Shown here one piece after another: positions 1 through 47,520 of a stretch of DNA of 47,520 nucleotides. The DNA is from an uncultured Algibacter sp. GTDB taxonomy: Bacteria; Bacteroidota; Bacteroidia; Flavobacteriales; Flavobacteriaceae. The stretch is taken from assembly GCA_947502405.1 (NCBI GenBank), contig CANMZT010000020.1, forward strand, positions 1-47,520. Direction: 5' to 3'. Every line of letters starts with the position of its first letter. The stretch's first letter is position 1. The translations under genes and the position numbers were made by a program. The notes below the pieces were generated by a model, which was not told the DNA's origin, did not search any database, and saw only the letters and a list, made by a program, of their open reading frames with translations.

Positions 1-2142
1 GGAACAGGCTTAGTAATAGAAAACGTAAGTGCTACACCAGAGTTCACGGTAGAAGGTTCAGGATTATATACGATTCATACTTTAGTTTATGATGGAAGAG
101 AAGATAGTGCAAACTTCTTAGATTTAGGAATAGTGAACCTTGGAGTAACTACAGGTGGAGATGTGATATATATAGTTGAGTCAGCAGGAATCTGTGCCTC
201 ATTAGATGCAGCAGGTGCTCCAATAATGGTTGAAGAGGATATTTGTAAAGCAGATGCAGGTACATTTAGTGGAATATCAGCCACAGTAAGTGGAGGTGTA
301 GGGAACATAGAAGCTAATCCAAATGATAATGTAGTAGTACCAGATGGCTACAGTAAAATATTTGTATTAACTTCAGGAGATGATCTAGTTATAGAGCAAG
401 TAAACGGAACACCAAACTTTACTGTAGAAGAAGGTGGAAAATACACTGTTCATACTTTAGTCTATGATGGAAGAGCAGATAGCGCAAACTTTTTAGATTT
501 AAGCATAGTAGATTTTGGAGTAACTACTGGTGGAGATGTTTTATCACTAGTAACAGCAAATGATTTGTGTGCGTCTTTAGATGTAACAGGAGTTTCGGTT
601 ACTTTAGAATTTTGTTCAGCAGATGCAGGGACATTAACAGCTGACGCTTCAGAAGTAACATTAGTAGGTGATAGTGTAACTATAAGTGCCACAGCTGATG
701 GTAATATTAACGTACCATCAGGCTACAGCAAGCTATTTGTATTAACTTCAAGCGAAGATTTAGTAATCGAAGCTGTAGATAACACACCAAGCTTTGAAGT
801 AACCGAAGCAGGACGCTATACGATACACACCTTAGTATATGATGGAAGAGAAGACAGTGCAAACTTCTTAGATTTAAGCATTGTAGAGTTTGGAGTAACT
901 ACAGGCGTAGATGTTTTAAATGTAGTAGGTTCAGCAGGTATATGTGCATCACTAGATGTAGCAGGTGCCCCAGTAATGGTAGAAGCAGATGTTTGTATAG
1001 CGGATGCAGGAAGTTTACACGCTGATGCCGATATAGTAACCTTAGCAGGAGATAGTGTGAAAATTAGTGCAACCCCAGATGGCAACGTGTTAGTACCGGA
1101 TGGATTTAGTAAAATATTTGTACTAACCTCAGGTGACGAATTAGTAATTGAAGCAGTAGGGAATGAACCAAGTTTTGATGTTACTGAAGCAGGTAAATAC
1201 ACGATTCACACATTAGTTTATGACGGAAGACCAAACAGCACCAACTTTTTGGATTTAAGCGTTGTAGAATTTGGAGAAACAACAGGTGTGGATGTTTTAG
1301 GATTAGTAACTGCTAATGGTTTATGTGCTTCATTAGATGTCACTGGTGCACCAGTAATGGTAGAAGACTCTGAAGAGTGTATAGCTTTTTCTGGAAAAAT
1401 GTATTCTAAAAATCCAATTAGTTGTTTAGATAAAGGTAAAGCTACTATTTCTGCTAAAACAAGTAGAAAAGCAATCATACCAAATGGTTACCAAAGACTA
1501 TATGTTTTGACAGATGCATTTTCTTTGACAATATTAAATGTGTCTGAAACTCCTAGTTTTGAAGTTTCACATAAAGGGTTCTATAGAATTCACAGCCTTG
1601 TTTACAACCCAGAAACACTAGACTTATCTGTAGTTGTTCCAGGAAAAACAACTGGTTTTGATGTAGTTAATTTAATTAAAGATAATAATATATGTGCATC
1701 ACTTGATGTAAAAGGAGCACTCAATTTAGTAATTGGTTCAAAATGGTTCTGTTATTTCTTTAATAAATATTTCAGAGGAGGAAATAGCGGAAAGAGTACA
1801 GAGTCAGCTAAAGGAGGAAATGATGATTTAGAGCAGTTTGTTAGCAGCTATAGTAACTATGAAGAGTTTAAAAATGATTTCATAGCTGCAAATAGTAAAT
1901 CAAAATTCTTCCCTAATCCAGTTACAAACAATTTAAATGTTGAACTAGAATTAATTGAAGATGAGATTATGAATTTTAATATCATCGATGTTAGTGGTAG
2001 AAGTGTAATGTCTGGAGTAGCATCAGATTTAGAATTTGGTTTACAAAAAATAAATGCTGGTAGACTTAATTCAGGAATGTATCTGGTTCAATTTGTATCA
2101 GAGTATAGAACAATAACTAAAAAAATAGTAGTAAAGAAATAG
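1..2142 (+). CDS. Repetitive T9SS-secreted surface protein, 3' part
   Basis: The reading frame is open from the first base of the window, so the gene starts upstream and only its C-terminal part is seen. It consists of repeated modules of about 125 residues, each with the blocks GYSKIFVLTS, YTIHTLVYDGR, NFLDLSIVEFGVTTG and CASLDVTGAPVMVE. In the DNA the conserved block recurs at 121, 496, 871, 1252 and 1621, giving spacings of 375, 375, 381 and 369 bp. Each module has a Cys pair (ICASLD and DVC). The last module is more diverged. Residues after about 1900 bp form a type A T9SS sorting domain (FFPNPVTNNLNVELE, SGMYLVQFVSE, ending KKIVVKK), so the protein is expected to cross the outer membrane by type IX secretion and be surface-bound or released. 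Its function is unknown; adhesion or gliding is a guess. A strong terminator follows. Confidence 0.85.
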   Translation, partial: GTGLVIENVSATPEFTVEGSGLYTIHTLVYDGREDSANFLDLGIVNLGVTTGGDVIYIVESAGICASLDAAGAPIMVEEDICKADAGTFSGISATVSGGVGNIEANPNDNVVVPDGYSKIFVLTSGDDLVIEQVNGTPNFTVEEGGKYTVHTLVYDGRADSANFLDLSIVDFGVTTGGDVLSLVTANDLCASLDVTGVSVTLEFCSADAGTLTADASEVTLVGDSVTISATADGNINVPSGYSKLFVLTSSEDLVIEAVDNTPSFEVTEAGRYTIHTLVYDGREDSANFLDLSIVEFGVTTGVDVLNVVGSAGICASLDVAGAPVMVEADVCIADAGSLHADADIVTLAGDSVKISATPDGNVLVPDGFSKIFVLTSGDELVIEAVGNEPSFDVTEAGKYTIHTLVYDGRPNSTNFLDLSVVEFGETTGVDVLGLVTANGLCASLDVTGAPVMVEDSEECIAFSGKMYSKNPISCLDKGKATISAKTSRKAIIPNGYQRLYVLTDAFSLTILNVSETPSFEVSHKGFYRIHSLVYNPETLDLSVVVPGKTTGFDVVNLIKDNNICASLDVKGALNLVIGSKWFCYFFNKYFRGGNSGKSTESAKGGNDDLEQFVSSYSNYEEFKNDFIAANSKSKFFPNPVTNNLNVELELIEDEIMNFNIIDVSGRSVMSGVASDLEFGLQKINAGRLNSGMYLVQFVSEYRTITKKIVVKK

Positions 2143-2170
2143 AAAAAGAAAGATTTAGTTTGATTTGTTT

Positions 2171-2204
2171 AAATCGGGTTATTACCATGGTAATAACCCG
2201 ATTT
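2171..2204 (+). terminator. Intrinsic terminator after the secreted repeat protein
   Basis: A perfect 34-bp palindrome with arms of 17 bp (core CGGGTTATTAC / GTAATAACCCG around CATG) lies 29 bp after the stop codon and is followed by TTTTATTT. It separates the secreted protein from the NUDIX gene. Confidence 0.9.
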
Positions 2205-2310
2205 TTATTTATTTAAAAATCTATTTGTCATAAAATTAATTTTAAACGAGGTATAGTTTGAAATGAAAAATGATATTTTTACCATGTTTAAAACGTTAAA
2301 CTAACAAACT

Positions 2311-2892
2311 ATGTATAAAGTTTTTGTTGGTGATAAACCAATAATTTTAACCACAAAAGTTGAACAGGAAACTGGCTTCAAAAATTATTTGCTTAAAACA
2401 GTAAATATGACTAAAGTTATAAGAAACCTAAATAAAGGTGTTTTTAATGAAGTTCACTTAATACACAAGAATTCTGATAAAATTTTAAAACATTTTTTAA
2501 AAAAGTTGCCTAATGTAATAGCTGGTGGAGGAAAAGTTTTTAATGATAGAGGTGAAATTTTATTTATATATAGAAATGATAAATGGGATTTACCTAAGGG
2601 TAAAGCTGAAAAAAAAGAAACTATTGAAGAAACTTCTATAAGAGAGGTAGAAGAAGAGACAGGTGTTGAAGGTTTGATAATAACTAAGCCTTTGGATACA
2701 ACCTATCATATTTTTAAACGTAATGGACGCTATAAAATAAAAATTACTTATTGGTTTGAAATGAAAACCAATTATGATGGTAAATTAAGCCCTCAGGAAA
2801 ACGAAGGCATTACAAAAGTAGCTTGGTTAGATGAGAAAGAAACAAAGAAAGCATTAGAAAATTCGTATGCTAATATCAAGTTGTTGGTGTAA
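2311..2892 (+). CDS. NUDIX hydrolase
   Basis: A 193-residue protein with a complete Nudix box: Gly97, Glu103 and the REVEEETGV block at residues 111-119, matching Gx5Ex7REUxEExGU, which binds the metal and cleaves nucleoside diphosphate-linked substrates. The Nudix fold covers roughly residues 68-190. The first 65 residues (MYKVFVGDKPIILTT...) are an extra N-terminal segment that I do not recognise. The substrate cannot be told from sequence. It converges tail-to-tail with the peptidase gene, with only one base between the two stop codons. The start at 2311 is the first ATG of the frame and gives an intact N-terminus. Confidence 0.85.
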   Translation: MYKVFVGDKPIILTTKVEQETGFKNYLLKTVNMTKVIRNLNKGVFNEVHLIHKNSDKILKHFLKKLPNVIAGGGKVFNDRGEILFIYRNDKWDLPKGKAEKKETIEETSIREVEEETGVEGLIITKPLDTTYHIFKRNGRYKIKITYWFEMKTNYDGKLSPQENEGITKVAWLDEKETKKALENSYANIKLLV

Positions 2893-2893
2893 A

Positions 2894-4630
2894 CTATTTA
2901 ATTCGATAAATAGGGTATTGTAAATGTGCTTGTTCATAATATTTACTTTGTTTATGTAACCAATCTAATTGTAAGTACCAATTATTATTAAATTCAGTAA
3001 GATCTTTTTTCCTATACTCAAATTCTTCTTTTAATTTAGGATTATTATTTAATAACTCCAACGCTTTATCCTCCCATACATATGGAGAAAATCCTTCTTT
3101 TTGTTGTAAAATAGAATCGAGAAAATTCCAATTGAAAAAGGAATCTGGAGCATGTGGTTCTAGAGTTTCTAATAAATATCTTATGGCGTTTTGTTTGGTG
3201 TAAATAAGCAAATCGCCTTTATTGAAAGCGATATCAAGAACATCCGTTTTCAGTATAGTATTATAATGTGGATAATGCCCTTCATAAGCACTTTTTCTGG
3301 TTTCAAATGATTGAATTTTATAACGTTCAACAGTAATAATAGTGTCTTTTTTTAGAGTTGTCATTTCAACTTGATTCAATTTTAATAAATCTATAATATT
3401 GTGCCAACCTTTAGGAATAATATACGCTGTTGGTATTTCAATGTGTAAACTTGGTTTGAAGTAATTTTGATATTTAACTGTCTTTATAAAAGGTTTTGTG
3501 GTATCGTACTTTAATCTTTCTAAACCAGTTATTTCACTTTTCATTTTATCGGCTTCAAAGCCTTTAAAATTTAACGTGGTAAATTTAGTGGTATCAATTT
3601 CCCAGTTTAAAGTATAGGTTTTATTACTATATAAGTCATTTAAAGCTTGCCTTCTAATACCAGATATAGTTTTTCCATCTTCTTCTGTAATTTCAATCAT
3701 GCTTTTCATTAATTCATAAGTGCCTTCAACACGTTGTTTGTATGGTTTAAGCATATGGGTTTCAACCATCATACCCAAACAATTAAAAAGTGTAGTGTAC
3801 CCTGTGGAATACCTAGGATAATCCATAAATTGAAAAAACCCTTTTTCAGGAACGCTATTAAAGACGTTCACATAAGGTGTTACATCCCATTTTTTTTGAG
3901 TTAACTTGTCCTCTAATTTAGGCATCATTTCAGTGTGGATATAATGCCCTAAATCTCCACCAAGTTTATTGTGTTGCGTAAATAAATGTGTTAGGGTGTA
4001 TTGATAATCAGCACCATTACTTACATGGTTATCTATAAAAATATCAGGCTTTATTTCATGGAATATTTTCGCAAATGTTCTCGCATTTTTAGTATCACAT
4101 TTAATAAAATCTCTATTTAAATCATAGTTTCGAGCATTGCCTCTAAAACCATATTCTTTTGGGCCGTTTTGATTGGTTCGTGTTGTAGAGTTCCTGTTTA
4201 GACTTCCACCAACATTGTAGATAGGAATCGTTACTAAAACAGTGTTATTTGGAACTTCAATTTTACCTTGAACTATATCTCTAAAAAGCATCATTGTAGC
4301 ATCAATACCATCAGATTCTCCTGGGTGAATTCCATTATTTATAAGTAAAATTCGTTTATTATTTTTTCTAATTTCTGAAAAATCAAAAACAGTATTTTTA
4401 TTTAAAGTAACAAGATGTAACGGTTCACCTGAATCAGTTTCACCAATAGCTTGTATAGATATTTCAGAGTAAGCGTTGGCTAAATGCGAATAAAATTCAA
4501 TAGTTTGATTGTATGTTGCTGTTTCTAATCCTTTAGATTTTTCAAAGTGAGTTTCAAAATCGTAAGTCGGTTCTTTATTTAGGTTTTTACATGAAACAAT
4601 TAAAATGAACACTATTAATAATAAACGCAT
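2894..4630 (-). CDS. M14-family zinc carboxypeptidase-like lipoprotein
   Basis: A 578-residue protein beginning MRLLLIVFILIVSC, a lipoprotein signal with the lipid-attachment Cys at residue 14, so it should be anchored to a membrane on the outside of the cytoplasm. The motif NNGIHPGESDG supplies the zinc ligands His102 and Glu105 of the M14 (carboxypeptidase A-like) family, and DNHVSNGADY is the likely third ligand. VETHMLKPY later in the chain fits the catalytic Glu region. The C-terminal 250 residues are outside the catalytic domain and are not recognised. The natural substrate is unknown; a role in peptide or cell-wall peptide turnover is inference. Confidence 0.8.
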   Translation of the reverse strand: MRLLLIVFILIVSCKNLNKEPTYDFETHFEKSKGLETATYNQTIEFYSHLANAYSEISIQAIGETDSGEPLHLVTLNKNTVFDFSEIRKNNKRILLINNGIHPGESDGIDATMMLFRDIVQGKIEVPNNTVLVTIPIYNVGGSLNRNSTTRTNQNGPKEYGFRGNARNYDLNRDFIKCDTKNARTFAKIFHEIKPDIFIDNHVSNGADYQYTLTHLFTQHNKLGGDLGHYIHTEMMPKLEDKLTQKKWDVTPYVNVFNSVPEKGFFQFMDYPRYSTGYTTLFNCLGMMVETHMLKPYKQRVEGTYELMKSMIEITEEDGKTISGIRRQALNDLYSNKTYTLNWEIDTTKFTTLNFKGFEADKMKSEITGLERLKYDTTKPFIKTVKYQNYFKPSLHIEIPTAYIIPKGWHNIIDLLKLNQVEMTTLKKDTIITVERYKIQSFETRKSAYEGHYPHYNTILKTDVLDIAFNKGDLLIYTKQNAIRYLLETLEPHAPDSFFNWNFLDSILQQKEGFSPYVWEDKALELLNNNPKLKEEFEYRKKDLTEFNNNWYLQLDWLHKQSKYYEQAHLQYPIYRIK

Positions 4631-4711
4631 AGGCTTTTTTTGTGATGATATAAATCTACAATTTCTTAATTTAATAGACTTTGAAAAAAAATTACTAACT
4701 TAGTTGATGTA

Positions 4712-4738
4712 TTGCTATTGTTAGTTAATTTATTTTTG
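4712..4738 (+). promoter_or_regulatory. Putative promoter for the 4776 gene
   Basis: TATTTTTG at 4731-4738 matches the Bacteroidetes -7 consensus TAnnTTTG. A TTG lies 16 nt upstream (4712-4714), one base shorter than the usual spacing; another TTG (4704-4706) is 24 nt away. The coding start is 38 bp downstream of the -7 box. Confidence 0.45.
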
Positions 4739-4775
4739 AAAGTGTTGTTTTTTTACTCTCTACAAAAACAACTAT

Positions 4776-5147
4776 ATGAGTAGCCATAAACTTTCCTTTG
4801 GGACAATTAATGTTTTAAAAAATAATTTAGCTGAAGTTATTGTTGATGAAGGAATTGAAATGGATGAAGTTATGATTGATGAATATCACGATTTCCTATT
4901 AAATACTCTAGATGCTCCTTTTGCTTTACTAGTTAACAAAAAGCATTCCTATACTTATACATTTAGTGCGCAACAAAATATTGTTCATCTCAGCGAAATA
5001 AAAGCTATTGCTGTAATTACTAAAACTAGTGGAGCGGTAATGTCTACCGAAACTTTAATCAAGGTAAATGGTAATACTAATAGCAATATTAAGTTGTTTC
5101 AAGAGCGCCAAAGCGGACTTACATGGTTGAATGAACAATTAGCTTAA
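4776..5147 (+). CDS. Conserved-looking hypothetical protein, 123 aa
   Basis: A small soluble protein with no signal peptide or membrane segment. The pattern of alternating hydrophobic strands (AEVIVDEGIEMD, FALLVNKKHSYTYTF, IKAIAVITKT) followed by a C-terminal helix (NIKLFQERQSGLTWLNEQL) resembles the small alpha/beta STAS/SpoIIAA-like proteins that Bacteroidetes often carry, but no catalytic or phosphorylation motif is visible, so this is only a fold impression. It has its own likely promoter and lies 100 bp upstream of a SulP transporter that carries its own STAS domain; a link between them is conjecture. Confidence 0.65.
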   Translation: MSSHKLSFGTINVLKNNLAEVIVDEGIEMDEVMIDEYHDFLLNTLDAPFALLVNKKHSYTYTFSAQQNIVHLSEIKAIAVITKTSGAVMSTETLIKVNGNTNSNIKLFQERQSGLTWLNEQLA

Positions 5148-5197
5148 AAACTACAACGTTTGAGTAATTGAGAAGAATAAATTATATTCCCTATATC

Positions 5198-5227
5198 TTG
5201 CGTACCAACATTTTAAGCTTAAATTTG
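5198..5227 (+). promoter_or_regulatory. Promoter of the SulP transporter gene
   Basis: TTG (5198-5200), a 19-nt spacer, then TAAATTTG (5220-5227): an exact match to the flavobacterial TTG-N19-TAnnTTTG promoter. Transcription would start near 5234, giving a leader of about 13 nt before the ATG at 5247. Confidence 0.75.
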
Positions 5228-5246
5228 CAGCTTCAAAAAAACAACC

Positions 5247-6860
5247 ATGACTGAATTTATTAGAAAGCGTACAGCCAATGCTAAAAATGATATTTTAAGT
5301 GGAATAACAGTTGCTTTAGCATTAGTTCCAGAAGCTGTTGCGTTTGCCTTTGTAGCAGGCGTAGATCCGTTAGTTGGGTTATACGCAGCATTCATGATTG
5401 GTTTAATCACCTCAATTTTTGGAGGTCGCCCAGGGATGATTAGTGGAGCTACTGGAGCTCTGGCAGTTGTTATGGTAAGTTTAGTAGCTGAGGGAAATGC
5501 CATGGGAGAACCTAGCGAGCAACTCGGTTTATACTATCTTTTTGCAACTGTTATTTTAATGGGTATTATCCAAATGTTAGCAGGTGTTTTTAAACTTGGT
5601 AAGTTTGTTCGATTAATTCCGCATCCTGTAATGATGGGGTTTGTTAATGGTTTAGCTATCGTGATATTCTTATCCCAATTAGGCATGTTTAAAGATGTTA
5701 ATGGCGATTGGTTTTCAGGAACGCAACTTTGGACCATGTTAGGTCTCGTAGGTCTTACTATGGCAATCATGTTTGGTTTACCAAAACTAACCAAAAAACT
5801 ACCAGAAGCTTTAATAGCTATTTTGGTAGTATCAGCAATTGTAATCTTCGGAAATCTAGATGTAGCCACCGTAGGAAGTTTTATTCGTGATGGAGGCGGA
5901 ACAGGTTTAGAAGGTGGTTTGCCACAATTTCAGACGGATATTTTTAATAAAGTACCATTCAATCTTCAAACTTTAAAGTTTATATTTCCTTACGCTTTAA
6001 TATTAGCCGCTATAGGTTTAATAGAATCGTTAATGACACTAAATCTAGTAGACGAATTAACCGAAACTAGAGGAAATGCAAACAGAGAATGTATGGCTCA
6101 AGGAGGTGCCAATATTGTAACAGGTTTCTTTGGAGGTATGGGAGGTTGCGCCATGATTGGGCAATCTTTAATCAATATAAAATCAGGAGGTAGAACACGC
6201 CTTTCAGGAATTGTAGCTGCCGTATTATTACTAGTATTTATTCTATTTGCATCAGGGTTAATAGAGCAAGTTCCAATTGCAGCCTTAGTTGGTGTTATGT
6301 TTATGGTTGTTATAGGCACATTCGCTTGGAGTAGTTTTAGAATACTCAACAAAATCCCGTTAAGCGATGTCATCGTTTTAGTAGCCGTATCGTCGCTCAC
6401 CGTAATTTTCGATTTAGCCATAGCCGTTATTGCGGGTGTTATCATTAGCGCCTTGGTATTCTCTTGGGAAAACGCCAAACGTATCCGTGCGCGTAAACGC
6501 TTAAGGGAAGATGGTACTAAAGTTTACGAAATATGGGGCCCTTTATTTTTCGGATCTATCATAGCATTTAATGAGAAATTTGATGTTAAAAACGATCCAG
6601 ACAAAGTAGAAATCGATTTTGTAGAATCTCGTGTAAGCGATCATTCAGCAATTGAAGCTATTTTCAATCTCGTGGAAAAATACGAAGCCGCAGGCAAGCA
6701 AATCAAGCTTAAACATTTAAGTGAAGACTGTAAGGTGTTACTTTACAAATCCAGTCCTAAATTTAGAGAAGTGATTGAAGAAGGTATCGACGACCCACGT
6801 TATCATCTTGCCGAAAACCCAGAGGCATTCACCAAAGGGCTTTCAGAGTATAAGTTTTAA
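5247..6860 (+). CDS. SulP-family anion transporter with C-terminal STAS domain
   Basis: A 537-residue inner-membrane protein. The N-terminus NDILSGITVALALVPEAVAFAFVAGVDPL is the typical SulP entry with the Pro of the first transmembrane segment, and about ten to twelve hydrophobic helices follow to residue 410. The last 110 residues, with IEIDFVESRVSDHSAIEAI, form a STAS domain. SulP proteins move sulfate, bicarbonate or dicarboxylates across the cytoplasmic membrane, usually with sodium or protons; the substrate here cannot be told. The start is placed just behind a strong promoter and gives the normal family N-terminus. Confidence 0.9.
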   Translation: MTEFIRKRTANAKNDILSGITVALALVPEAVAFAFVAGVDPLVGLYAAFMIGLITSIFGGRPGMISGATGALAVVMVSLVAEGNAMGEPSEQLGLYYLFATVILMGIIQMLAGVFKLGKFVRLIPHPVMMGFVNGLAIVIFLSQLGMFKDVNGDWFSGTQLWTMLGLVGLTMAIMFGLPKLTKKLPEALIAILVVSAIVIFGNLDVATVGSFIRDGGGTGLEGGLPQFQTDIFNKVPFNLQTLKFIFPYALILAAIGLIESLMTLNLVDELTETRGNANRECMAQGGANIVTGFFGGMGGCAMIGQSLINIKSGGRTRLSGIVAAVLLLVFILFASGLIEQVPIAALVGVMFMVVIGTFAWSSFRILNKIPLSDVIVLVAVSSLTVIFDLAIAVIAGVIISALVFSWENAKRIRARKRLREDGTKVYEIWGPLFFGSIIAFNEKFDVKNDPDKVEIDFVESRVSDHSAIEAIFNLVEKYEAAGKQIKLKHLSEDCKVLLYKSSPKFREVIEEGIDDPRYHLAENPEAFTKGLSEYKF

Positions 6861-6872
6861 AATAGTTTTTTT

Positions 6873-6955
6873 GGGCGTTACCACAAGGGTCGGGCTTTAC
6901 GTTACAAGTCCTCGCTCCTTCGTCGCTGTGGGCTTTCCACTGCAATCCCTAACGC
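6873..6955 (+). repeat. Dispersed GGGCGTTACC element, simple copy
   Basis: Begins GGGCGTTACC and ends CAATCCCTAACGC, the same ends as the copies at 11863, 19516 (inverted) and 44061. This copy has no inner REP insert and carries CTCGCTCCTTCGTCGCT in its middle. It directly follows the SulP gene and contains no gene. Confidence 0.7.
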
Positions 6956-6995
6956 AAGTACTTGCTAGTTTTAGTTTTTAATCGAAAGTTATTCT

Positions 6996-7143
6996 GTTTT
7001 TGGATAAGTTCGTTTAATGTTTTCACGGATATGCGTCGTTTTAATGACTTATATTCGACGTTAAACGAATGTAGCTGAAATTTTTTACAAAATCAATTTA
7101 TAATCCAAAAACGGTATTACAAGTTCATAACTTAGTAATACCG
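6996..7143. other. Nested inverted repeats, compound fold-back structure
   Basis: An outer pair GTTTTTGGAT (6996-7005) / ATCCAAAAAC (7103-7112) encloses TTCGTTTAA (7009-7017) / TTAAACGAA (7061-7069). A second perfect hairpin, CGGTATTAC (7112-7120) / GTAATACCG (7135-7143), abuts it and shares one base. All stems are perfect. No gene is visible in the stretch. It could be a decayed mobile repeat, a structured RNA or a cruciform. Confidence 0.55.
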
Positions 7144-7207
7144 AAAATATAAGATAAAATTATAAAGCTTCAATTGTATTTCAAAACATTCAACCTAACC
7201 TAATCAA

Positions 7208-7237
7208 ACTGTATACTGAGACTGAACACTGCGACTA
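7208..7237 (-). repeat. Degenerate CAGTATN short tandem at the 3' end of a gene
   Basis: On the minus strand the spacer just after the HEAT gene stop reads as four to five imperfect copies of a 6-8-mer around CAGT (AGTCGCAGTGTTCAGTCTCAGTATACAGT). A nearly identical tract overlaps the stop codon of ddl at 9059-9088. Confidence 0.55.
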
Positions 7238-7242
7238 AATTT

Positions 7243-7689
7243 TCACCGTATAGGTTTTTTTAACTGTTCTTTAACCCTGTCAAACGATTCTTTACTCGTT
7301 CGTCTCCAACGGTAAATAGTATATTTTACATTTTTATTGGCTTCAAATTTTTCACGCTTTTCACGAATATCGTTAACCCACTTAAAACGTCTGTTTACAA
7401 CCGTTTTAATAAGTTCATCATTAGGCGAAATACGCTCCAAAGCATTTAAGCAAGCCACGGAAACATTATGTACTTTATCATTAATACATTTTAATAAAGC
7501 AGGTATAGAACAAGGTTTTGCAATATGCTCCAAAGCCTCAGCAGCCAATTTTCTGGTTTTATAGTTACCATGCGTCAATGCATACTCTAATTTAGCTGTA
7601 TCCTCATGCTGCATCCAAAAGTTTATGGTACTCTCAGAAGGCTGAATAAGTTTCAGTTTAAATAGAAAGAATATAATATTGTGGAACAT
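7243..7689 (-). CDS. HEAT-repeat-like hypothetical protein
   Basis: A 148-residue protein. Residues about 30-95 form two helical pairs with the HEAT pattern: LEYALTHGNYKTRKLAAEALEHIAKPCSIPALLKCINDKVHNVSVACLNALERI. The remainder is basic (VNRRFKWVNDIREKREKF, TIYRWRRTSKESF). Such proteins are scaffolds; no enzymatic motif is seen. It has the length of a stand-alone small adaptor. The start has a hydrophobic run FHNIIFFLFKLKLI that may be a weak membrane anchor, or the true start may be the Met at residue 26 (MQHEDTAKLEY). Confidence 0.65.
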   Translation of the reverse strand: MFHNIIFFLFKLKLIQPSESTINFWMQHEDTAKLEYALTHGNYKTRKLAAEALEHIAKPCSIPALLKCINDKVHNVSVACLNALERISPNDELIKTVVNRRFKWVNDIREKREKFEANKNVKYTIYRWRRTSKESFDRVKEQLKKPIR

Positions 7690-7823
7690 GGTGGTAATTA
7701 TAACTGTTACTTATTTGTATAAAAAATATAAGTTTTGTTACAATTAGGAGTTAGGAGTTTGTTTTCACAACTGAAATAAAAATAAAAGTATTTTTTTGGA
7801 TTGAGTAGTTGCGTTTGAGTCGT

Positions 7824-7857
7824 GTCCCCTTGAGGGGACTTTAGGGGTGTTTTATCT
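7824..7857. repeat. GTCCCC-TTGA-GGGGAC hairpin repeat
   Basis: A 6-bp perfect hairpin (7824-7839) followed by TTTAGGGGTGTTT. A related stretch (TCCCTTTGGAGGAAAGGGG) occurs near 13306, so it looks like a dispersed repeat type. The rest of the 7690-7921 spacer holds no gene. Confidence 0.45.
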
Positions 7858-7921
7858 TAATAGTCTATATCAATACCAATAATTATGATGTGTTAAAATT
7901 AATTAAACAGCATAGTTAAAA

Positions 7922-8377
7922 TTACTTAACCCGAACATTCTCAGGAACCAACTTCGTGTAATCACCATTATTTCTAATCACATCACGCACAATAGAAGAT
8001 GCAATGTACGAGGTACTAGCCGAGGTTAAAAGAAAAACAGTTTCAATAGGCGCAAGGTCTCTGTTGGTGTGCGCAATAGCTTTTTCAAATTCAAAATCTG
8101 CAGGGTTTCTAAGGCCACGTAAAATAAATTCAATACCAAGTTCTTTACAAAAATCGACGGTTAAACCTTTATACGAAACCACTTTAACTTTAGGCTCATC
8201 AGCAAAAGTATCTTCAATAAATTTTATGCGTTCTTCAAGAGAAAACATATATTTTTTATCGGCATTTACCCCAATAGCCACAACAATTTCATCAAATAAT
8301 GGCACGCCACGTTTTATAATATCGTAGTGACCTAAAGTTAACGGATCAAAAGACCCTGGAAATAATGCTCGTTTCAT
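7922..8377 (-). CDS. coaD: Phosphopantetheine adenylyltransferase
   Basis: A 151-residue protein, the usual CoaD length, catalysing transfer of AMP from ATP to 4'-phosphopantetheine in coenzyme A synthesis in the cytoplasm. The nucleotidyl-transferase signature FPGSFDPLTLGH with the catalytic His lies at residues 6-17, RGLRNPADFEFE is the substrate-binding loop, and LTSASTSYIASSIVRD is the family ISSTxIR-type motif. It lies in the gene order coaD, zinc-ribbon protein, ddl on one strand, facing PASTA-rluD on the other, an arrangement I believe recurs in Flavobacteria. Confidence 0.95.
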   Translation of the reverse strand: MKRALFPGSFDPLTLGHYDIIKRGVPLFDEIVVAIGVNADKKYMFSLEERIKFIEDTFADEPKVKVVSYKGLTVDFCKELGIEFILRGLRNPADFEFEKAIAHTNRDLAPIETVFLLTSASTSYIASSIVRDVIRNNGDYTKLVPENVRVK

Positions 8378-8392
8378 TGAATCATTTTTTTT

Positions 8393-8417
8393 GTCATTCC
8401 CGCGAAGGCGGTAATCT
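8393..8417 (+). repeat. GTCATTCCCGCGAAGGCGG palindromic repeat (REP-like)
   Basis: GTCATTCCCGCGAAGGCGG then TAATCT; the arms CCCGC / GCGG fold into a hairpin. Other copies lie at 23499 and 44255 (variant), and the related TTTCCGCGAAGGCGGAAA version brackets the GIY-YIG gene at 25866. Confidence 0.7.
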
Positions 8418-8419
8418 AT

Positions 8420-9025
8420 CTAATCTCTATCTATATTATAAATAGTTTTATTTTCATATAAAGATACTATTTCTTCTTTAGTATACCCGTCTGTATAATC
8501 ACCATAGTTTGAAGCTTTGTCAATTTTATTAATAGCACTTCGTTTGTCAATTTCATAATCATTAAATACAACATAAATACTATCGCCTTTAACTTCTGTC
8601 ACTTTCATTGTAGTAAAATGACCGGGAGATTCAGATTTAATAGAATATACATCTCCAATAGTAGGGGTTTTAATAAATACAGCTTCATCTTCTTTATGCT
8701 TAGAACTCGAGTAAGTAAAATATGCTATGGCCAATACAATTATAGCTAAACCACTAAAATGCAATAAAGGAATACCTGTGTGCTTTTCGGTTTCAAATTT
8801 GCGTTGAATTTGTTCAGGAAGTTCTTTTAGTTTGTAGGTACGCTTACAATGGTTACATTCTAAAATATTAACTTTTCCCATTGGAAAAACTGGAATCCAA
8901 TACAGATAAGCATATTTTCCAAACACGCTATACGTCATAGAGGTTTGGTTTTCACAATTTGGGCAAGTTACGTTTGGTAGTTGTCCATCTTTTAATCTAG
9001 AGGAATTTGTTCCGTAAAATATCAT
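8420..9025 (-). CDS. Membrane protein with N-terminal zinc ribbon
   Basis: A 201-residue protein. Two Cys pairs, CPNC near residue 20 and CNHC near residue 59, form a zinc-ribbon knuckle. One transmembrane segment follows (LLHFSGLAIIVLAIAYFTYSS), then a basic KHKEDEA stretch and a soluble domain containing GDVYSIKSESPGHFTTMKVTEVKGDSIYVVFNDYEID, with SH3/barrel-like strands. Function is unknown. It sits between coaD and ddl, but with 42-60 bp spacers that hold repeats, so tight coupling is not evident. Confidence 0.7.
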   Translation of the reverse strand: MIFYGTNSSRLKDGQLPNVTCPNCENQTSMTYSVFGKYAYLYWIPVFPMGKVNILECNHCKRTYKLKELPEQIQRKFETEKHTGIPLLHFSGLAIIVLAIAYFTYSSSKHKEDEAVFIKTPTIGDVYSIKSESPGHFTTMKVTEVKGDSIYVVFNDYEIDKRSAINKIDKASNYGDYTDGYTKEEIVSLYENKTIYNIDRD

Positions 9026-9058
9026 AAGTTTTGGTTAGTATTGAATTTGTTTTTATTT

Positions 9059-9088
9059 ACTGTATACTGATACTGAATACTGCAACTA
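9059..9088 (-). repeat. Degenerate CAGTATN short tandem over the ddl stop
   Basis: Minus-strand AGTTGCAGTATTCAGTAT continuing into CAGTATACAGT. It includes the ddl stop codon (TAG, complement of 9086-9088) and matches the tract after the HEAT gene at 7208-7237. Confidence 0.55.
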
Positions 9089-10060
9089 TTTTAGCGCTTC
9101 CTCAATAGCATTATCAAACAAATCAGCTAAAGAGATACCTGCAGCTTCAGCTTGTTGAGGTAATATACTTTCTTTAGTTAACCCAGGAACTGTATTCATT
9201 TCCAATAAATGAGGTTCTCCATTTTTAAAGATAAATTCACTTCTACTAAACCCAGTCATTTTTAAAACTTCGTAAACTTTTTTGGCTTCTTTATTTACTT
9301 TGTCTTCTTGTTCTTTGGAAAGTCTTGCAGGTGTTATTTCTTGAGATTTACCTTGGTATTTAGCTTCATAATCAAAGAAATCATTTTCTGAAACTATTTC
9401 TGTGATAGGTAAAACTTTAGTTTCTCCTTTATAGGTTATCACGCCTACAGAAACTTCAACACCGTCTAAAAAGGATTCAATAATAATCTCATCATCTTCT
9501 TTAAAAGCCACGTTAATGGCATGTTGTAAGTCTTCCTGTTTATGTACTTTGCTAACTCCAAAACTACTTCCTGCTTTATTAGCTTTTACAAAACATGGTA
9601 AACCAACAGTATTTACAATAGCAGCCTCATCAATGGTATCGCCAAGGTTTAAGAAATACGATTCGGCAGTTTTTATACCGTAAGGTTTTAAAACGCTCAG
9701 GCAATCTCTTTTGTTAAAGGTTATTGCCGCTTGATACATGCTACAACTTGTGTGTGGAATCCCTAAAAGCTCTAAATAACTTTGCATAAAACCATCTTCT
9801 CCAGGAGAACCATGAATGGCATTAAAAACACAATCAAAAGTAATTTTAAAACTATCTACATTTATTGAAAAATCGTTTTTATCAATAGGGAATTCATCTT
9901 CTTCATCGTTTACATATATCCACTTATCTTTAAAAATATGAATGCGATATGGGGTGTATTTAGAGCAGTCTAAGGTTTCGTAAACCACATTTCCGCTGGT
10001 TAAGGAGATTTTGTATTCGCTGGAATACCCACCCATAATGATGGCAATATTTTTTTTCAT
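9086..10060 (-). CDS. ddl: D-alanine--D-alanine ligase
   Basis: A 324-residue ATP-grasp enzyme that joins two D-Ala for peptidoglycan precursors. MGGYSSEYKISLTSG is the N-terminal substrate-binding loop with the HSE-like variant SSEYKIS, HGSPGEDGFMQSYLELLGIP is the signature 1 region, CFVKANKAGSSFGVSKV is the ATP-binding loop, and HLLEMNTVPGLTKESILPQQAEAAGIS carries the metal-binding EMNTVPG motif. Length and motif order are normal for the family. A divergent PASTA gene starts 140 bp away. Confidence 0.95.
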   Translation of the reverse strand: MKKNIAIIMGGYSSEYKISLTSGNVVYETLDCSKYTPYRIHIFKDKWIYVNDEEDEFPIDKNDFSINVDSFKITFDCVFNAIHGSPGEDGFMQSYLELLGIPHTSCSMYQAAITFNKRDCLSVLKPYGIKTAESYFLNLGDTIDEAAIVNTVGLPCFVKANKAGSSFGVSKVHKQEDLQHAINVAFKEDDEIIIESFLDGVEVSVGVITYKGETKVLPITEIVSENDFFDYEAKYQGKSQEITPARLSKEQEDKVNKEAKKVYEVLKMTGFSRSEFIFKNGEPHLLEMNTVPGLTKESILPQQAEAAGISLADLFDNAIEEALK

Positions 10061-10171
10061 TAAATGAAGAAATAATTTAGTATCAATCTAAAACTAAAAA
10101 TAAAACGTATGTATTATTAGTTAAGCTAAAATATCATATATATTGCAAAAGAAAAAACTGTTCGGTTTTTA

Positions 10172-10179
10172 TATATTTG
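10172..10179 (+). promoter_or_regulatory. Putative -7 box for the PASTA-rluD pair
   Basis: TATATTTG is an exact TAnnTTTG box 21 bp before the PASTA gene start. The nearest TTG (10143-10145) is 26 nt upstream, longer than usual, so the -33 element is uncertain. Confidence 0.5.
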
Positions 10180-10199
10180 CCTAATTCTAAATTCTTCAA

Positions 10200-10757
10200 A
10201 TGAGTATTGTTAAATTTCTAACCAGCAAGACATTTTTAAAACAAGTTTTATTAGCTGTAGTTGCAGTAGTTATTTTTTGTTTTATAGCATTAAAATGGCT
10301 TAACGTTACCACGAATCATGGGGATTTTGAGACAGTTCCTGATTTAAAAGGAAAGTCAATAAGCGTAGCCGAGGTGGAATTAAAAGACAATAATCTGGTA
10401 ATGAAAATTCAAGATTCGGCTAATTATAACCCAGATTATCCTAAATTTTCTGTGATTGAGCAAGAGCCATTGGCTGGCTCGAAGGTTAAGGAAGACAGGA
10501 AAATATATATTACGCTTAACCCTTCTGGTTACCGTAAAATGAATATTCCTGCGGGACTTATAGACCAAACATACAGGCAAGTAAAACCAACTTTGGAGGC
10601 TTTAGGTTTTAAAGTGGGTAAAGTTTCTTATGTAGACAATATTGGTAAGGACATGGTTTTAAAGTTAACCCATAAAGGTAAAACACTTAAAGCAGGCGAT
10701 AAACTTGCCAGAACTTCAGTTATTGATTTAGTACTCGGTAACGGTAACCGCCCATAA
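10200..10757 (+). CDS. PASTA-domain membrane protein
   Basis: A 185-residue protein with an N-terminal transmembrane anchor (LKQVLLAVVAVVIFCFIALKW) and two or more PASTA units: ETVPDLKGKSISVAEVELKDNNL...SVIEQEPLAGSKVKEDRKIYITLNP, then a second unit beginning AGLIDQTYRQVKPTLEALGFKV. PASTA domains bind muropeptide-like ligands outside the cytoplasm. It lacks a kinase domain. It is followed after 3 bp by the pseudouridine synthase gene and lies divergent to ddl; the ddl neighbourhood agrees with a cell-wall role, though the direct function is unknown. Confidence 0.85.
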   Translation: MSIVKFLTSKTFLKQVLLAVVAVVIFCFIALKWLNVTTNHGDFETVPDLKGKSISVAEVELKDNNLVMKIQDSANYNPDYPKFSVIEQEPLAGSKVKEDRKIYITLNPSGYRKMNIPAGLIDQTYRQVKPTLEALGFKVGKVSYVDNIGKDMVLKLTHKGKTLKAGDKLARTSVIDLVLGNGNRP

Positions 10758-10760
10758 ATT

Positions 10761-11795
10761 ATGGATAGCCATACGCCGCAATTACCAGACGAAAACGACT
10801 TATACGAACACCACGCATTTACCGTAGATAAAGGGCAAGCGCCTTTGCGTATAGACAAATATTTGATGAATTTTGTTGAAAACGCTACCCGAAACAAAAT
10901 ACAAGCTGCTGCAAAAGAAGGCAGTATTTTTGTTAATGATGTGGTTGTAAAATCCAATTACAAAGTAAAACCTTTTGATAAAATAAGAGTGTTGTTTTCG
11001 CATCCGCCATTTGAAAATTTATTGGTAGGCGAGGATATCCCGATTGATGTGGTTTATGAGGACGACGACCTTTTGGTAGTTAATAAAGAAGCTGGCATTG
11101 TGGTACATCCAGGGCACGGAAATTACTCTGGCACACTCATAAACGCCCTAATTTATAGGTTTGATAATTTGCCAAATAACTCTAGCGAACGCCCGGGATT
11201 GGTACACCGCATAGATAAAGATACTAGCGGACTTTTAGTGGTTGCCAAAACCGAAGAAGCCATGGCGCATTTATCAGCACAATTTGCCAATAAAACCTCC
11301 GAACGCGAATATATTGCCCTAGTTTGGGGAAATATAGTCGACGATAAAGGCACCATAGAAGGCAACATTGGCAGACACCCAAAAAACCGACTACAAAACA
11401 CCGTTTTTCTTGATGATGAAGCCGAAAAAGGTAAACCCGCCGTTACCCATTACACCGTTTTAGAGCGTTTGGGTTACGTAACTTTGGTGTCTTGCAAGCT
11501 AGAAACGGGTCGCACACACCAAATTCGCGTGCACATGAAACACATTGGGCATACCCTGTTTAACGACGCCCGTTACGGTGGTGAAAAAATACTAAAAGGC
11601 ACCACATTTACTAAGTACAAGCAGTTTGTAGAAAACTGTTTTAAAATACTCCCAAGGCAAGCGTTACATGCCAAAACACTAGGTTTTGAGCATCCTACAA
11701 CAGGCAAGTTTATGCAGTTTGATACACCAATTCCAGACGATATGCAGCAATGTATCGAGAAGTGGCGCGGGTACGCTAAGCATCAAGAGATGTAA
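10761..11795 (+). CDS. rluD: RluA/RluD-family 23S rRNA pseudouridine synthase
   Basis: A 344-residue enzyme. An N-terminal S4 RNA-binding domain (LRIDKYLMNFVENATRNKIQAAAKEGSIFVND, residues 29-60) is followed by the catalytic domain with HRIDKDTSGLLVVAKT, where Asp152 is the catalytic aspartate, and by ETGRTHQIRVHM. RluD modifies uridines of 23S rRNA helix 69 and helps ribosome assembly; assignment to RluD rather than a paralogue rests on the S4 domain and length. It is co-transcribed with the PASTA gene (3-bp gap). Confidence 0.9.
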   Translation: MDSHTPQLPDENDLYEHHAFTVDKGQAPLRIDKYLMNFVENATRNKIQAAAKEGSIFVNDVVVKSNYKVKPFDKIRVLFSHPPFENLLVGEDIPIDVVYEDDDLLVVNKEAGIVVHPGHGNYSGTLINALIYRFDNLPNNSSERPGLVHRIDKDTSGLLVVAKTEEAMAHLSAQFANKTSEREYIALVWGNIVDDKGTIEGNIGRHPKNRLQNTVFLDDEAEKGKPAVTHYTVLERLGYVTLVSCKLETGRTHQIRVHMKHIGHTLFNDARYGGEKILKGTTFTKYKQFVENCFKILPRQALHAKTLGFEHPTTGKFMQFDTPIPDDMQQCIEKWRGYAKHQEM

Positions 11796-11802
11796 TAGTC
11801 TT

Positions 11803-11830
11803 GTCATACTGAACTTGTTTCAGTATCTCA
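11803..11830. repeat. GTCATACTGAACTTGTTTCAG palindromic repeat
   Basis: The core ACTGAACTTGTTTCAGT is an inverted repeat placed 7 bp after the rluD stop. A partial inverted copy (CTTACTGAAACAAGTTCAGC) lies near 13673-13692. Confidence 0.55.
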
Positions 11831-11862
11831 TTAAAAATTATATTTAAAAATCTTAATTATTT

Positions 11863-12015
11863 GGGCGTTACCCCGAAAAGGGGTCAGGCTTTCCGCTATA
11901 TCTTTTTAAAAGTCATTGCGAGGAGTTTACGACGTGGCAATCTGCTTAATTCTAGTTCAAAACAAACAGTATTACATTCTATTTTTTAAAAAGGATGCCG
12001 CTTCAATCCTTAACG
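11863..12015 (+). repeat. GGGCGTTACC element with a nested GTCATTGCGAGG repeat
   Basis: The outer ends are GGGCGTTACC and CAATCCTTAACG. Between CTATATC and AAAGGATGCCGCT it carries an inner repeat (11912-11945, GTCATTGCGAGGAG...GTGGCAATCTGC), in the same arrangement as the copy at 44061-44216. The copy at 6873 lacks the inner part. Confidence 0.7.
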
Positions 12016-12110
12016 TGGAGTGTATTTGCTGTTTTTGAGTTAAATATTATTGAAAGTCTATTTTGAAAGGTGTTTTTGTTAATTATATCGTATTTGTTGG
12101 CAGAAATAAT

Positions 12111-13250
12111 TTATTCTAAAAGTATATTTGAAACATCTTCGGTCAAGTTTAGTAATTGAATTTCTTTATCAGATTCACTTAAGGTACTTAAGGCTTTATT
12201 TGGGTCATTTACTGATTGAAAAATTGAAAGATGCTTATCTTTTGTAAACCTGCATGGTCTAACTATTAATGGCAAAATTTTTGTTCCATTTTCTTCGGCA
12301 TTTTTTAATATCAAAGGAAGTTCATTACTCCTAACAAAATCTGACGCTAGAAAATCTGTTGAAACAATTAGTATTGCTATACCAGCAACATTAAGAGCCT
12401 TTTCTATTTCAATCTTCCATTTATCACCTGTTTTTATTTTAGTATCATCCCATAAATCAAAATCGTGATTATTGAACTTTAATACTTTTAAGTTAGTTTG
12501 AATTTTTCTCAACCATTCGATATCTGAATGAGAGTAGCTTATGAAGATTTTATTTTTTTTAACTTGGTTAAGACTTGTTTTATTCGTCACTTTAGTTTTT
12601 ATATTACTGATATTATATGATTTGTTTATTAGTAATAATTCAGGTAAACAGTTCCCTTTTATTTTAGTTAGTCGTGTAAAGTCCTTATCTAAATTATTTT
12701 TATTTATAATTTTTCCATAACAGTATAGGCTAATTAGGTTGGTTAAATGTGACGGAATTTTTAGTAATGGGAAAGATTCTAACTCCAAGTTGTTTAACCA
12801 TAGGTTTTTTAGACTATGTATTTTAAGAATTTGAATAGGAAATTCTAAAAAAGGGTTTTTGGAAATATTTAATTTTTGTAAGCTTTCTAGTAGTGTAAAT
12901 TGTTCAGGTAGAGTGCTTAATTTATTATTAGCTAACTGGAGAGTTTTTAAAGATTTAAGGTTAGCTATTTGCTTTGGGATAGTTTTTATTTTATTGTTGT
13001 TTAAGTTGAGTACTTTTAACTTTTTTAGAGAACATATTTTTGAATAGAAATTTGTTATATTATTATTAGATAAATCTAACAACTCCAGATTTTTTAGTTT
13101 TTCTATTTCTCTTGGAATTATTGAAATCTTATTATTATTTATTTTTAATTTTCTCAAATTTTTAAGGTTTAGAATTTCCATTGGAAATTCTGTTAAATTA
13201 GAATTAGATAAGTCTAATTTAGAGATGTTTTTTGAGCCAATTTCTATCAT
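12111..13250 (-). CDS. Leucine-rich repeat protein with C-terminal TIR domain
   Basis: A 379-residue protein. Residues 10-175 form about seven leucine-rich repeats of 23 residues (LRKLKINNNKISIIPREIEKL, LKVLNLNNNKIKTIPKQIANL and similar). Residues 233-375 form a TIR domain: KIFISYSHSDIEWLRKIQTNL, DFDLWDDTKIKTGDKWKIEIEKAL, IAILIVSTDFLASDFVRSNEL with Glu310 in the position of the NADase catalytic Glu, and ILPLIVRPCRF. Bacterial TIR proteins often degrade NAD or make signalling nucleotides in defence or stress; here LRRs could sense a ligand. There is no signal peptide, so it should be cytoplasmic. The gene is more A+T-rich than its neighbours and stands alone between repeats, suggesting horizontal gain. 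The target is unknown. Confidence 0.85.
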   Translation of the reverse strand: MIEIGSKNISKLDLSNSNLTEFPMEILNLKNLRKLKINNNKISIIPREIEKLKNLELLDLSNNNITNFYSKICSLKKLKVLNLNNNKIKTIPKQIANLKSLKTLQLANNKLSTLPEQFTLLESLQKLNISKNPFLEFPIQILKIHSLKNLWLNNLELESFPLLKIPSHLTNLISLYCYGKIINKNNLDKDFTRLTKIKGNCLPELLLINKSYNISNIKTKVTNKTSLNQVKKNKIFISYSHSDIEWLRKIQTNLKVLKFNNHDFDLWDDTKIKTGDKWKIEIEKALNVAGIAILIVSTDFLASDFVRSNELPLILKNAEENGTKILPLIVRPCRFTKDKHLSIFQSVNDPNKALSTLSESDKEIQLLNLTEDVSNILLE

Positions 13251-13293
13251 ATAATTATCATTAATTATAAAATTTAAATATACTTTTAATTTT

Positions 13294-13301
13294 TATATTT
13301 G
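13294..13301 (+). promoter_or_regulatory. -7 box for the unassigned RNA
   Basis: TATATTTG matches TAnnTTTG exactly. No clear TTG is seen 17-23 nt upstream. Transcription would begin near 13308. Confidence 0.45.
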
Positions 13302-13304
13302 TAT

Positions 13305-13486
13305 GTCCCTTTGGAGGAAAGGGGATTAATAAATTAAGTTGAGGATTTGACACCCACGCTGTCCGATGTACTGGGCAAAGTCGAAGAGTAAGGCTTTTGC
13401 GGTCATAGACTCAACTGTTTCGACAACCTCACTATGAATATTTATAAATATTTAACCTGAGCCGGGAAACCACTCAGGTTTTTTAT
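13305..13486 (+). ncRNA. Candidate structured RNA, family not assigned
   Basis: A non-coding stretch of about 180 nt between a -7 box (13294) and an intrinsic terminator (13454). It is richer in G+C than its flanks. Pairings seen: AGTTGAG (13337-13343) with CTCAACT (13410-13416); GTCGAA (13380-13385) with TTCGAC (13419-13424), which would be a pseudoknot with the first; CCCA (13353-13356) with TGGG (13372-13375); GCAAAG (13375-13380) with CTTTTGC (13394-13400), one bulge; and a competing TGAGG (13340-13344) with CCTCA (13427-13431). It does not show the landmarks of tmRNA, RNase P RNA or SRP RNA. A 6S-like RNA or another Flavobacteria-specific RNA is possible. Confidence 0.5.
13454..13484 (+). 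terminator. Intrinsic terminator of the unassigned RNA
   Basis: AACCTGAG (13454-13461) pairs with CTCAGGTT (13473-13480), and the T-run follows directly (13479-13484). It lies 240 bp before yaaA, so it ends the RNA rather than any protein gene. Confidence 0.85.
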
Positions 13487-13635
13487 TTTAGCACTCACTC
13501 ATAGTATTTAATATCTCACTTTCTACTCTTAACGAATTTAGTCAAATTTTCTCACAAACCCAAGCAAATAAATTCAATCTATAACCACATCATAAATAAT
13601 TCTAACCTTAAATTTAAAAAGTAAAATAGTAGTCG

Positions 13636-13643
13636 TAAATTTG
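13636..13643 (+). promoter_or_regulatory. Putative -7 box for yaaA
   Basis: TAAATTTG, an exact TAnnTTTG match, 81 bp before the yaaA start. The -33 position carries TTT rather than TTG (13613-13615, spacer 20). Confidence 0.5.
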
Positions 13644-13724
13644 AAATGAAAAGAGAAATATAGATTTCCTCCTTACTGAAACAAGTTCAGCACAAGTTGA
13701 GGGAATAAAAAAAGCGTTTATTCA

Positions 13725-14483
13725 ATGAAATTAGTATTATCACCAGCTAAATCTTTAGACTTCGAAACCGAAATACCAACGGCAATATATACCGAACCTC
13801 AATTTTTAAAACAATCTGAGCGTTTAAATAAACTCCTTAAAAAGAAGTCGGCTAAAAGTTTATCGAAACTTATGAGTATTTCTGATGCCTTGGGGCAACT
13901 TAATTACGAGCGTAACCAATCCTGGGAATTACCATTTACACCAGAAAATGCACGACCTGCTGTTTATGCTTTTAATGGTGATGTGTATAGAGGTTTAGAT
14001 GCTTATACGATTCCAGAAAATAAACTAGAAACGCTTCAAAATACAGTTCGTATTCTTTCAGGATTATATGGTTTATTAAAACCAACCGATTTAATGCAGC
14101 CTTACCGATTAGAAATGGGGACTAAGATGCCTGTAGGGACTAAAAAGAATTTATATGAATTTTGGAAAAAAGACATTACAAAAGCCTTAAACGAAGAGCT
14201 TGAAGATGATGAGTTATTTTTAAATCTAGCCAGTAACGAGTATTTTAAGGCTATTGATGCCAAAGCTTTAAAAGTACCAGTAGTAACAGCCAATTTTAAA
14301 GATTTTAAAAATGGCAAGTATAAAGTGATTTCGTTTTTTGCCAAAGAAGCGCGTGGTGCAATGGCAAGATATATTGTAGATACTAACGCACAAACCTTAG
14401 ACGATTTAAAGGGTTTCAATTATATGGATTATGGTTTTAGCGAAGACTTATCTAAAGACAATGATTTAGTTTTTATTCGATAG
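13725..14483 (+). CDS. yaaA: Peroxide stress protein YaaA (UPF0246 family)
   Basis: A 252-residue cytoplasmic protein with the family N-terminus MKLVLSPAKSLDFE, the block RPAVYAFNGDVYRGLD, the ILSGLYGLLKPTDLMQPYRLEMGTKM core and the C-terminal AKEARGAMARYIV...GFNYMDYGFSEDLS. YaaA lowers free intracellular iron and limits peroxide damage to DNA in E. coli and binds DNA; whether that holds here is inference from family membership. Full length. Confidence 0.93.
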   Translation: MKLVLSPAKSLDFETEIPTAIYTEPQFLKQSERLNKLLKKKSAKSLSKLMSISDALGQLNYERNQSWELPFTPENARPAVYAFNGDVYRGLDAYTIPENKLETLQNTVRILSGLYGLLKPTDLMQPYRLEMGTKMPVGTKKNLYEFWKKDITKALNEELEDDELFLNLASNEYFKAIDAKALKVPVVTANFKDFKNGKYKVISFFAKEARGAMARYIVDTNAQTLDDLKGFNYMDYGFSEDLSKDNDLVFIR

Positions 14484-14547
14484 ATTTTTATTCTTCTGAG
14501 GAAGTACGACGTAAGAATCTTTCAAATCGAAACAAATATCTTAAACG

Positions 14548-14582
14548 GATTGCCACGTCGCTAAAAAGCTTCTCGCAATGAC
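14548..14582 (-). repeat. Inverted GTCATTGCGAG...GTGGCAATC repeat
   Basis: The reverse complement reads GTCATTGCGAGAAGC...GACGTGGCAATC, the same family as the inner repeats at 11912 and 44110. It lies between yaaA and the bTHX gene. Confidence 0.65.
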
Positions 14583-14590
14583 GTAAAGTA

Positions 14591-14725
14591 TTATTTAGGT
14601 TTCGCTTTACTACCAACACTAATTTGTTGTTCCACTGAAGGTTTCTTTTTGATGCGTGGTCGTCTTGCACCAAATGTGCCTCTGTTTATTTTTCCGCGTT
14701 TAGTTTTTTTATCGCCTTTTCCCAT
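14591..14725 (-). CDS. 30S ribosomal protein bTHX
   Basis: A 44-residue highly basic protein beginning MGKGDKKTKRGKINRGTFGA, followed by RRPRIKKK. This is the signature of the small THX ribosomal proteins of Thermus and Bacteroidetes, which sit in a pocket of the 30S head and stabilise 16S rRNA folding. The bTHX-like part is the first 28 residues; the tail PSVEQQISVGSKAKPK is an extension. The start ATG is at 14725-14723 and the stop TAA at 14593-14591. The frame is intact and too short for most gene callers. An ORF overlapping in another frame is a shadow. Confidence 0.88.
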   Translation of the reverse strand: MGKGDKKTKRGKINRGTFGARRPRIKKKPSVEQQISVGSKAKPK

Positions 14726-14805
14726 ATCTTTATTTTATAGTAATAAAATAATAAAAATTATAGTTTTTAACAAATAAGATTCCTGTCTTCTAAGGAATGA
14801 AATAA

Positions 14806-15531
14806 ATGTTCAAACACAAGCATCCATATAAACCATTCATTCAAAGAGATACCACAAAACTGATTGTTGGTACATTACCACCACCACGATTTTCAACTGG
14901 AGCACTTTTAGAAAAGGATGTTGATTTCTGTTATGGTAGTTATTACAATTCACTGTGGTTATTCATAGATAAAATTCATAATTTAAATTTACGTTACGAC
15001 AATTCAAATGAAGCTATTGCACAACGAAAAGCTTTCTTAATCAAAAATAAAATAGGTGTTTGCGATATAGTGGATAGTTGCCAGCGTGAAAAAATTGATG
15101 CTTCAGATTTAGGTATGAAAAATATCAAACTCCGAGATATTATTGGTTATTTAAAAGAATACCCAAGCATTGATACTTTGTTGTTTACAGGTGGAAATAG
15201 TAAAAACGGACCTGAATATTTCTTTAGAAAACATCTTAAAGATTATAACTTAAAATTAGAGTTAGTTACTAATGAAGTTCCGAGAATCCACAAATTTGAA
15301 ATACCTGTAATGTTGACCAAAAGTGAGACATCACATCAGGATGAGATTTTTCAATCGTTGCACTCATTTCGAAATGACAAACGCATTATTAAAACCGTTT
15401 CCCTAACCTCAGGTTCTGGTGCTGCAAATATTTCAATAAGCAGAATGCCACTTTACAAACAACTAAAAGCTAAAAACCCAAAGTTTAATACGTTTGATTT
15501 TAGAGTGATGCAGTATCGGGAGTTCTTTTAG
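14806..15531 (+). CDS. Uracil-DNA glycosylase-superfamily-like protein
   Basis: A 241-residue protein with no signal or membrane segment. KLIVGTLPPPRFSTGALLEKDVDFCYGSYYNSLWLFID fits the pattern of the uracil-DNA glycosylase superfamily, in which a G(T/S)xPPG-like loop is followed by a YxxxxNxFW-type segment, and DTLLFTGGNSKNGPEYFFRKHL could be a central strand and helix. I do not see the canonical UDG catalytic Asp/His motifs clearly, so the activity is uncertain. The C-terminus (SGSGAANISISRMPLYKQLKAKNP) may be the leucine-loop region. It could be a DNA-repair glycosylase or a relative of unknown activity. Confidence 0.6.
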   Translation: MFKHKHPYKPFIQRDTTKLIVGTLPPPRFSTGALLEKDVDFCYGSYYNSLWLFIDKIHNLNLRYDNSNEAIAQRKAFLIKNKIGVCDIVDSCQREKIDASDLGMKNIKLRDIIGYLKEYPSIDTLLFTGGNSKNGPEYFFRKHLKDYNLKLELVTNEVPRIHKFEIPVMLTKSETSHQDEIFQSLHSFRNDKRIIKTVSLTSGSGAANISISRMPLYKQLKAKNPKFNTFDFRVMQYREFF

Positions 15532-15558
15532 TACATGTAAAAAACCAACAGATTCTAA

Positions 15559-16542
15559 TTAATAAACACCTCTTATATGCTCATGCACTTTTTCGTCATA
15601 AAAATGTTTTAAATCTTGCATCAATTTTTCAGAAAGTTGCGGAAGGCTACTTGTTTTCGAATTTTGAATGACATGTTTTGTATTACTAGCTCCTGGAATA
15701 ATGGTAGTAACCGCTTTATGGTCTAAAATCCATCTAAGCGATAAGTCTGCTAACGACATTTCATCAGGACATAAGCCTTTTAATTCCTCAGACAGTGTAA
15801 CACCTGTTTTAAAGGGTAAACCCGCAAAGGTTTCACCAACGTTAAAGGCTTCGCCATTTTTGTTGTAATTTCTATGGTCGTTTTCTGGAAATTGTGTGTC
15901 CGTATTAAATTTGCCACTAAGCAAACCACTAGCCAGAGGAAGTCTCGCAATAATGCCCACTCCGTTTTCAGCCGCTTCTGGTAATAACTCGGTAACCAAT
16001 TTTTGTCTAAAAATATTAAAGATAACCTGTAGCGATTGCAAACCTTCTTGTTCTAAACATATGAGTCCTTGTGCTACACTTTCTACACTGGCACCAAAAT
16101 GGGCTATTTTACCTTCTTGTTGTAATAATCTTAACCAATTAAAAATAGCGCCATCTTTTAAAACTTCAGTAGGTATACAGTGCAACTGCAAAAGATCTAT
16201 ACAATCTATACCCAATCTTTTAAGTGATTTTTCAACACAGCCTCGTAATGATTGTTCTGTGTAATTATTAGGATATACATCGGCAGTTCGTCCAAATTTG
16301 GTAGCCACTTTTATAGTATGAGATGATGTTTTTAGAAACTCACCAATTAAAGTTTCGCTTCTTCCATCGCCATACACATCGGCAGTGTCAAAGAAATTTA
16401 TGCCATTATTTACGGCTTCATTTAAAATATCAAATGCTTTTTTTTTGTCAATTTCGTTGCCCCAATCTGCACCTAATTGCCAGCATCCTAATCCAACTTC
16501 ACTAACTTTAAATCCGTTATGCCCTAATTGTCTTTGTTTCAT
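15559..16542 (-). CDS. Aldo/keto reductase
   Basis: A 327-residue TIM-barrel NADPH-dependent oxidoreductase. The family residues are visible: FFDTADVYGDGRSETLIGEFL with the catalytic Asp and Tyr, VATKFGR with the Lys, and IDLLQLHCIP with the His. VTTIIPGASNTKHVIQN is the cofactor phosphate-binding region near the C-terminus. It is the length of the general aldo/keto reductase family; the substrate is not predictable. CAAATTTA at 16560-16567 reads TAAATTTG on this strand and may be its -7 box. Confidence 0.92.
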   Translation of the reverse strand: MKQRQLGHNGFKVSEVGLGCWQLGADWGNEIDKKKAFDILNEAVNNGINFFDTADVYGDGRSETLIGEFLKTSSHTIKVATKFGRTADVYPNNYTEQSLRGCVEKSLKRLGIDCIDLLQLHCIPTEVLKDGAIFNWLRLLQQEGKIAHFGASVESVAQGLICLEQEGLQSLQVIFNIFRQKLVTELLPEAAENGVGIIARLPLASGLLSGKFNTDTQFPENDHRNYNKNGEAFNVGETFAGLPFKTGVTLSEELKGLCPDEMSLADLSLRWILDHKAVTTIIPGASNTKHVIQNSKTSSLPQLSEKLMQDLKHFYDEKVHEHIRGVY

Positions 16543-16686
16543 AATAAATTTTTGATTTACAAATTTAAGTATTTAGAAATAGTCTTAAAATTAGATGTAC
16601 CTTCGTACCCTAATAGAAGAAGGAGGTAAAATGCATAATGTTTTGTTATCTCAAATGCTCATTTAGAGTCTTCATAAACAAAATAT

Positions 16687-17973
16687 ATGTCATTTCAATC
16701 TTTAGGCTTATCCGAAGCCTTGCTAAAAGCAATTAGCAAAAAAGGATATACTACCCCGAGTCCTATTCAACAAAAAGCAATTCCTCCAGTTTTAGAAGGT
16801 AAAGATGTATTAGCATCGGCACAAACAGGAACAGGGAAAACAGCAGGGTTTACACTACCACTATTACACATACTTTCTGAAAACCCGAAAGAAAAGTACA
16901 GACCCATTCGTGCGCTAATTTTAACACCAACACGAGAATTAGCAGCTCAAGTTTATGCTAATGTTAGAGAATATAGCGAGTTTTTAAATTTAAGAAGTGC
17001 TGTTATTTTTGGAGGAGTAAATCAAAAACCACAAGTAGCAACCATTCGTCAAGGTATTGATGTTTTAGTAGCAACTCCTGGGCGTTTGTTAGACTTACAA
17101 AACCAAGGGTTATTATCACTAAAGCGTGTTGAAATTTTTGTTTTAGATGAAGCCGATAGAATGCTAGATATGGGCTTTTTAAGAGATATTCAAAAGGTAA
17201 TTAATTTGATGCCAGATAAACGTCAGAATTTGATGTTTTCAGCAACCTTTTCTAAAGACATTAAGAAGTTAGCGCATGGGATTTTAAATCATCCAGTTCA
17301 AGTTGAAGCAACTCCAGAGAATACAACAGTTGAAGCGATTACTCAAAAAGTATATCGTGTAGCAAAAGGTAAGAAAACAGGCTTAATTATAAAGTTGATT
17401 TCTGATGGTAATTGGAAACAAGTTTTAGTATTTACAAGAACAAAACATGGAGCTAATAGACTTTGCGAAAAAATGGTGAAGTCTGGCATTACGGCCGCAG
17501 CTATTCACGGAAATAAAAGTCAGGGTGCTAGAACAAAGGCACTAGCAGGATTTAAAAGCGGACGTTTACGTGTTTTAGTCGCTACAGATATTGCAGCTCG
17601 TGGATTAGATATTCCATTATTGCCACATGTTATTAATTTTGAATTGCCTAACATCTCAGAAGATTATGTGCACCGTATTGGTAGAACAGGTAGAGCAGGA
17701 GCTAATGGACAAGCCATTTCTTTAGTTAGTGCAGATGAAACGTCTTTTTTAAAAGGTATTGAAAAATTAATAGGAGAAAAGATTGAAGTAGAAATTATTG
17801 AAGGTTTTGAGCCTGATCCAAATGCATCTACAGAGCCTATTAAACCCGGACAGAATAGGCAACGAAGAAACAAACCTAGAAATTCTAATTCGAATAATTC
17901 AGGTGGAAATAGAAATAGCCGAAACAGAAATAATAAAAATAACTCTAGACGACGAAACGATAGGCGTAATTAA
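16687..17973 (+). CDS. rhlE: DEAD-box ATP-dependent RNA helicase, RhlE type
   Basis: A 428-residue helicase. The Q motif ([14 protein letters not shown]), Walker A AQTGTGKT (residues 45-52), [23 protein letters not shown], and the C-terminal motifs [23 protein letters not shown] and [10 protein letters not shown] are all intact. The tail from about residue 380 is rich in Asn, Arg and Ser ([10 protein letters not shown] and onward), a typical RNA-binding extension. It unwinds RNA in ribosome assembly or decay. The rhlE symbol rests on motif style and tail. Confidence 0.92.
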
Positions 17974-18010
17974 GGTTATATAAAACCTTTAAATCTATCG
18001 AATTTAAAAT

Positions 18011-18034
18011 AGGTTTCGACTGCGCTCAACCTGA
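18011..18034 (+). repeat. Fragment of a dispersed GGTTTCGACTGCGCTCAACC repeat
   Basis: AGGTTTCGACTGCGCTCAAC with CTGAC lies in the leader of the VF530 gene, 6 bp before its start. GGTT / AACC and CGA-type self-complementarity suggest a palindromic intergenic repeat; no second full copy is seen in the window. Confidence 0.35.
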
Positions 18035-18040
18035 CTCAAA

Positions 18041-18229
18041 ATGGAATCTCAACCAAATAATCCACTTCATGGTATAAAATTAGAACAAATCATTAATGAT
18101 TTGGTGGCGCATTATGGTTGGGAATACATGGGTTATAACATTAAAATTAGATGTTTTACTGATAATCCATCGGTAAAGTCTAGTTTAAAATTTTTAAGGC
18201 GTACACCATGGGCAAGAACTAAGGTTTAA
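18041..18229 (+). CDS. VF530 family (DUF2132-like) small protein
   Basis: A 62-residue protein: [57 protein letters not shown]. This matches the VF530 family pattern (PLHGxTLExI...GWxxLGxxIxIxCFxxxPSxxSSLKFLRKTPWAR), small double-stranded-DNA-binding proteins of unknown biological role. It is full length. It lies 67 bp after rhlE, probably read from the same transcript. Confidence 0.88.
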
Positions 18230-18261
18230 AACATGTATTTGAACTATTTGAAAAATAAAAA

Positions 18262-18714
18262 TTAACCAATTTGTTTCAAACCCTCATAAACAACAATACT
18301 AACTGCGTTTGCAAGATTTAAGCTTCTAACATGTTCGCTGTATAAAGGTATTTTATAAAGCGAATTTTGATGTTCTTCAATTAAAGATTTAGGTAAGCCA
18401 ACCGATTCTTTACCAAAAACTAAAAACATATTTTCGACAAAAGGGATATCCCAATGATTTTTTGAACCATGACTGGAAAGAAAAGCCATAGTTTTATCAT
18501 TATTAATACTGAAAAACTGATTAATACTGTCGTAGTAAGTAACCGATAGATGTTGCCAATAATCTAGACCAGCACGTTTAAGTCTAGCGTCATCAATTTC
18601 AAAACCAAAAGGCTTTACAAGGTGTAAATGAGAACCTGAAGCTAAAGCTAAACGACCAATATTTCCTGTGTTATTGGGTATTTCGGGTTCTATTAAAACA
18701 ATGTTTAAAGGCAT
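18262..18714 (-). CDS. trmL: tRNA (cytidine(34)-2'-O)-methyltransferase
   Basis: A 150-residue SPOUT methyltransferase with LIEPEIPNNTGNIGRLA at the N-terminus, MFLVFGKESVGLPKSLIE and IPLYSEHVRSLNLANAVSIVVYE forming the trefoil-knot SAM site. It methylates the wobble ribose of some leucine tRNAs. Its ATG overlaps the trpA stop by one base (TAATG), so it is translationally coupled to the end of the trp operon. Confidence 0.92.
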   Translation of the reverse strand: MPLNIVLIEPEIPNNTGNIGRLALASGSHLHLVKPFGFEIDDARLKRAGLDYWQHLSVTYYDSINQFFSINNDKTMAFLSSHGSKNHWDIPFVENMFLVFGKESVGLPKSLIEEHQNSLYKIPLYSEHVRSLNLANAVSIVVYEGLKQIG

Positions 18715-19478
18715 TAGTTTAGTATAGATTTTGTAAAACTATCTATGGTTTTTATCCCATGCTTCGTCACATGCTTCACAAAAGCACTACCAATAATAGC
18801 GCCTTTAGCATATTTAGTAGCCTGGGTAAATGTTTCATTATTGCTAATACCAAAACCTATCACTTGTGGGTTGTTTAAATTCATATTACCAATGCGCTCA
18901 AAATACGCCGTTTGTTCCTCTCCAAATCCAGATTTAGCGCCAGTAGTACTCGCGCTACTTACCATATAAATAAAACCGTTTGATATAGAATCGATATAAC
19001 GAATACGTTCATCACTGGTTTGTGGTGTAATCAAAAACACATTAATTAGGCCGTATTTTTCGAAAATAGACTGATATTTTTCATGGTACACATCCACTGG
19101 CAAGTCAGGAATAATTAACCCGTCTATCCCTAATTCTTGGCATTTTTTGCAAAACGCTTCTATACCATATTGAAACATTGGGTTGAAATATCCCATAATA
19201 ATTAGCGGGATAGAAACCGTCTCACGAATACCTTCCAACTGCTTAAAAAGCACCTCTGTAGTCATACCATTTTTTAAAGCAGCTGTAGAACTATCTTGTA
19301 TCGTAGGGCCATCGGCCAATGGGTCGCTAAAAGGTAGTCCAATCTCAATCATGTCCACACCGTTTTTCTCTAAATCTTGGATGATAGAAACAGTGTCGTT
19401 AATTTCTGGATAACCTGCTGTAAAATATATTGACAATAATTTTTTGTCTTCTTTTAATTTTTGATTTATTCTGTTCAT
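18714..19478 (-). CDS. trpA: Tryptophan synthase alpha subunit
   Basis: A 254-residue TIM barrel that splits indole-3-glycerol phosphate to indole for TrpB. YFTAGYPEINDT, MIEIGLPFSDPLADGPTIQ with the catalytic Glu and Asp, GLIIPDLPVD and FIYMVSSASTTGAKSGF are all present, and GFGISNNETF plus AIIGSAFVK form the phosphate-binding site. It is the last biosynthetic gene of the trp operon. A 118-bp spacer with an inverted GGGCGTTACC repeat separates it from trpF/trpB. Confidence 0.95.
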   Translation of the reverse strand: MNRINQKLKEDKKLLSIYFTAGYPEINDTVSIIQDLEKNGVDMIEIGLPFSDPLADGPTIQDSSTAALKNGMTTEVLFKQLEGIRETVSIPLIIMGYFNPMFQYGIEAFCKKCQELGIDGLIIPDLPVDVYHEKYQSIFEKYGLINVFLITPQTSDERIRYIDSISNGFIYMVSSASTTGAKSGFGEEQTAYFERIGNMNLNNPQVIGFGISNNETFTQATKYAKGAIIGSAFVKHVTKHGIKTIDSFTKSILN

Positions 19479-19515
19479 TTTCCTTTCTATGAATTTTAAT
19501 CAATGTTCAAAACCC

Positions 19516-19591
19516 GCGTTAGGGATTGAGCGATTGTTGGAGCTCCTCGCAGAGAGCGACTCGTGAAAGCCCGACCCTTGTGGTAACGCCC
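19516..19591 (-). repeat. Inverted GGGCGTTACC element inside the trp operon
   Basis: Read on the minus strand it starts GGGCGTTACCACAAGGGTCG and ends AATCCCTAACGC, as at 6873. It lies between trpB and trpA and has no inner REP copy. Confidence 0.7.
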
Positions 19592-19596
19592 AAATT

Positions 19597-21420
19597 TTAA
19601 ATTTTAAAATAATCTATATAATTCTGTAAATCTTTATCACCTCTACCCGATAAGCTCATTACCACAACATCGTCTGGTTTAAAGGTTTTATGCTTAAAAA
19701 TTGCAAAGGCGTGCGAGGTTTCTATAGCAGGAATAATACCTTCTAATTTGGATAATTCTAAGCCAGCTTCCATAGCATCACTATCGGTTATAGATAAAAA
19801 TTCGGCACGACCTGTTTTAGACAAATGCGCATGCATTGGGCCAACACCAGGATAATCTAATCCCGCAGAAATAGAGTAAGGCTCTGTAATTTGTCCGTCT
19901 TTGGTTTGCATCAATAAGGTTTTACAACCGTGAATGATACCTTCTTTTCCTAAAACAGAAGTTGCAGCGCTTTCGCCAGAATCAATCCCTAAACCAGCAG
20001 CTTCTACGGCAATAATGCCAACATCGGGTTCGTGTAAATAATGGTAATAGGTGCCAGCGGCGTTACTACCACCACCAATACACGCCACAACATAATCAGG
20101 GTTTTCTCGTCCTTCTTGCTCACGTAGTTGCCATTTTATTTCCTCTGAAATTACCGCTTGAAAACGCGTTACCATATCAGGATACGGGTGTGGCCCAATA
20201 GCAGAACCAATAATATAATGCGTATTAACAGGATTGTTAATCCAATCGCGAATCGCTTCATTGGTGGCATCTTTAAGTGTACGACTTCCAGATAGTGCTG
20301 GCACAACCTTGGCGCCTAACATTTTCATTCTGGCAACGTTTGGTGCTTGTCTTGCAATGTCTATTTCGCCCATGTATACGATACACTCCATTCCCATAAG
20401 CGCACAAACAGTTGCGGTAGCAACACCGTGTTGTCCTGCTCCTGTTTCGGCAATAATTCTAGTTTTACCTAAACGTTTTGCCATTAAAATTTGGCCTATG
20501 GTATTATTTATTTTATGCGCACCAGTATGGTTTAAATCTTCTCGTTTTAGATAGATTTTTGTGTTGTATTTTTCTGAAAGGCGTTTTGCAAAATATAGGG
20601 GAGAAGGGCGACCAACGTAATCTTTTAAAAGCTGGTCAAACTCCTTTTGAAACTCTGGTTCTGCCATTACTTTTAAATAGTTTTGGCGTAACTCTTCTAC
20701 ATTTGGGTATAGCATTTCTGGGATGTAAGCACCTCCAAATTCGCCATAATAGCCTTTGTCGTCTACATTATAATTCATTGTTTTTTTATTGTGCAATTTG
20801 TTAATGAATTCTCTTAATATTGAACTGTTTTTTAATCCAGGTTCGGTTTCAAATTTACTATTTACATCAATAGCATAACAGTATTTTGAGGCTTCACTTT
20901 TTTGAAACGCCTTTATTGCTTCTATTTGGTCTATCCCAATACCGCCACTTAAAAAGAAGGGTTTTGTTGATGGGTAATCATTTAGTAAGCTCCAATCAAA
21001 AGTATAGCCATTGCCACCTGGAAGTTTCCCTTTGGTATCGAACAAATAGAAATCACAAACATTTTCATAAGGTTCTAAAACTTCAAAGTTAAAGCCTTCT
21101 TTAACTGAAAACACCTTAATAATCTCAATGGGTCTAGATAACAAACTTGTAGAACGTAATATGCTACAGAAATATGGCGATTCCTCACCATGGAGTTGCA
21201 CTGCATCAAGTTTAAATTCGTTAACTTTTTCAACAATGGTCCCCATTTCAGCATTTACAAAAACACCTGTTTTTTTAATATTGTCTGAAATCTCAGGGAT
21301 TTTAGTATTGAAATGGCGCGGTGTTTTTTCATAAAAAATAAACCCAAGATAATCTGGTTTTAAACCAGCAATGCTTTCAATATTATCTTGGTATTTCATA
21401 CCGCAAACTTTTAGTTTCAT
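19597..21420 (-). CDS. trpFB: Phosphoribosylanthranilate isomerase / tryptophan synthase beta, one reading frame
   Basis: A 607-residue frame. Residues 1-214 are TrpF ([14 protein letters not shown] with catalytic Cys7, [37 protein letters not shown]). Residues 215-607 are a complete TrpB ([31 protein letters not shown] with the PLP Lys, [35 protein letters not shown]). The joint AAT AAA AAA ACA ATG contains seven A (complement of 20781-20787). With six A the frame would give CAA TGA, a TrpF stop overlapping the TrpB start as ATGA, exactly the coupling seen at trpC/trpF. The fusion may therefore be a real protein, a slippage site or a one-base artefact. The TrpF start overlaps the trpC stop (ATGA). 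Confidence 0.9.
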
Positions 21421-22202
21421 AGCTCTATTTCTTTTATAAATTGTGAAGCACTTTCTCCTGGATTATCTGTTTTCATAAAGTTTTCACCAATTAAAAAACC
21501 TTGATAGCCGTAGGGTTGTAGTTCTTTTATGGCTTCAATATTGCTTATGCCACTTTCGGAAACTTTTACGAAATCATCTGGAATAATGGTGCTTAACGTT
21601 TTACTGGTTTCTAAACTCACCTCAAAGGTTTTTAGGTTTCTGTTATTCACTCCAAGCATGTCTAAACTTGGCATTACCGATTTATGTAATTCTTCTTCAT
21701 TATGAACTTCTAAAAGTACATCGAGATTTAAGTTTTTAGCAAACTCTGAAAATTGTTTTATTTCATCTCTAGATAGTATTGCTGCAATTAAAAGAATGAC
21801 ATCAGCTCCGTAAGCTTTGGCTTCTAATAATTGGTATTCGTCTATGATGAACTCTTTACGTAATAAAGGTAAATTACAGCTGGCTCTTGCCGTTAATAAA
21901 TCGTCTAAAGACCCTCCGAAATATTTACCATCGGTTAAGACTGACATACCGCAAACGTGTGCATCTTCATAACCTTTGGCTACATCTTGGACGTTTAGAT
22001 TATTGTTGATGACTGATTTTGATGGTGAACGCCTTTTGTGTTCTGCAATAATGCCCGATGTACTGTTGCGTAAGTTATGCGCTAAAGATACAGTTGCTCT
22101 TTCAAATAAAACAGATTGTTCTAACTGTGAAACTGGAATTAAACCTTTTCTAAGCTCAACTTCTTTGCGTTTATCTAATGTTATTTTATCTAGTATATTC
22201 AT
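21417..22202 (-). CDS. trpC: Indole-3-glycerol phosphate synthase
   Basis: A 261-residue TIM barrel. [16 protein letters not shown] is the family signature, [49 protein letters not shown] and VSESGISN follow in order, so the active site is complete. It converts carboxyphenylamino-deoxyribulose phosphate to indole-3-glycerol phosphate. The stop overlaps the trpF start as ATGA. The 285-bp gap to trpD upstream carries a structured repeat element rather than a gene. Confidence 0.95.
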
Positions 22203-22213
22203 TTTTTATTTAT

Positions 22214-22440
22214 TTCTGTTCATTTTGCCTTGATGCATTACTGAGTTTAAAGCGTGCTTTAAACGAAAGTACCAAGCGAAGCTGAACCAAAAAATCAAAT
22301 CAATCTGAGGAAATTGCTAAAGCACCATTCGCTTTCGGAATTACGCGCTTGATGCTGTGCATCGCGACTCCATTCTTTCTCTCTTTATTTCTGCAGATTG
22401 ATGATTCGGACGTTGTCCGAACTCGGGTGTTGACTTTTTG
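22214..22440 (-). repeat. Structured repeat element between trpD and trpC
   Basis: Shares three blocks in the same order with the element at 23533-23768: TTCATTTT..CTTGAT, GAACCAAAAAATCAA (22283-22297) and ACTCGGGTGTTGACTTTTT (near 22420-22439). Between the blocks the sequences differ, but hairpins sit at matching places: GTTTAAAGC / GCTTTAAAC (22245-22264, perfect) and TTCGGAC / GTCCGAA (near 22405-22420). No gene is seen in the 22203-22487 spacer. Confidence 0.7.
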
Positions 22441-22487
22441 TTATTTTCTTTTATGTTTCTCAAATTATTTTCTAATCTTTCTAGTTT

Positions 22488-23486
22488 CTAACCCTTGCTC
22501 AACTCAATCAATCTATCCAAACTCGCTTTTGCTTTTCCAGAAAATAACGATTCCTTAGCCATTTCAAAACCTTCTTGATGCGATATTTGTTTGCTAGTTG
22601 CAATGGCTAATCCTGCATTGGCACATACTACATTGTTTTGGGCTTCGGTACCGTTTCCACTAATGATGTCTATAAATATTTTGGCTGCATCTTCAACCGT
22701 ATCGCCTCCGTAAATGGAGTCTTGTTTTATTTTTGAAAGTCCTAAATCTTCTGGTGCAAACAATTTTTCAGAATGATTGGATATTATTTTAGCTTTTTCT
22801 GTTAATGAAATTTCATCATAGCCATCTAAGGCATAAACTATACTATAATTATGTCCTGAGTTTTGGTGCATAAAACTGTACAGTCTCAACACTTCTAAAT
22901 TAAATACTCCAAGCACATGATTTTTTGGAAATGAAGGGTTTACTAATGGACCTAACATATTAAAAAAAGTTTTCACACCTAACTCTCTTCTAATAGGTGC
23001 AACGTTTTTCATAGCAGGATGAAACAATGGTGCGTGTAATATGCAAATTCCAGCTTGCTCTAAACAACGTTTTAAAAAGGCTTCATCGTTTGAAAATTTT
23101 ACACCTAGATTTTCCATAACATTGGATGAACCCGATGTTGATGATACACCATAATTTCCATGCTTAGACACATGTACACCAGCACCTGCTGTAATAAAAG
23201 ATGATAGTGTAGAAATGTTAAATGTGTTTTTACCATCACCGCCTGTACCAACAATATCGATAGCATTAAAGTCGCTTAAATCTATAGCAAGACAAAGCTC
23301 CAAGAGCGCGTTTCTAAAACCTGTCAGTTCTTCGATAGTTATGCTACGCATCATAAATACTGAGAGAAAACATGCAATTTGGCTTGGGTTATACATATCA
23401 TTTGATATGTTAACAATAACCTGTTTAGCCTCTTCTGTAGAGATAGTTTCGTGGTTTATTAATCTGTTAAGTATGTCTTTCATCAA
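22488..23486 (-). CDS. trpD: Anthranilate phosphoribosyltransferase
   Basis: A 332-residue enzyme joining anthranilate to PRPP. DIVGTGGDGKNTFNIST is the PRPP-binding GTGGD motif, VSKHGNYGVSSTSGSSNVMENLGVK the second substrate loop, and HAPLFHPAMKNVAPIRRELGVKTFFNMLGPL the anthranilate-binding region. It is full length and flanked on both sides in the operon by related non-coding repeat elements. Confidence 0.95.
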   Translation of the reverse strand: MMKDILNRLINHETISTEEAKQVIVNISNDMYNPSQIACFLSVFMMRSITIEELTGFRNALLELCLAIDLSDFNAIDIVGTGGDGKNTFNISTLSSFITAGAGVHVSKHGNYGVSSTSGSSNVMENLGVKFSNDEAFLKRCLEQAGICILHAPLFHPAMKNVAPIRRELGVKTFFNMLGPLVNPSFPKNHVLGVFNLEVLRLYSFMHQNSGHNYSIVYALDGYDEISLTEKAKIISNHSEKLFAPEDLGLSKIKQDSIYGGDTVEDAAKIFIDIISGNGTEAQNNVVCANAGLAIATSKQISHQEGFEMAKESLFSGKAKASLDRLIELSKG

Positions 23487-23498
23487 TATAAACTTTTT

Positions 23499-23523
23499 GT
23501 CATTCCCGCGAAGGCGGGAATCT
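23499..23523 (+). repeat. GTCATTCCCGCGAAGGCGGG palindromic repeat
   Basis: GTCATTCCCGCGAAGGCGGG then AATCT, with the perfect stem CCCGC / GCGGG, 13 bp upstream of the trpD start. Confidence 0.75.
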
Positions 23524-23532
23524 ATAATTTCT

Positions 23533-23768
23533 TTTTGTTCATTTTTTCTTGATAAACTATTTAGTTTGAAACCTCCAGTGGAGGATTTAAGCTAAATACA
23601 TTGAACCAAAAAATCAAGTTCAAGCCAAGGAATTTTTCAGTTTTTTAAACTGAAAACCGATTTGAAAACTCCGCGTCGAACTGCGTTCTCCTGATCTCGG
23701 AGCTTTTCTTCATCTATTCTGCGTCTTGACAATCAATTCTGCCGAATTGACTCGGGTGTTGACTTTTT
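23533..23768 (-). repeat. Structured repeat element between trpG and trpD
   Basis: The partner of 22214-22440: TTCATTTTTTCTTGAT, GAACCAAAAAATCAA (23603-23617), GACTCGGGTGTTGACTTTTT (23749-23768). Its hairpins have other sequences at matching places: CCTCC / GGAGG (near 23574-23586), TTCAGTTT / AACTGAA, and TCAATTC / GAATTGA near 23733-23750. Confidence 0.7.
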
Positions 23769-23792
23769 AAAATATTTATTTTCAATATTTAA

Positions 23793-23842
23793 TTTTTTTT
23801 TTTTTTTGCCAACAGCCAACAGCCAACAGCCAACAGCCAACA
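23793..23842. repeat. T15 tract and five tandem GCCAACA heptamers
   Basis: Fifteen T (23793-23807) are followed by five perfect copies of GCCAACA (23808-23842), ending one base before the trpG stop codon (complement of 23844-23846). Seen from the operon strand it reads as (TGTTGGC)5 followed by A15 directly after trpG. Confidence 0.85.
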
Positions 23843-23843
23843 G

Positions 23844-24410
23844 CTAATTATTAACCCAATTCTCTAAAATCTTTTTACCATCTGGTGTTAAAACAGATTC
23901 GGGGTGGTATTGTACACCTCTAACATCATATTTTTTGTGTCTTAAAGACATCACTTGTCCGTTTGCATCAAAAGAAGTGGCTTCTAAAGGTTCTGGTAAT
24001 TCTGAATTTACAACCCAAGAATGGTAACGACCAACTTCTATGTTTTTGTCTAAATCGTTAAAAATATATTCATCATCTACACATATAGTTACATTGGTTG
24101 CAACGCCATGATATACATCATCTAAATTTACTAACGAACCGCCAAATACTTCGCCAATGGCTTGCTGGCCTAAGCATACCCCAAAAATACTTTTGGTGGC
24201 AGCGTATTTTTCAATAATAGCTTTTAGTAAACCTGCTTCATCTGGAATTCCTGGACCTGGCGATAACACTATTTTATCAAAAGGTTCTACATCTTCTAGA
24301 GCTAATTTGTCGTTTCTTACTACGGTAACGTCACAGTTTAAATCTTCTAAATAATGTACAAGATTGTATGTGAAACTGTCGTAATTGTCTATAACTAATA
24401 CTTTTTTCAT
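23844..24410 (-). CDS. trpG: Anthranilate synthase component II (glutamine amidotransferase)
   Basis: A 188-residue class I glutamine amidotransferase that supplies ammonia to TrpE. IDNYDSFTYNLVHYLEDLN, LSPGPGIPDEAG, IFGVCLGQQAIGEVFGG with the nucleophile Cys, RYHSWVV and VQYHPESVLTP with the His and Glu of the triad are all present. It starts one base after the trpE stop, so the two are translationally coupled. It could also serve folate synthesis (PabA); the operon position favours tryptophan. Confidence 0.95.
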   Translation of the reverse strand: MKKVLVIDNYDSFTYNLVHYLEDLNCDVTVVRNDKLALEDVEPFDKIVLSPGPGIPDEAGLLKAIIEKYAATKSIFGVCLGQQAIGEVFGGSLVNLDDVYHGVATNVTICVDDEYIFNDLDKNIEVGRYHSWVVNSELPEPLEATSFDANGQVMSLRHKKYDVRGVQYHPESVLTPDGKKILENWVNN

Positions 24411-24411
24411 C

Positions 24412-25818
24412 TTAAATATCTTCTGCTAACTGAATAGCTTTAGTTAACGCGCCTAATTTATTATATACTTCCTGCAACTCGTTTTCTTGGTTTGATTTTG
24501 ATACCAAACCTGCGCCGGCTTGCCAGAACAGTTTGTAATCTTTACTTAAAAATGTACGTATCATTATGGCGTGGTTAAAATTCCCGTCAAAGTCCATAAA
24601 ACCGATGGCGCCACCGTAAAAGGCGCGACTTGTTTTTTCGTAATCTTCTATAAGTTGCATAGCTCTGTGTTTTGGAGCACCACTTAATGTTCCTGCTGGA
24701 AAAGTGTCTGCAACTACCTGCATAGTTGAGGTAGTATCATGTTTTTGCCCTGTAACTTTACTTACCAAATGAATAACATGCGAGAAGAACTGTACTTCTC
24801 GATAAGTTTCTACTTTTACTTGGCTACCATGGCGACTTAAATCGTTTCTAGCTAAATCGACAAGCATGACGTGTTCTGCATTTTCTTTATCGTCGTTTTT
24901 TAAATTTTCGGCTAAAATTTCGTCTTTTTCGTAATCGCCTGTTCTTTTATATGTTCCGGCAATGGGATGAATTTCTGCTAAACCATCTTCTACGATTAAT
25001 TGTGCTTCGGGCGAGCTTCCAAAGATTTTAAAATCGCCATAGTCGAAATAAAATAGGTAAGGCGATGGGTTTATGCTTCTAAGGGCGCGGTAAATATTAA
25101 ATTCGTCTCCTGTAAATTCTTGAGAAAAACGTCTTGATAATACCAACTGAAATACATCTCCACGTTGGCAATGTTTTCTGGCTACTTCTACGTTTGCTCT
25201 AAATTCGTCGTCGGTTAAATTAGATTTTATATCGCCTTTTGCATTAAACTTATATGACGCAAAATTTTGCACATTAATGAGTTTATCAATTTCATCAATA
25301 TTATTTTCAACACCTTCGTAACAATGCGCAAAAATATAGGCTTCGTTTTTAAAATGGTTGATGGCGATGATGTTTTGATACACTGCATAATATATGTCTG
25401 GAATGACTACCGAATTATCTTTTTTGCTTATTTGAACATCTTCAAAATAGCGTACCGCATCATAAGCAGTGTAACCGAATATACCATTGTTGATGAATTT
25501 GAAATTTTCTTCTGATTTGGTGTCAAACTTTTTAGTGAAATTATAAATTTCATCAACTACATTTATATCATCTGTAATTTTAATAGACTTAGAACTTCCA
25601 TCAGGAAATGTTTCTGAAATCACTTCATTTTCAACCTTAATTGTAGCAATGGGGTTGAAACAGATATATGAAAAGTTTTTTTGACTTTTATGATAATCGC
25701 CACTTTCTAATAAAATACTATTTGGGTATTTGTCACGTATTTTATAATATACCGTAACGGGTGTAATAGTATCTGTAAGGATACGTTTGTGGTGTGTATA
25801 TAGGCTGTATTTTTTCAT
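24412..25818 (-). CDS. trpE: Anthranilate synthase component I
   Basis: A 468-residue chorismate-utilising enzyme. The N-terminal half has LLESGDYHKSQKNFSYI, an LLES-type tryptophan feedback motif. The catalytic half has GDVFQLVLSRRFSQEF, IFGSSPEAQLIV, IHPIAGTYKRTG, EHVMLVDLARNDLSRHG, DTFPAGTLSGAPKHRAMQLI and RAFYGGAIGFMDFDG. It converts chorismate and ammonia to anthranilate. It is the first biosynthetic gene of the operon, but a GIY-YIG gene bracketed by REP-like palindromes now lies between it and the upstream attenuator. Confidence 0.95.
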   Translation of the reverse strand: MKKYSLYTHHKRILTDTITPVTVYYKIRDKYPNSILLESGDYHKSQKNFSYICFNPIATIKVENEVISETFPDGSSKSIKITDDINVVDEIYNFTKKFDTKSEENFKFINNGIFGYTAYDAVRYFEDVQISKKDNSVVIPDIYYAVYQNIIAINHFKNEAYIFAHCYEGVENNIDEIDKLINVQNFASYKFNAKGDIKSNLTDDEFRANVEVARKHCQRGDVFQLVLSRRFSQEFTGDEFNIYRALRSINPSPYLFYFDYGDFKIFGSSPEAQLIVEDGLAEIHPIAGTYKRTGDYEKDEILAENLKNDDKENAEHVMLVDLARNDLSRHGSQVKVETYREVQFFSHVIHLVSKVTGQKHDTTSTMQVVADTFPAGTLSGAPKHRAMQLIEDYEKTSRAFYGGAIGFMDFDGNFNHAIMIRTFLSKDYKLFWQAGAGLVSKSNQENELQEVYNKLGALTKAIQLAEDI

Positions 25819-25830
25819 AAATTAGTTACT

Positions 25831-26200
25831 GTCTTTTCCGCGAAGGCGGAAATTTTTTTGTTTTATTATATAAAGAAATGTGATAAATCATTCCAATGTG
25901 GATTTAAATCATTAATAAGGTTTATTTTCCAGTGCCTATTCCATTTCTTTATTTGCTTTTCTCTTTTTATTGCTTCTCCAGCAGTTTCAAAATTTTCATA
26001 ATAAACCAATACATCTAGTCTATGTTTATTTGCAAACCCTCTGGTGTATTTCTTTTTATATTGAGTTAGTCTTTGTTTTATATTACCTGTCATTCCTATA
26101 TACAAAATGCCATCCTTTTTATTTGTTATAATGTATATGTAATATGTTTTATCGTTAAACATTGAACGAACCTCATGATTTCCGTCTTCGCGGAAATGAC
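25831..26200 (-). mobile_element. Candidate 370-bp element: GIY-YIG gene between inverted REP-like ends
   Basis: The left end GTCTTTTCCGCGAAGGCGGA (25831-) and the right end, read on the minus strand GTCATTTCCGCGAAGACGGA (26200 down to 26177), are inverted copies of one palindromic repeat, each starting GTC at the outer edge. Inside is one gene only, the GIY-YIG protein. ACT occurs directly outside both ends, a possible 3-bp duplication. Removing the element would place trpE about 25 nt after the attenuator T-run. Mobility is inferred, not shown. Confidence 0.6.
25866..26162 (-). CDS. Small GIY-YIG nuclease-domain protein
   Basis: A 98-residue stand-alone GIY-YIG domain. YYIYIITN and LYIGMTGNIKQRL hold the GIY and YIG strands with the conserved Arg, VYYENFETAGEAIKREKQIKKW contains the Tyr and the metal-binding Glu, and the tail INLINDLNPHWNDLS is typical of the Bacteroidetes group of small GIY-YIG (UPF0213/URI-like) proteins. 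It should cut DNA with one metal ion. It lies between inverted palindromes and inside the trp leader-trpE interval on the same strand, so it should be transcribed with the trp genes when the attenuator is open. A related copy is at 40598. Confidence 0.88.
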   Translation of the reverse strand: MFNDKTYYIYIITNKKDGILYIGMTGNIKQRLTQYKKKYTRGFANKHRLDVLVYYENFETAGEAIKREKQIKKWNRHWKINLINDLNPHWNDLSHFFI

Positions 26201-26213
26201 ACTGTTTTTACAC

Positions 26214-26246
26214 AAAAAAGGCTTGTCGTGAATGACAAGCCTTTTT
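26214..26246 (-). terminator. trp attenuator terminator
   Basis: On the minus strand GGCTTGTC / GACAAGCC (complement of 26234-26241 and 26220-26227) forms a perfect 8-bp stem with a 6-nt loop, preceded by A5 and followed by T6. A rival pairing uses TCGTGAA just after the trpL stop (complement of 26281-26287) with TTCACGA in the terminator loop and right arm (complement of 26226-26232). That 7-bp antiterminator would break the terminator. Confidence 0.85.
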
Positions 26247-26290
26247 GATATTTTAAGTTTTAAATATACTAGGATTTTACTTCACGAATG

Positions 26291-26338
26291 TTAGTTTCGA
26301 AAGCACCACCACCAAGTTTTATTTAAAATAGATTTCAT
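26291..26338 (-). CDS. trpL: trp operon leader peptide
   Basis: A 15-codon frame encoding MKSILNKTWWWCFRN with three Trp codons in a row, then TAA. It lies about 13 nt after the predicted transcription start and 45 nt before the terminator stem. When charged tRNA-Trp is scarce the ribosome would stall on the Trp codons and leave TCGTGAA free to pair with the terminator loop, allowing transcription of the trp genes; when Trp is ample the ribosome reaches the stop, covers that segment and the terminator forms. It is a classic attenuation layout and far too short for gene callers. Confidence 0.9.
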   Translation of the reverse strand: MKSILNKTWWWCFRN

Positions 26339-26357
26339 TTTGTAATTATTATTGGTT

Positions 26358-26388
26358 CAAATATAGAAATGAAAATAGTTATAGACAA
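26358..26388 (-). promoter_or_regulatory. trp operon promoter
   Basis: On the minus strand TTG (complement of 26386-26388), a 20-nt spacer and TATATTTG (complement of 26358-26365): an exact match to the flavobacterial consensus. Transcription would begin near 26351. It overlaps the first codons of the longest frame of the divergent thioredoxin gene, which argues for the later start there. Confidence 0.85.
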
Positions 26389-26464
26389 AACTTTAAAACA
26401 TTTTTTACATAAAAGTTTGTTAAACTATAAGAAATGCAAAGAACTATTAATTAATTTTATAGTT

Positions 26465-27013
26465 ATGAAGTTAAATATATTAATTATTGCTGTTTTTTTA
26501 ATGACTATTAGTTGTCAGAAAAAAAAAGAAACAGCCAAAGTCTTAAATGAAACTGTTGAGCAGGTAGTTGAAAAAGAGGTGTCTTTAAATGATATTCAAC
26601 TTGAAGTATATGATTATAATGGATTTGAAAAGTTTTTAAATAAAAAGGATAATAAAATTCATGTTATAAATTTTTGGGCTACATGGTGTGCACCTTGTGT
26701 TAAAGAGTTGCCATACTTTGAAAAATTAAACTCAACTTATAACAATCAAAATGTGGAAGTACTTTTGGTTAGTTTAGATTTTCCACATCTTTATGATAAA
26801 AAACTAAAACCGTTTATTAAAGAAAAAAAATTGATTTCAAAAGTTATTGCTTTAGATGATGTTGATATGAATACATGGATTCCTAAAATTAGCAAAGATT
26901 GGTCAGGGTCAATACCTGCAACAATAATCTATAAAAATGATACAAGTAAGTTTTTTGAACAATCATTTACTTATCAAGAGTTAGTGAAAGAAGTTGAACA
27001 ATTTTTAAATTAA
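26465..27013 (+). CDS. TlpA-like thioredoxin-fold lipoprotein
   Basis: From the ATG at 26465 the protein is 182 residues and begins MKLNILIIAVFLMTISC, a lipoprotein signal with the Cys at residue 17. The longer frame from 26369 adds 32 residues that would hide the signal and overlap the trp promoter, so I reject it. The thioredoxin domain has INFWATWCAPCVKELPYFEKL with the CxxC pair, and SWIP-type SGSIPATIIYKND with the cis-Pro. It should be a periplasmic or membrane-bound disulfide reductase. The next gene, 7 bp later, is another thioredoxin-fold protein, so the pair probably forms an operon. Confidence 0.85.
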   Translation: MKLNILIIAVFLMTISCQKKKETAKVLNETVEQVVEKEVSLNDIQLEVYDYNGFEKFLNKKDNKIHVINFWATWCAPCVKELPYFEKLNSTYNNQNVEVLLVSLDFPHLYDKKLKPFIKEKKLISKVIALDDVDMNTWIPKISKDWSGSIPATIIYKNDTSKFFEQSFTYQELVKEVEQFLN

Positions 27014-27020
27014 ATACATT

Positions 27021-27662
27021 ATGAAAAAGTCTATTAAATTAATTTCAGCAGTACTTCTGTTAATACTGGTTAGTGCATTTACTGTAAATAACGCAAGCCA
27101 TAAGGGGTATAAAGTTGGTGATGTTGCTGAAGATTTTTCTTTGAAAAATATTGATGGCAATATGGTTTCTATGTCCGATTATAGTGATGCTAAAGGGTTC
27201 ATTATTACCTTTACTTGTAATACGTGTCCGTTTGCTGTGATGTATGAAGATAGAATTCAAGCATTAAATGAAAAATATGAGTCTAAAGGCTATCCAGTTA
27301 TAGCAATTATGCCAAATGATACTAATGTTAAACCAGGAGATGCTTTACCAGAAATGAAGAAAAGAGCTAAAGAAAAAGGTTTTACATTTCCTTATTTAAT
27401 GGATGAAGGTCAGAAGGTATATCCAAAATTTGGAGCAACTAAAACGCCTCATATTTATGTGCTTGAAAAAACAAATAAAGGAAATGTAGTACAATACATA
27501 GGAGCCATAGATGATAATCATAGGGATGCTTCTGGAGTAAAAGTAAAATATGTTGAAAATGCTGTAGACGCTTTATTAGATGGAAAAGAAGTAGAGCAAA
27601 AAGAAACAAAAGCAATTGGATGTTCCATAAAAGTAGCAAAAGCCTCGAGTAATGCTCATTAA
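27021..27662 (+). CDS. Exported redoxin (AhpC/TSA thioredoxin-fold)
   Basis: A 213-residue protein with a signal peptide (KKSIKLISAVLLLILVSAFTVNNAS) and a peroxiredoxin/thioredoxin domain: GDVAEDFSLKNIDGNMVSMSDY, FIITFTCNTCPFAVMYEDRI with CNTC as the redox pair, KTPHIYVLEK with the cis-Pro, and YIGAIDDNHRD. This CNTCP-type family is common in Bacteroidetes, and the physiological partner is unknown. It follows the TlpA-like gene by 7 bp and is closed by a strong terminator. Confidence 0.88.
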   Translation: MKKSIKLISAVLLLILVSAFTVNNASHKGYKVGDVAEDFSLKNIDGNMVSMSDYSDAKGFIITFTCNTCPFAVMYEDRIQALNEKYESKGYPVIAIMPNDTNVKPGDALPEMKKRAKEKGFTFPYLMDEGQKVYPKFGATKTPHIYVLEKTNKGNVVQYIGAIDDNHRDASGVKVKYVENAVDALLDGKEVEQKETKAIGCSIKVAKASSNAH

Positions 27663-27686
27663 GAATTATTAAATAATATAATCTAA

Positions 27687-27716
27687 AACCGAAGTGTAAT
27701 AACTTCGGTTTTTTTT
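27687..27716 (+). terminator. Intrinsic terminator after the redoxin gene
   Basis: AACCGAAG (27687-27694) and CTTCGGTT (27703-27710) form an 8-bp stem with an 8-nt loop, followed by T6. Confidence 0.9.
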
Positions 27717-27768
27717 CGTCTATAATTATAGTTATGTTAATTTTGCATAACGATTTATTTCAAAACTT

Positions 27769-28083
27769 ATGGAAGACTTAACACAAGAAGAATGGTCAGA
27801 ACAGCTTGCTAATGACAAAAATGCTGTAGTACTGGATGTTAGAACAGATGCTGAAGTTGCAGATGGAATTATCCCCAATGCCATTCATATTGACATTTAT
27901 AAAGGACAAGAATTCATAAACGAAATTGAAGATCTTGATAAAAGTAAGAGTTATTACGTCTATTGTCGTTCAGGTAATAGAAGTGGGCAAGCATGTCAAA
28001 TTATGGAGCAATTAGGTTTTGAAAACGCCTATAACCTTGAAGGAGGGATGTTAGAATGGACAGGAGATGTTGTTGATTTATAA
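27769..28083 (+). CDS. Rhodanese-like protein (cytoplasmic)
   Basis: A 104-residue single rhodanese domain: AVVLDVRTDAEVADGIIPNAIHID and YYVYCRSGNRSGQACQIMEQLGF with the active-site Cys in the CRSGNRS loop. It has no signal peptide. It may carry sulfane sulfur, though the loop tells little of the acceptor. The next gene, also a rhodanese, overlaps its end by 17 bp in another frame. Confidence 0.9.
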   Translation: MEDLTQEEWSEQLANDKNAVVLDVRTDAEVADGIIPNAIHIDIYKGQEFINEIEDLDKSKSYYVYCRSGNRSGQACQIMEQLGFENAYNLEGGMLEWTGDVVDL

Positions 28084-28486
28084 TCATAGTATTTCCATCA
28101 AGAATAGATTTTCACTATTAATAATCTCTTTATTATTTGCAGCTTGTATGACATCTGAAAATGATGTTATGACTTTGAAACCTGAAATTTTTAAAACAAA
28201 AGTTTATAGCAATATAGATGTACAGTTGATAGATGTTAGAACGCCAGAAGAATTCAATTCTGGACACATTGAAAATGCTATAAATTTCAATTACTTTTCA
28301 GAAGATTTTAAAGATAGCATTAGTTTACTTCAAACTAATGTGCCTGTTTATATTTACTGTCGTTCTGGTAAACGCAGCTCAAAAAGTGTAGAAGCATTCA
28401 AGACCGTTGGTTTCGACTCTATTTACCAGTTAAAGGGAGGGCTTTTAAATTGGAAGAAGTTAGGGTTTAGAACAACTTCAAATTAG
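28067..28486 (+). CDS. Rhodanese-like lipoprotein
   Basis: A 139-residue protein starting inside the previous gene. The N-terminus IKNRFSLLIISLLFAAC is a lipoprotein signal with the Cys near residue 27. The rhodanese domain has VQLIDVRTPEEFNSGHIENAINFNY and YIYCRSGKRSSKSVEAFKTVGF with the active-site Cys. The overlap and shared fold suggest a duplicated pair, one cytoplasmic and one exported. A later start would remove the lipobox, so the long start is kept. Confidence 0.82.
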   Translation: MLLIYNHSISIKNRFSLLIISLLFAACMTSENDVMTLKPEIFKTKVYSNIDVQLIDVRTPEEFNSGHIENAINFNYFSEDFKDSISLLQTNVPVYIYCRSGKRSSKSVEAFKTVGFDSIYQLKGGLLNWKKLGFRTTSN

Positions 28487-28687
28487 TTATATTTATTAAT
28501 GTGAGCATGCTGTTTGTCGTTTTATGCTCTTTCAACTACTTTTTTAGTACTTCACCTTTTTTATTTTTTGAAGCAATAGGGTTTTATTTTCTTTGACTAA
28601 AGATTTGTCATTTTTTTAAAAATTCATTAACTTATTGGCTAATTTTTAAGATTTTAATAATTAATAGCATTTAAAATAATTAATCTA

Positions 28688-28957
28688 ATGGAAAACGGTT
28701 TCATCATATTAGGAATTATAACCCTCTTATTTTTAAGTATGTATGGGTTTTCATATCTTTCTGTAGCTAGGGAACGAATGGCACAGAAAAGAAATCAACA
28801 AAAAGAGTTGGAAAAAGCAGAACTTAGACGTCAAGCTCGTATAAAAAACCAAGAGTTAATTGATGAAAGAGTTAGGAAATTCAATCAAAGAAAAGAAGAA
28901 ATACAGCATGAACTTATGTTGCTAAAAAAAATGAAAGAAAAGCAAAAGGTTAGCTAA
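28688..28957 (+). CDS. Small membrane protein with coiled coil, unknown
   Basis: An 89-residue protein: one transmembrane helix (FIILGIITLLFLSMYGFSYLS), then a strongly charged helix (RERMAQKRNQQKELEKAELRRQARIKNQELIDERVRKFNQ) likely to be a coiled coil inside the cytoplasm. No family is recognised. It stands alone between a 200-bp gene-free, A+T-rich spacer (28487-28687, where I see only a weak GAGCAT / ATGCTC hairpin at 28502-28529) and a strong terminator. Confidence 0.65.
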   Translation: MENGFIILGIITLLFLSMYGFSYLSVARERMAQKRNQQKELEKAELRRQARIKNQELIDERVRKFNQRKEEIQHELMLLKKMKEKQKVS

Positions 28958-29006
28958 AATTTTGTATTATATCATGTCATAAAATGGCATTAGAAAAATA
29001 ACTAGG

Positions 29007-29037
29007 ACTCCTGTTAAAAATAGCAGGAGTTTTTTTA
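29007..29037 (+). terminator. Intrinsic terminator
   Basis: ACTCCTG (29007-29013) pairs with CAGGAGT (29024-29030), followed by T7. It ends the small membrane-protein gene. Confidence 0.9.
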
Positions 29038-29093
29038 TGTATTATTTGTTATAATTAAGAAAGTAATAATTTTTTTGTTACCTTGAATTCAGT

Positions 29094-30125
29094 ATGGTTC
29101 ATGAATTTAAGCATATAGTTCAAGAAGCTATCAGTAATCAAGCACTAGGAGTTAAAAGTGTATTAGCTACTGTGGTAGATTTGGATGGTTCATCTTACAG
29201 GCATCCAGGTGTTCGTATGTTGTTTTCTAGTGAAGGAAAAATTACTGGTGCTGTGAGTGGTGGTTGTGTTGAAAAAGAGGTGTTACGAAGAGCACAATCT
29301 GTTTTTGAAACAGGGCAATCTAAAATAATGACTTATGATGGGCGCTACCGTTTAGGTTGTGAAGGTGTGCTCTATATTCTTTTAGAGCCTTTTGAAGTTT
29401 CAAATGAGTTTAAATCATCATTTTTTAATGCTCTAGAAGAAAGAGCCTCCATATCAATTCAAGCCTTTTATAAAAAGGAAGATGAGTGTGTAGGTGTTTT
29501 TTATTCGCAAGTGTTGTTTAGTGATAACAAGTCTTTTACTTTTTCAAATATTTCAGAAAAAGATGCTAGTCTAAAAAAAGATATTAAGATTTTTAAGCAA
29601 GAGCTTCCTCCATGCTTTAAATTGCTTATAGTTGGAGGTGAGCATGATGCTGTTAAGTTATGTAAATCGGCAGCCCTTTTAGGTTGGGAAATAGATGTTA
29701 TTACATCAATAAAAGATCCAAAACAATTAGTGGATTTTCCGGGAGCTAAATCTGTATCGTCAAATACACCTGAAGGTTTTAATGCTGATATTATTGACTC
29801 TGAAAGTGCTGTGGTTTTAATGACACACAATTATGCACAAGATTTAAGGTATTTGCTTAAGCTAGAAAAAACTAACTTACAGTACATTGGTGTTTTAGGT
29901 TCAGCAAAGCGAAGAGACCAACTTCAAAACGATTTATTTGATTATAACCCAGAATTAAATGAGGGCTTTGTTAATAATATTTATAGTCCAGCAGGGTTAA
30001 ATATTGGAGCTATAACTCCCGAAGAGATAGCCTTATCTATCTTATCTGAAATTTTAGCAACTATCAGGAATAAAAAGCCTATAAATCTTAAAACTATTTC
30101 TGGTAAAATACACGCACAATCTTAA
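29094..30125 (+). CDS. XdhC/CoxI family protein
   Basis: A 343-residue protein. The N-terminal XdhC domain has SVLATVVDLDGSSYRHPGVRMLFSSEG and GAVSGGCVEKEV with the conserved Cys, and the C-terminal Rossmann-like domain has KLLIVGGEHDAVKLCKSAALLGWEIDVI and LQYIGVLGSAKRRDQL. XdhC proteins bind and sulfurate molybdenum cofactor for xanthine dehydrogenase-type enzymes. No such enzyme is in the window. Its last base is the first base of the next gene (TAATG overlap), a MobA-like protein, so the two act together in cofactor maturation. Confidence 0.9.
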   Translation: MVHEFKHIVQEAISNQALGVKSVLATVVDLDGSSYRHPGVRMLFSSEGKITGAVSGGCVEKEVLRRAQSVFETGQSKIMTYDGRYRLGCEGVLYILLEPFEVSNEFKSSFFNALEERASISIQAFYKKEDECVGVFYSQVLFSDNKSFTFSNISEKDASLKKDIKIFKQELPPCFKLLIVGGEHDAVKLCKSAALLGWEIDVITSIKDPKQLVDFPGAKSVSSNTPEGFNADIIDSESAVVLMTHNYAQDLRYLLKLEKTNLQYIGVLGSAKRRDQLQNDLFDYNPELNEGFVNNIYSPAGLNIGAITPEEIALSILSEILATIRNKKPINLKTISGKIHAQS

Positions 30126-30724
30126 TGGCTATTTATGTTGTTATATTAGCAGCAGGACAATCATCAAGGATGGGCAGTTTAAAGCAATTGCTTCCTTTTA
30201 AAAACTCTACATTTTTACAAACAACTATAGATAGTGCTTTATCATCAAAAGCAGAAAAGGTGTATGTTGTTTTAGGTGCAAATTACAAGATGATTAAGAA
30301 AGAAGTTTCAGATGAAGATGTGAGTATTGTTCAAAATCTAAATTGGCAAGAAGGCTTAAGTTCTAGTATTGTTTCTGCGATTAATAATATAGAAAATTCA
30401 GAAGAAGATCCAGATGCACTTTTAATTATGTTAGCAGATCAGCCCAAAGTAGATTCAAATTATATTAACAAACTGATTTCGCTTTTTAAAAACAATCAAG
30501 ATACCATTATAGCTTCTGCTTATGGAGAGGTTAATGGGGTTCCTGCAATATTTCCTAAAAAGTATTTTGGAATTCTATCCAATTTAAAAGGGGATAAAGG
30601 TGCTAAAAAGCTACTTAATGAAAGGTTAGAAGGTGTTATGAGTTGCACACCAAAATCTGCCGAAATTTTGATTGATATTGATTCTCCTGAAGATTATCAC
30701 AGCTTAATCAAAAAGACCTTATGA
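30125..30724 (+). CDS. MobA-like nucleotidyltransferase (MocA type)
   Basis: A 199-residue protein with the signature VVILAAGQSSRMGSLKQLLPF of the MobA/IspD nucleotidyltransferase superfamily, then ALLIMLADQPKVDSNYI with the metal-binding Asp. MocA adds CMP to molybdopterin for molybdenum hydroxylases. Coupling to xdhC supports that role. The stop lies inside a terminator stem. Confidence 0.88.
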   Translation: MAIYVVILAAGQSSRMGSLKQLLPFKNSTFLQTTIDSALSSKAEKVYVVLGANYKMIKKEVSDEDVSIVQNLNWQEGLSSSIVSAINNIENSEEDPDALLIMLADQPKVDSNYINKLISLFKNNQDTIIASAYGEVNGVPAIFPKKYFGILSNLKGDKGAKKLLNERLEGVMSCTPKSAEILIDIDSPEDYHSLIKKTL

Positions 30725-30740
30725 TTTCATAAGGTCTTTT
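30711..30740. terminator. Bidirectional terminator between convergent genes
   Basis: AAAAGACCTTATG and CATAAGGTCTTTT form a perfect 13-bp stem around ATTT. It contains the mocA-like stop codon and, in the other direction, lies 26 bp after the BNR gene, serving both. Confidence 0.9.
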
Positions 30741-30765
30741 GTGTTTTCAATATTCAATAGTGAAA

Positions 30766-33700
30766 TTATTCTAAAATTATTGGTACTTCTGCCTTTATTA
30801 ATTTATTCTTAATATCAGGAATATCGTCATTAATGAATTTATTGAGACGTTGTTGTATTCTATTAAAAAGCATTTTTGCTTTCTCAAAACTTTCCATATG
30901 CGTTTTGGTAGGTCCGTAAGTAGTACTAAAACCGCGACTAGCAACAGATAATCTTGATGATATGGATTGCAAGTCTTTTTCCCTAATTTCTTTTTTTGAT
31001 GCATTACCATTAAGCCTTTGTTTCAGGGCATGCATTTCTTTTTTCAATCTTTTTATTTCGTTCTCTATTGGCCCGGGATTAACTTTAGCATAAATAACAG
31101 CCTTACTGTAAGACTCTAACTTTTTGCTAGCATTGTTGAAGTTATTAATAGTTGCCTCATATTCAGATTTAAATGTTTTAAAACTCTCAATATAACTTTC
31201 AATAGTATTGTTTAAAGGGTTTTCTAATACATTTTCTCTTATTCTTTCTACTTCAAATGTTTGAGTTTTAGATAAAGACTTTATATCTCCATTAATACTT
31301 GAGAACATAGAAACTTCATATAATCCCTCCTTAGCGAATAGATTATAGTAGTAATTAGTTGGGTTAGTACTAATGTTATCCATCCTTAAAGAGGTTCTGT
31401 TAGGAATCTTTAAGTTCCAAGCAACACGGTTAAATCCTTTTTTATAAGGCGCATTTATTCTTGTTATAAAATTACCATCACTATCTTTAATAACAAGGAT
31501 TATTGAAGCGCTATCTTCATTTTTTTCATTATCTAAAGTCTCCCACCCAGGGAAAGGTATATTTTTATTTTCCTTGTTTAATTGCTTTTCAAATTTTTTA
31601 CGTTTCGATTTTAAGCTTTTAAAATTATCAGGAATATAGTAGGTGAAAATTGCACCATAATCAGGATTTTTAGCTGTAAAATAAGATGCTCCCTGACTTG
31701 ACGTTCCACCACTTATAGGTTTGTATTGTAATGTTTTTTTCGGTTTAAATAGCGTTGGATTTGCAAGTGTGTTTGGTGTTATGTCTCTTAACGGACTATA
31801 ATCATCTAAAATATAAAATCCACGACCAAAAGATGCCGCAACTAAATCATTTTCTCTTTTTTGAATCGCTAAATCTCTAAATGAAATTGTTGGTAGCCCT
31901 TCTGAAAACTTAATCCATTTTTCTCCCTGGTTAAGTGTAACATAAATGCCGTATTCAGTTGCTAAAAACATTAAATTTGGATTTATATGGTCTTGCACAA
32001 TACGCCAAATAAGCGCGTTCTTTGGTATGCCATTAGTTATTGATTTCCAAGATTTTCCACCATTAGTGCTTTTTAATAAGTAAGGTTTATAGTCACCAAA
32101 TTTATGATTGTCTAAAGCTACATAAACAGTATTTACATTATGTAAGTCTGCTTTTATATCATTAACAAAAGCGGAAGATGGAACATTTGGTAGTTCGCTA
32201 AGTAACTTTTTTGTCCAAGATACTCCTCCGTTTTTAGTGTATTGAATAATACCGTCATCCGTACCTGCATATAAAACATTTTCATCCAGTGGCGATTCAG
32301 AAAGCGATGTAATGGTATTGTAAGTGGACATGGCATATACATCCCAAACGGCATCCCAACTTTGTTGCTTACCCATTATAGGTAGGGTTAAACGTTCTTG
32401 GTTTTTTGTTAAATCTTTAGAAATTGGTGTCCAGCTATCACCTCTGTCATCCGATTTCCAAACGCGTTGTGTTCCAAAATAAATACGCTTAGGGTTATGA
32501 TTACTAACAAGAATGGGTGAGTCCCAATTATTACGTTCATAGGGTTCATCAATACCTTCTTGTGGTCTGATAAAAACAGCTTCACCTGTAGTTCTATCAA
32601 CCCGATTTAAGTAGCCTTGTTGAGATTGCGCATAAACAATATTTGGATTACCAGGTTCTGTAGTGGGTTGGTGACCATCACCTCCTAAAAGCACAAACCA
32701 ATCAGAGTTAACAATACCATTTGTTCTAAAAGTTCTTGATGGTCCACCTTGTGTATTGTTATCTTGAGTTCCACCATAAACATTATAAAAGGGTGCTGCA
32801 TCGTCAACCGCTAATTTGTAAAATTGTGTAAGAGGTAAATTGTTAACATATCTCCAAGTTTTAGAGCCGTCAAACGATTCATAAATACCGCCATCTGTTC
32901 CAATCAACATGTAGTTTGGGTCATCGAGTTTAAATGTCAACGAATGATTGTCAGAATGTTTATCCTTTTCATTCATAACATAAAATGTCTTTCCGCCATC
33001 ATCAGAAACTTGCACACGGACATCCATAAGATATAATTTATCAAATTGATGAGGAGAAGCAATAAGTTCCTGGTAATAATGAGGGCCAGTTCCACCAGAA
33101 ACGGTATTAGACATTTTAGTCCAACTAGCACCTTTATTACTAGATCTATAAATACCTCCCGTACGTCTTTCAAGTTCTATGGCTGCATAAATTACATCTG
33201 GGTTTATTGGAGAAATAGCTAAACCAATTTTACCCATATCTCCACTAGGTAAACCAGTTTTTAATTTATCCCAAGTTTCACCACTATCCGTACTTTTATA
33301 AATGGCAGTTCCTGGTCCTCCACCCATATAAGCGGCCACATTTCTATGGCGCTGCCATGTTGCCGCGTAGAGTGTTTTTTCGTCTCTAGGGTCAATAACA
33401 ATATCGGTAACTCCTGTCCATTTATTATCACTTAAAACAAGTTTCCAAGTGTTGCCTCCATCTATAGTTTTGTAGAGTCCACGTTCTCCGCCAGAGCTCC
33501 ATAAAGGGCCTTGAGCAGCAACCCATATTTCATTTGAATTTTTTGGATTTACAATAATTTTAGAAATATGTTCAGAGTTTTTTAAACCTTTGTTTTTCCA
33601 TGTTTTACCGCTATCATAACTCACGTAAATACCATGGCCTATGCCCACATGTCTACCACCAACATTTTCCCCAGTTCCAACCCAAATAGTGTTAGAGTTG

Positions 33701-34008
33701 TTTGGGTCTAATGTTAAACACCCTGTTGAATAAAAAGGTTGGCTGTCTGTAAGTGGTGTCCAAGTAGTTCCTGAGTTTACAGTTTTCCATACACCTCCAG
33801 AACCAACAGCTACATACCATATATTTTGGTTGTTTGGATCTATCGCTATATCTGCAATTCGTCCAGACATAAAAGCGGGACCAATACTTCTAAATTTTAA
33901 TCCAGATAGGGTTGAATCTTTTTCTTTAAGGGATTTTTCCTGAGAATTCATGCTAAAAATAATAGCAAAAAGAAAGCATAGAATTAAGGAGGTTTTTGAG
34001 TTAGTCAT
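30766..34008 (-). CDS. Large exported BNR/sortilin-like beta-propeller protein
   Basis: A 1080-residue protein with a signal peptide (KTSLILCFLFAIIFSMNSQ). Residues about 30-740 contain many BNR/Asp-box-like repeats (SYDSGKTWKNKG, TIDGGNTWKLV, STDSGETWDKL, DGSKTWRYV, SDDRGDSWTPI, STNGGKSWKSI), forming two propellers of the VPS10/sortilin and glycosyl-hydrolase-74-like type. The C-terminal 300 residues include a beta domain and a helical segment (NEIKRLKKEMHALKQRL). Databases often call such proteins glycosyl hydrolases, but I cannot point to catalytic residues. No T9SS sorting domain is seen at its end (EVPIILE). Role unknown. Confidence 0.8.
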   Translation of the reverse strand: MTNSKTSLILCFLFAIIFSMNSQEKSLKEKDSTLSGLKFRSIGPAFMSGRIADIAIDPNNQNIWYVAVGSGGVWKTVNSGTTWTPLTDSQPFYSTGCLTLDPNNSNTIWVGTGENVGGRHVGIGHGIYVSYDSGKTWKNKGLKNSEHISKIIVNPKNSNEIWVAAQGPLWSSGGERGLYKTIDGGNTWKLVLSDNKWTGVTDIVIDPRDEKTLYAATWQRHRNVAAYMGGGPGTAIYKSTDSGETWDKLKTGLPSGDMGKIGLAISPINPDVIYAAIELERRTGGIYRSSNKGASWTKMSNTVSGGTGPHYYQELIASPHQFDKLYLMDVRVQVSDDGGKTFYVMNEKDKHSDNHSLTFKLDDPNYMLIGTDGGIYESFDGSKTWRYVNNLPLTQFYKLAVDDAAPFYNVYGGTQDNNTQGGPSRTFRTNGIVNSDWFVLLGGDGHQPTTEPGNPNIVYAQSQQGYLNRVDRTTGEAVFIRPQEGIDEPYERNNWDSPILVSNHNPKRIYFGTQRVWKSDDRGDSWTPISKDLTKNQERLTLPIMGKQQSWDAVWDVYAMSTYNTITSLSESPLDENVLYAGTDDGIIQYTKNGGVSWTKKLLSELPNVPSSAFVNDIKADLHNVNTVYVALDNHKFGDYKPYLLKSTNGGKSWKSITNGIPKNALIWRIVQDHINPNLMFLATEYGIYVTLNQGEKWIKFSEGLPTISFRDLAIQKRENDLVAASFGRGFYILDDYSPLRDITPNTLANPTLFKPKKTLQYKPISGGTSSQGASYFTAKNPDYGAIFTYYIPDNFKSLKSKRKKFEKQLNKENKNIPFPGWETLDNEKNEDSASIILVIKDSDGNFITRINAPYKKGFNRVAWNLKIPNRTSLRMDNISTNPTNYYYNLFAKEGLYEVSMFSSINGDIKSLSKTQTFEVERIRENVLENPLNNTIESYIESFKTFKSEYEATINNFNNASKKLESYSKAVIYAKVNPGPIENEIKRLKKEMHALKQRLNGNASKKEIREKDLQSISSRLSVASRGFSTTYGPTKTHMESFEKAKMLFNRIQQRLNKFINDDIPDIKNKLIKAEVPIILE

Positions 34009-34021
34009 AACAGTTTTTTAT

Positions 34022-34029
34022 CAAATTTA
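34022..34029 (-). promoter_or_regulatory. Putative -7 box of the BNR gene
   Basis: CAAATTTA reads TAAATTTG on the minus strand, 13 bp before the ATG at 34008. There is no clear TTG at the usual distance. Confidence 0.4.
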
Positions 34030-34229
34030 ACTATTGTTTCAAGAGAAATATAGATTTTTAATAAAAAAATAACAATTACAAAACTCGGAGAGCTAAGGAG
34101 TGAAAATTATAGGTTAATGAGTTTTAGATGAGTTGGCAAGCTTTGAGTTGCATTTATCTCAATATTATATTTCATTTTAATCATAATCTACTAGTTTGTA
34201 ACTTATTTACATATCTAGAAACCACTCAC

Positions 34230-34312
34230 CGACACTTAATTTCCATTCGTCGACACTTAATTTTCAACTATCGATAAATTGATAAAAGCTAATGCATAAT
34301 AATTTACCTTCG
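34230..34312 (+). promoter_or_regulatory. Direct-repeat operator and -7 box of the signalling operon
   Basis: CGACACTTAA occurs at 34230-34239 and again at 34251-34260, exactly 21 bp apart (two helical turns), as expected for a LytTR dimer site. The second copy is preceded by CCATTCGT. TACCTTCG at 34305-34312 is a one-mismatch -7 box, 45 bp after the repeat, and TTG (34279-34281) lies 23 nt before it. The same 24-bp block, with two changes, lies 44 bp before the -7 box of the secreted-protein gene at 41383. Confidence 0.65.
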
Positions 34313-34332
34313 ATAGATAAATTAGGAGAGAC

Positions 34333-34743
34333 ATGAATGCATTAAACATATTACTTATCGAAGACGATATGATTGAGGTAATGAAATTGAACAGAACAAT
34401 TTCTAAACTAGAGTTACCTCATAACATCGTGGAAGCCAACAATGGTGAAGAAGCACTTAGAATTTTACAAAAAAAAGACGAATTACCTGACATTATTTTG
34501 TTAGATTTGAATATGCCTAAGCTAAATGGTATAGAGTTTTTAAATATTTTGAAAAAAGATAGTGTGTTGAAATACATTCCTACTATTATATTAACAACAT
34601 CAAACAATCAAAAAGATTTATTGGAATGTTATAAAATAGGTATTGCTGGATATGTTTTAAAACCATTAAAATATGAAGACTATACCTCTAAAATAGAAAA
34701 GCTTTTAGCTTATTGGAGTATTAACGAATTAAAGCAAATTTAA
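34333..34743 (+). CDS. Single-domain response regulator receiver
   Basis: A 136-residue CheY-like protein with the acidic pocket Glu10-Asp11-Asp12, the phosphorylated Asp58 (IILLDLNMPKLNGIEFL), Thr88-Thr89 and Lys110 (GYVLKPL). There is no output domain, so it is likely a phosphate relay or regulator for the kinases encoded downstream. It is the first gene of the operon, behind the direct-repeat operator, and ends one base before the next start. Confidence 0.93.
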   Translation: MNALNILLIEDDMIEVMKLNRTISKLELPHNIVEANNGEEALRILQKKDELPDIILLDLNMPKLNGIEFLNILKKDSVLKYIPTIILTTSNNQKDLLECYKIGIAGYVLKPLKYEDYTSKIEKLLAYWSINELKQI

Positions 34744-34744
34744 A

Positions 34745-35284
34745 ATGAAAGGTATAGTATTTACTGAATTTTTGGACTTGGTTGAAGATAAATTTGGATT
34801 AGAAGTTCTTGATAAAATCTTAACCCAATCTGATTTAGAATCCGGTGGTGTGTATACATCTGTTGGTACCTATAGTTTTTCTGAAATGTTACAATTATTA
34901 CAGCATTTAAGTGCACATACAAATATTTCTATTGATGACTTATTATTGGTATATGCAGAACATTTTTTTGGAGTTATAGAAGAGAGTTATCCAGGACTCT
35001 TAGCAACCTACAAGGACCCTATTGAGATGTTGTCTTCTATAGAAAACCACATACACGTAGAAGTACGAAAAATATATCCAGATGCAGAATTACCAACATT
35101 TGAAGTGATTGAGAAAACTCAAGATAGTTTGGTAATGATTTACAAATCAAGTAGAGCCATGCATCATTTTGGTTTAGGTTTAATGAATAAAACCTTTGAA
35201 CACTTCAACTCTAAAGCATCTATAGTTTTAGAAAAGTTAAATGAAGATGGTACTGAAGTTAAGTTTGTAATTAACAAAAATTAA
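34745..35284 (+). CDS. Heme NO-binding (H-NOX/HNOB) sensor
   Basis: A 179-residue protein of the H-NOX family. MKGIVFTEFLDLVEDKFG is the family N-terminus, IENHIHVEVRKIYPDAELPTF holds the likely proximal heme His (His104 or His102) and nearby Pro, and YKSSR (residues 133-137) is the YxSxR motif that holds the heme propionates. H-NOX proteins sense nitric oxide, or oxygen, and inhibit or activate partner kinases. The last base is shared with the next start (TAATG), and that gene is a PAS histidine kinase. Confidence 0.92.
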   Translation: MKGIVFTEFLDLVEDKFGLEVLDKILTQSDLESGGVYTSVGTYSFSEMLQLLQHLSAHTNISIDDLLLVYAEHFFGVIEESYPGLLATYKDPIEMLSSIENHIHVEVRKIYPDAELPTFEVIEKTQDSLVMIYKSSRAMHHFGLGLMNKTFEHFNSKASIVLEKLNEDGTEVKFVINKN

Positions 35285-37269
35285 TGAGTCAAGACAAAAT
35301 TGACATGTTAGAACGTGCACTTGCACGAGAAAAGGCAGCCCGAAAACAGGCTGAAAAAATCTTAGAAAATAAGGCAGCTGAACTCTATGATGCTAAACAA
35401 AAATTAGAAAAATCATATTCGGAATTAGAGGCACTTCTCAACAAAACAGATTCACAATTACAAGGCGTTTTTGAAAATATTGTAGATGCTTATGTTATTA
35501 TGGATTTAATGGGAAATATTCTTAAAATGAATGATGCCGCAGTTAGTTTATTGGGGTTTAAAGATTCAAAAGTAGAATTCAATCTACTTGAAATGGCGCA
35601 TCCTGAAGAGATGGAACGGGTAGCTGAGTCATTTCAATCTCTTATGAGTAACGGTACAATTACAGATTTTCATGTAAATATCATTACACAACAAAATGTA
35701 CAAAAACTTGTCCATATAAATGCAAGTATTATTTATGATAATGGACAACCAGTAGCTGCACAAGGTATTGTAAGGGATATTACCCAAGCTAAGGCAGCCG
35801 AAGCGCAACTTATTGAATCCGAAAATAGATTAACAAGCTTAATTGCTAATCTTGATAGTGGTGTACTTCTTGAAGACCAAAACAGAAAGATTGTTTTAAC
35901 TAATGCTAAATTCTGTGAGATTTTTGGTATTCCTACACCTCCTGAACAGCTTAAAGGTGCAGATTGTAGCGATGCTGCAGAACAGAATAAAGTACTTTTT
36001 AAAAACCCAGAAGCCTTTGTTAATCGCATTAATGCCATTTTAGAAGCCAAAAAAGAAGCTTTAGGCGATGAGCTGGAAACCGTTGATGGTAAAATTCTAG
36101 AACGTGATTATATTCCCATTTATGAAAACAATAATTACAAAGGGCATTTATGGACTTATAAAGATGTAACTCTAAGGCGTAAATACAGAAAGAGTCTTGA
36201 GGCACAAAAGCAAAAGTATAGTAGCATCATTGCAAATATGAACTTGGGCTTAATGGAGGTTGACAATGATGATAAAATACTTATGGTAAACCAAAGTTTT
36301 TCAAGTATTACAGGATATGAAGAGCAAGAGTTACTTGGTAAGGTCGCTAGTGATATATTTCTTGATGAGACTAATTCAGAAATTTTAAGTAAAGAAAATT
36401 CAAAGCGCGAAAATGGTTTATCTAATTCTTATGAGGTAAAAGGACTTACCAAAAATGGAGAGGAACGTTACTGGTTGATAAGCGGTGCACCGAACTACAA
36501 TTTGAATGGAGAGGTTATAGGATCAATAGGGATTCACTTGGATATTACAGATTTAAAAAGTTTACAATTACAAAAAGAAAATTTACTTAAGAAGCTAGAA
36601 AAAAGTAATGATGAACTTCAAGAGTATGCACATATTGTTTCCCACGATTTAAAATCGCCATTGCGTAGTATTGATGCTTTAGTAAATTGGATTAAAGAGG
36701 ACAATAAGGAAAAACTTGACGATGTAAGTATTCAGAATTTCAATTTAATTGAAACCACTCTAGAAAAAATGGAACAGCTAATTTCTGATGTATTAATGTA
36801 CTCAAGTGTTGGCACAGAAACTTTAGAAAGACAAACGGTTGATTTACATACATTGGTTACCGACTTAAAAACCATTTTATTTGTTCCAGATCATGTATCC
36901 ATTTCCGTTTTAAACACGCTTCCAAAAATAAAAGGGGAAAAAGTGAAGCTGCAGCAATTATTTCAAAATTTAATAAGTAATGCCATTAAATTTATAGATA
37001 AAGAAGTAGGATTAGTTGAGATAGATGTTAAAGACCTAAGGACACACTACCAGTTTTCAATCAAGGATAACGGTATAGGAATTGAGGAAAAGTTTCATGA
37101 TAAAATTTTCAAAATATTCCATGCGCTTAATAAAAGTAAAGACTCCACGGGTATAGGACTTTCTATTGTTAAAAAAATTGTGGATTTACATGAAGGACAA
37201 ATTTGGTTAGAAAGTAAACCTAATGTAGGCACTACATTCTTTTTTACCTTAAAAAAAGATAAAATATGA
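35284..37269 (+). CDS. PAS-domain hybrid-less sensor histidine kinase
   Basis: A 661-residue cytoplasmic kinase without membrane segments. A coiled coil (residues 1-50, LARERAARKQAEKIL-like) is followed by three PAS domains (roughly 55-170, 180-295, 305-425), a HisKA region with the phospho-acceptor His454 (YAHIVSHDLKSPLRSIDAL) and an HATPase domain with NLISNAIKF, DNGIGIEEKFH and STGIGLSIVKKI. No receiver domain is fused. Being next to the H-NOX gene it is the natural partner for a heme sensor. Its end overlaps the FIST gene by 4 bp (ATGA). Confidence 0.92.
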   Translation: MSQDKIDMLERALAREKAARKQAEKILENKAAELYDAKQKLEKSYSELEALLNKTDSQLQGVFENIVDAYVIMDLMGNILKMNDAAVSLLGFKDSKVEFNLLEMAHPEEMERVAESFQSLMSNGTITDFHVNIITQQNVQKLVHINASIIYDNGQPVAAQGIVRDITQAKAAEAQLIESENRLTSLIANLDSGVLLEDQNRKIVLTNAKFCEIFGIPTPPEQLKGADCSDAAEQNKVLFKNPEAFVNRINAILEAKKEALGDELETVDGKILERDYIPIYENNNYKGHLWTYKDVTLRRKYRKSLEAQKQKYSSIIANMNLGLMEVDNDDKILMVNQSFSSITGYEEQELLGKVASDIFLDETNSEILSKENSKRENGLSNSYEVKGLTKNGEERYWLISGAPNYNLNGEVIGSIGIHLDITDLKSLQLQKENLLKKLEKSNDELQEYAHIVSHDLKSPLRSIDALVNWIKEDNKEKLDDVSIQNFNLIETTLEKMEQLISDVLMYSSVGTETLERQTVDLHTLVTDLKTILFVPDHVSISVLNTLPKIKGEKVKLQQLFQNLISNAIKFIDKEVGLVEIDVKDLRTHYQFSIKDNGIGIEEKFHDKIFKIFHALNKSKDSTGIGLSIVKKIVDLHEGQIWLESKPNVGTTFFFTLKKDKI

Positions 37270-38399
37270 AAATAGTACAATTAAAAAAACATAAAGACGC
37301 AGCTTGGGAATACTTATCGCCAAAACAAACTCTTATAAAGCCACTGGTTTTAGTGTTGGGAAATAGATTTATGTTAGAGGAAGCTAGTGTTTTTGACGAG
37401 GTGAAAACGTTGTTTCCAGACGGCGATATTGTTTTGGGATCTACAAGCGGCGATATTACGTCAAATAGAGTTGATGATGACAGTATCACAATAACAGCTG
37501 TTGAGTTTGAAAAAACTGAATTTTTAATAAAAACCAGCAATGTTTTAAGTTCAGATTTAGATAGTTATAAAACTGGAGTAAATCTATTAGAACAATTTCC
37601 TGAAGATGGATTGAAGTATGTTTTTGTGCTGTCTGAAGGTAGTTTTATAAACGGAAGCGAGCTTACTAAAGGTATGAATGCATCCGTGCAAAATAATATT
37701 TTAATTACGGGAGGTTTGTGTGGTGATGCAGCACGTTTTGAGAAAACCGTGGCAGGCTATAATGAAAATCCTAAACCTGGAGAGATTATAGCTATAGGCT
37801 TTTATGGTGAATCGTTTGAAGCATCCTTTTCCATCCACGGTGGGTGGACACCATTTGGTCCAGAGCGTGTGGTTACAAAATCAGAATCTAATGTGCTTTA
37901 TGAGTTGGATAATCAGCCTGCATTAGATTTGTATAAGAAATATTTAGGCGAAAAGTCTAACGAATTGCCTGCTGCTGCATTGTTGTATCCATTAAATGTA
38001 AAATCTACAGAAGAGCAACAATCTTTTGTCCGTACTATTTTAAATATAAATGAAGAAGATAATACAATGATTCTTGCTGGCGATATTCCTGAAAATTCTA
38101 AAGTCCAGTTAATGATGACTAATGTGGATAACATTGCAAATGCTTCAGAACGTGCTGCTATACAAGCGCTTGAGTCAAGAAGTAATAAACCACAATTAGC
38201 ATTATTGGTAAGTTGTATTGGTAGAAAATTAGTTTTAGATCAGCGTGTTGAAGAAGAAATAGAGGAAGTTGTTGCAGTAGTGGGTGATAACACTACAATA
38301 TGTGGATTTTATTCCTACGGAGAAATTGCACCTTTCCATGGCGAAAACAACTGCCAGTTGCATAATCAAACGATGACGATAACACTAATAAGTGAATAA
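37266..38399 (+). CDS. FIST-domain sensory protein
   Basis: A 377-residue protein with FIST N and FIST C regions: GDIVLGSTSGDITSN, GVNLLEQFPEDGLKYVFVLSEG, NILITGGLCGDAARFEKT, AIGFYGESFEASFSIHGGWTPFGPERVVTKS, ALLVSCIGRKLVLDQRVEEEIEEV and CGFYSYGEIAPFHGENNCQLHNQTMT. FIST proteins are thought to bind small ligands and feed histidine kinases. It starts within the stop of the PAS kinase gene and its last base is the first of the next kinase gene. Confidence 0.9.
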   Translation: MKIVQLKKHKDAAWEYLSPKQTLIKPLVLVLGNRFMLEEASVFDEVKTLFPDGDIVLGSTSGDITSNRVDDDSITITAVEFEKTEFLIKTSNVLSSDLDSYKTGVNLLEQFPEDGLKYVFVLSEGSFINGSELTKGMNASVQNNILITGGLCGDAARFEKTVAGYNENPKPGEIIAIGFYGESFEASFSIHGGWTPFGPERVVTKSESNVLYELDNQPALDLYKKYLGEKSNELPAAALLYPLNVKSTEEQQSFVRTILNINEEDNTMILAGDIPENSKVQLMMTNVDNIANASERAAIQALESRSNKPQLALLVSCIGRKLVLDQRVEEEIEEVVAVVGDNTTICGFYSYGEIAPFHGENNCQLHNQTMTITLISE

Positions 38400-39448
38400 T
38401 GAACTCGTTACTTAAGCGCCAAATACGCAAATATTTATCAGAAGAACAGGCCAATTCCAAGGAGATGGCAGAATTCTTGGATGCCGTAAATCGGTCTTAC
38501 ACCAATTTTGACGAACAGTATGTCATGCAACAAAGAGCCATGTCTATTAGTTCAGAAGAACTATTTGTGGCTAACGAGCAACTAAAGAAAGAAGCAAAAG
38601 CGCAAACCGAAGTTATCGATAAATTAAAGCGCGTAATAGAAACACTTAAGTTTTATGAGTTACCAGAACATAAAAGTTTAGATACGGTAGATTTAGATGG
38701 TTTAAAACTCGTTGATTTTATAGATAACCAAACCAAGGAAATTGTTAAAATGAATAAGCAGCGAGAAAAGCTGCTTGAGGAATTAGGACATCAAAACCAA
38801 GAATTAAGTGATTACGCACATATGGTATCTCATGATTTAAAGTCGCCACTTCGAAGTATAGATGCATTAACCGCTTGGATAAGTGAAGATTATAAAGAAA
38901 AGCTTGATGATGAAGGACGGGAAAGTTTAACACTTATTAGAAATAATGTTGAAAAAATGGATACACTAATTAGTGGTATTTTAGATTATTCTACCATTAA
39001 CAAAAATCAAACTGAATTCTATGAGGTTGATATTGATAAATTAGTAGATAATATTACGTCTACTATGTTAATACCACAGCATATTACCATTGAAAAAAAA
39101 GACAAACTACCAGTAGTAAAAGGTGATAAATTTAGACTGCAACAACTGTTTCAAAATCTTATAGATAACGCTATAAAGTATAATGATAAATCTGAGGGGC
39201 GGATAGAAATAGGTGTTGCCGATGACGATACATTTTGGAAATTTTTTGTGAAGGATAACGGGAAAGGTATTGAAGAGACCTATTTTGATAAGATATTCAA
39301 AACATTCCAAAAGCTAGAGAATAACCCGGAATCTTCAGGAATAGGCTTATCAATTGTTAAAAAAATAGTGACGCTTTATGGCGGTGATATTTGGGTAGAG
39401 TCTGAGCTTGAAAGCGGAACAATATTTTATTTTACCTTAAAAAAATAA
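38399..39448 (+). CDS. Cytoplasmic histidine kinase, FIST-associated
   Basis: A 349-residue kinase. Residues 1-130 are helical (LLKRQIRKYLSEEQAN, coiled coil), then HisKA with phospho-acceptor His145 (YAHMVSHDLKSPLRSIDALTAW) and HATPase motifs NLIDNAIKY, DNGKGIEETYF and SSGIGLSIVKKI. It has no PAS or membrane segment, so its sensing must come from a partner, most simply the FIST protein coupled to it. The HisKA is very like that of the upstream kinase, which suggests gene duplication. Confidence 0.92.
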   Translation: MNSLLKRQIRKYLSEEQANSKEMAEFLDAVNRSYTNFDEQYVMQQRAMSISSEELFVANEQLKKEAKAQTEVIDKLKRVIETLKFYELPEHKSLDTVDLDGLKLVDFIDNQTKEIVKMNKQREKLLEELGHQNQELSDYAHMVSHDLKSPLRSIDALTAWISEDYKEKLDDEGRESLTLIRNNVEKMDTLISGILDYSTINKNQTEFYEVDIDKLVDNITSTMLIPQHITIEKKDKLPVVKGDKFRLQQLFQNLIDNAIKYNDKSEGRIEIGVADDDTFWKFFVKDNGKGIEETYFDKIFKTFQKLENNPESSGIGLSIVKKIVTLYGGDIWVESELESGTIFYFTLKK

Positions 39449-39453
39449 ACATA

Positions 39454-39771
39454 ATGGAAGCACCAAATCTTTCTTATATAAATGAACTGTCTGGAGGCGA
39501 CGAAAGTTTTAAGAATAAGCTAATTGCGATTATAAAAACCGAATTTCCAGAAGAAAAAGAAGTCTACTTTAAAAACTTTGAAGCTAAAGATTTTAAGGCT
39601 TCAGCAGAAAATGTACACAAACTTAAACATAAAATTAGTATTTTAGGGCTTGAAAAAAGTTATACAATAGCTGAAAGTTACGAGGATAATTTAAAAGAAA
39701 ATAGCACTTCAGGAAGCGAGGCGTTTAACGATATCCTAAAAACGATTACAGACTATTTAAAGACTTTGTAA
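39454..39771 (+). CDS. Histidine phosphotransfer (Hpt) protein
   Basis: A 105-residue helical protein. ENVHKLKHKISILGLEKSY carries the phospho-acceptor His55 in the HxLK-like motif. It is the classic length of a stand-alone Hpt. It starts 5 bp after the kinase gene and comes before a response regulator, so a relay kinase to receiver to Hpt to LytTR is likely. Confidence 0.85.
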   Translation: MEAPNLSYINELSGGDESFKNKLIAIIKTEFPEEKEVYFKNFEAKDFKASAENVHKLKHKISILGLEKSYTIAESYEDNLKENSTSGSEAFNDILKTITDYLKTL

Positions 39772-39781
39772 AGCCACTTTA

Positions 39782-40492
39782 ATGAACTGTATTATTATTG
39801 ATGATGAAGCAACAGCTAGAGCTATTATTTCTCAGTTATGCTCTAACATTTCAAGTTTAAATATATTAGAAGAGTTTCCTAATGCACTTCAAGCGATTAA
39901 GTATTTAAATCAAAATGAAGTAGATTTAATCTTTCTGGACATCCATATGCCAGACTTTACAGGGTTCGATTTTATTCAAACCTTAAAAAATCCTCCAAAA
40001 ATAATTTTAACTACTTCTGATTCTCAATTTGCAATTGAGGCTTTTGAATACGATTGTATTGTAGATTATTTAGTAAAGCCAATAGCATTACCACGCTTTG
40101 AAAAGGCGATAAAAAAAGCAGAATCTTTTACAAATGCTGCAGCAACACCAGCTGATAACGACAAAGTAGAAACCACTTCTGGCAACGATTTATATGTTAA
40201 TATCGATAGGCGATTAATTAAAATAGATATTCCAAGTATTTATTTAATAGAAGCTAAAGGTGATTACATCCATGTAAAAACCGAGGATAAAAACTATACT
40301 GTACATTCTACACTAAAAAAAATAGAGGAGAAGCTACCAAACGATTTATTTCTAAAAGTACATCGTTCATACGTTATTAATGTCCAGAAAATTATTGATA
40401 TAGAGGATAATAGCGTACTCATTAAAAAAGATGTTATTCCTGTAAGTCGCTCAAACAGACCAGAATTGATGAAGCGTTTAAACTTGCTTTAA
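39782..40492 (+). CDS. LytTR-family response regulator
   Basis: A 236-residue DNA-binding regulator. The receiver has Asp7-Asp8, phospho-Asp53 (IFLDIHMPDFTGFDF), Thr78 and Lys99. The C-terminal LytTR domain starts near residue 135 (LYVNIDRRLIKIDIPSIYLIEAKGDYIHVKTEDKNYTVH) and ends FLKVHRSYVINVQKI...VIPVSRSNRPELMKRLN. LytTR proteins bind pairs of short direct repeats, as found upstream of the operon. It is the last gene of the operon and is followed by repeats. Confidence 0.93.
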   Translation: MNCIIIDDEATARAIISQLCSNISSLNILEEFPNALQAIKYLNQNEVDLIFLDIHMPDFTGFDFIQTLKNPPKIILTTSDSQFAIEAFEYDCIVDYLVKPIALPRFEKAIKKAESFTNAAATPADNDKVETTSGNDLYVNIDRRLIKIDIPSIYLIEAKGDYIHVKTEDKNYTVHSTLKKIEEKLPNDLFLKVHRSYVINVQKIIDIEDNSVLIKKDVIPVSRSNRPELMKRLNLL

Positions 40493-40501
40493 AAATGTCT
40501 T

Positions 40502-40581
40502 GTCATTTCAACATGACAATGCGTATTCTAATTTAGTTCAGATAGTCATTTCGACGCTAGGAGAAATCACATTCGAGTAAG
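40502..40581 (+). repeat. REP-like repeat left of the second GIY-YIG gene
   Basis: Contains GTCATTTCAACATGAC (40502-40517) and then a complete left arm GTCATTTCGACGCTAGGAG from 40545, continuing AAATCACATTCGAGTAAG. The latter matches the left arms of the 44.4-46.3 kb array except for a few bases. Confidence 0.75.
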
Positions 40582-40597
40582 AAATAATTATTTTAAT

Positions 40598-40897
40598 ATG
40601 GAAAACAAATATTTTGTTTACATCACAACAAATAAATACAGAACAACTTTATACATAGGCTTCACTAACAATATTCAAAATAGACTATCACAACATTATT
40701 TTGATTCTCAAAATGCTAAAAAATCATTTGCAGGTAAGTATGGTTGTGTTTATTTGGTGTATTATGAAACGTTTGAATTTCCAAAACAAGGTATTGCAAG
40801 AGAAAAAGAATTAAAAAAGTGGAGGCGGGAAAAGAAGAATAAATTGATTTCAGATTTTAATCCAAAATGGGAAACACTCAATAATGAAGTATTTTGA
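40598..40897 (+). CDS. Small GIY-YIG nuclease-domain protein, second copy
   Basis: A 99-residue stand-alone GIY-YIG domain: YFVYITTN, LYIGFTNNIQNRLSQH with the conserved Arg, VYYETFEFPKQGIAREKELKKW with the metal-binding Glu, and a tail LISDFNPKWETLNNE. It is a paralogue of the protein at 25866 (shared layout, REKxxKKW and NPxW tail). It is bracketed by the GTCATTTCGACG...AGGAGAAATC repeats at 40545 and 40911, the family that makes up the nearby arrays. DNA cleavage within or near the repeats is an attractive but untested role. Confidence 0.88.
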   Translation: MENKYFVYITTNKYRTTLYIGFTNNIQNRLSQHYFDSQNAKKSFAGKYGCVYLVYYETFEFPKQGIAREKELKKWRREKKNKLISDFNPKWETLNNEVF

Positions 40898-40910
40898 TTA
40901 GATGTCACCA

Positions 40911-41252
40911 GTCATTTCGACGTCAGGAGAAATCGCATGGTGGATATTGTTATTTTGTTATATATCAATTAAATGTGATGTCTCAATCGTGCCTCATTTC
41001 GACATGACAAAACTAATACTAATTTACTATTGATAGTCATTTCGACGTAAGGAGAAATCACATCATCTTTAGTTTTAGTCAATATTTGCTTACTCTAATG
41101 CGATATCTCAATCGTACCTCATTTCGATATGACAAAACTAATACTAATTTACCATTGATAGTCATTTCGACGTAAGGAGAAATCACTTCATCTTTAGTCT
41201 TAATCAATGTTTGCTTACTCTAATGCGATATCTCAATCGTACCTCATTTCCA
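40911..41252 (+). repeat. Three tandem hairpin units, 125-bp period
   Basis: Units start at 40911, 41036 and 41161 (period 125 bp). Each runs GTCATTTCGACG..AGGAGAAATC, then a 40-bp variable middle, then ATCTCAATCGTRCCTCATTT and CGATATGAC, and a linker ending TTGATA. The reverse complement matches the B-type units (123 bp) of the array at 44.4-46.3 kb, so this small array is inverted relative to them. The rest of the spacer to 41382 holds only the promoter region of the next gene. Confidence 0.85.
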
Positions 41253-41301
41253 CATAAAAAACCACACATTATTTGCTAAACTTCTCAAACCAACCATTCG
41301 T

Positions 41302-41362
41302 CTACACTTAATTCTCATCCAACGAAAAATCCAATTTAAGGCGGCTTAGTCATATATTTTTG
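41302..41362 (+). promoter_or_regulatory. Shared operator motif and -7 box of the secreted-protein gene
   Basis: CTACACTTAA (41302-41311), preceded by CCATTCGT, matches the operator of the signalling operon at 22 of 24 positions. TATTTTTG (41355-41362) is an exact -7 box 44 bp later, against 45 bp at the operon. There is no clear -33 TTG, so an activator is likely. The -21 position carries only a weak half-site (5 of 10). Confidence 0.65.
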
Positions 41363-41382
41363 TGCTATAAATAAATTATATC

Positions 41383-43986
41383 ATGAAAAGAATATTACTA
41401 TTATTACTCGTTTTTATATCACAAGTTAATGCGCAAGTAGGTGTTGGTTCAGAAGACCAACCATTTAACTGTGATTACAATGCATACTTATTTCAATACA
41501 ATGATGTGTATGCTATCGATTTAGCCTCTGGAAACTCTTATACAGTCGCTACCGATGTTACTGAAGGAAATATTAACGCAGCTGCTTATAATCCAGCAGA
41601 CGGTTTTATTTGGGGGTCTTTAAGTACGCCACAAAAATCAATTGTTCGTATTGGAAAAAACTTTAAAACCACAACGTTTTATATTGATGAATTACCAACA
41701 AGTGGTCGTTATGTAGGCGACATTAGTGCAGAAGGCATTTATTATTTAAAAGGTGGCGGAACAACCTATTATGCTGTAGATTTAAACCCAGATTCTGATA
41801 ACTACGGAAAATACATTAAAACTTTAAATTTATCTAAAAGTATAAGTATTCACGATTGGGCATTTAATGCAGTAGACAAAAAACTGTATGCCGTTGAAAA
41901 GAAAACCAATATTTTATATAGAATAGAAGCCGAAACTGGAGCTATGGAAAGCTTAGGCGAAGTGCCAATTCTTTCAGGATTAAACTATACATATGGTGCC
42001 GTTTATTTTGATGCTTCGGGTCGTTTTTACGTATCTGCTAACCAAACGGGAACTATATATGTCATTCAAAGTGTACAAGAATTAGATGGTAGTAGCAAAA
42101 TGGAATCAAACTTATTTGCGTTTGGACCATCAAGTGCTCAAAACGACGGGGCACGTTGTCCTACAGCACCAGTACCACAGGAAATTTGCGATAATGGTAT
42201 TGATGATGATGGCGACGGATTAATCGATTGTGAAGATCCATCATGCTCAGGTTATGCAGGATGCCCTGTATTAGAAGTCTCATCATCTTCAAGTGCAAAT
42301 GCAGGTGGTTTAGAAAGTAATAACAGATTGTCTCAACAAATTAGCAAACGTAATTTTAACAGAGCTAAAAGCAATTATAAATTTGATTCTAAATCTGCTA
42401 AACGTTTTACAAAATCATCAAAATATGGCAAATCTACTGCTAGTAAAGGCAGCGGGTTTCAATTATCAAATTTTATTCCTTTAGATGTTATTAACGAGGA
42501 AAATGTTATAGAATCATCACCTAAAGACTTAATAGGTATCACCAATGCTACAGAAGTATATTCGGTAGATTATATGAGAAACAACAATGCAGTAGCCTCT
42601 ATTCTATTATTAAAAACCGAAAAAGGTGTTTACGAACACACAAAATACATCTGCGATAGATTGTTAGGAGCAGAATTAATTTCAGTATCAACACTAGAAA
42701 TTCGCGAGCAAAAATTCATAAAAGCATTAATCAGAAATATTGATGGATCTCTAGAGTTTGTATTAAGTCTATCTGCAAAAGCAACAAATAACAATACAAA
42801 TTTTGGTATCGAAAGCCATTGGAATTTAGATAAATATGAGAAAGACGTCCCATTCTATAACTTCCAAATTTGGTCTAATTCTACTGATGATTTATTGCGC
42901 CTTGGCGAAGAGGTAGTGCGTTTACTAGATGTACAAAAACCAATAGCAAATTATAATAACTCAACACCACCAACGGTTTTTGTTAAAAAAGGAAAATACC
43001 ACAACGGTAAATTAGATTTACAAATTGTAAATACAAATAGGAGTGAAGCTGTAGTTTTTGATGGCGGATTAAGAGCCACAGAAACCGAAGGTGTAGAGCA
43101 TGTATCTACTAACATAGCCTTAGATGGTAGCTATATTTCAAATATTCAGGTTGATGCCGGTAATTTATTTGATGTAGGCTTCAGAATTGGAGATGGTATA
43201 AACACCCCAGATGATTTATTTATGTCTGATGGCCCTTGGGGATATGACGATGCTGCACCAAGCACAACAGTAACCCATTATGCGGTTAATACTAATCAAG
43301 AAGCCTTTAATGATGAAGATTTTCCAATAGAGAGAAATATTGAGTTAACAGCAACTACAAGCCATTATATTGCGGCCTACAGAGCTTTAACACCAAAATT
43401 TAACCCATTAGATTTTACAAGTTATAACAGTTTCCAATTAGAAGCAAAAGGCACAGGAACACTAATTATCAGACTTGTAAAAGCAGGTATTAATAATTGG
43501 GAAACACAGTACAAAACAAGTATAGCACTTACTGAAGATTTTAAATCATATACCATTCCATTCTCTCAGTTTAAATCTATAACTAACCAAGCGTTTGTAG
43601 CAAACGATGTAACATCGGTAGTATTTACCATGTTAGCTAAAAACGGAACCCAAGAAACTAAAACCATGAGTTTACAACACTTGCGTTTTTCTAATAGCAG
43701 TACACTATCAGTAGAGTCTGTAGCAGTTAAAAAGGCATTAACAAAAGCAATACCAAACCCAATGCACTCAAAAACCACCATAACATTTACGTCTCAGGTA
43801 AGCGAGGAGGTTACTTTAAATGTATATAACCAACTAGGTGGTTTAGTAAAACAACTAAAATTCAATGCAAACCGCGGACAAAACAGTTTGCAATTCCAAA
43901 GAGATCAACTAAGCTCAGGACTATATTTCTGCAAGCTTACAGGTAGCCAAACCCAATATACAACCCTAAAACTACTCGTAGACTAA
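41383..43986 (+). CDS. Large T9SS-secreted protein with beta-propeller-like domain
   Basis: An 867-residue protein. A signal peptide (KRILLLLLVFISQVNAQ) is followed by a propeller-like region, residues 25-255 (AAAYNPADGFIWGSL, VDKKLYAVEKKTNILYRIEAETG, YGAVYFDASGRFYVSAN), then EICDNGIDDDGDGLIDCEDPSC, a calcium-binding Asp/Gly loop. A long middle region and a jelly-roll-like domain (DFTSYNSFQLEAKGTGTLIIRLV) follow, and the chain ends with a T9SS type A sorting domain (AIPNPMHSKTTITF, SSGLYFCKLTGSQ). Function unknown; substrate or surface binding is likely. Its promoter shares a motif with the signalling operon upstream. Confidence 0.85.
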   Translation: MKRILLLLLVFISQVNAQVGVGSEDQPFNCDYNAYLFQYNDVYAIDLASGNSYTVATDVTEGNINAAAYNPADGFIWGSLSTPQKSIVRIGKNFKTTTFYIDELPTSGRYVGDISAEGIYYLKGGGTTYYAVDLNPDSDNYGKYIKTLNLSKSISIHDWAFNAVDKKLYAVEKKTNILYRIEAETGAMESLGEVPILSGLNYTYGAVYFDASGRFYVSANQTGTIYVIQSVQELDGSSKMESNLFAFGPSSAQNDGARCPTAPVPQEICDNGIDDDGDGLIDCEDPSCSGYAGCPVLEVSSSSSANAGGLESNNRLSQQISKRNFNRAKSNYKFDSKSAKRFTKSSKYGKSTASKGSGFQLSNFIPLDVINEENVIESSPKDLIGITNATEVYSVDYMRNNNAVASILLLKTEKGVYEHTKYICDRLLGAELISVSTLEIREQKFIKALIRNIDGSLEFVLSLSAKATNNNTNFGIESHWNLDKYEKDVPFYNFQIWSNSTDDLLRLGEEVVRLLDVQKPIANYNNSTPPTVFVKKGKYHNGKLDLQIVNTNRSEAVVFDGGLRATETEGVEHVSTNIALDGSYISNIQVDAGNLFDVGFRIGDGINTPDDLFMSDGPWGYDDAAPSTTVTHYAVNTNQEAFNDEDFPIERNIELTATTSHYIAAYRALTPKFNPLDFTSYNSFQLEAKGTGTLIIRLVKAGINNWETQYKTSIALTEDFKSYTIPFSQFKSITNQAFVANDVTSVVFTMLAKNGTQETKTMSLQHLRFSNSSTLSVESVAVKKALTKAIPNPMHSKTTITFTSQVSEEVTLNVYNQLGGLVKQLKFNANRGQNSLQFQRDQLSSGLYFCKLTGSQTQYTTLKLLVD

Positions 43987-44011
43987 TTAATAGCAAATTA
44001 TCTCCAGTAGT

Positions 44012-44045
44012 AAGAGCGGAAAACTTAAGTTTTTCGCTCTTTTTT
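44012..44045 (+). terminator. Intrinsic terminator of the secreted-protein gene
   Basis: AAGAGCG (44012-44018) pairs with CGCTCTT (44035-44041) around the inner palindrome AAAACTTAAGTTTT, with a T-run continuing after it. Confidence 0.9.
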
Positions 44046-44060
44046 ATGGTAAATGTATTT

Positions 44061-44216
44061 GGGCGTTACCCACAAGGGGTCGGGCTTTCCGCTATATCTT
44101 TTTTTTAACGTCATTGCGAGGAGCGAGCAACGTGGCAATCTGTACAAAAGTAGTTCTAACCACCAATTCAGGTGTATCATAAAAAAAAAGGATGCCGCTG
44201 CAATCCCTAACGCGGG
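44061..44216 (+). repeat. GGGCGTTACC element with nested GTCATTGCGAGG repeat
   Basis: Outer ends GGGCGTTACC and CAATCCCTAACGCGGG. An inner repeat at 44110-44143 (GTCATTGCGAGGAGCGAGCA, then ACGTGGCAATCTG) sits between CTATATC and AAAAGGATGCCGCT, as at 11863-12015. Confidence 0.75.
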
Positions 44217-44254
44217 TCAATCCGCAAAAGCCATTTACCAAAACCTATTACTCT

Positions 44255-44279
44255 GTCATTCCTGCGAAGGCAGGAATCC
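44255..44279 (+). repeat. GTCATTCCTGCGAAGGCAGG palindromic repeat
   Basis: GTCATTCCTGCGAAGGCAGG then AATCC. Compared with the copy at 23499 (CCCGC / GCGGG) both arms are changed so that pairing is kept (CCTGC / GCAGG), a compensatory change. Confidence 0.75.
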
Positions 44280-44319
44280 ATAAAAATTAAGTCTCAAAAA
44301 TTTAAATAAAGCGTTCTTG

Positions 44320-46308
44320 TTATAATGCGATTTCTCGTCGCTATTCCTATAACTATCGGAATCGCGCTTTCGAAATTACAAGGAATGTTAAACAAAGTTA
44401 CTTTAGTCATGTCGAAATGAGGCACGATTGAGACATTGCATAAGAGTAAGCATGTTGGGTTAACAAAAATAATGCGATTTCTCACATAAGTTCGAAATGA
44501 CTAAGCAACATAAATTAAAAAGCGATTAGTCATGTCGACGTTAGGAGGCATCGCATTTGAGTAAGCGAACAACAGATATTCCAAAACATGATGCGATTTC
44601 TCGTCGCTCCTCCGATAACTATCAGAATCGCGCTTTCGAAATGACAAGGAATGTTAAACAAAGTTACTTTAGTCATGTCGACGATAGGAGACATCGCATT
44701 TGAGTAAGCGAACAAAAGATATTCCAAAGCATGATGAGATTTCTCGTCGCTTATGCTTCGCTCTGTCGAAATGACAAAAGGCAATAAATAAAACAACGTT
44801 AGTCATGTCGACGCTAGGAGATATTACATTTGAGTAAGCAAATAATACGTATTCTTAAACATGATGCGATTTCTCGTCGCTCTTCCGATAACTATCGGAA
44901 TCGCTCTGTCGAAATGACAAGGAATGTTAAACAAAGTTACGTTAGTCATGTCGAAATGAGGCACGATTGAGACACCGCATTAGAGTAAGCATGCAGGATT
45001 AACAAAAATAATGCGATTTCTCACATAAGTTCGAAATGACTAAGCAACATAAATTAAAAAGCGATTAGTCATGTCAACGCTAGGAGACATCGCATTTGAG
45101 TAAGCGAACAACAGATATTCCAAAGCATGATGAGATTTCTCGTCGCTCATGCTTCGCTCAGTCGAAATGACAAAAGGCAATAAATAAAACAACGTTAGTC
45201 ATGTCGACGCTAGGAGATATCACATTTGAGTAAGCAAATAATACGTATTCTTAAACATGATGAGATTTCTCGTCGCTCTTCCGGTAACTATCGGAATCGC
45301 GCTTTCGAAATGACAAGGAATGTTAAACAAAGTTACTTTAGTCATGTCGAAATGAGGCACGATTGAGAAATCGCATAAGAGTAAGCATGCGGGATTAACA
45401 AAAATAATGCGATTTCTCACATAAGTTCGAAATGACTAAGCAACATAAATTAAAAAGCGATTAGTCATGTCAACGCTAGGAGATATCACATTTGAGTTAG
45501 CAAATAATACGTATTCTTAAGCATGATGCGATTTCTCGTCGCTCATGCTTCGCTCTGTCGAAATGACAAAAGGCAATAAATAAAGCAACGTTAGTCATGT
45601 CGACGCTAGGAGACATCGCATTTGAGTAAGCGAACAACAGATATTCCAAAGCATGATGCGATTTCTCGTCGCTCTCCAGATAACTATCGGAATCGCGCTT
45701 TCGAAGTGACTAGGAATGTTAAACAAAGTTACTTTAGTCATGTCGGCGCTAGGAGATATCACATTTGAGTAAGCGAACAACAGATATTCCAAAGCATGAT
45801 GAGATTTCTCGTCGCTCATGCTTCGCTCTGTCGAAATGACAAAAGGCAATAAATAAAGCAACGTTAGTCATGTCAACGCTAGGAGACATCACAATTGAGT
45901 AAGCGAACAACAGATATTCCAAAGCATGATGCGATTTCTCGTCGCTCTCCCGATAACTATCGGAATCGCGCTTTCGAAATGACTAGGAATGTTAAACAAA
46001 GTTACTTTAGTCATGTCGAAATGAGGCACGATTGAGACATCACAAAAGAGTAAGCATGTTGGGTTAACAAAAATAATGCGATTTCTCACATAAGTTCGAA
46101 ATGACTAAGCAACATAAATTAAAAAGCGACTAGTCATGTCGACGCTAGGAGATATCACATTTGAGTAAGCGAACAACAGATATTCCAAAGCATGATGAGA
46201 TTTCTCGTCGCTCATGCTTCGCTCTGTCGAAATGACAAAAGGCAATAAACAAAACAACGTTAGTCATGTCGACGTTAGGAGACATCACAATTGAGTAAGT
46301 ATCATTAA
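44320..46308 (+). repeat. Higher-order array of hairpin repeats (three unit types)
   Basis: Fifteen unit starts (GTCATG) at 44406, 44529, 44672, 44802, 44945, 45068, 45198, 45341, 45464, 45594, 45737, 45867, 46010, 46133 and 46263, after one truncated unit at 44320. Spacings are only 123 (type B), 143 (type A) or 130 (type A'). Each unit is an imperfect inverted repeat from GTCATGTCGA.. to ..TCGAAATGAC, with a type-specific linker: TAAGCAACATAAATT.. after B, AAGGAATGTTAAACAAAG.. (a few copies start TAGG) after A, AAAAGGCAATAAATAAA.. after A'. The order is A,B,A,A',A,B,A',A,B,A',A,A',A,B,A', partial. ORFs in it are by-products of the repeats. Confidence 0.93.
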
Positions 46309-46522
46309 ACTATAAAATAAAAGGATACCGCTACTCCCGATAACTATCGCGACTAAAACGGGTTCAGGCATACTATTTATATATTATATTAAGTAAGAAA
46401 ATTATAGGTTTTTATAGTATTGTTTAGTATTTTTCTGGCAGATAAATAAAACTTAATATATATTAAATTTTCTTATAGCTAACTATAACGAAGGTATAAG
46501 CTTATAAAGTTGCGTATATAAA

Positions 46523-46540
46523 TAAGTTGTAAACAACTTA
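46523..46540. promoter_or_regulatory. Palindrome upstream of the PLD-like gene
   Basis: TAAGTTGT-AA-ACAACTTA is a perfect 8-bp inverted repeat 26 bp before the start codon, in an otherwise featureless A+T-rich 250-bp spacer (46309-46566). It may be an operator. Confidence 0.45.
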
Positions 46541-46566
46541 CGAAAACCGAGAAACTGAAATAAATA

Positions 46567-47298
46567 ATGGCAAAATTTTTAAACACGACAGGTGTTTCAT
46601 ATCATTTAGAAGAACTAATTAAAACTACAAAAGACCGACTGATTTTAATTAGTCCATATCTTCAATTTCACAAAAGAGTAAAAGACCATTTGGAAAATCT
46701 GAACATTCAAAAAAGAGACATCCGAATTATTTACCGAGAGAATAAATTACAAGTTGAAGAAAGTAATTGGCTTGAAAGTCAAATCGGAATTAGAACCAGT
46801 CTTTGTAATTCACTTCACGCAAAATGTTATCTGAACGAAAATGAGGCAATCGTAACTTCAATGAACTTATATTCTTTCTCACAGCAGAATAATGACGAAA
46901 TGGGAATTCACGTTACGAAAGAAAAAGATGCTGACTTATACAATGACATTTATGACGAAGTTCAAAGGTTATTAACGATTAGCGAAGAAATTAGAGTTTC
47001 CGTTAAAAAAGTTGATAAGGAAATAGAAAAGAAAACTGAAAGCACAATAAAAAAAGTTCAGCAGAATAAAGACTATTCAAAATCTAAATTATTAACAACT
47101 AAAGAATTGTCGAATTTGACTGGTTTAAGTAGTCGAAAAGTTAATAAATGGTTTACCGACAATAAACTGATGTATAAAAAAGAAGACGATTGGATAACAA
47201 CAAAACGTGGAAAAGAAACTGGCGGAATTGAGAAAAATGGACAATATGGACAATTTGTTGTTTGGCCAGAAGATATTGCAGAACACATAAGCGAATAA
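46567..47298 (+). CDS. Phospholipase D-like nuclease-domain protein
   Basis: A 243-residue protein. Residues about 1-130 form a single PLD-type domain with SLHAKCYLNENEAIVTSMNLYSFSQQNNDEMGIH, in which HxK and the later Ser-x-Asn form the HKD-like active site (the Asp is replaced by Asn/Glu). One domain per chain suggests a dimer, as in Nuc/BfiI-type nucleases. The C-terminal part has KLLTTKELSNLTGLSSRKVNKWFTDNKLM, a helix-turn-helix-like segment that may bind DNA. It sits between the repeat array and a long fold-back repeat beside an IS element, so it is probably accessory. Confidence 0.75.
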   Translation: MAKFLNTTGVSYHLEELIKTTKDRLILISPYLQFHKRVKDHLENLNIQKRDIRIIYRENKLQVEESNWLESQIGIRTSLCNSLHAKCYLNENEAIVTSMNLYSFSQQNNDEMGIHVTKEKDADLYNDIYDEVQRLLTISEEIRVSVKKVDKEIEKKTESTIKKVQQNKDYSKSKLLTTKELSNLTGLSSRKVNKWFTDNKLMYKKEDDWITTKRGKETGGIEKNGQYGQFVVWPEDIAEHISE

Positions 47299-47308
47299 AA
47301 AACTGTTT

Positions 47309-47440
47309 ACGACAATGGCTATAAGTAATTACTTGTTTTCGCCTACTTCTGAAAATCCTCGCGGATTTTCAGTTTGGTGCGTACTTGCAAAGTTTAGTAC
47401 TAACCCACGCAACTACTCATAGCCGAGACCGTTGCCAGTA
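47309..47440. repeat. Long fold-back element after the PLD gene
   Basis: An outer pair GGCTATAAGTA (47317-47327) / TACTCATAGCC (47414-47424, one mismatch) flanked by CAAT and GTTG, and a perfect inner hairpin CTGAAAATCC (47349-47358) TCGC GGATTTTCAG (47363-47372). The inner hairpin together with separated outer arms resembles the fold of attC sites, but the canonical attC core motifs are not evident. No gene lies in it. Confidence 0.6.
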
Positions 47441-47444
47441 ATGC

Positions 47445-47520
47445 TGACCCGTCCTGAATAAAGGCTACATAATTTTAAACATTATGTACAAAAATGACAA
47501 AGTAATTAGACGGTATTCAG
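47445..47520 (+). mobile_element. Left end of an IS3-like insertion sequence (cut by the window)
   Basis: TGACCCGTCCTGAATAAAGG at 47445 looks like a terminal inverted repeat starting with TG, and a transposase-like frame starts 39 bp later. The right end is outside the window. Confidence 0.65.
47484..47520 (+). CDS. IS3-family transposase orfA, N-terminal fragment
   Basis: An ATG at 47484 opens a frame that runs off the window: MYKNDKVIRRYS. This matches the usual start of Bacteroidetes IS3-family OrfA proteins (KNDKVIRRYSESFK-like), which carry the helix-turn-helix that binds the IS ends. Only 12 residues are visible, so the family call rests on this stretch and on the upstream terminal repeat. 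Confidence 0.6.
   Translation, partial: MYKNDKVIRRYS

Follow-up and report, generated by a model that had tools for sequence, protein, structure and literature searches.

CGTC-tagged REPs have been recorded in five phyla and, in the part of the survey available to us, are described as apparently lacking a dedicated transposase (Di Nocera et al., 2013, PMC3733652). That part of the survey recognises families 1–4 by an unpaired terminal CGTC, with TGTC or CCTC as variants, and gives them a stem of 8–9 bp with A–T pairs at its first two positions, a loop of 4–5 nt, a mostly head-to-head dimeric arrangement and a CCA tail. The REPIN/RAYT system likewise consists of an inverted REP pair and a partner enzyme gene, with more repeats where the gene is present, but it uses a GTAG tag and a Y1 transposase; RAYT genes are described, in the sections accessible to us, as single-copy and vertically inherited (PMC8049555). 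The GIY-YIG domain is known from homing endonucleases and Slx1-like proteins, and Slx1 is cited as acting in the maintenance of rDNA copy number, that is, of a tandem array (PMC1564403, in part). In the accessible portion of that 2006 survey of GIY-YIG nucleases REPs go unmentioned and the string “palindrom” does not occur, while a 2025 survey of REPs contains neither “transposase” nor “endonuclease”. Among the matches listed in our literature search, which lay outside preprints and most subscription papers, no paper was found that links a GIY-YIG enzyme to REPs.

The locus described here lies in the window, by which we mean the whole stretch of 47,520 nucleotides from an uncultured Algibacter sp., a marine flavobacterium (genome G000), that was analysed. 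It carries a tandem array of 14 complete units whose lengths, as the initial annotation had stated, take only the values 123 bp (n = 4), 130 bp (n = 5) and 143 bp (n = 5), here named B, A′ and A respectively, each type having its own linker. The array reads, on the + strand, (part of A) B A A′ A B A′ A B A′ A A′ A B A′ (part of A). Its left edge is the right half and linker of an A unit (44322–44405, with homology from approximately 44322 and a similar edge in genomes G007 and G008), and this is followed by unit 1 (B, 123 bp, 44406–44528), unit 2 (A, 143 bp, interior type 1, 44529–44671), unit 3 (A′, 130 bp, interior type 1, 44672–44801) and unit 4 (A, 143 bp, interior type 2, 44802–44944). 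Superunit 1 (44945–45340) is composed of B at 44945–45067, A′ at 45068–45197 and A at 45198–45340, and superunit 2 (45341–45736) of B at 45341–45463, A′ at 45464–45593 and A at 45594–45736. The array continues with unit 11 (A′, 130 bp, 45737–45866), unit 12 (A, 143 bp, 45867–46009), unit 13 (B, 123 bp, 46010–46132) and unit 14 (A′, 130 bp, 46133–46262), and ends in a partial left arm (46263–46303). All fifteen left arms, which start at 44406, 44529, 44672, 44802, 44945, 45068, 45198, 45341, 45464, 45594, 45737, 45867, 46010, 46133 and 46263, begin with GTCATGTC, as had been noted. The right arms were said to keep GAAATGAC, which is true of 13 of the 14 units; the unit at 45594 has GAAGTGAC.

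Satellite higher-order repeats consist of units of several types in a fixed order, with the resulting superunit itself repeated. The 396-bp superunit B-A′-A does occur twice in succession as annotated, the two copies being 91.7% identical, and Tandem Repeats Finder reports a period of 396 (score 1867) for the array, besides other registers. Pairs of units of different type are 71–91% identical across the array, and 75–82% when the units of different type within the two superunits are compared in order; the superunits are therefore more alike than the units inside them, as in a higher-order satellite. To this extent the likeness to satellites proposed in the initial annotation stands, but it is superficial. 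The window array is bacterial, 2 kb long, and its superunits are only 91.7% identical. The division into three unit types is clear for the right halves and linkers and fails for the left halves of the ten A and A′ units: these show two interior types, each of which occurs with A as well as with A′. The three unit types are thus mosaics, and as two interior types and two right-half types occur in every combination, recombination or conversion must have happened inside units. Elsewhere in the window, a heptamer tandem repeat (GCCAACA, 5.3 copies) is found at 23808–23844. Rfam Flavo-1 matches are present on the − strand at 44074–44221 and 11878–12019, each containing the REP seed GTCATTGCGA, which suggests that Flavo-1 is at least partly a repeat element.

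Each array unit consists of two REP-like monomers joined head to head, which carry their GTC tags outward and have their own short stems. The left monomer has the form GTC-ATGTC…GACAT, where the closing strand is often GATAT and once GGCAT; in two B units it is GACAC or GAAAT and the pairing is broken. The right monomer, read on the other strand, is GTC-ATTTC…GAAAT. The monomers in the window have 5-bp stems and loops of approximately 10–37 nt. Covariation was examined at one stem pair in 290 distinct monomers, drawn from the window, 80 named loci and ten further stretches and picked without reference to the pair tested. The pair is Watson–Crick in 275 of them, with all four pair types represented, whereas 20,000 shuffles gave no more than 220; among the window monomers alone it is Watson–Crick in 12 of 14, where 5.9 are expected. 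When the same position is instead compared across both arms of 117 dimers, there is agreement in 75, and independence gives approximately 77.5.

The fixed mismatch that the initial annotation saw in the stem was accordingly a result of pairing the wrong arms. The covarying stem sits inside each arm and agreement between arms is close to independence, so that a mismatch appears only when one arm is forced to pair with the other; on the same two observations we rejected a single arm-to-arm stem as the conserved structure. Folding energies neither establish this nor rule it out: the monomer hairpins are thermodynamically weak (z of −0.66 to 0.79), and folds of whole units favour arm-to-arm pairing (z of −2.0, −0.6 and −1.9).

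The repeats share with CGTC-tagged REPs the outer GTC tag, a stem starting with A–T pairs and the head-to-head arrangement (PMC3733652, in the part available): the stems of the window units begin with AT, and all 14 complete units are head-to-head dimers. The tag reads TGTC in the right arms of A′ and of three of the five A units, and AGTC in the right arms of the other two A units and of B and in all left arms. The window monomers differ in having the shorter, 5-bp stem and a longer loop, and in having no CCA tail directly after the stems of the units; because of their stem length and tail we do not file them under families 1–4. Nor are they REPINs in the strict sense, as their tag is GTC and no REP-flanked RAYT was found; they also differ from the REPIN/RAYT system in their low copy number, their tandem arrays and their candidate GIY-YIG partner.

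This candidate, which the initial annotation missed, is a single-domain GIY-YIG nuclease gene of 99 codons' worth of protein (99 aa; 40598–40897, + strand; Pfam PF01541, E = 6.2e-14), located 3.4 kb upstream of the array among REPs of the array's own family. We propose it as the partner enzyme. A REP monomer, GTCATTTCGACG..GAGAAATC, lies just upstream of the gene (40545–40571, + strand). Three REP dimers follow on the + strand, their ends being read from the sequence: dimer 1 just downstream of the gene (40911–41008), dimer 2 with a 125-bp period (41036–41133), and dimer 3 with a decayed right end (41161–41258). The leader of the nuclease gene has the motif ATT[C/T]GAGTAAG after the REP in common with 8 of the 10 A and A′ units. 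We note that positions 40502–40517, GTCATTTCAACATGAC, look like a REP dimer whose two ends have been joined and whose interior is lost.

Residues Y8, Y19, G21, R29, H33, E69 and N88 of the GIY-YIG protein are invariant over 18 aligned rows, and presumably have the catalytic role of their counterparts in other members. The two PDB sequences matched by the protein are UPF0213 proteins. Comparison with Seonamhaeicola gives 37 synonymous and 4 non-synonymous codon changes, which points to purifying selection on the gene. Between G000 and the sister species G007 and G008, third codon positions in the gene are 92.9% identical, versus 56–78% in neighbouring genes (omitting values of 43 and 45% from a histidine-kinase query, probably a paralogue match). 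The block of high identity spans approximately 40552–40850, and a second stretch (83–95%) covers the downstream dimer. Third positions compared with Seonamhaeicola are 60.6% identical in the GIY-YIG gene, similar to the 58.9–77.1% of its neighbours, and 38.5% in a diverged 867-aa gene. These identities fit an exchange of the cassette between lineages, and may be a hint of mobility or of homing, in which an enzyme cleaves an allele that lacks the element and the element is then copied in. Seonamhaeicola and one of the two Flavivirga amylovorans copies have the cassette in the same position, so that it is old and largely vertical there, as has likewise been described for RAYT genes (PMC8049555, in part). 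For the same reason the idea that the locus was gained in the clade of G000, G007 and G008 was dropped, and loss in the five relatives without it is possible.

Further small GIY-YIG genes of G000 lie at 25878–26144 (− strand), C6:80686–81399, C8:11725 and C18:1187, next to REP-like repeats of other kinds (GTCATTCCTGC, GTCATTCCGCACTTG, GTCATTCTGA and GTCATTTCCGCG). The pair on contig C6 looks like a tandem duplication of a whole cassette.

The association of gene and repeat extends well beyond this locus. Using a four-row protein alignment as the query, and selecting by protein alone, we obtained at least 80 relatives in named genomes, which by title are mostly Bacteroidota and Balneolaceae, with one from Dadabacteria. 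Of the 79 relatives with full flanks, 64 have a REP signature no more than 200 bp away on each side, compared with 4 of 265 control ORFs (mechanically called, with a minimum length of 90 aa; p = 1e-49) and 2 of 65 control ORFs matched for size. The sequence GAGAAATC occurs near the gene in 79 of 79 relatives versus 30 of 265 controls, and only one of the 80 (L221) has no REP signature within 300 bp. The density of strict REP matches around the relatives is 7.4 per kb at 0–100 bp versus 0.10 at 2–4 kb. The nearest REPs show no preferred orientation over the 80 loci (tags outward in 26, inward in 22 and in the same direction in 26, with one or both sides missing in 6).

Other small GIY-YIG ORFs of the family show a related tendency: flanking inverted repeats with a score of at least 12 occur at 31 of 73, compared with 9 of 386 controls and 0 of 4 uvrC genes. 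The 73 come from at least 75 small GIY-YIG matches listed, with short open frames kept, tandem copies counted singly, and two at contig ends left out. Under a stricter hairpin definition, applied to 72 of these matches, the signal is weaker, with hairpins on both sides at 12 of 72 ORFs versus 4 of 297 controls. Another set of small GIY-YIG genes in family genomes (L113, L120, L127, L142, L144, L145, L148, L149, L151 and L158) is located at tRNA genes rather than REPs; a tRNA gene is present in 10 of 11 such loci scanned. Several of these genes are in tandem copies with partial tRNA-like duplicates, and at L148 the copies are arranged in 304-bp steps at a tRNA-Pro gene.

The neighbourhood of GIY-YIG gene and REP is clade-specific in Bacteroidota. 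This was surveyed in 120 family genomes from 119 genera, which are related to each other, with clade score cut-offs (120 and 140 bits) chosen after the scores were seen. At least five strict copies of the REP of clade d, to which the window gene belongs, are found in 8 of 12 genomes with a clade-d gene versus 2 of 108 others (p = 2.5e-8; rank test, 3.5e-9), and there is no clear relation of the clade-d gene to the clade-b REP, GTCATTGCGAG..GCAATC (p = 0.20–0.38; rank test, 0.09). Clade b is associated with its own REP at a threshold of at least one copy (11 of 12 versus 32 of 108, p = 4e-5) and of at least two (9 of 12 versus 24 of 108, p = 4e-4; rank test, 1e-5), and not significantly at five or more (3 of 12 versus 10 of 108, p = 0.12); its relation to the clade-d REP is less clear (p = 0.06–0.32; rank test, 0.14). 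There are exceptions in both directions. The clade-d REP occurs without a clade-d gene in G045 (13 copies) and G069 (11), G047 and G122 have a clade-d gene beside variant REPs with no strict match, and the clade-b REP is common without a clade-b gene at the cut-off in G025 (32), G118 (22), G014 (16) and G000 (15). Exact matches to the REP pattern number 17 in G000, of which 13 are in the window.

The stem type of the REP also follows the GIY-YIG tree, requiring 12 changes over 30 loci (minimum of 17 in 300 shuffles) and 21 over 102 loci (minimum of 34 in shuffles). The trees were made with FastTree and have mostly weak forks. A total of 166 loci were kept, 142 of them with a hairpin; the 102-locus set comprises nine named stem types, and the 30-locus set includes the window gene and another gene twice, and some tandem copies.

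Similar flanking hairpins are present in several proteobacterial records and one cyanobacterial record. A protein search of plasmid records gave 34 matches, of which 12 plasmid or chromid records were examined, with no control ORFs scored. GTC-tagged hairpins occur on both sides of the GIY-YIG gene within 200 bp in 8 of the 12 (Azospirillum, Rhizobium CIAT894, Shinella, Neorhizobium, Novosphingobium, Sphingobium, Planktothrix and Spirosoma). By the rule of our script the hairpin is on one side only in Photobacterium and in S. meliloti, the latter with a further flanking inverted repeat, and it is absent around the gene in 2 of the 12. In Azospirillum the GIY-YIG gene is located between sufB and sufC, with CGTCATCCCCGCGAAGGCGGGGATCCA on both sides. 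The repeats beside several of the alphaproteobacterial genes, such as that of Azospirillum, have a CGTC tag and a CCA tail and look canonical in these two features. The neighbourhood of gene and REP across many related bacteria suggests a GIY-YIG enzyme as candidate partner for a repeat class thought to have none.

The array itself was searched for in ten genomes of the genus, including G000. The sister species G007 and G008 have short versions of it at the same place, beside the same gene and with similar edges, arranged as (half A) B A′ (half A) or (half A) B A′ A′ (partial), with only 2 and 3 complete units. In G001, G002, G003, G006 and G009 the neighbouring gene is present, and the searched REP seeds are absent within 1.5 kb of it. 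The B units of the array are 93–97% identical to each other and 94–98% identical to those of the sister species. As they differ from each other about as much as from the sister-species units, there is no sign of recent homogenisation, and the sister lineages may have undergone contraction. We considered whether the array is unusually conserved on the ground that it exceeds the 867-aa neighbour in identity, an argument that is weakened by the rapid divergence of that neighbour and by the 84.7–87.3% DNA identity of the response-regulator gene. The identity of the B units to their sister-species counterparts (94–98%) nevertheless exceeds that of third codon positions in neighbouring genes (56–78%).

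Two further genomes, G121 and G045, have similar dimer arrays. That in G121 has steps of mostly 146–155 bp and contains a GIY-YIG gene inside it, in a 508-bp step. That in G045 (L274, G045:C9:73500–77000) has approximately seven units of 138 or 139 bp with two linker types that partly alternate, and left monomers of the form GTC-ATATC…GATAT, in a genome with no clade-d nuclease match. The initial annotation had inferred growth of the window array by unequal crossover or repeated copying of blocks from REPIN-like units. Our results support paired REP-like units and block duplication, and the hybrid units show recombination within units; a single stem with a fixed mismatch is not supported. We note that the array is followed (46380–47460) by a flank shared with G002, G007 and G008, after which each genome seems, on reading the sequences, to have a gene of its own; the gene here encodes a PLD-like protein (PF13091), and the region may be a variable-gene hotspot.

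We consider it probable that the array consists of non-autonomous REP dimers in tandem, with a GIY-YIG nuclease of the adjacent kind as the candidate partner that acts on the repeats. The alternative to be weighed most carefully is a passive array, made by host replication slippage and unequal recombination, with a GIY-YIG gene that has no connection to it: a selfish ORF with a preference for palindromic intergenic DNA, by which REPs are not moved. A distance of 3.4 kb separates array and gene, the G045 array of approximately seven units exists without a clade-d match, and local amplification of REPINs is probably carried out by host replication and not by RAYT (PMC8049555, in the part available), all of which are as a passenger gene would predict. 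However, enzyme and REP are paired clade by clade, and the copy number of the REP follows the GIY-YIG gene, neither of which is expected of a passenger. We therefore regard this alternative as unlikely. An ordinary REPIN origin, in which a RAYT-like tyrosine transposase mobilises the repeats, would account for the same paired-REP architecture; but the only Y1_Tnp match in the genome lies in a 3.3-kb locus without the searched REP seeds, and the tag is GTC and not GTAG. As the single Y1_Tnp match is not flanked by REPs detectable with these seeds, we rejected this origin, and give it very little credence.

Two other readings concern the array as such. It comes after a + strand gene whose product has a T9SS sorting domain, and adjoins one of the Flavo-1 matches, and so could be a structured RNA or regulatory region (a terminator, mRNA stabiliser or small RNA) for that upstream gene. 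Inside the array, however, there are no Rfam matches at the gathering threshold, the folds are weak, and the five relatives within the genus have the gene without the searched REP seeds within 1.5 kb; in Flavobacterium psychrophilum, moreover, Flavo-1 matches are reported to lie indistinctly sense or antisense to transcribed regions (PMC9723704, in part). The lack of Rfam matches at that threshold and the weak folds led us to reject the array as a structured-RNA gene, and we think a regulatory role of this kind improbable. An assembly artefact or a chimera of several loci would be favoured by the draft state of the genome (81 contigs) and by the contig end 1.2 kb past the end of the array, but the units diverge from one another by several percent and short versions occupy this position in two further assemblies, which makes such an error most improbable.

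The reading that we favour, a GIY-YIG nuclease acting on REP dimers, would work as follows. The nuclease would recognise the GTC-tagged REP hairpin and presumably cut or nick there, and repair of the breaks from other REP copies would cause the dimers to spread and be rearranged. In tandem clusters, unequal exchange between arms would generate hybrid units; here, such exchange between the arms of a short B-A′-A locus may have produced the 396-bp higher-order pattern. The system would thus operate like REPIN/RAYT, with a GIY-YIG nuclease replacing the tyrosine transposase. More tentatively, and as a possibility that falls short of being probable, many small single-domain GIY-YIG genes of bacteria may be the mobilising enzymes of GTC-tagged REPs, each clade matched to its REP family, with arrays as a by-product.

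If this is correct, GIY-YIG nucleases would move a class of hairpin elements, every enzyme clade having a REP family of its own, and higher-order arrays would arise as a by-product when REP hairpins are cut and repaired again and again. The movement of REPs would become directly testable, with a protein of 99 residues and a short hairpin. The gap left by the apparently missing transposase of CGTC-tagged REPs would be closed by a clade-matched GIY-YIG partner, provided that it acts on repeats of this kind, and a common uncharacterised gene family would acquire a role.
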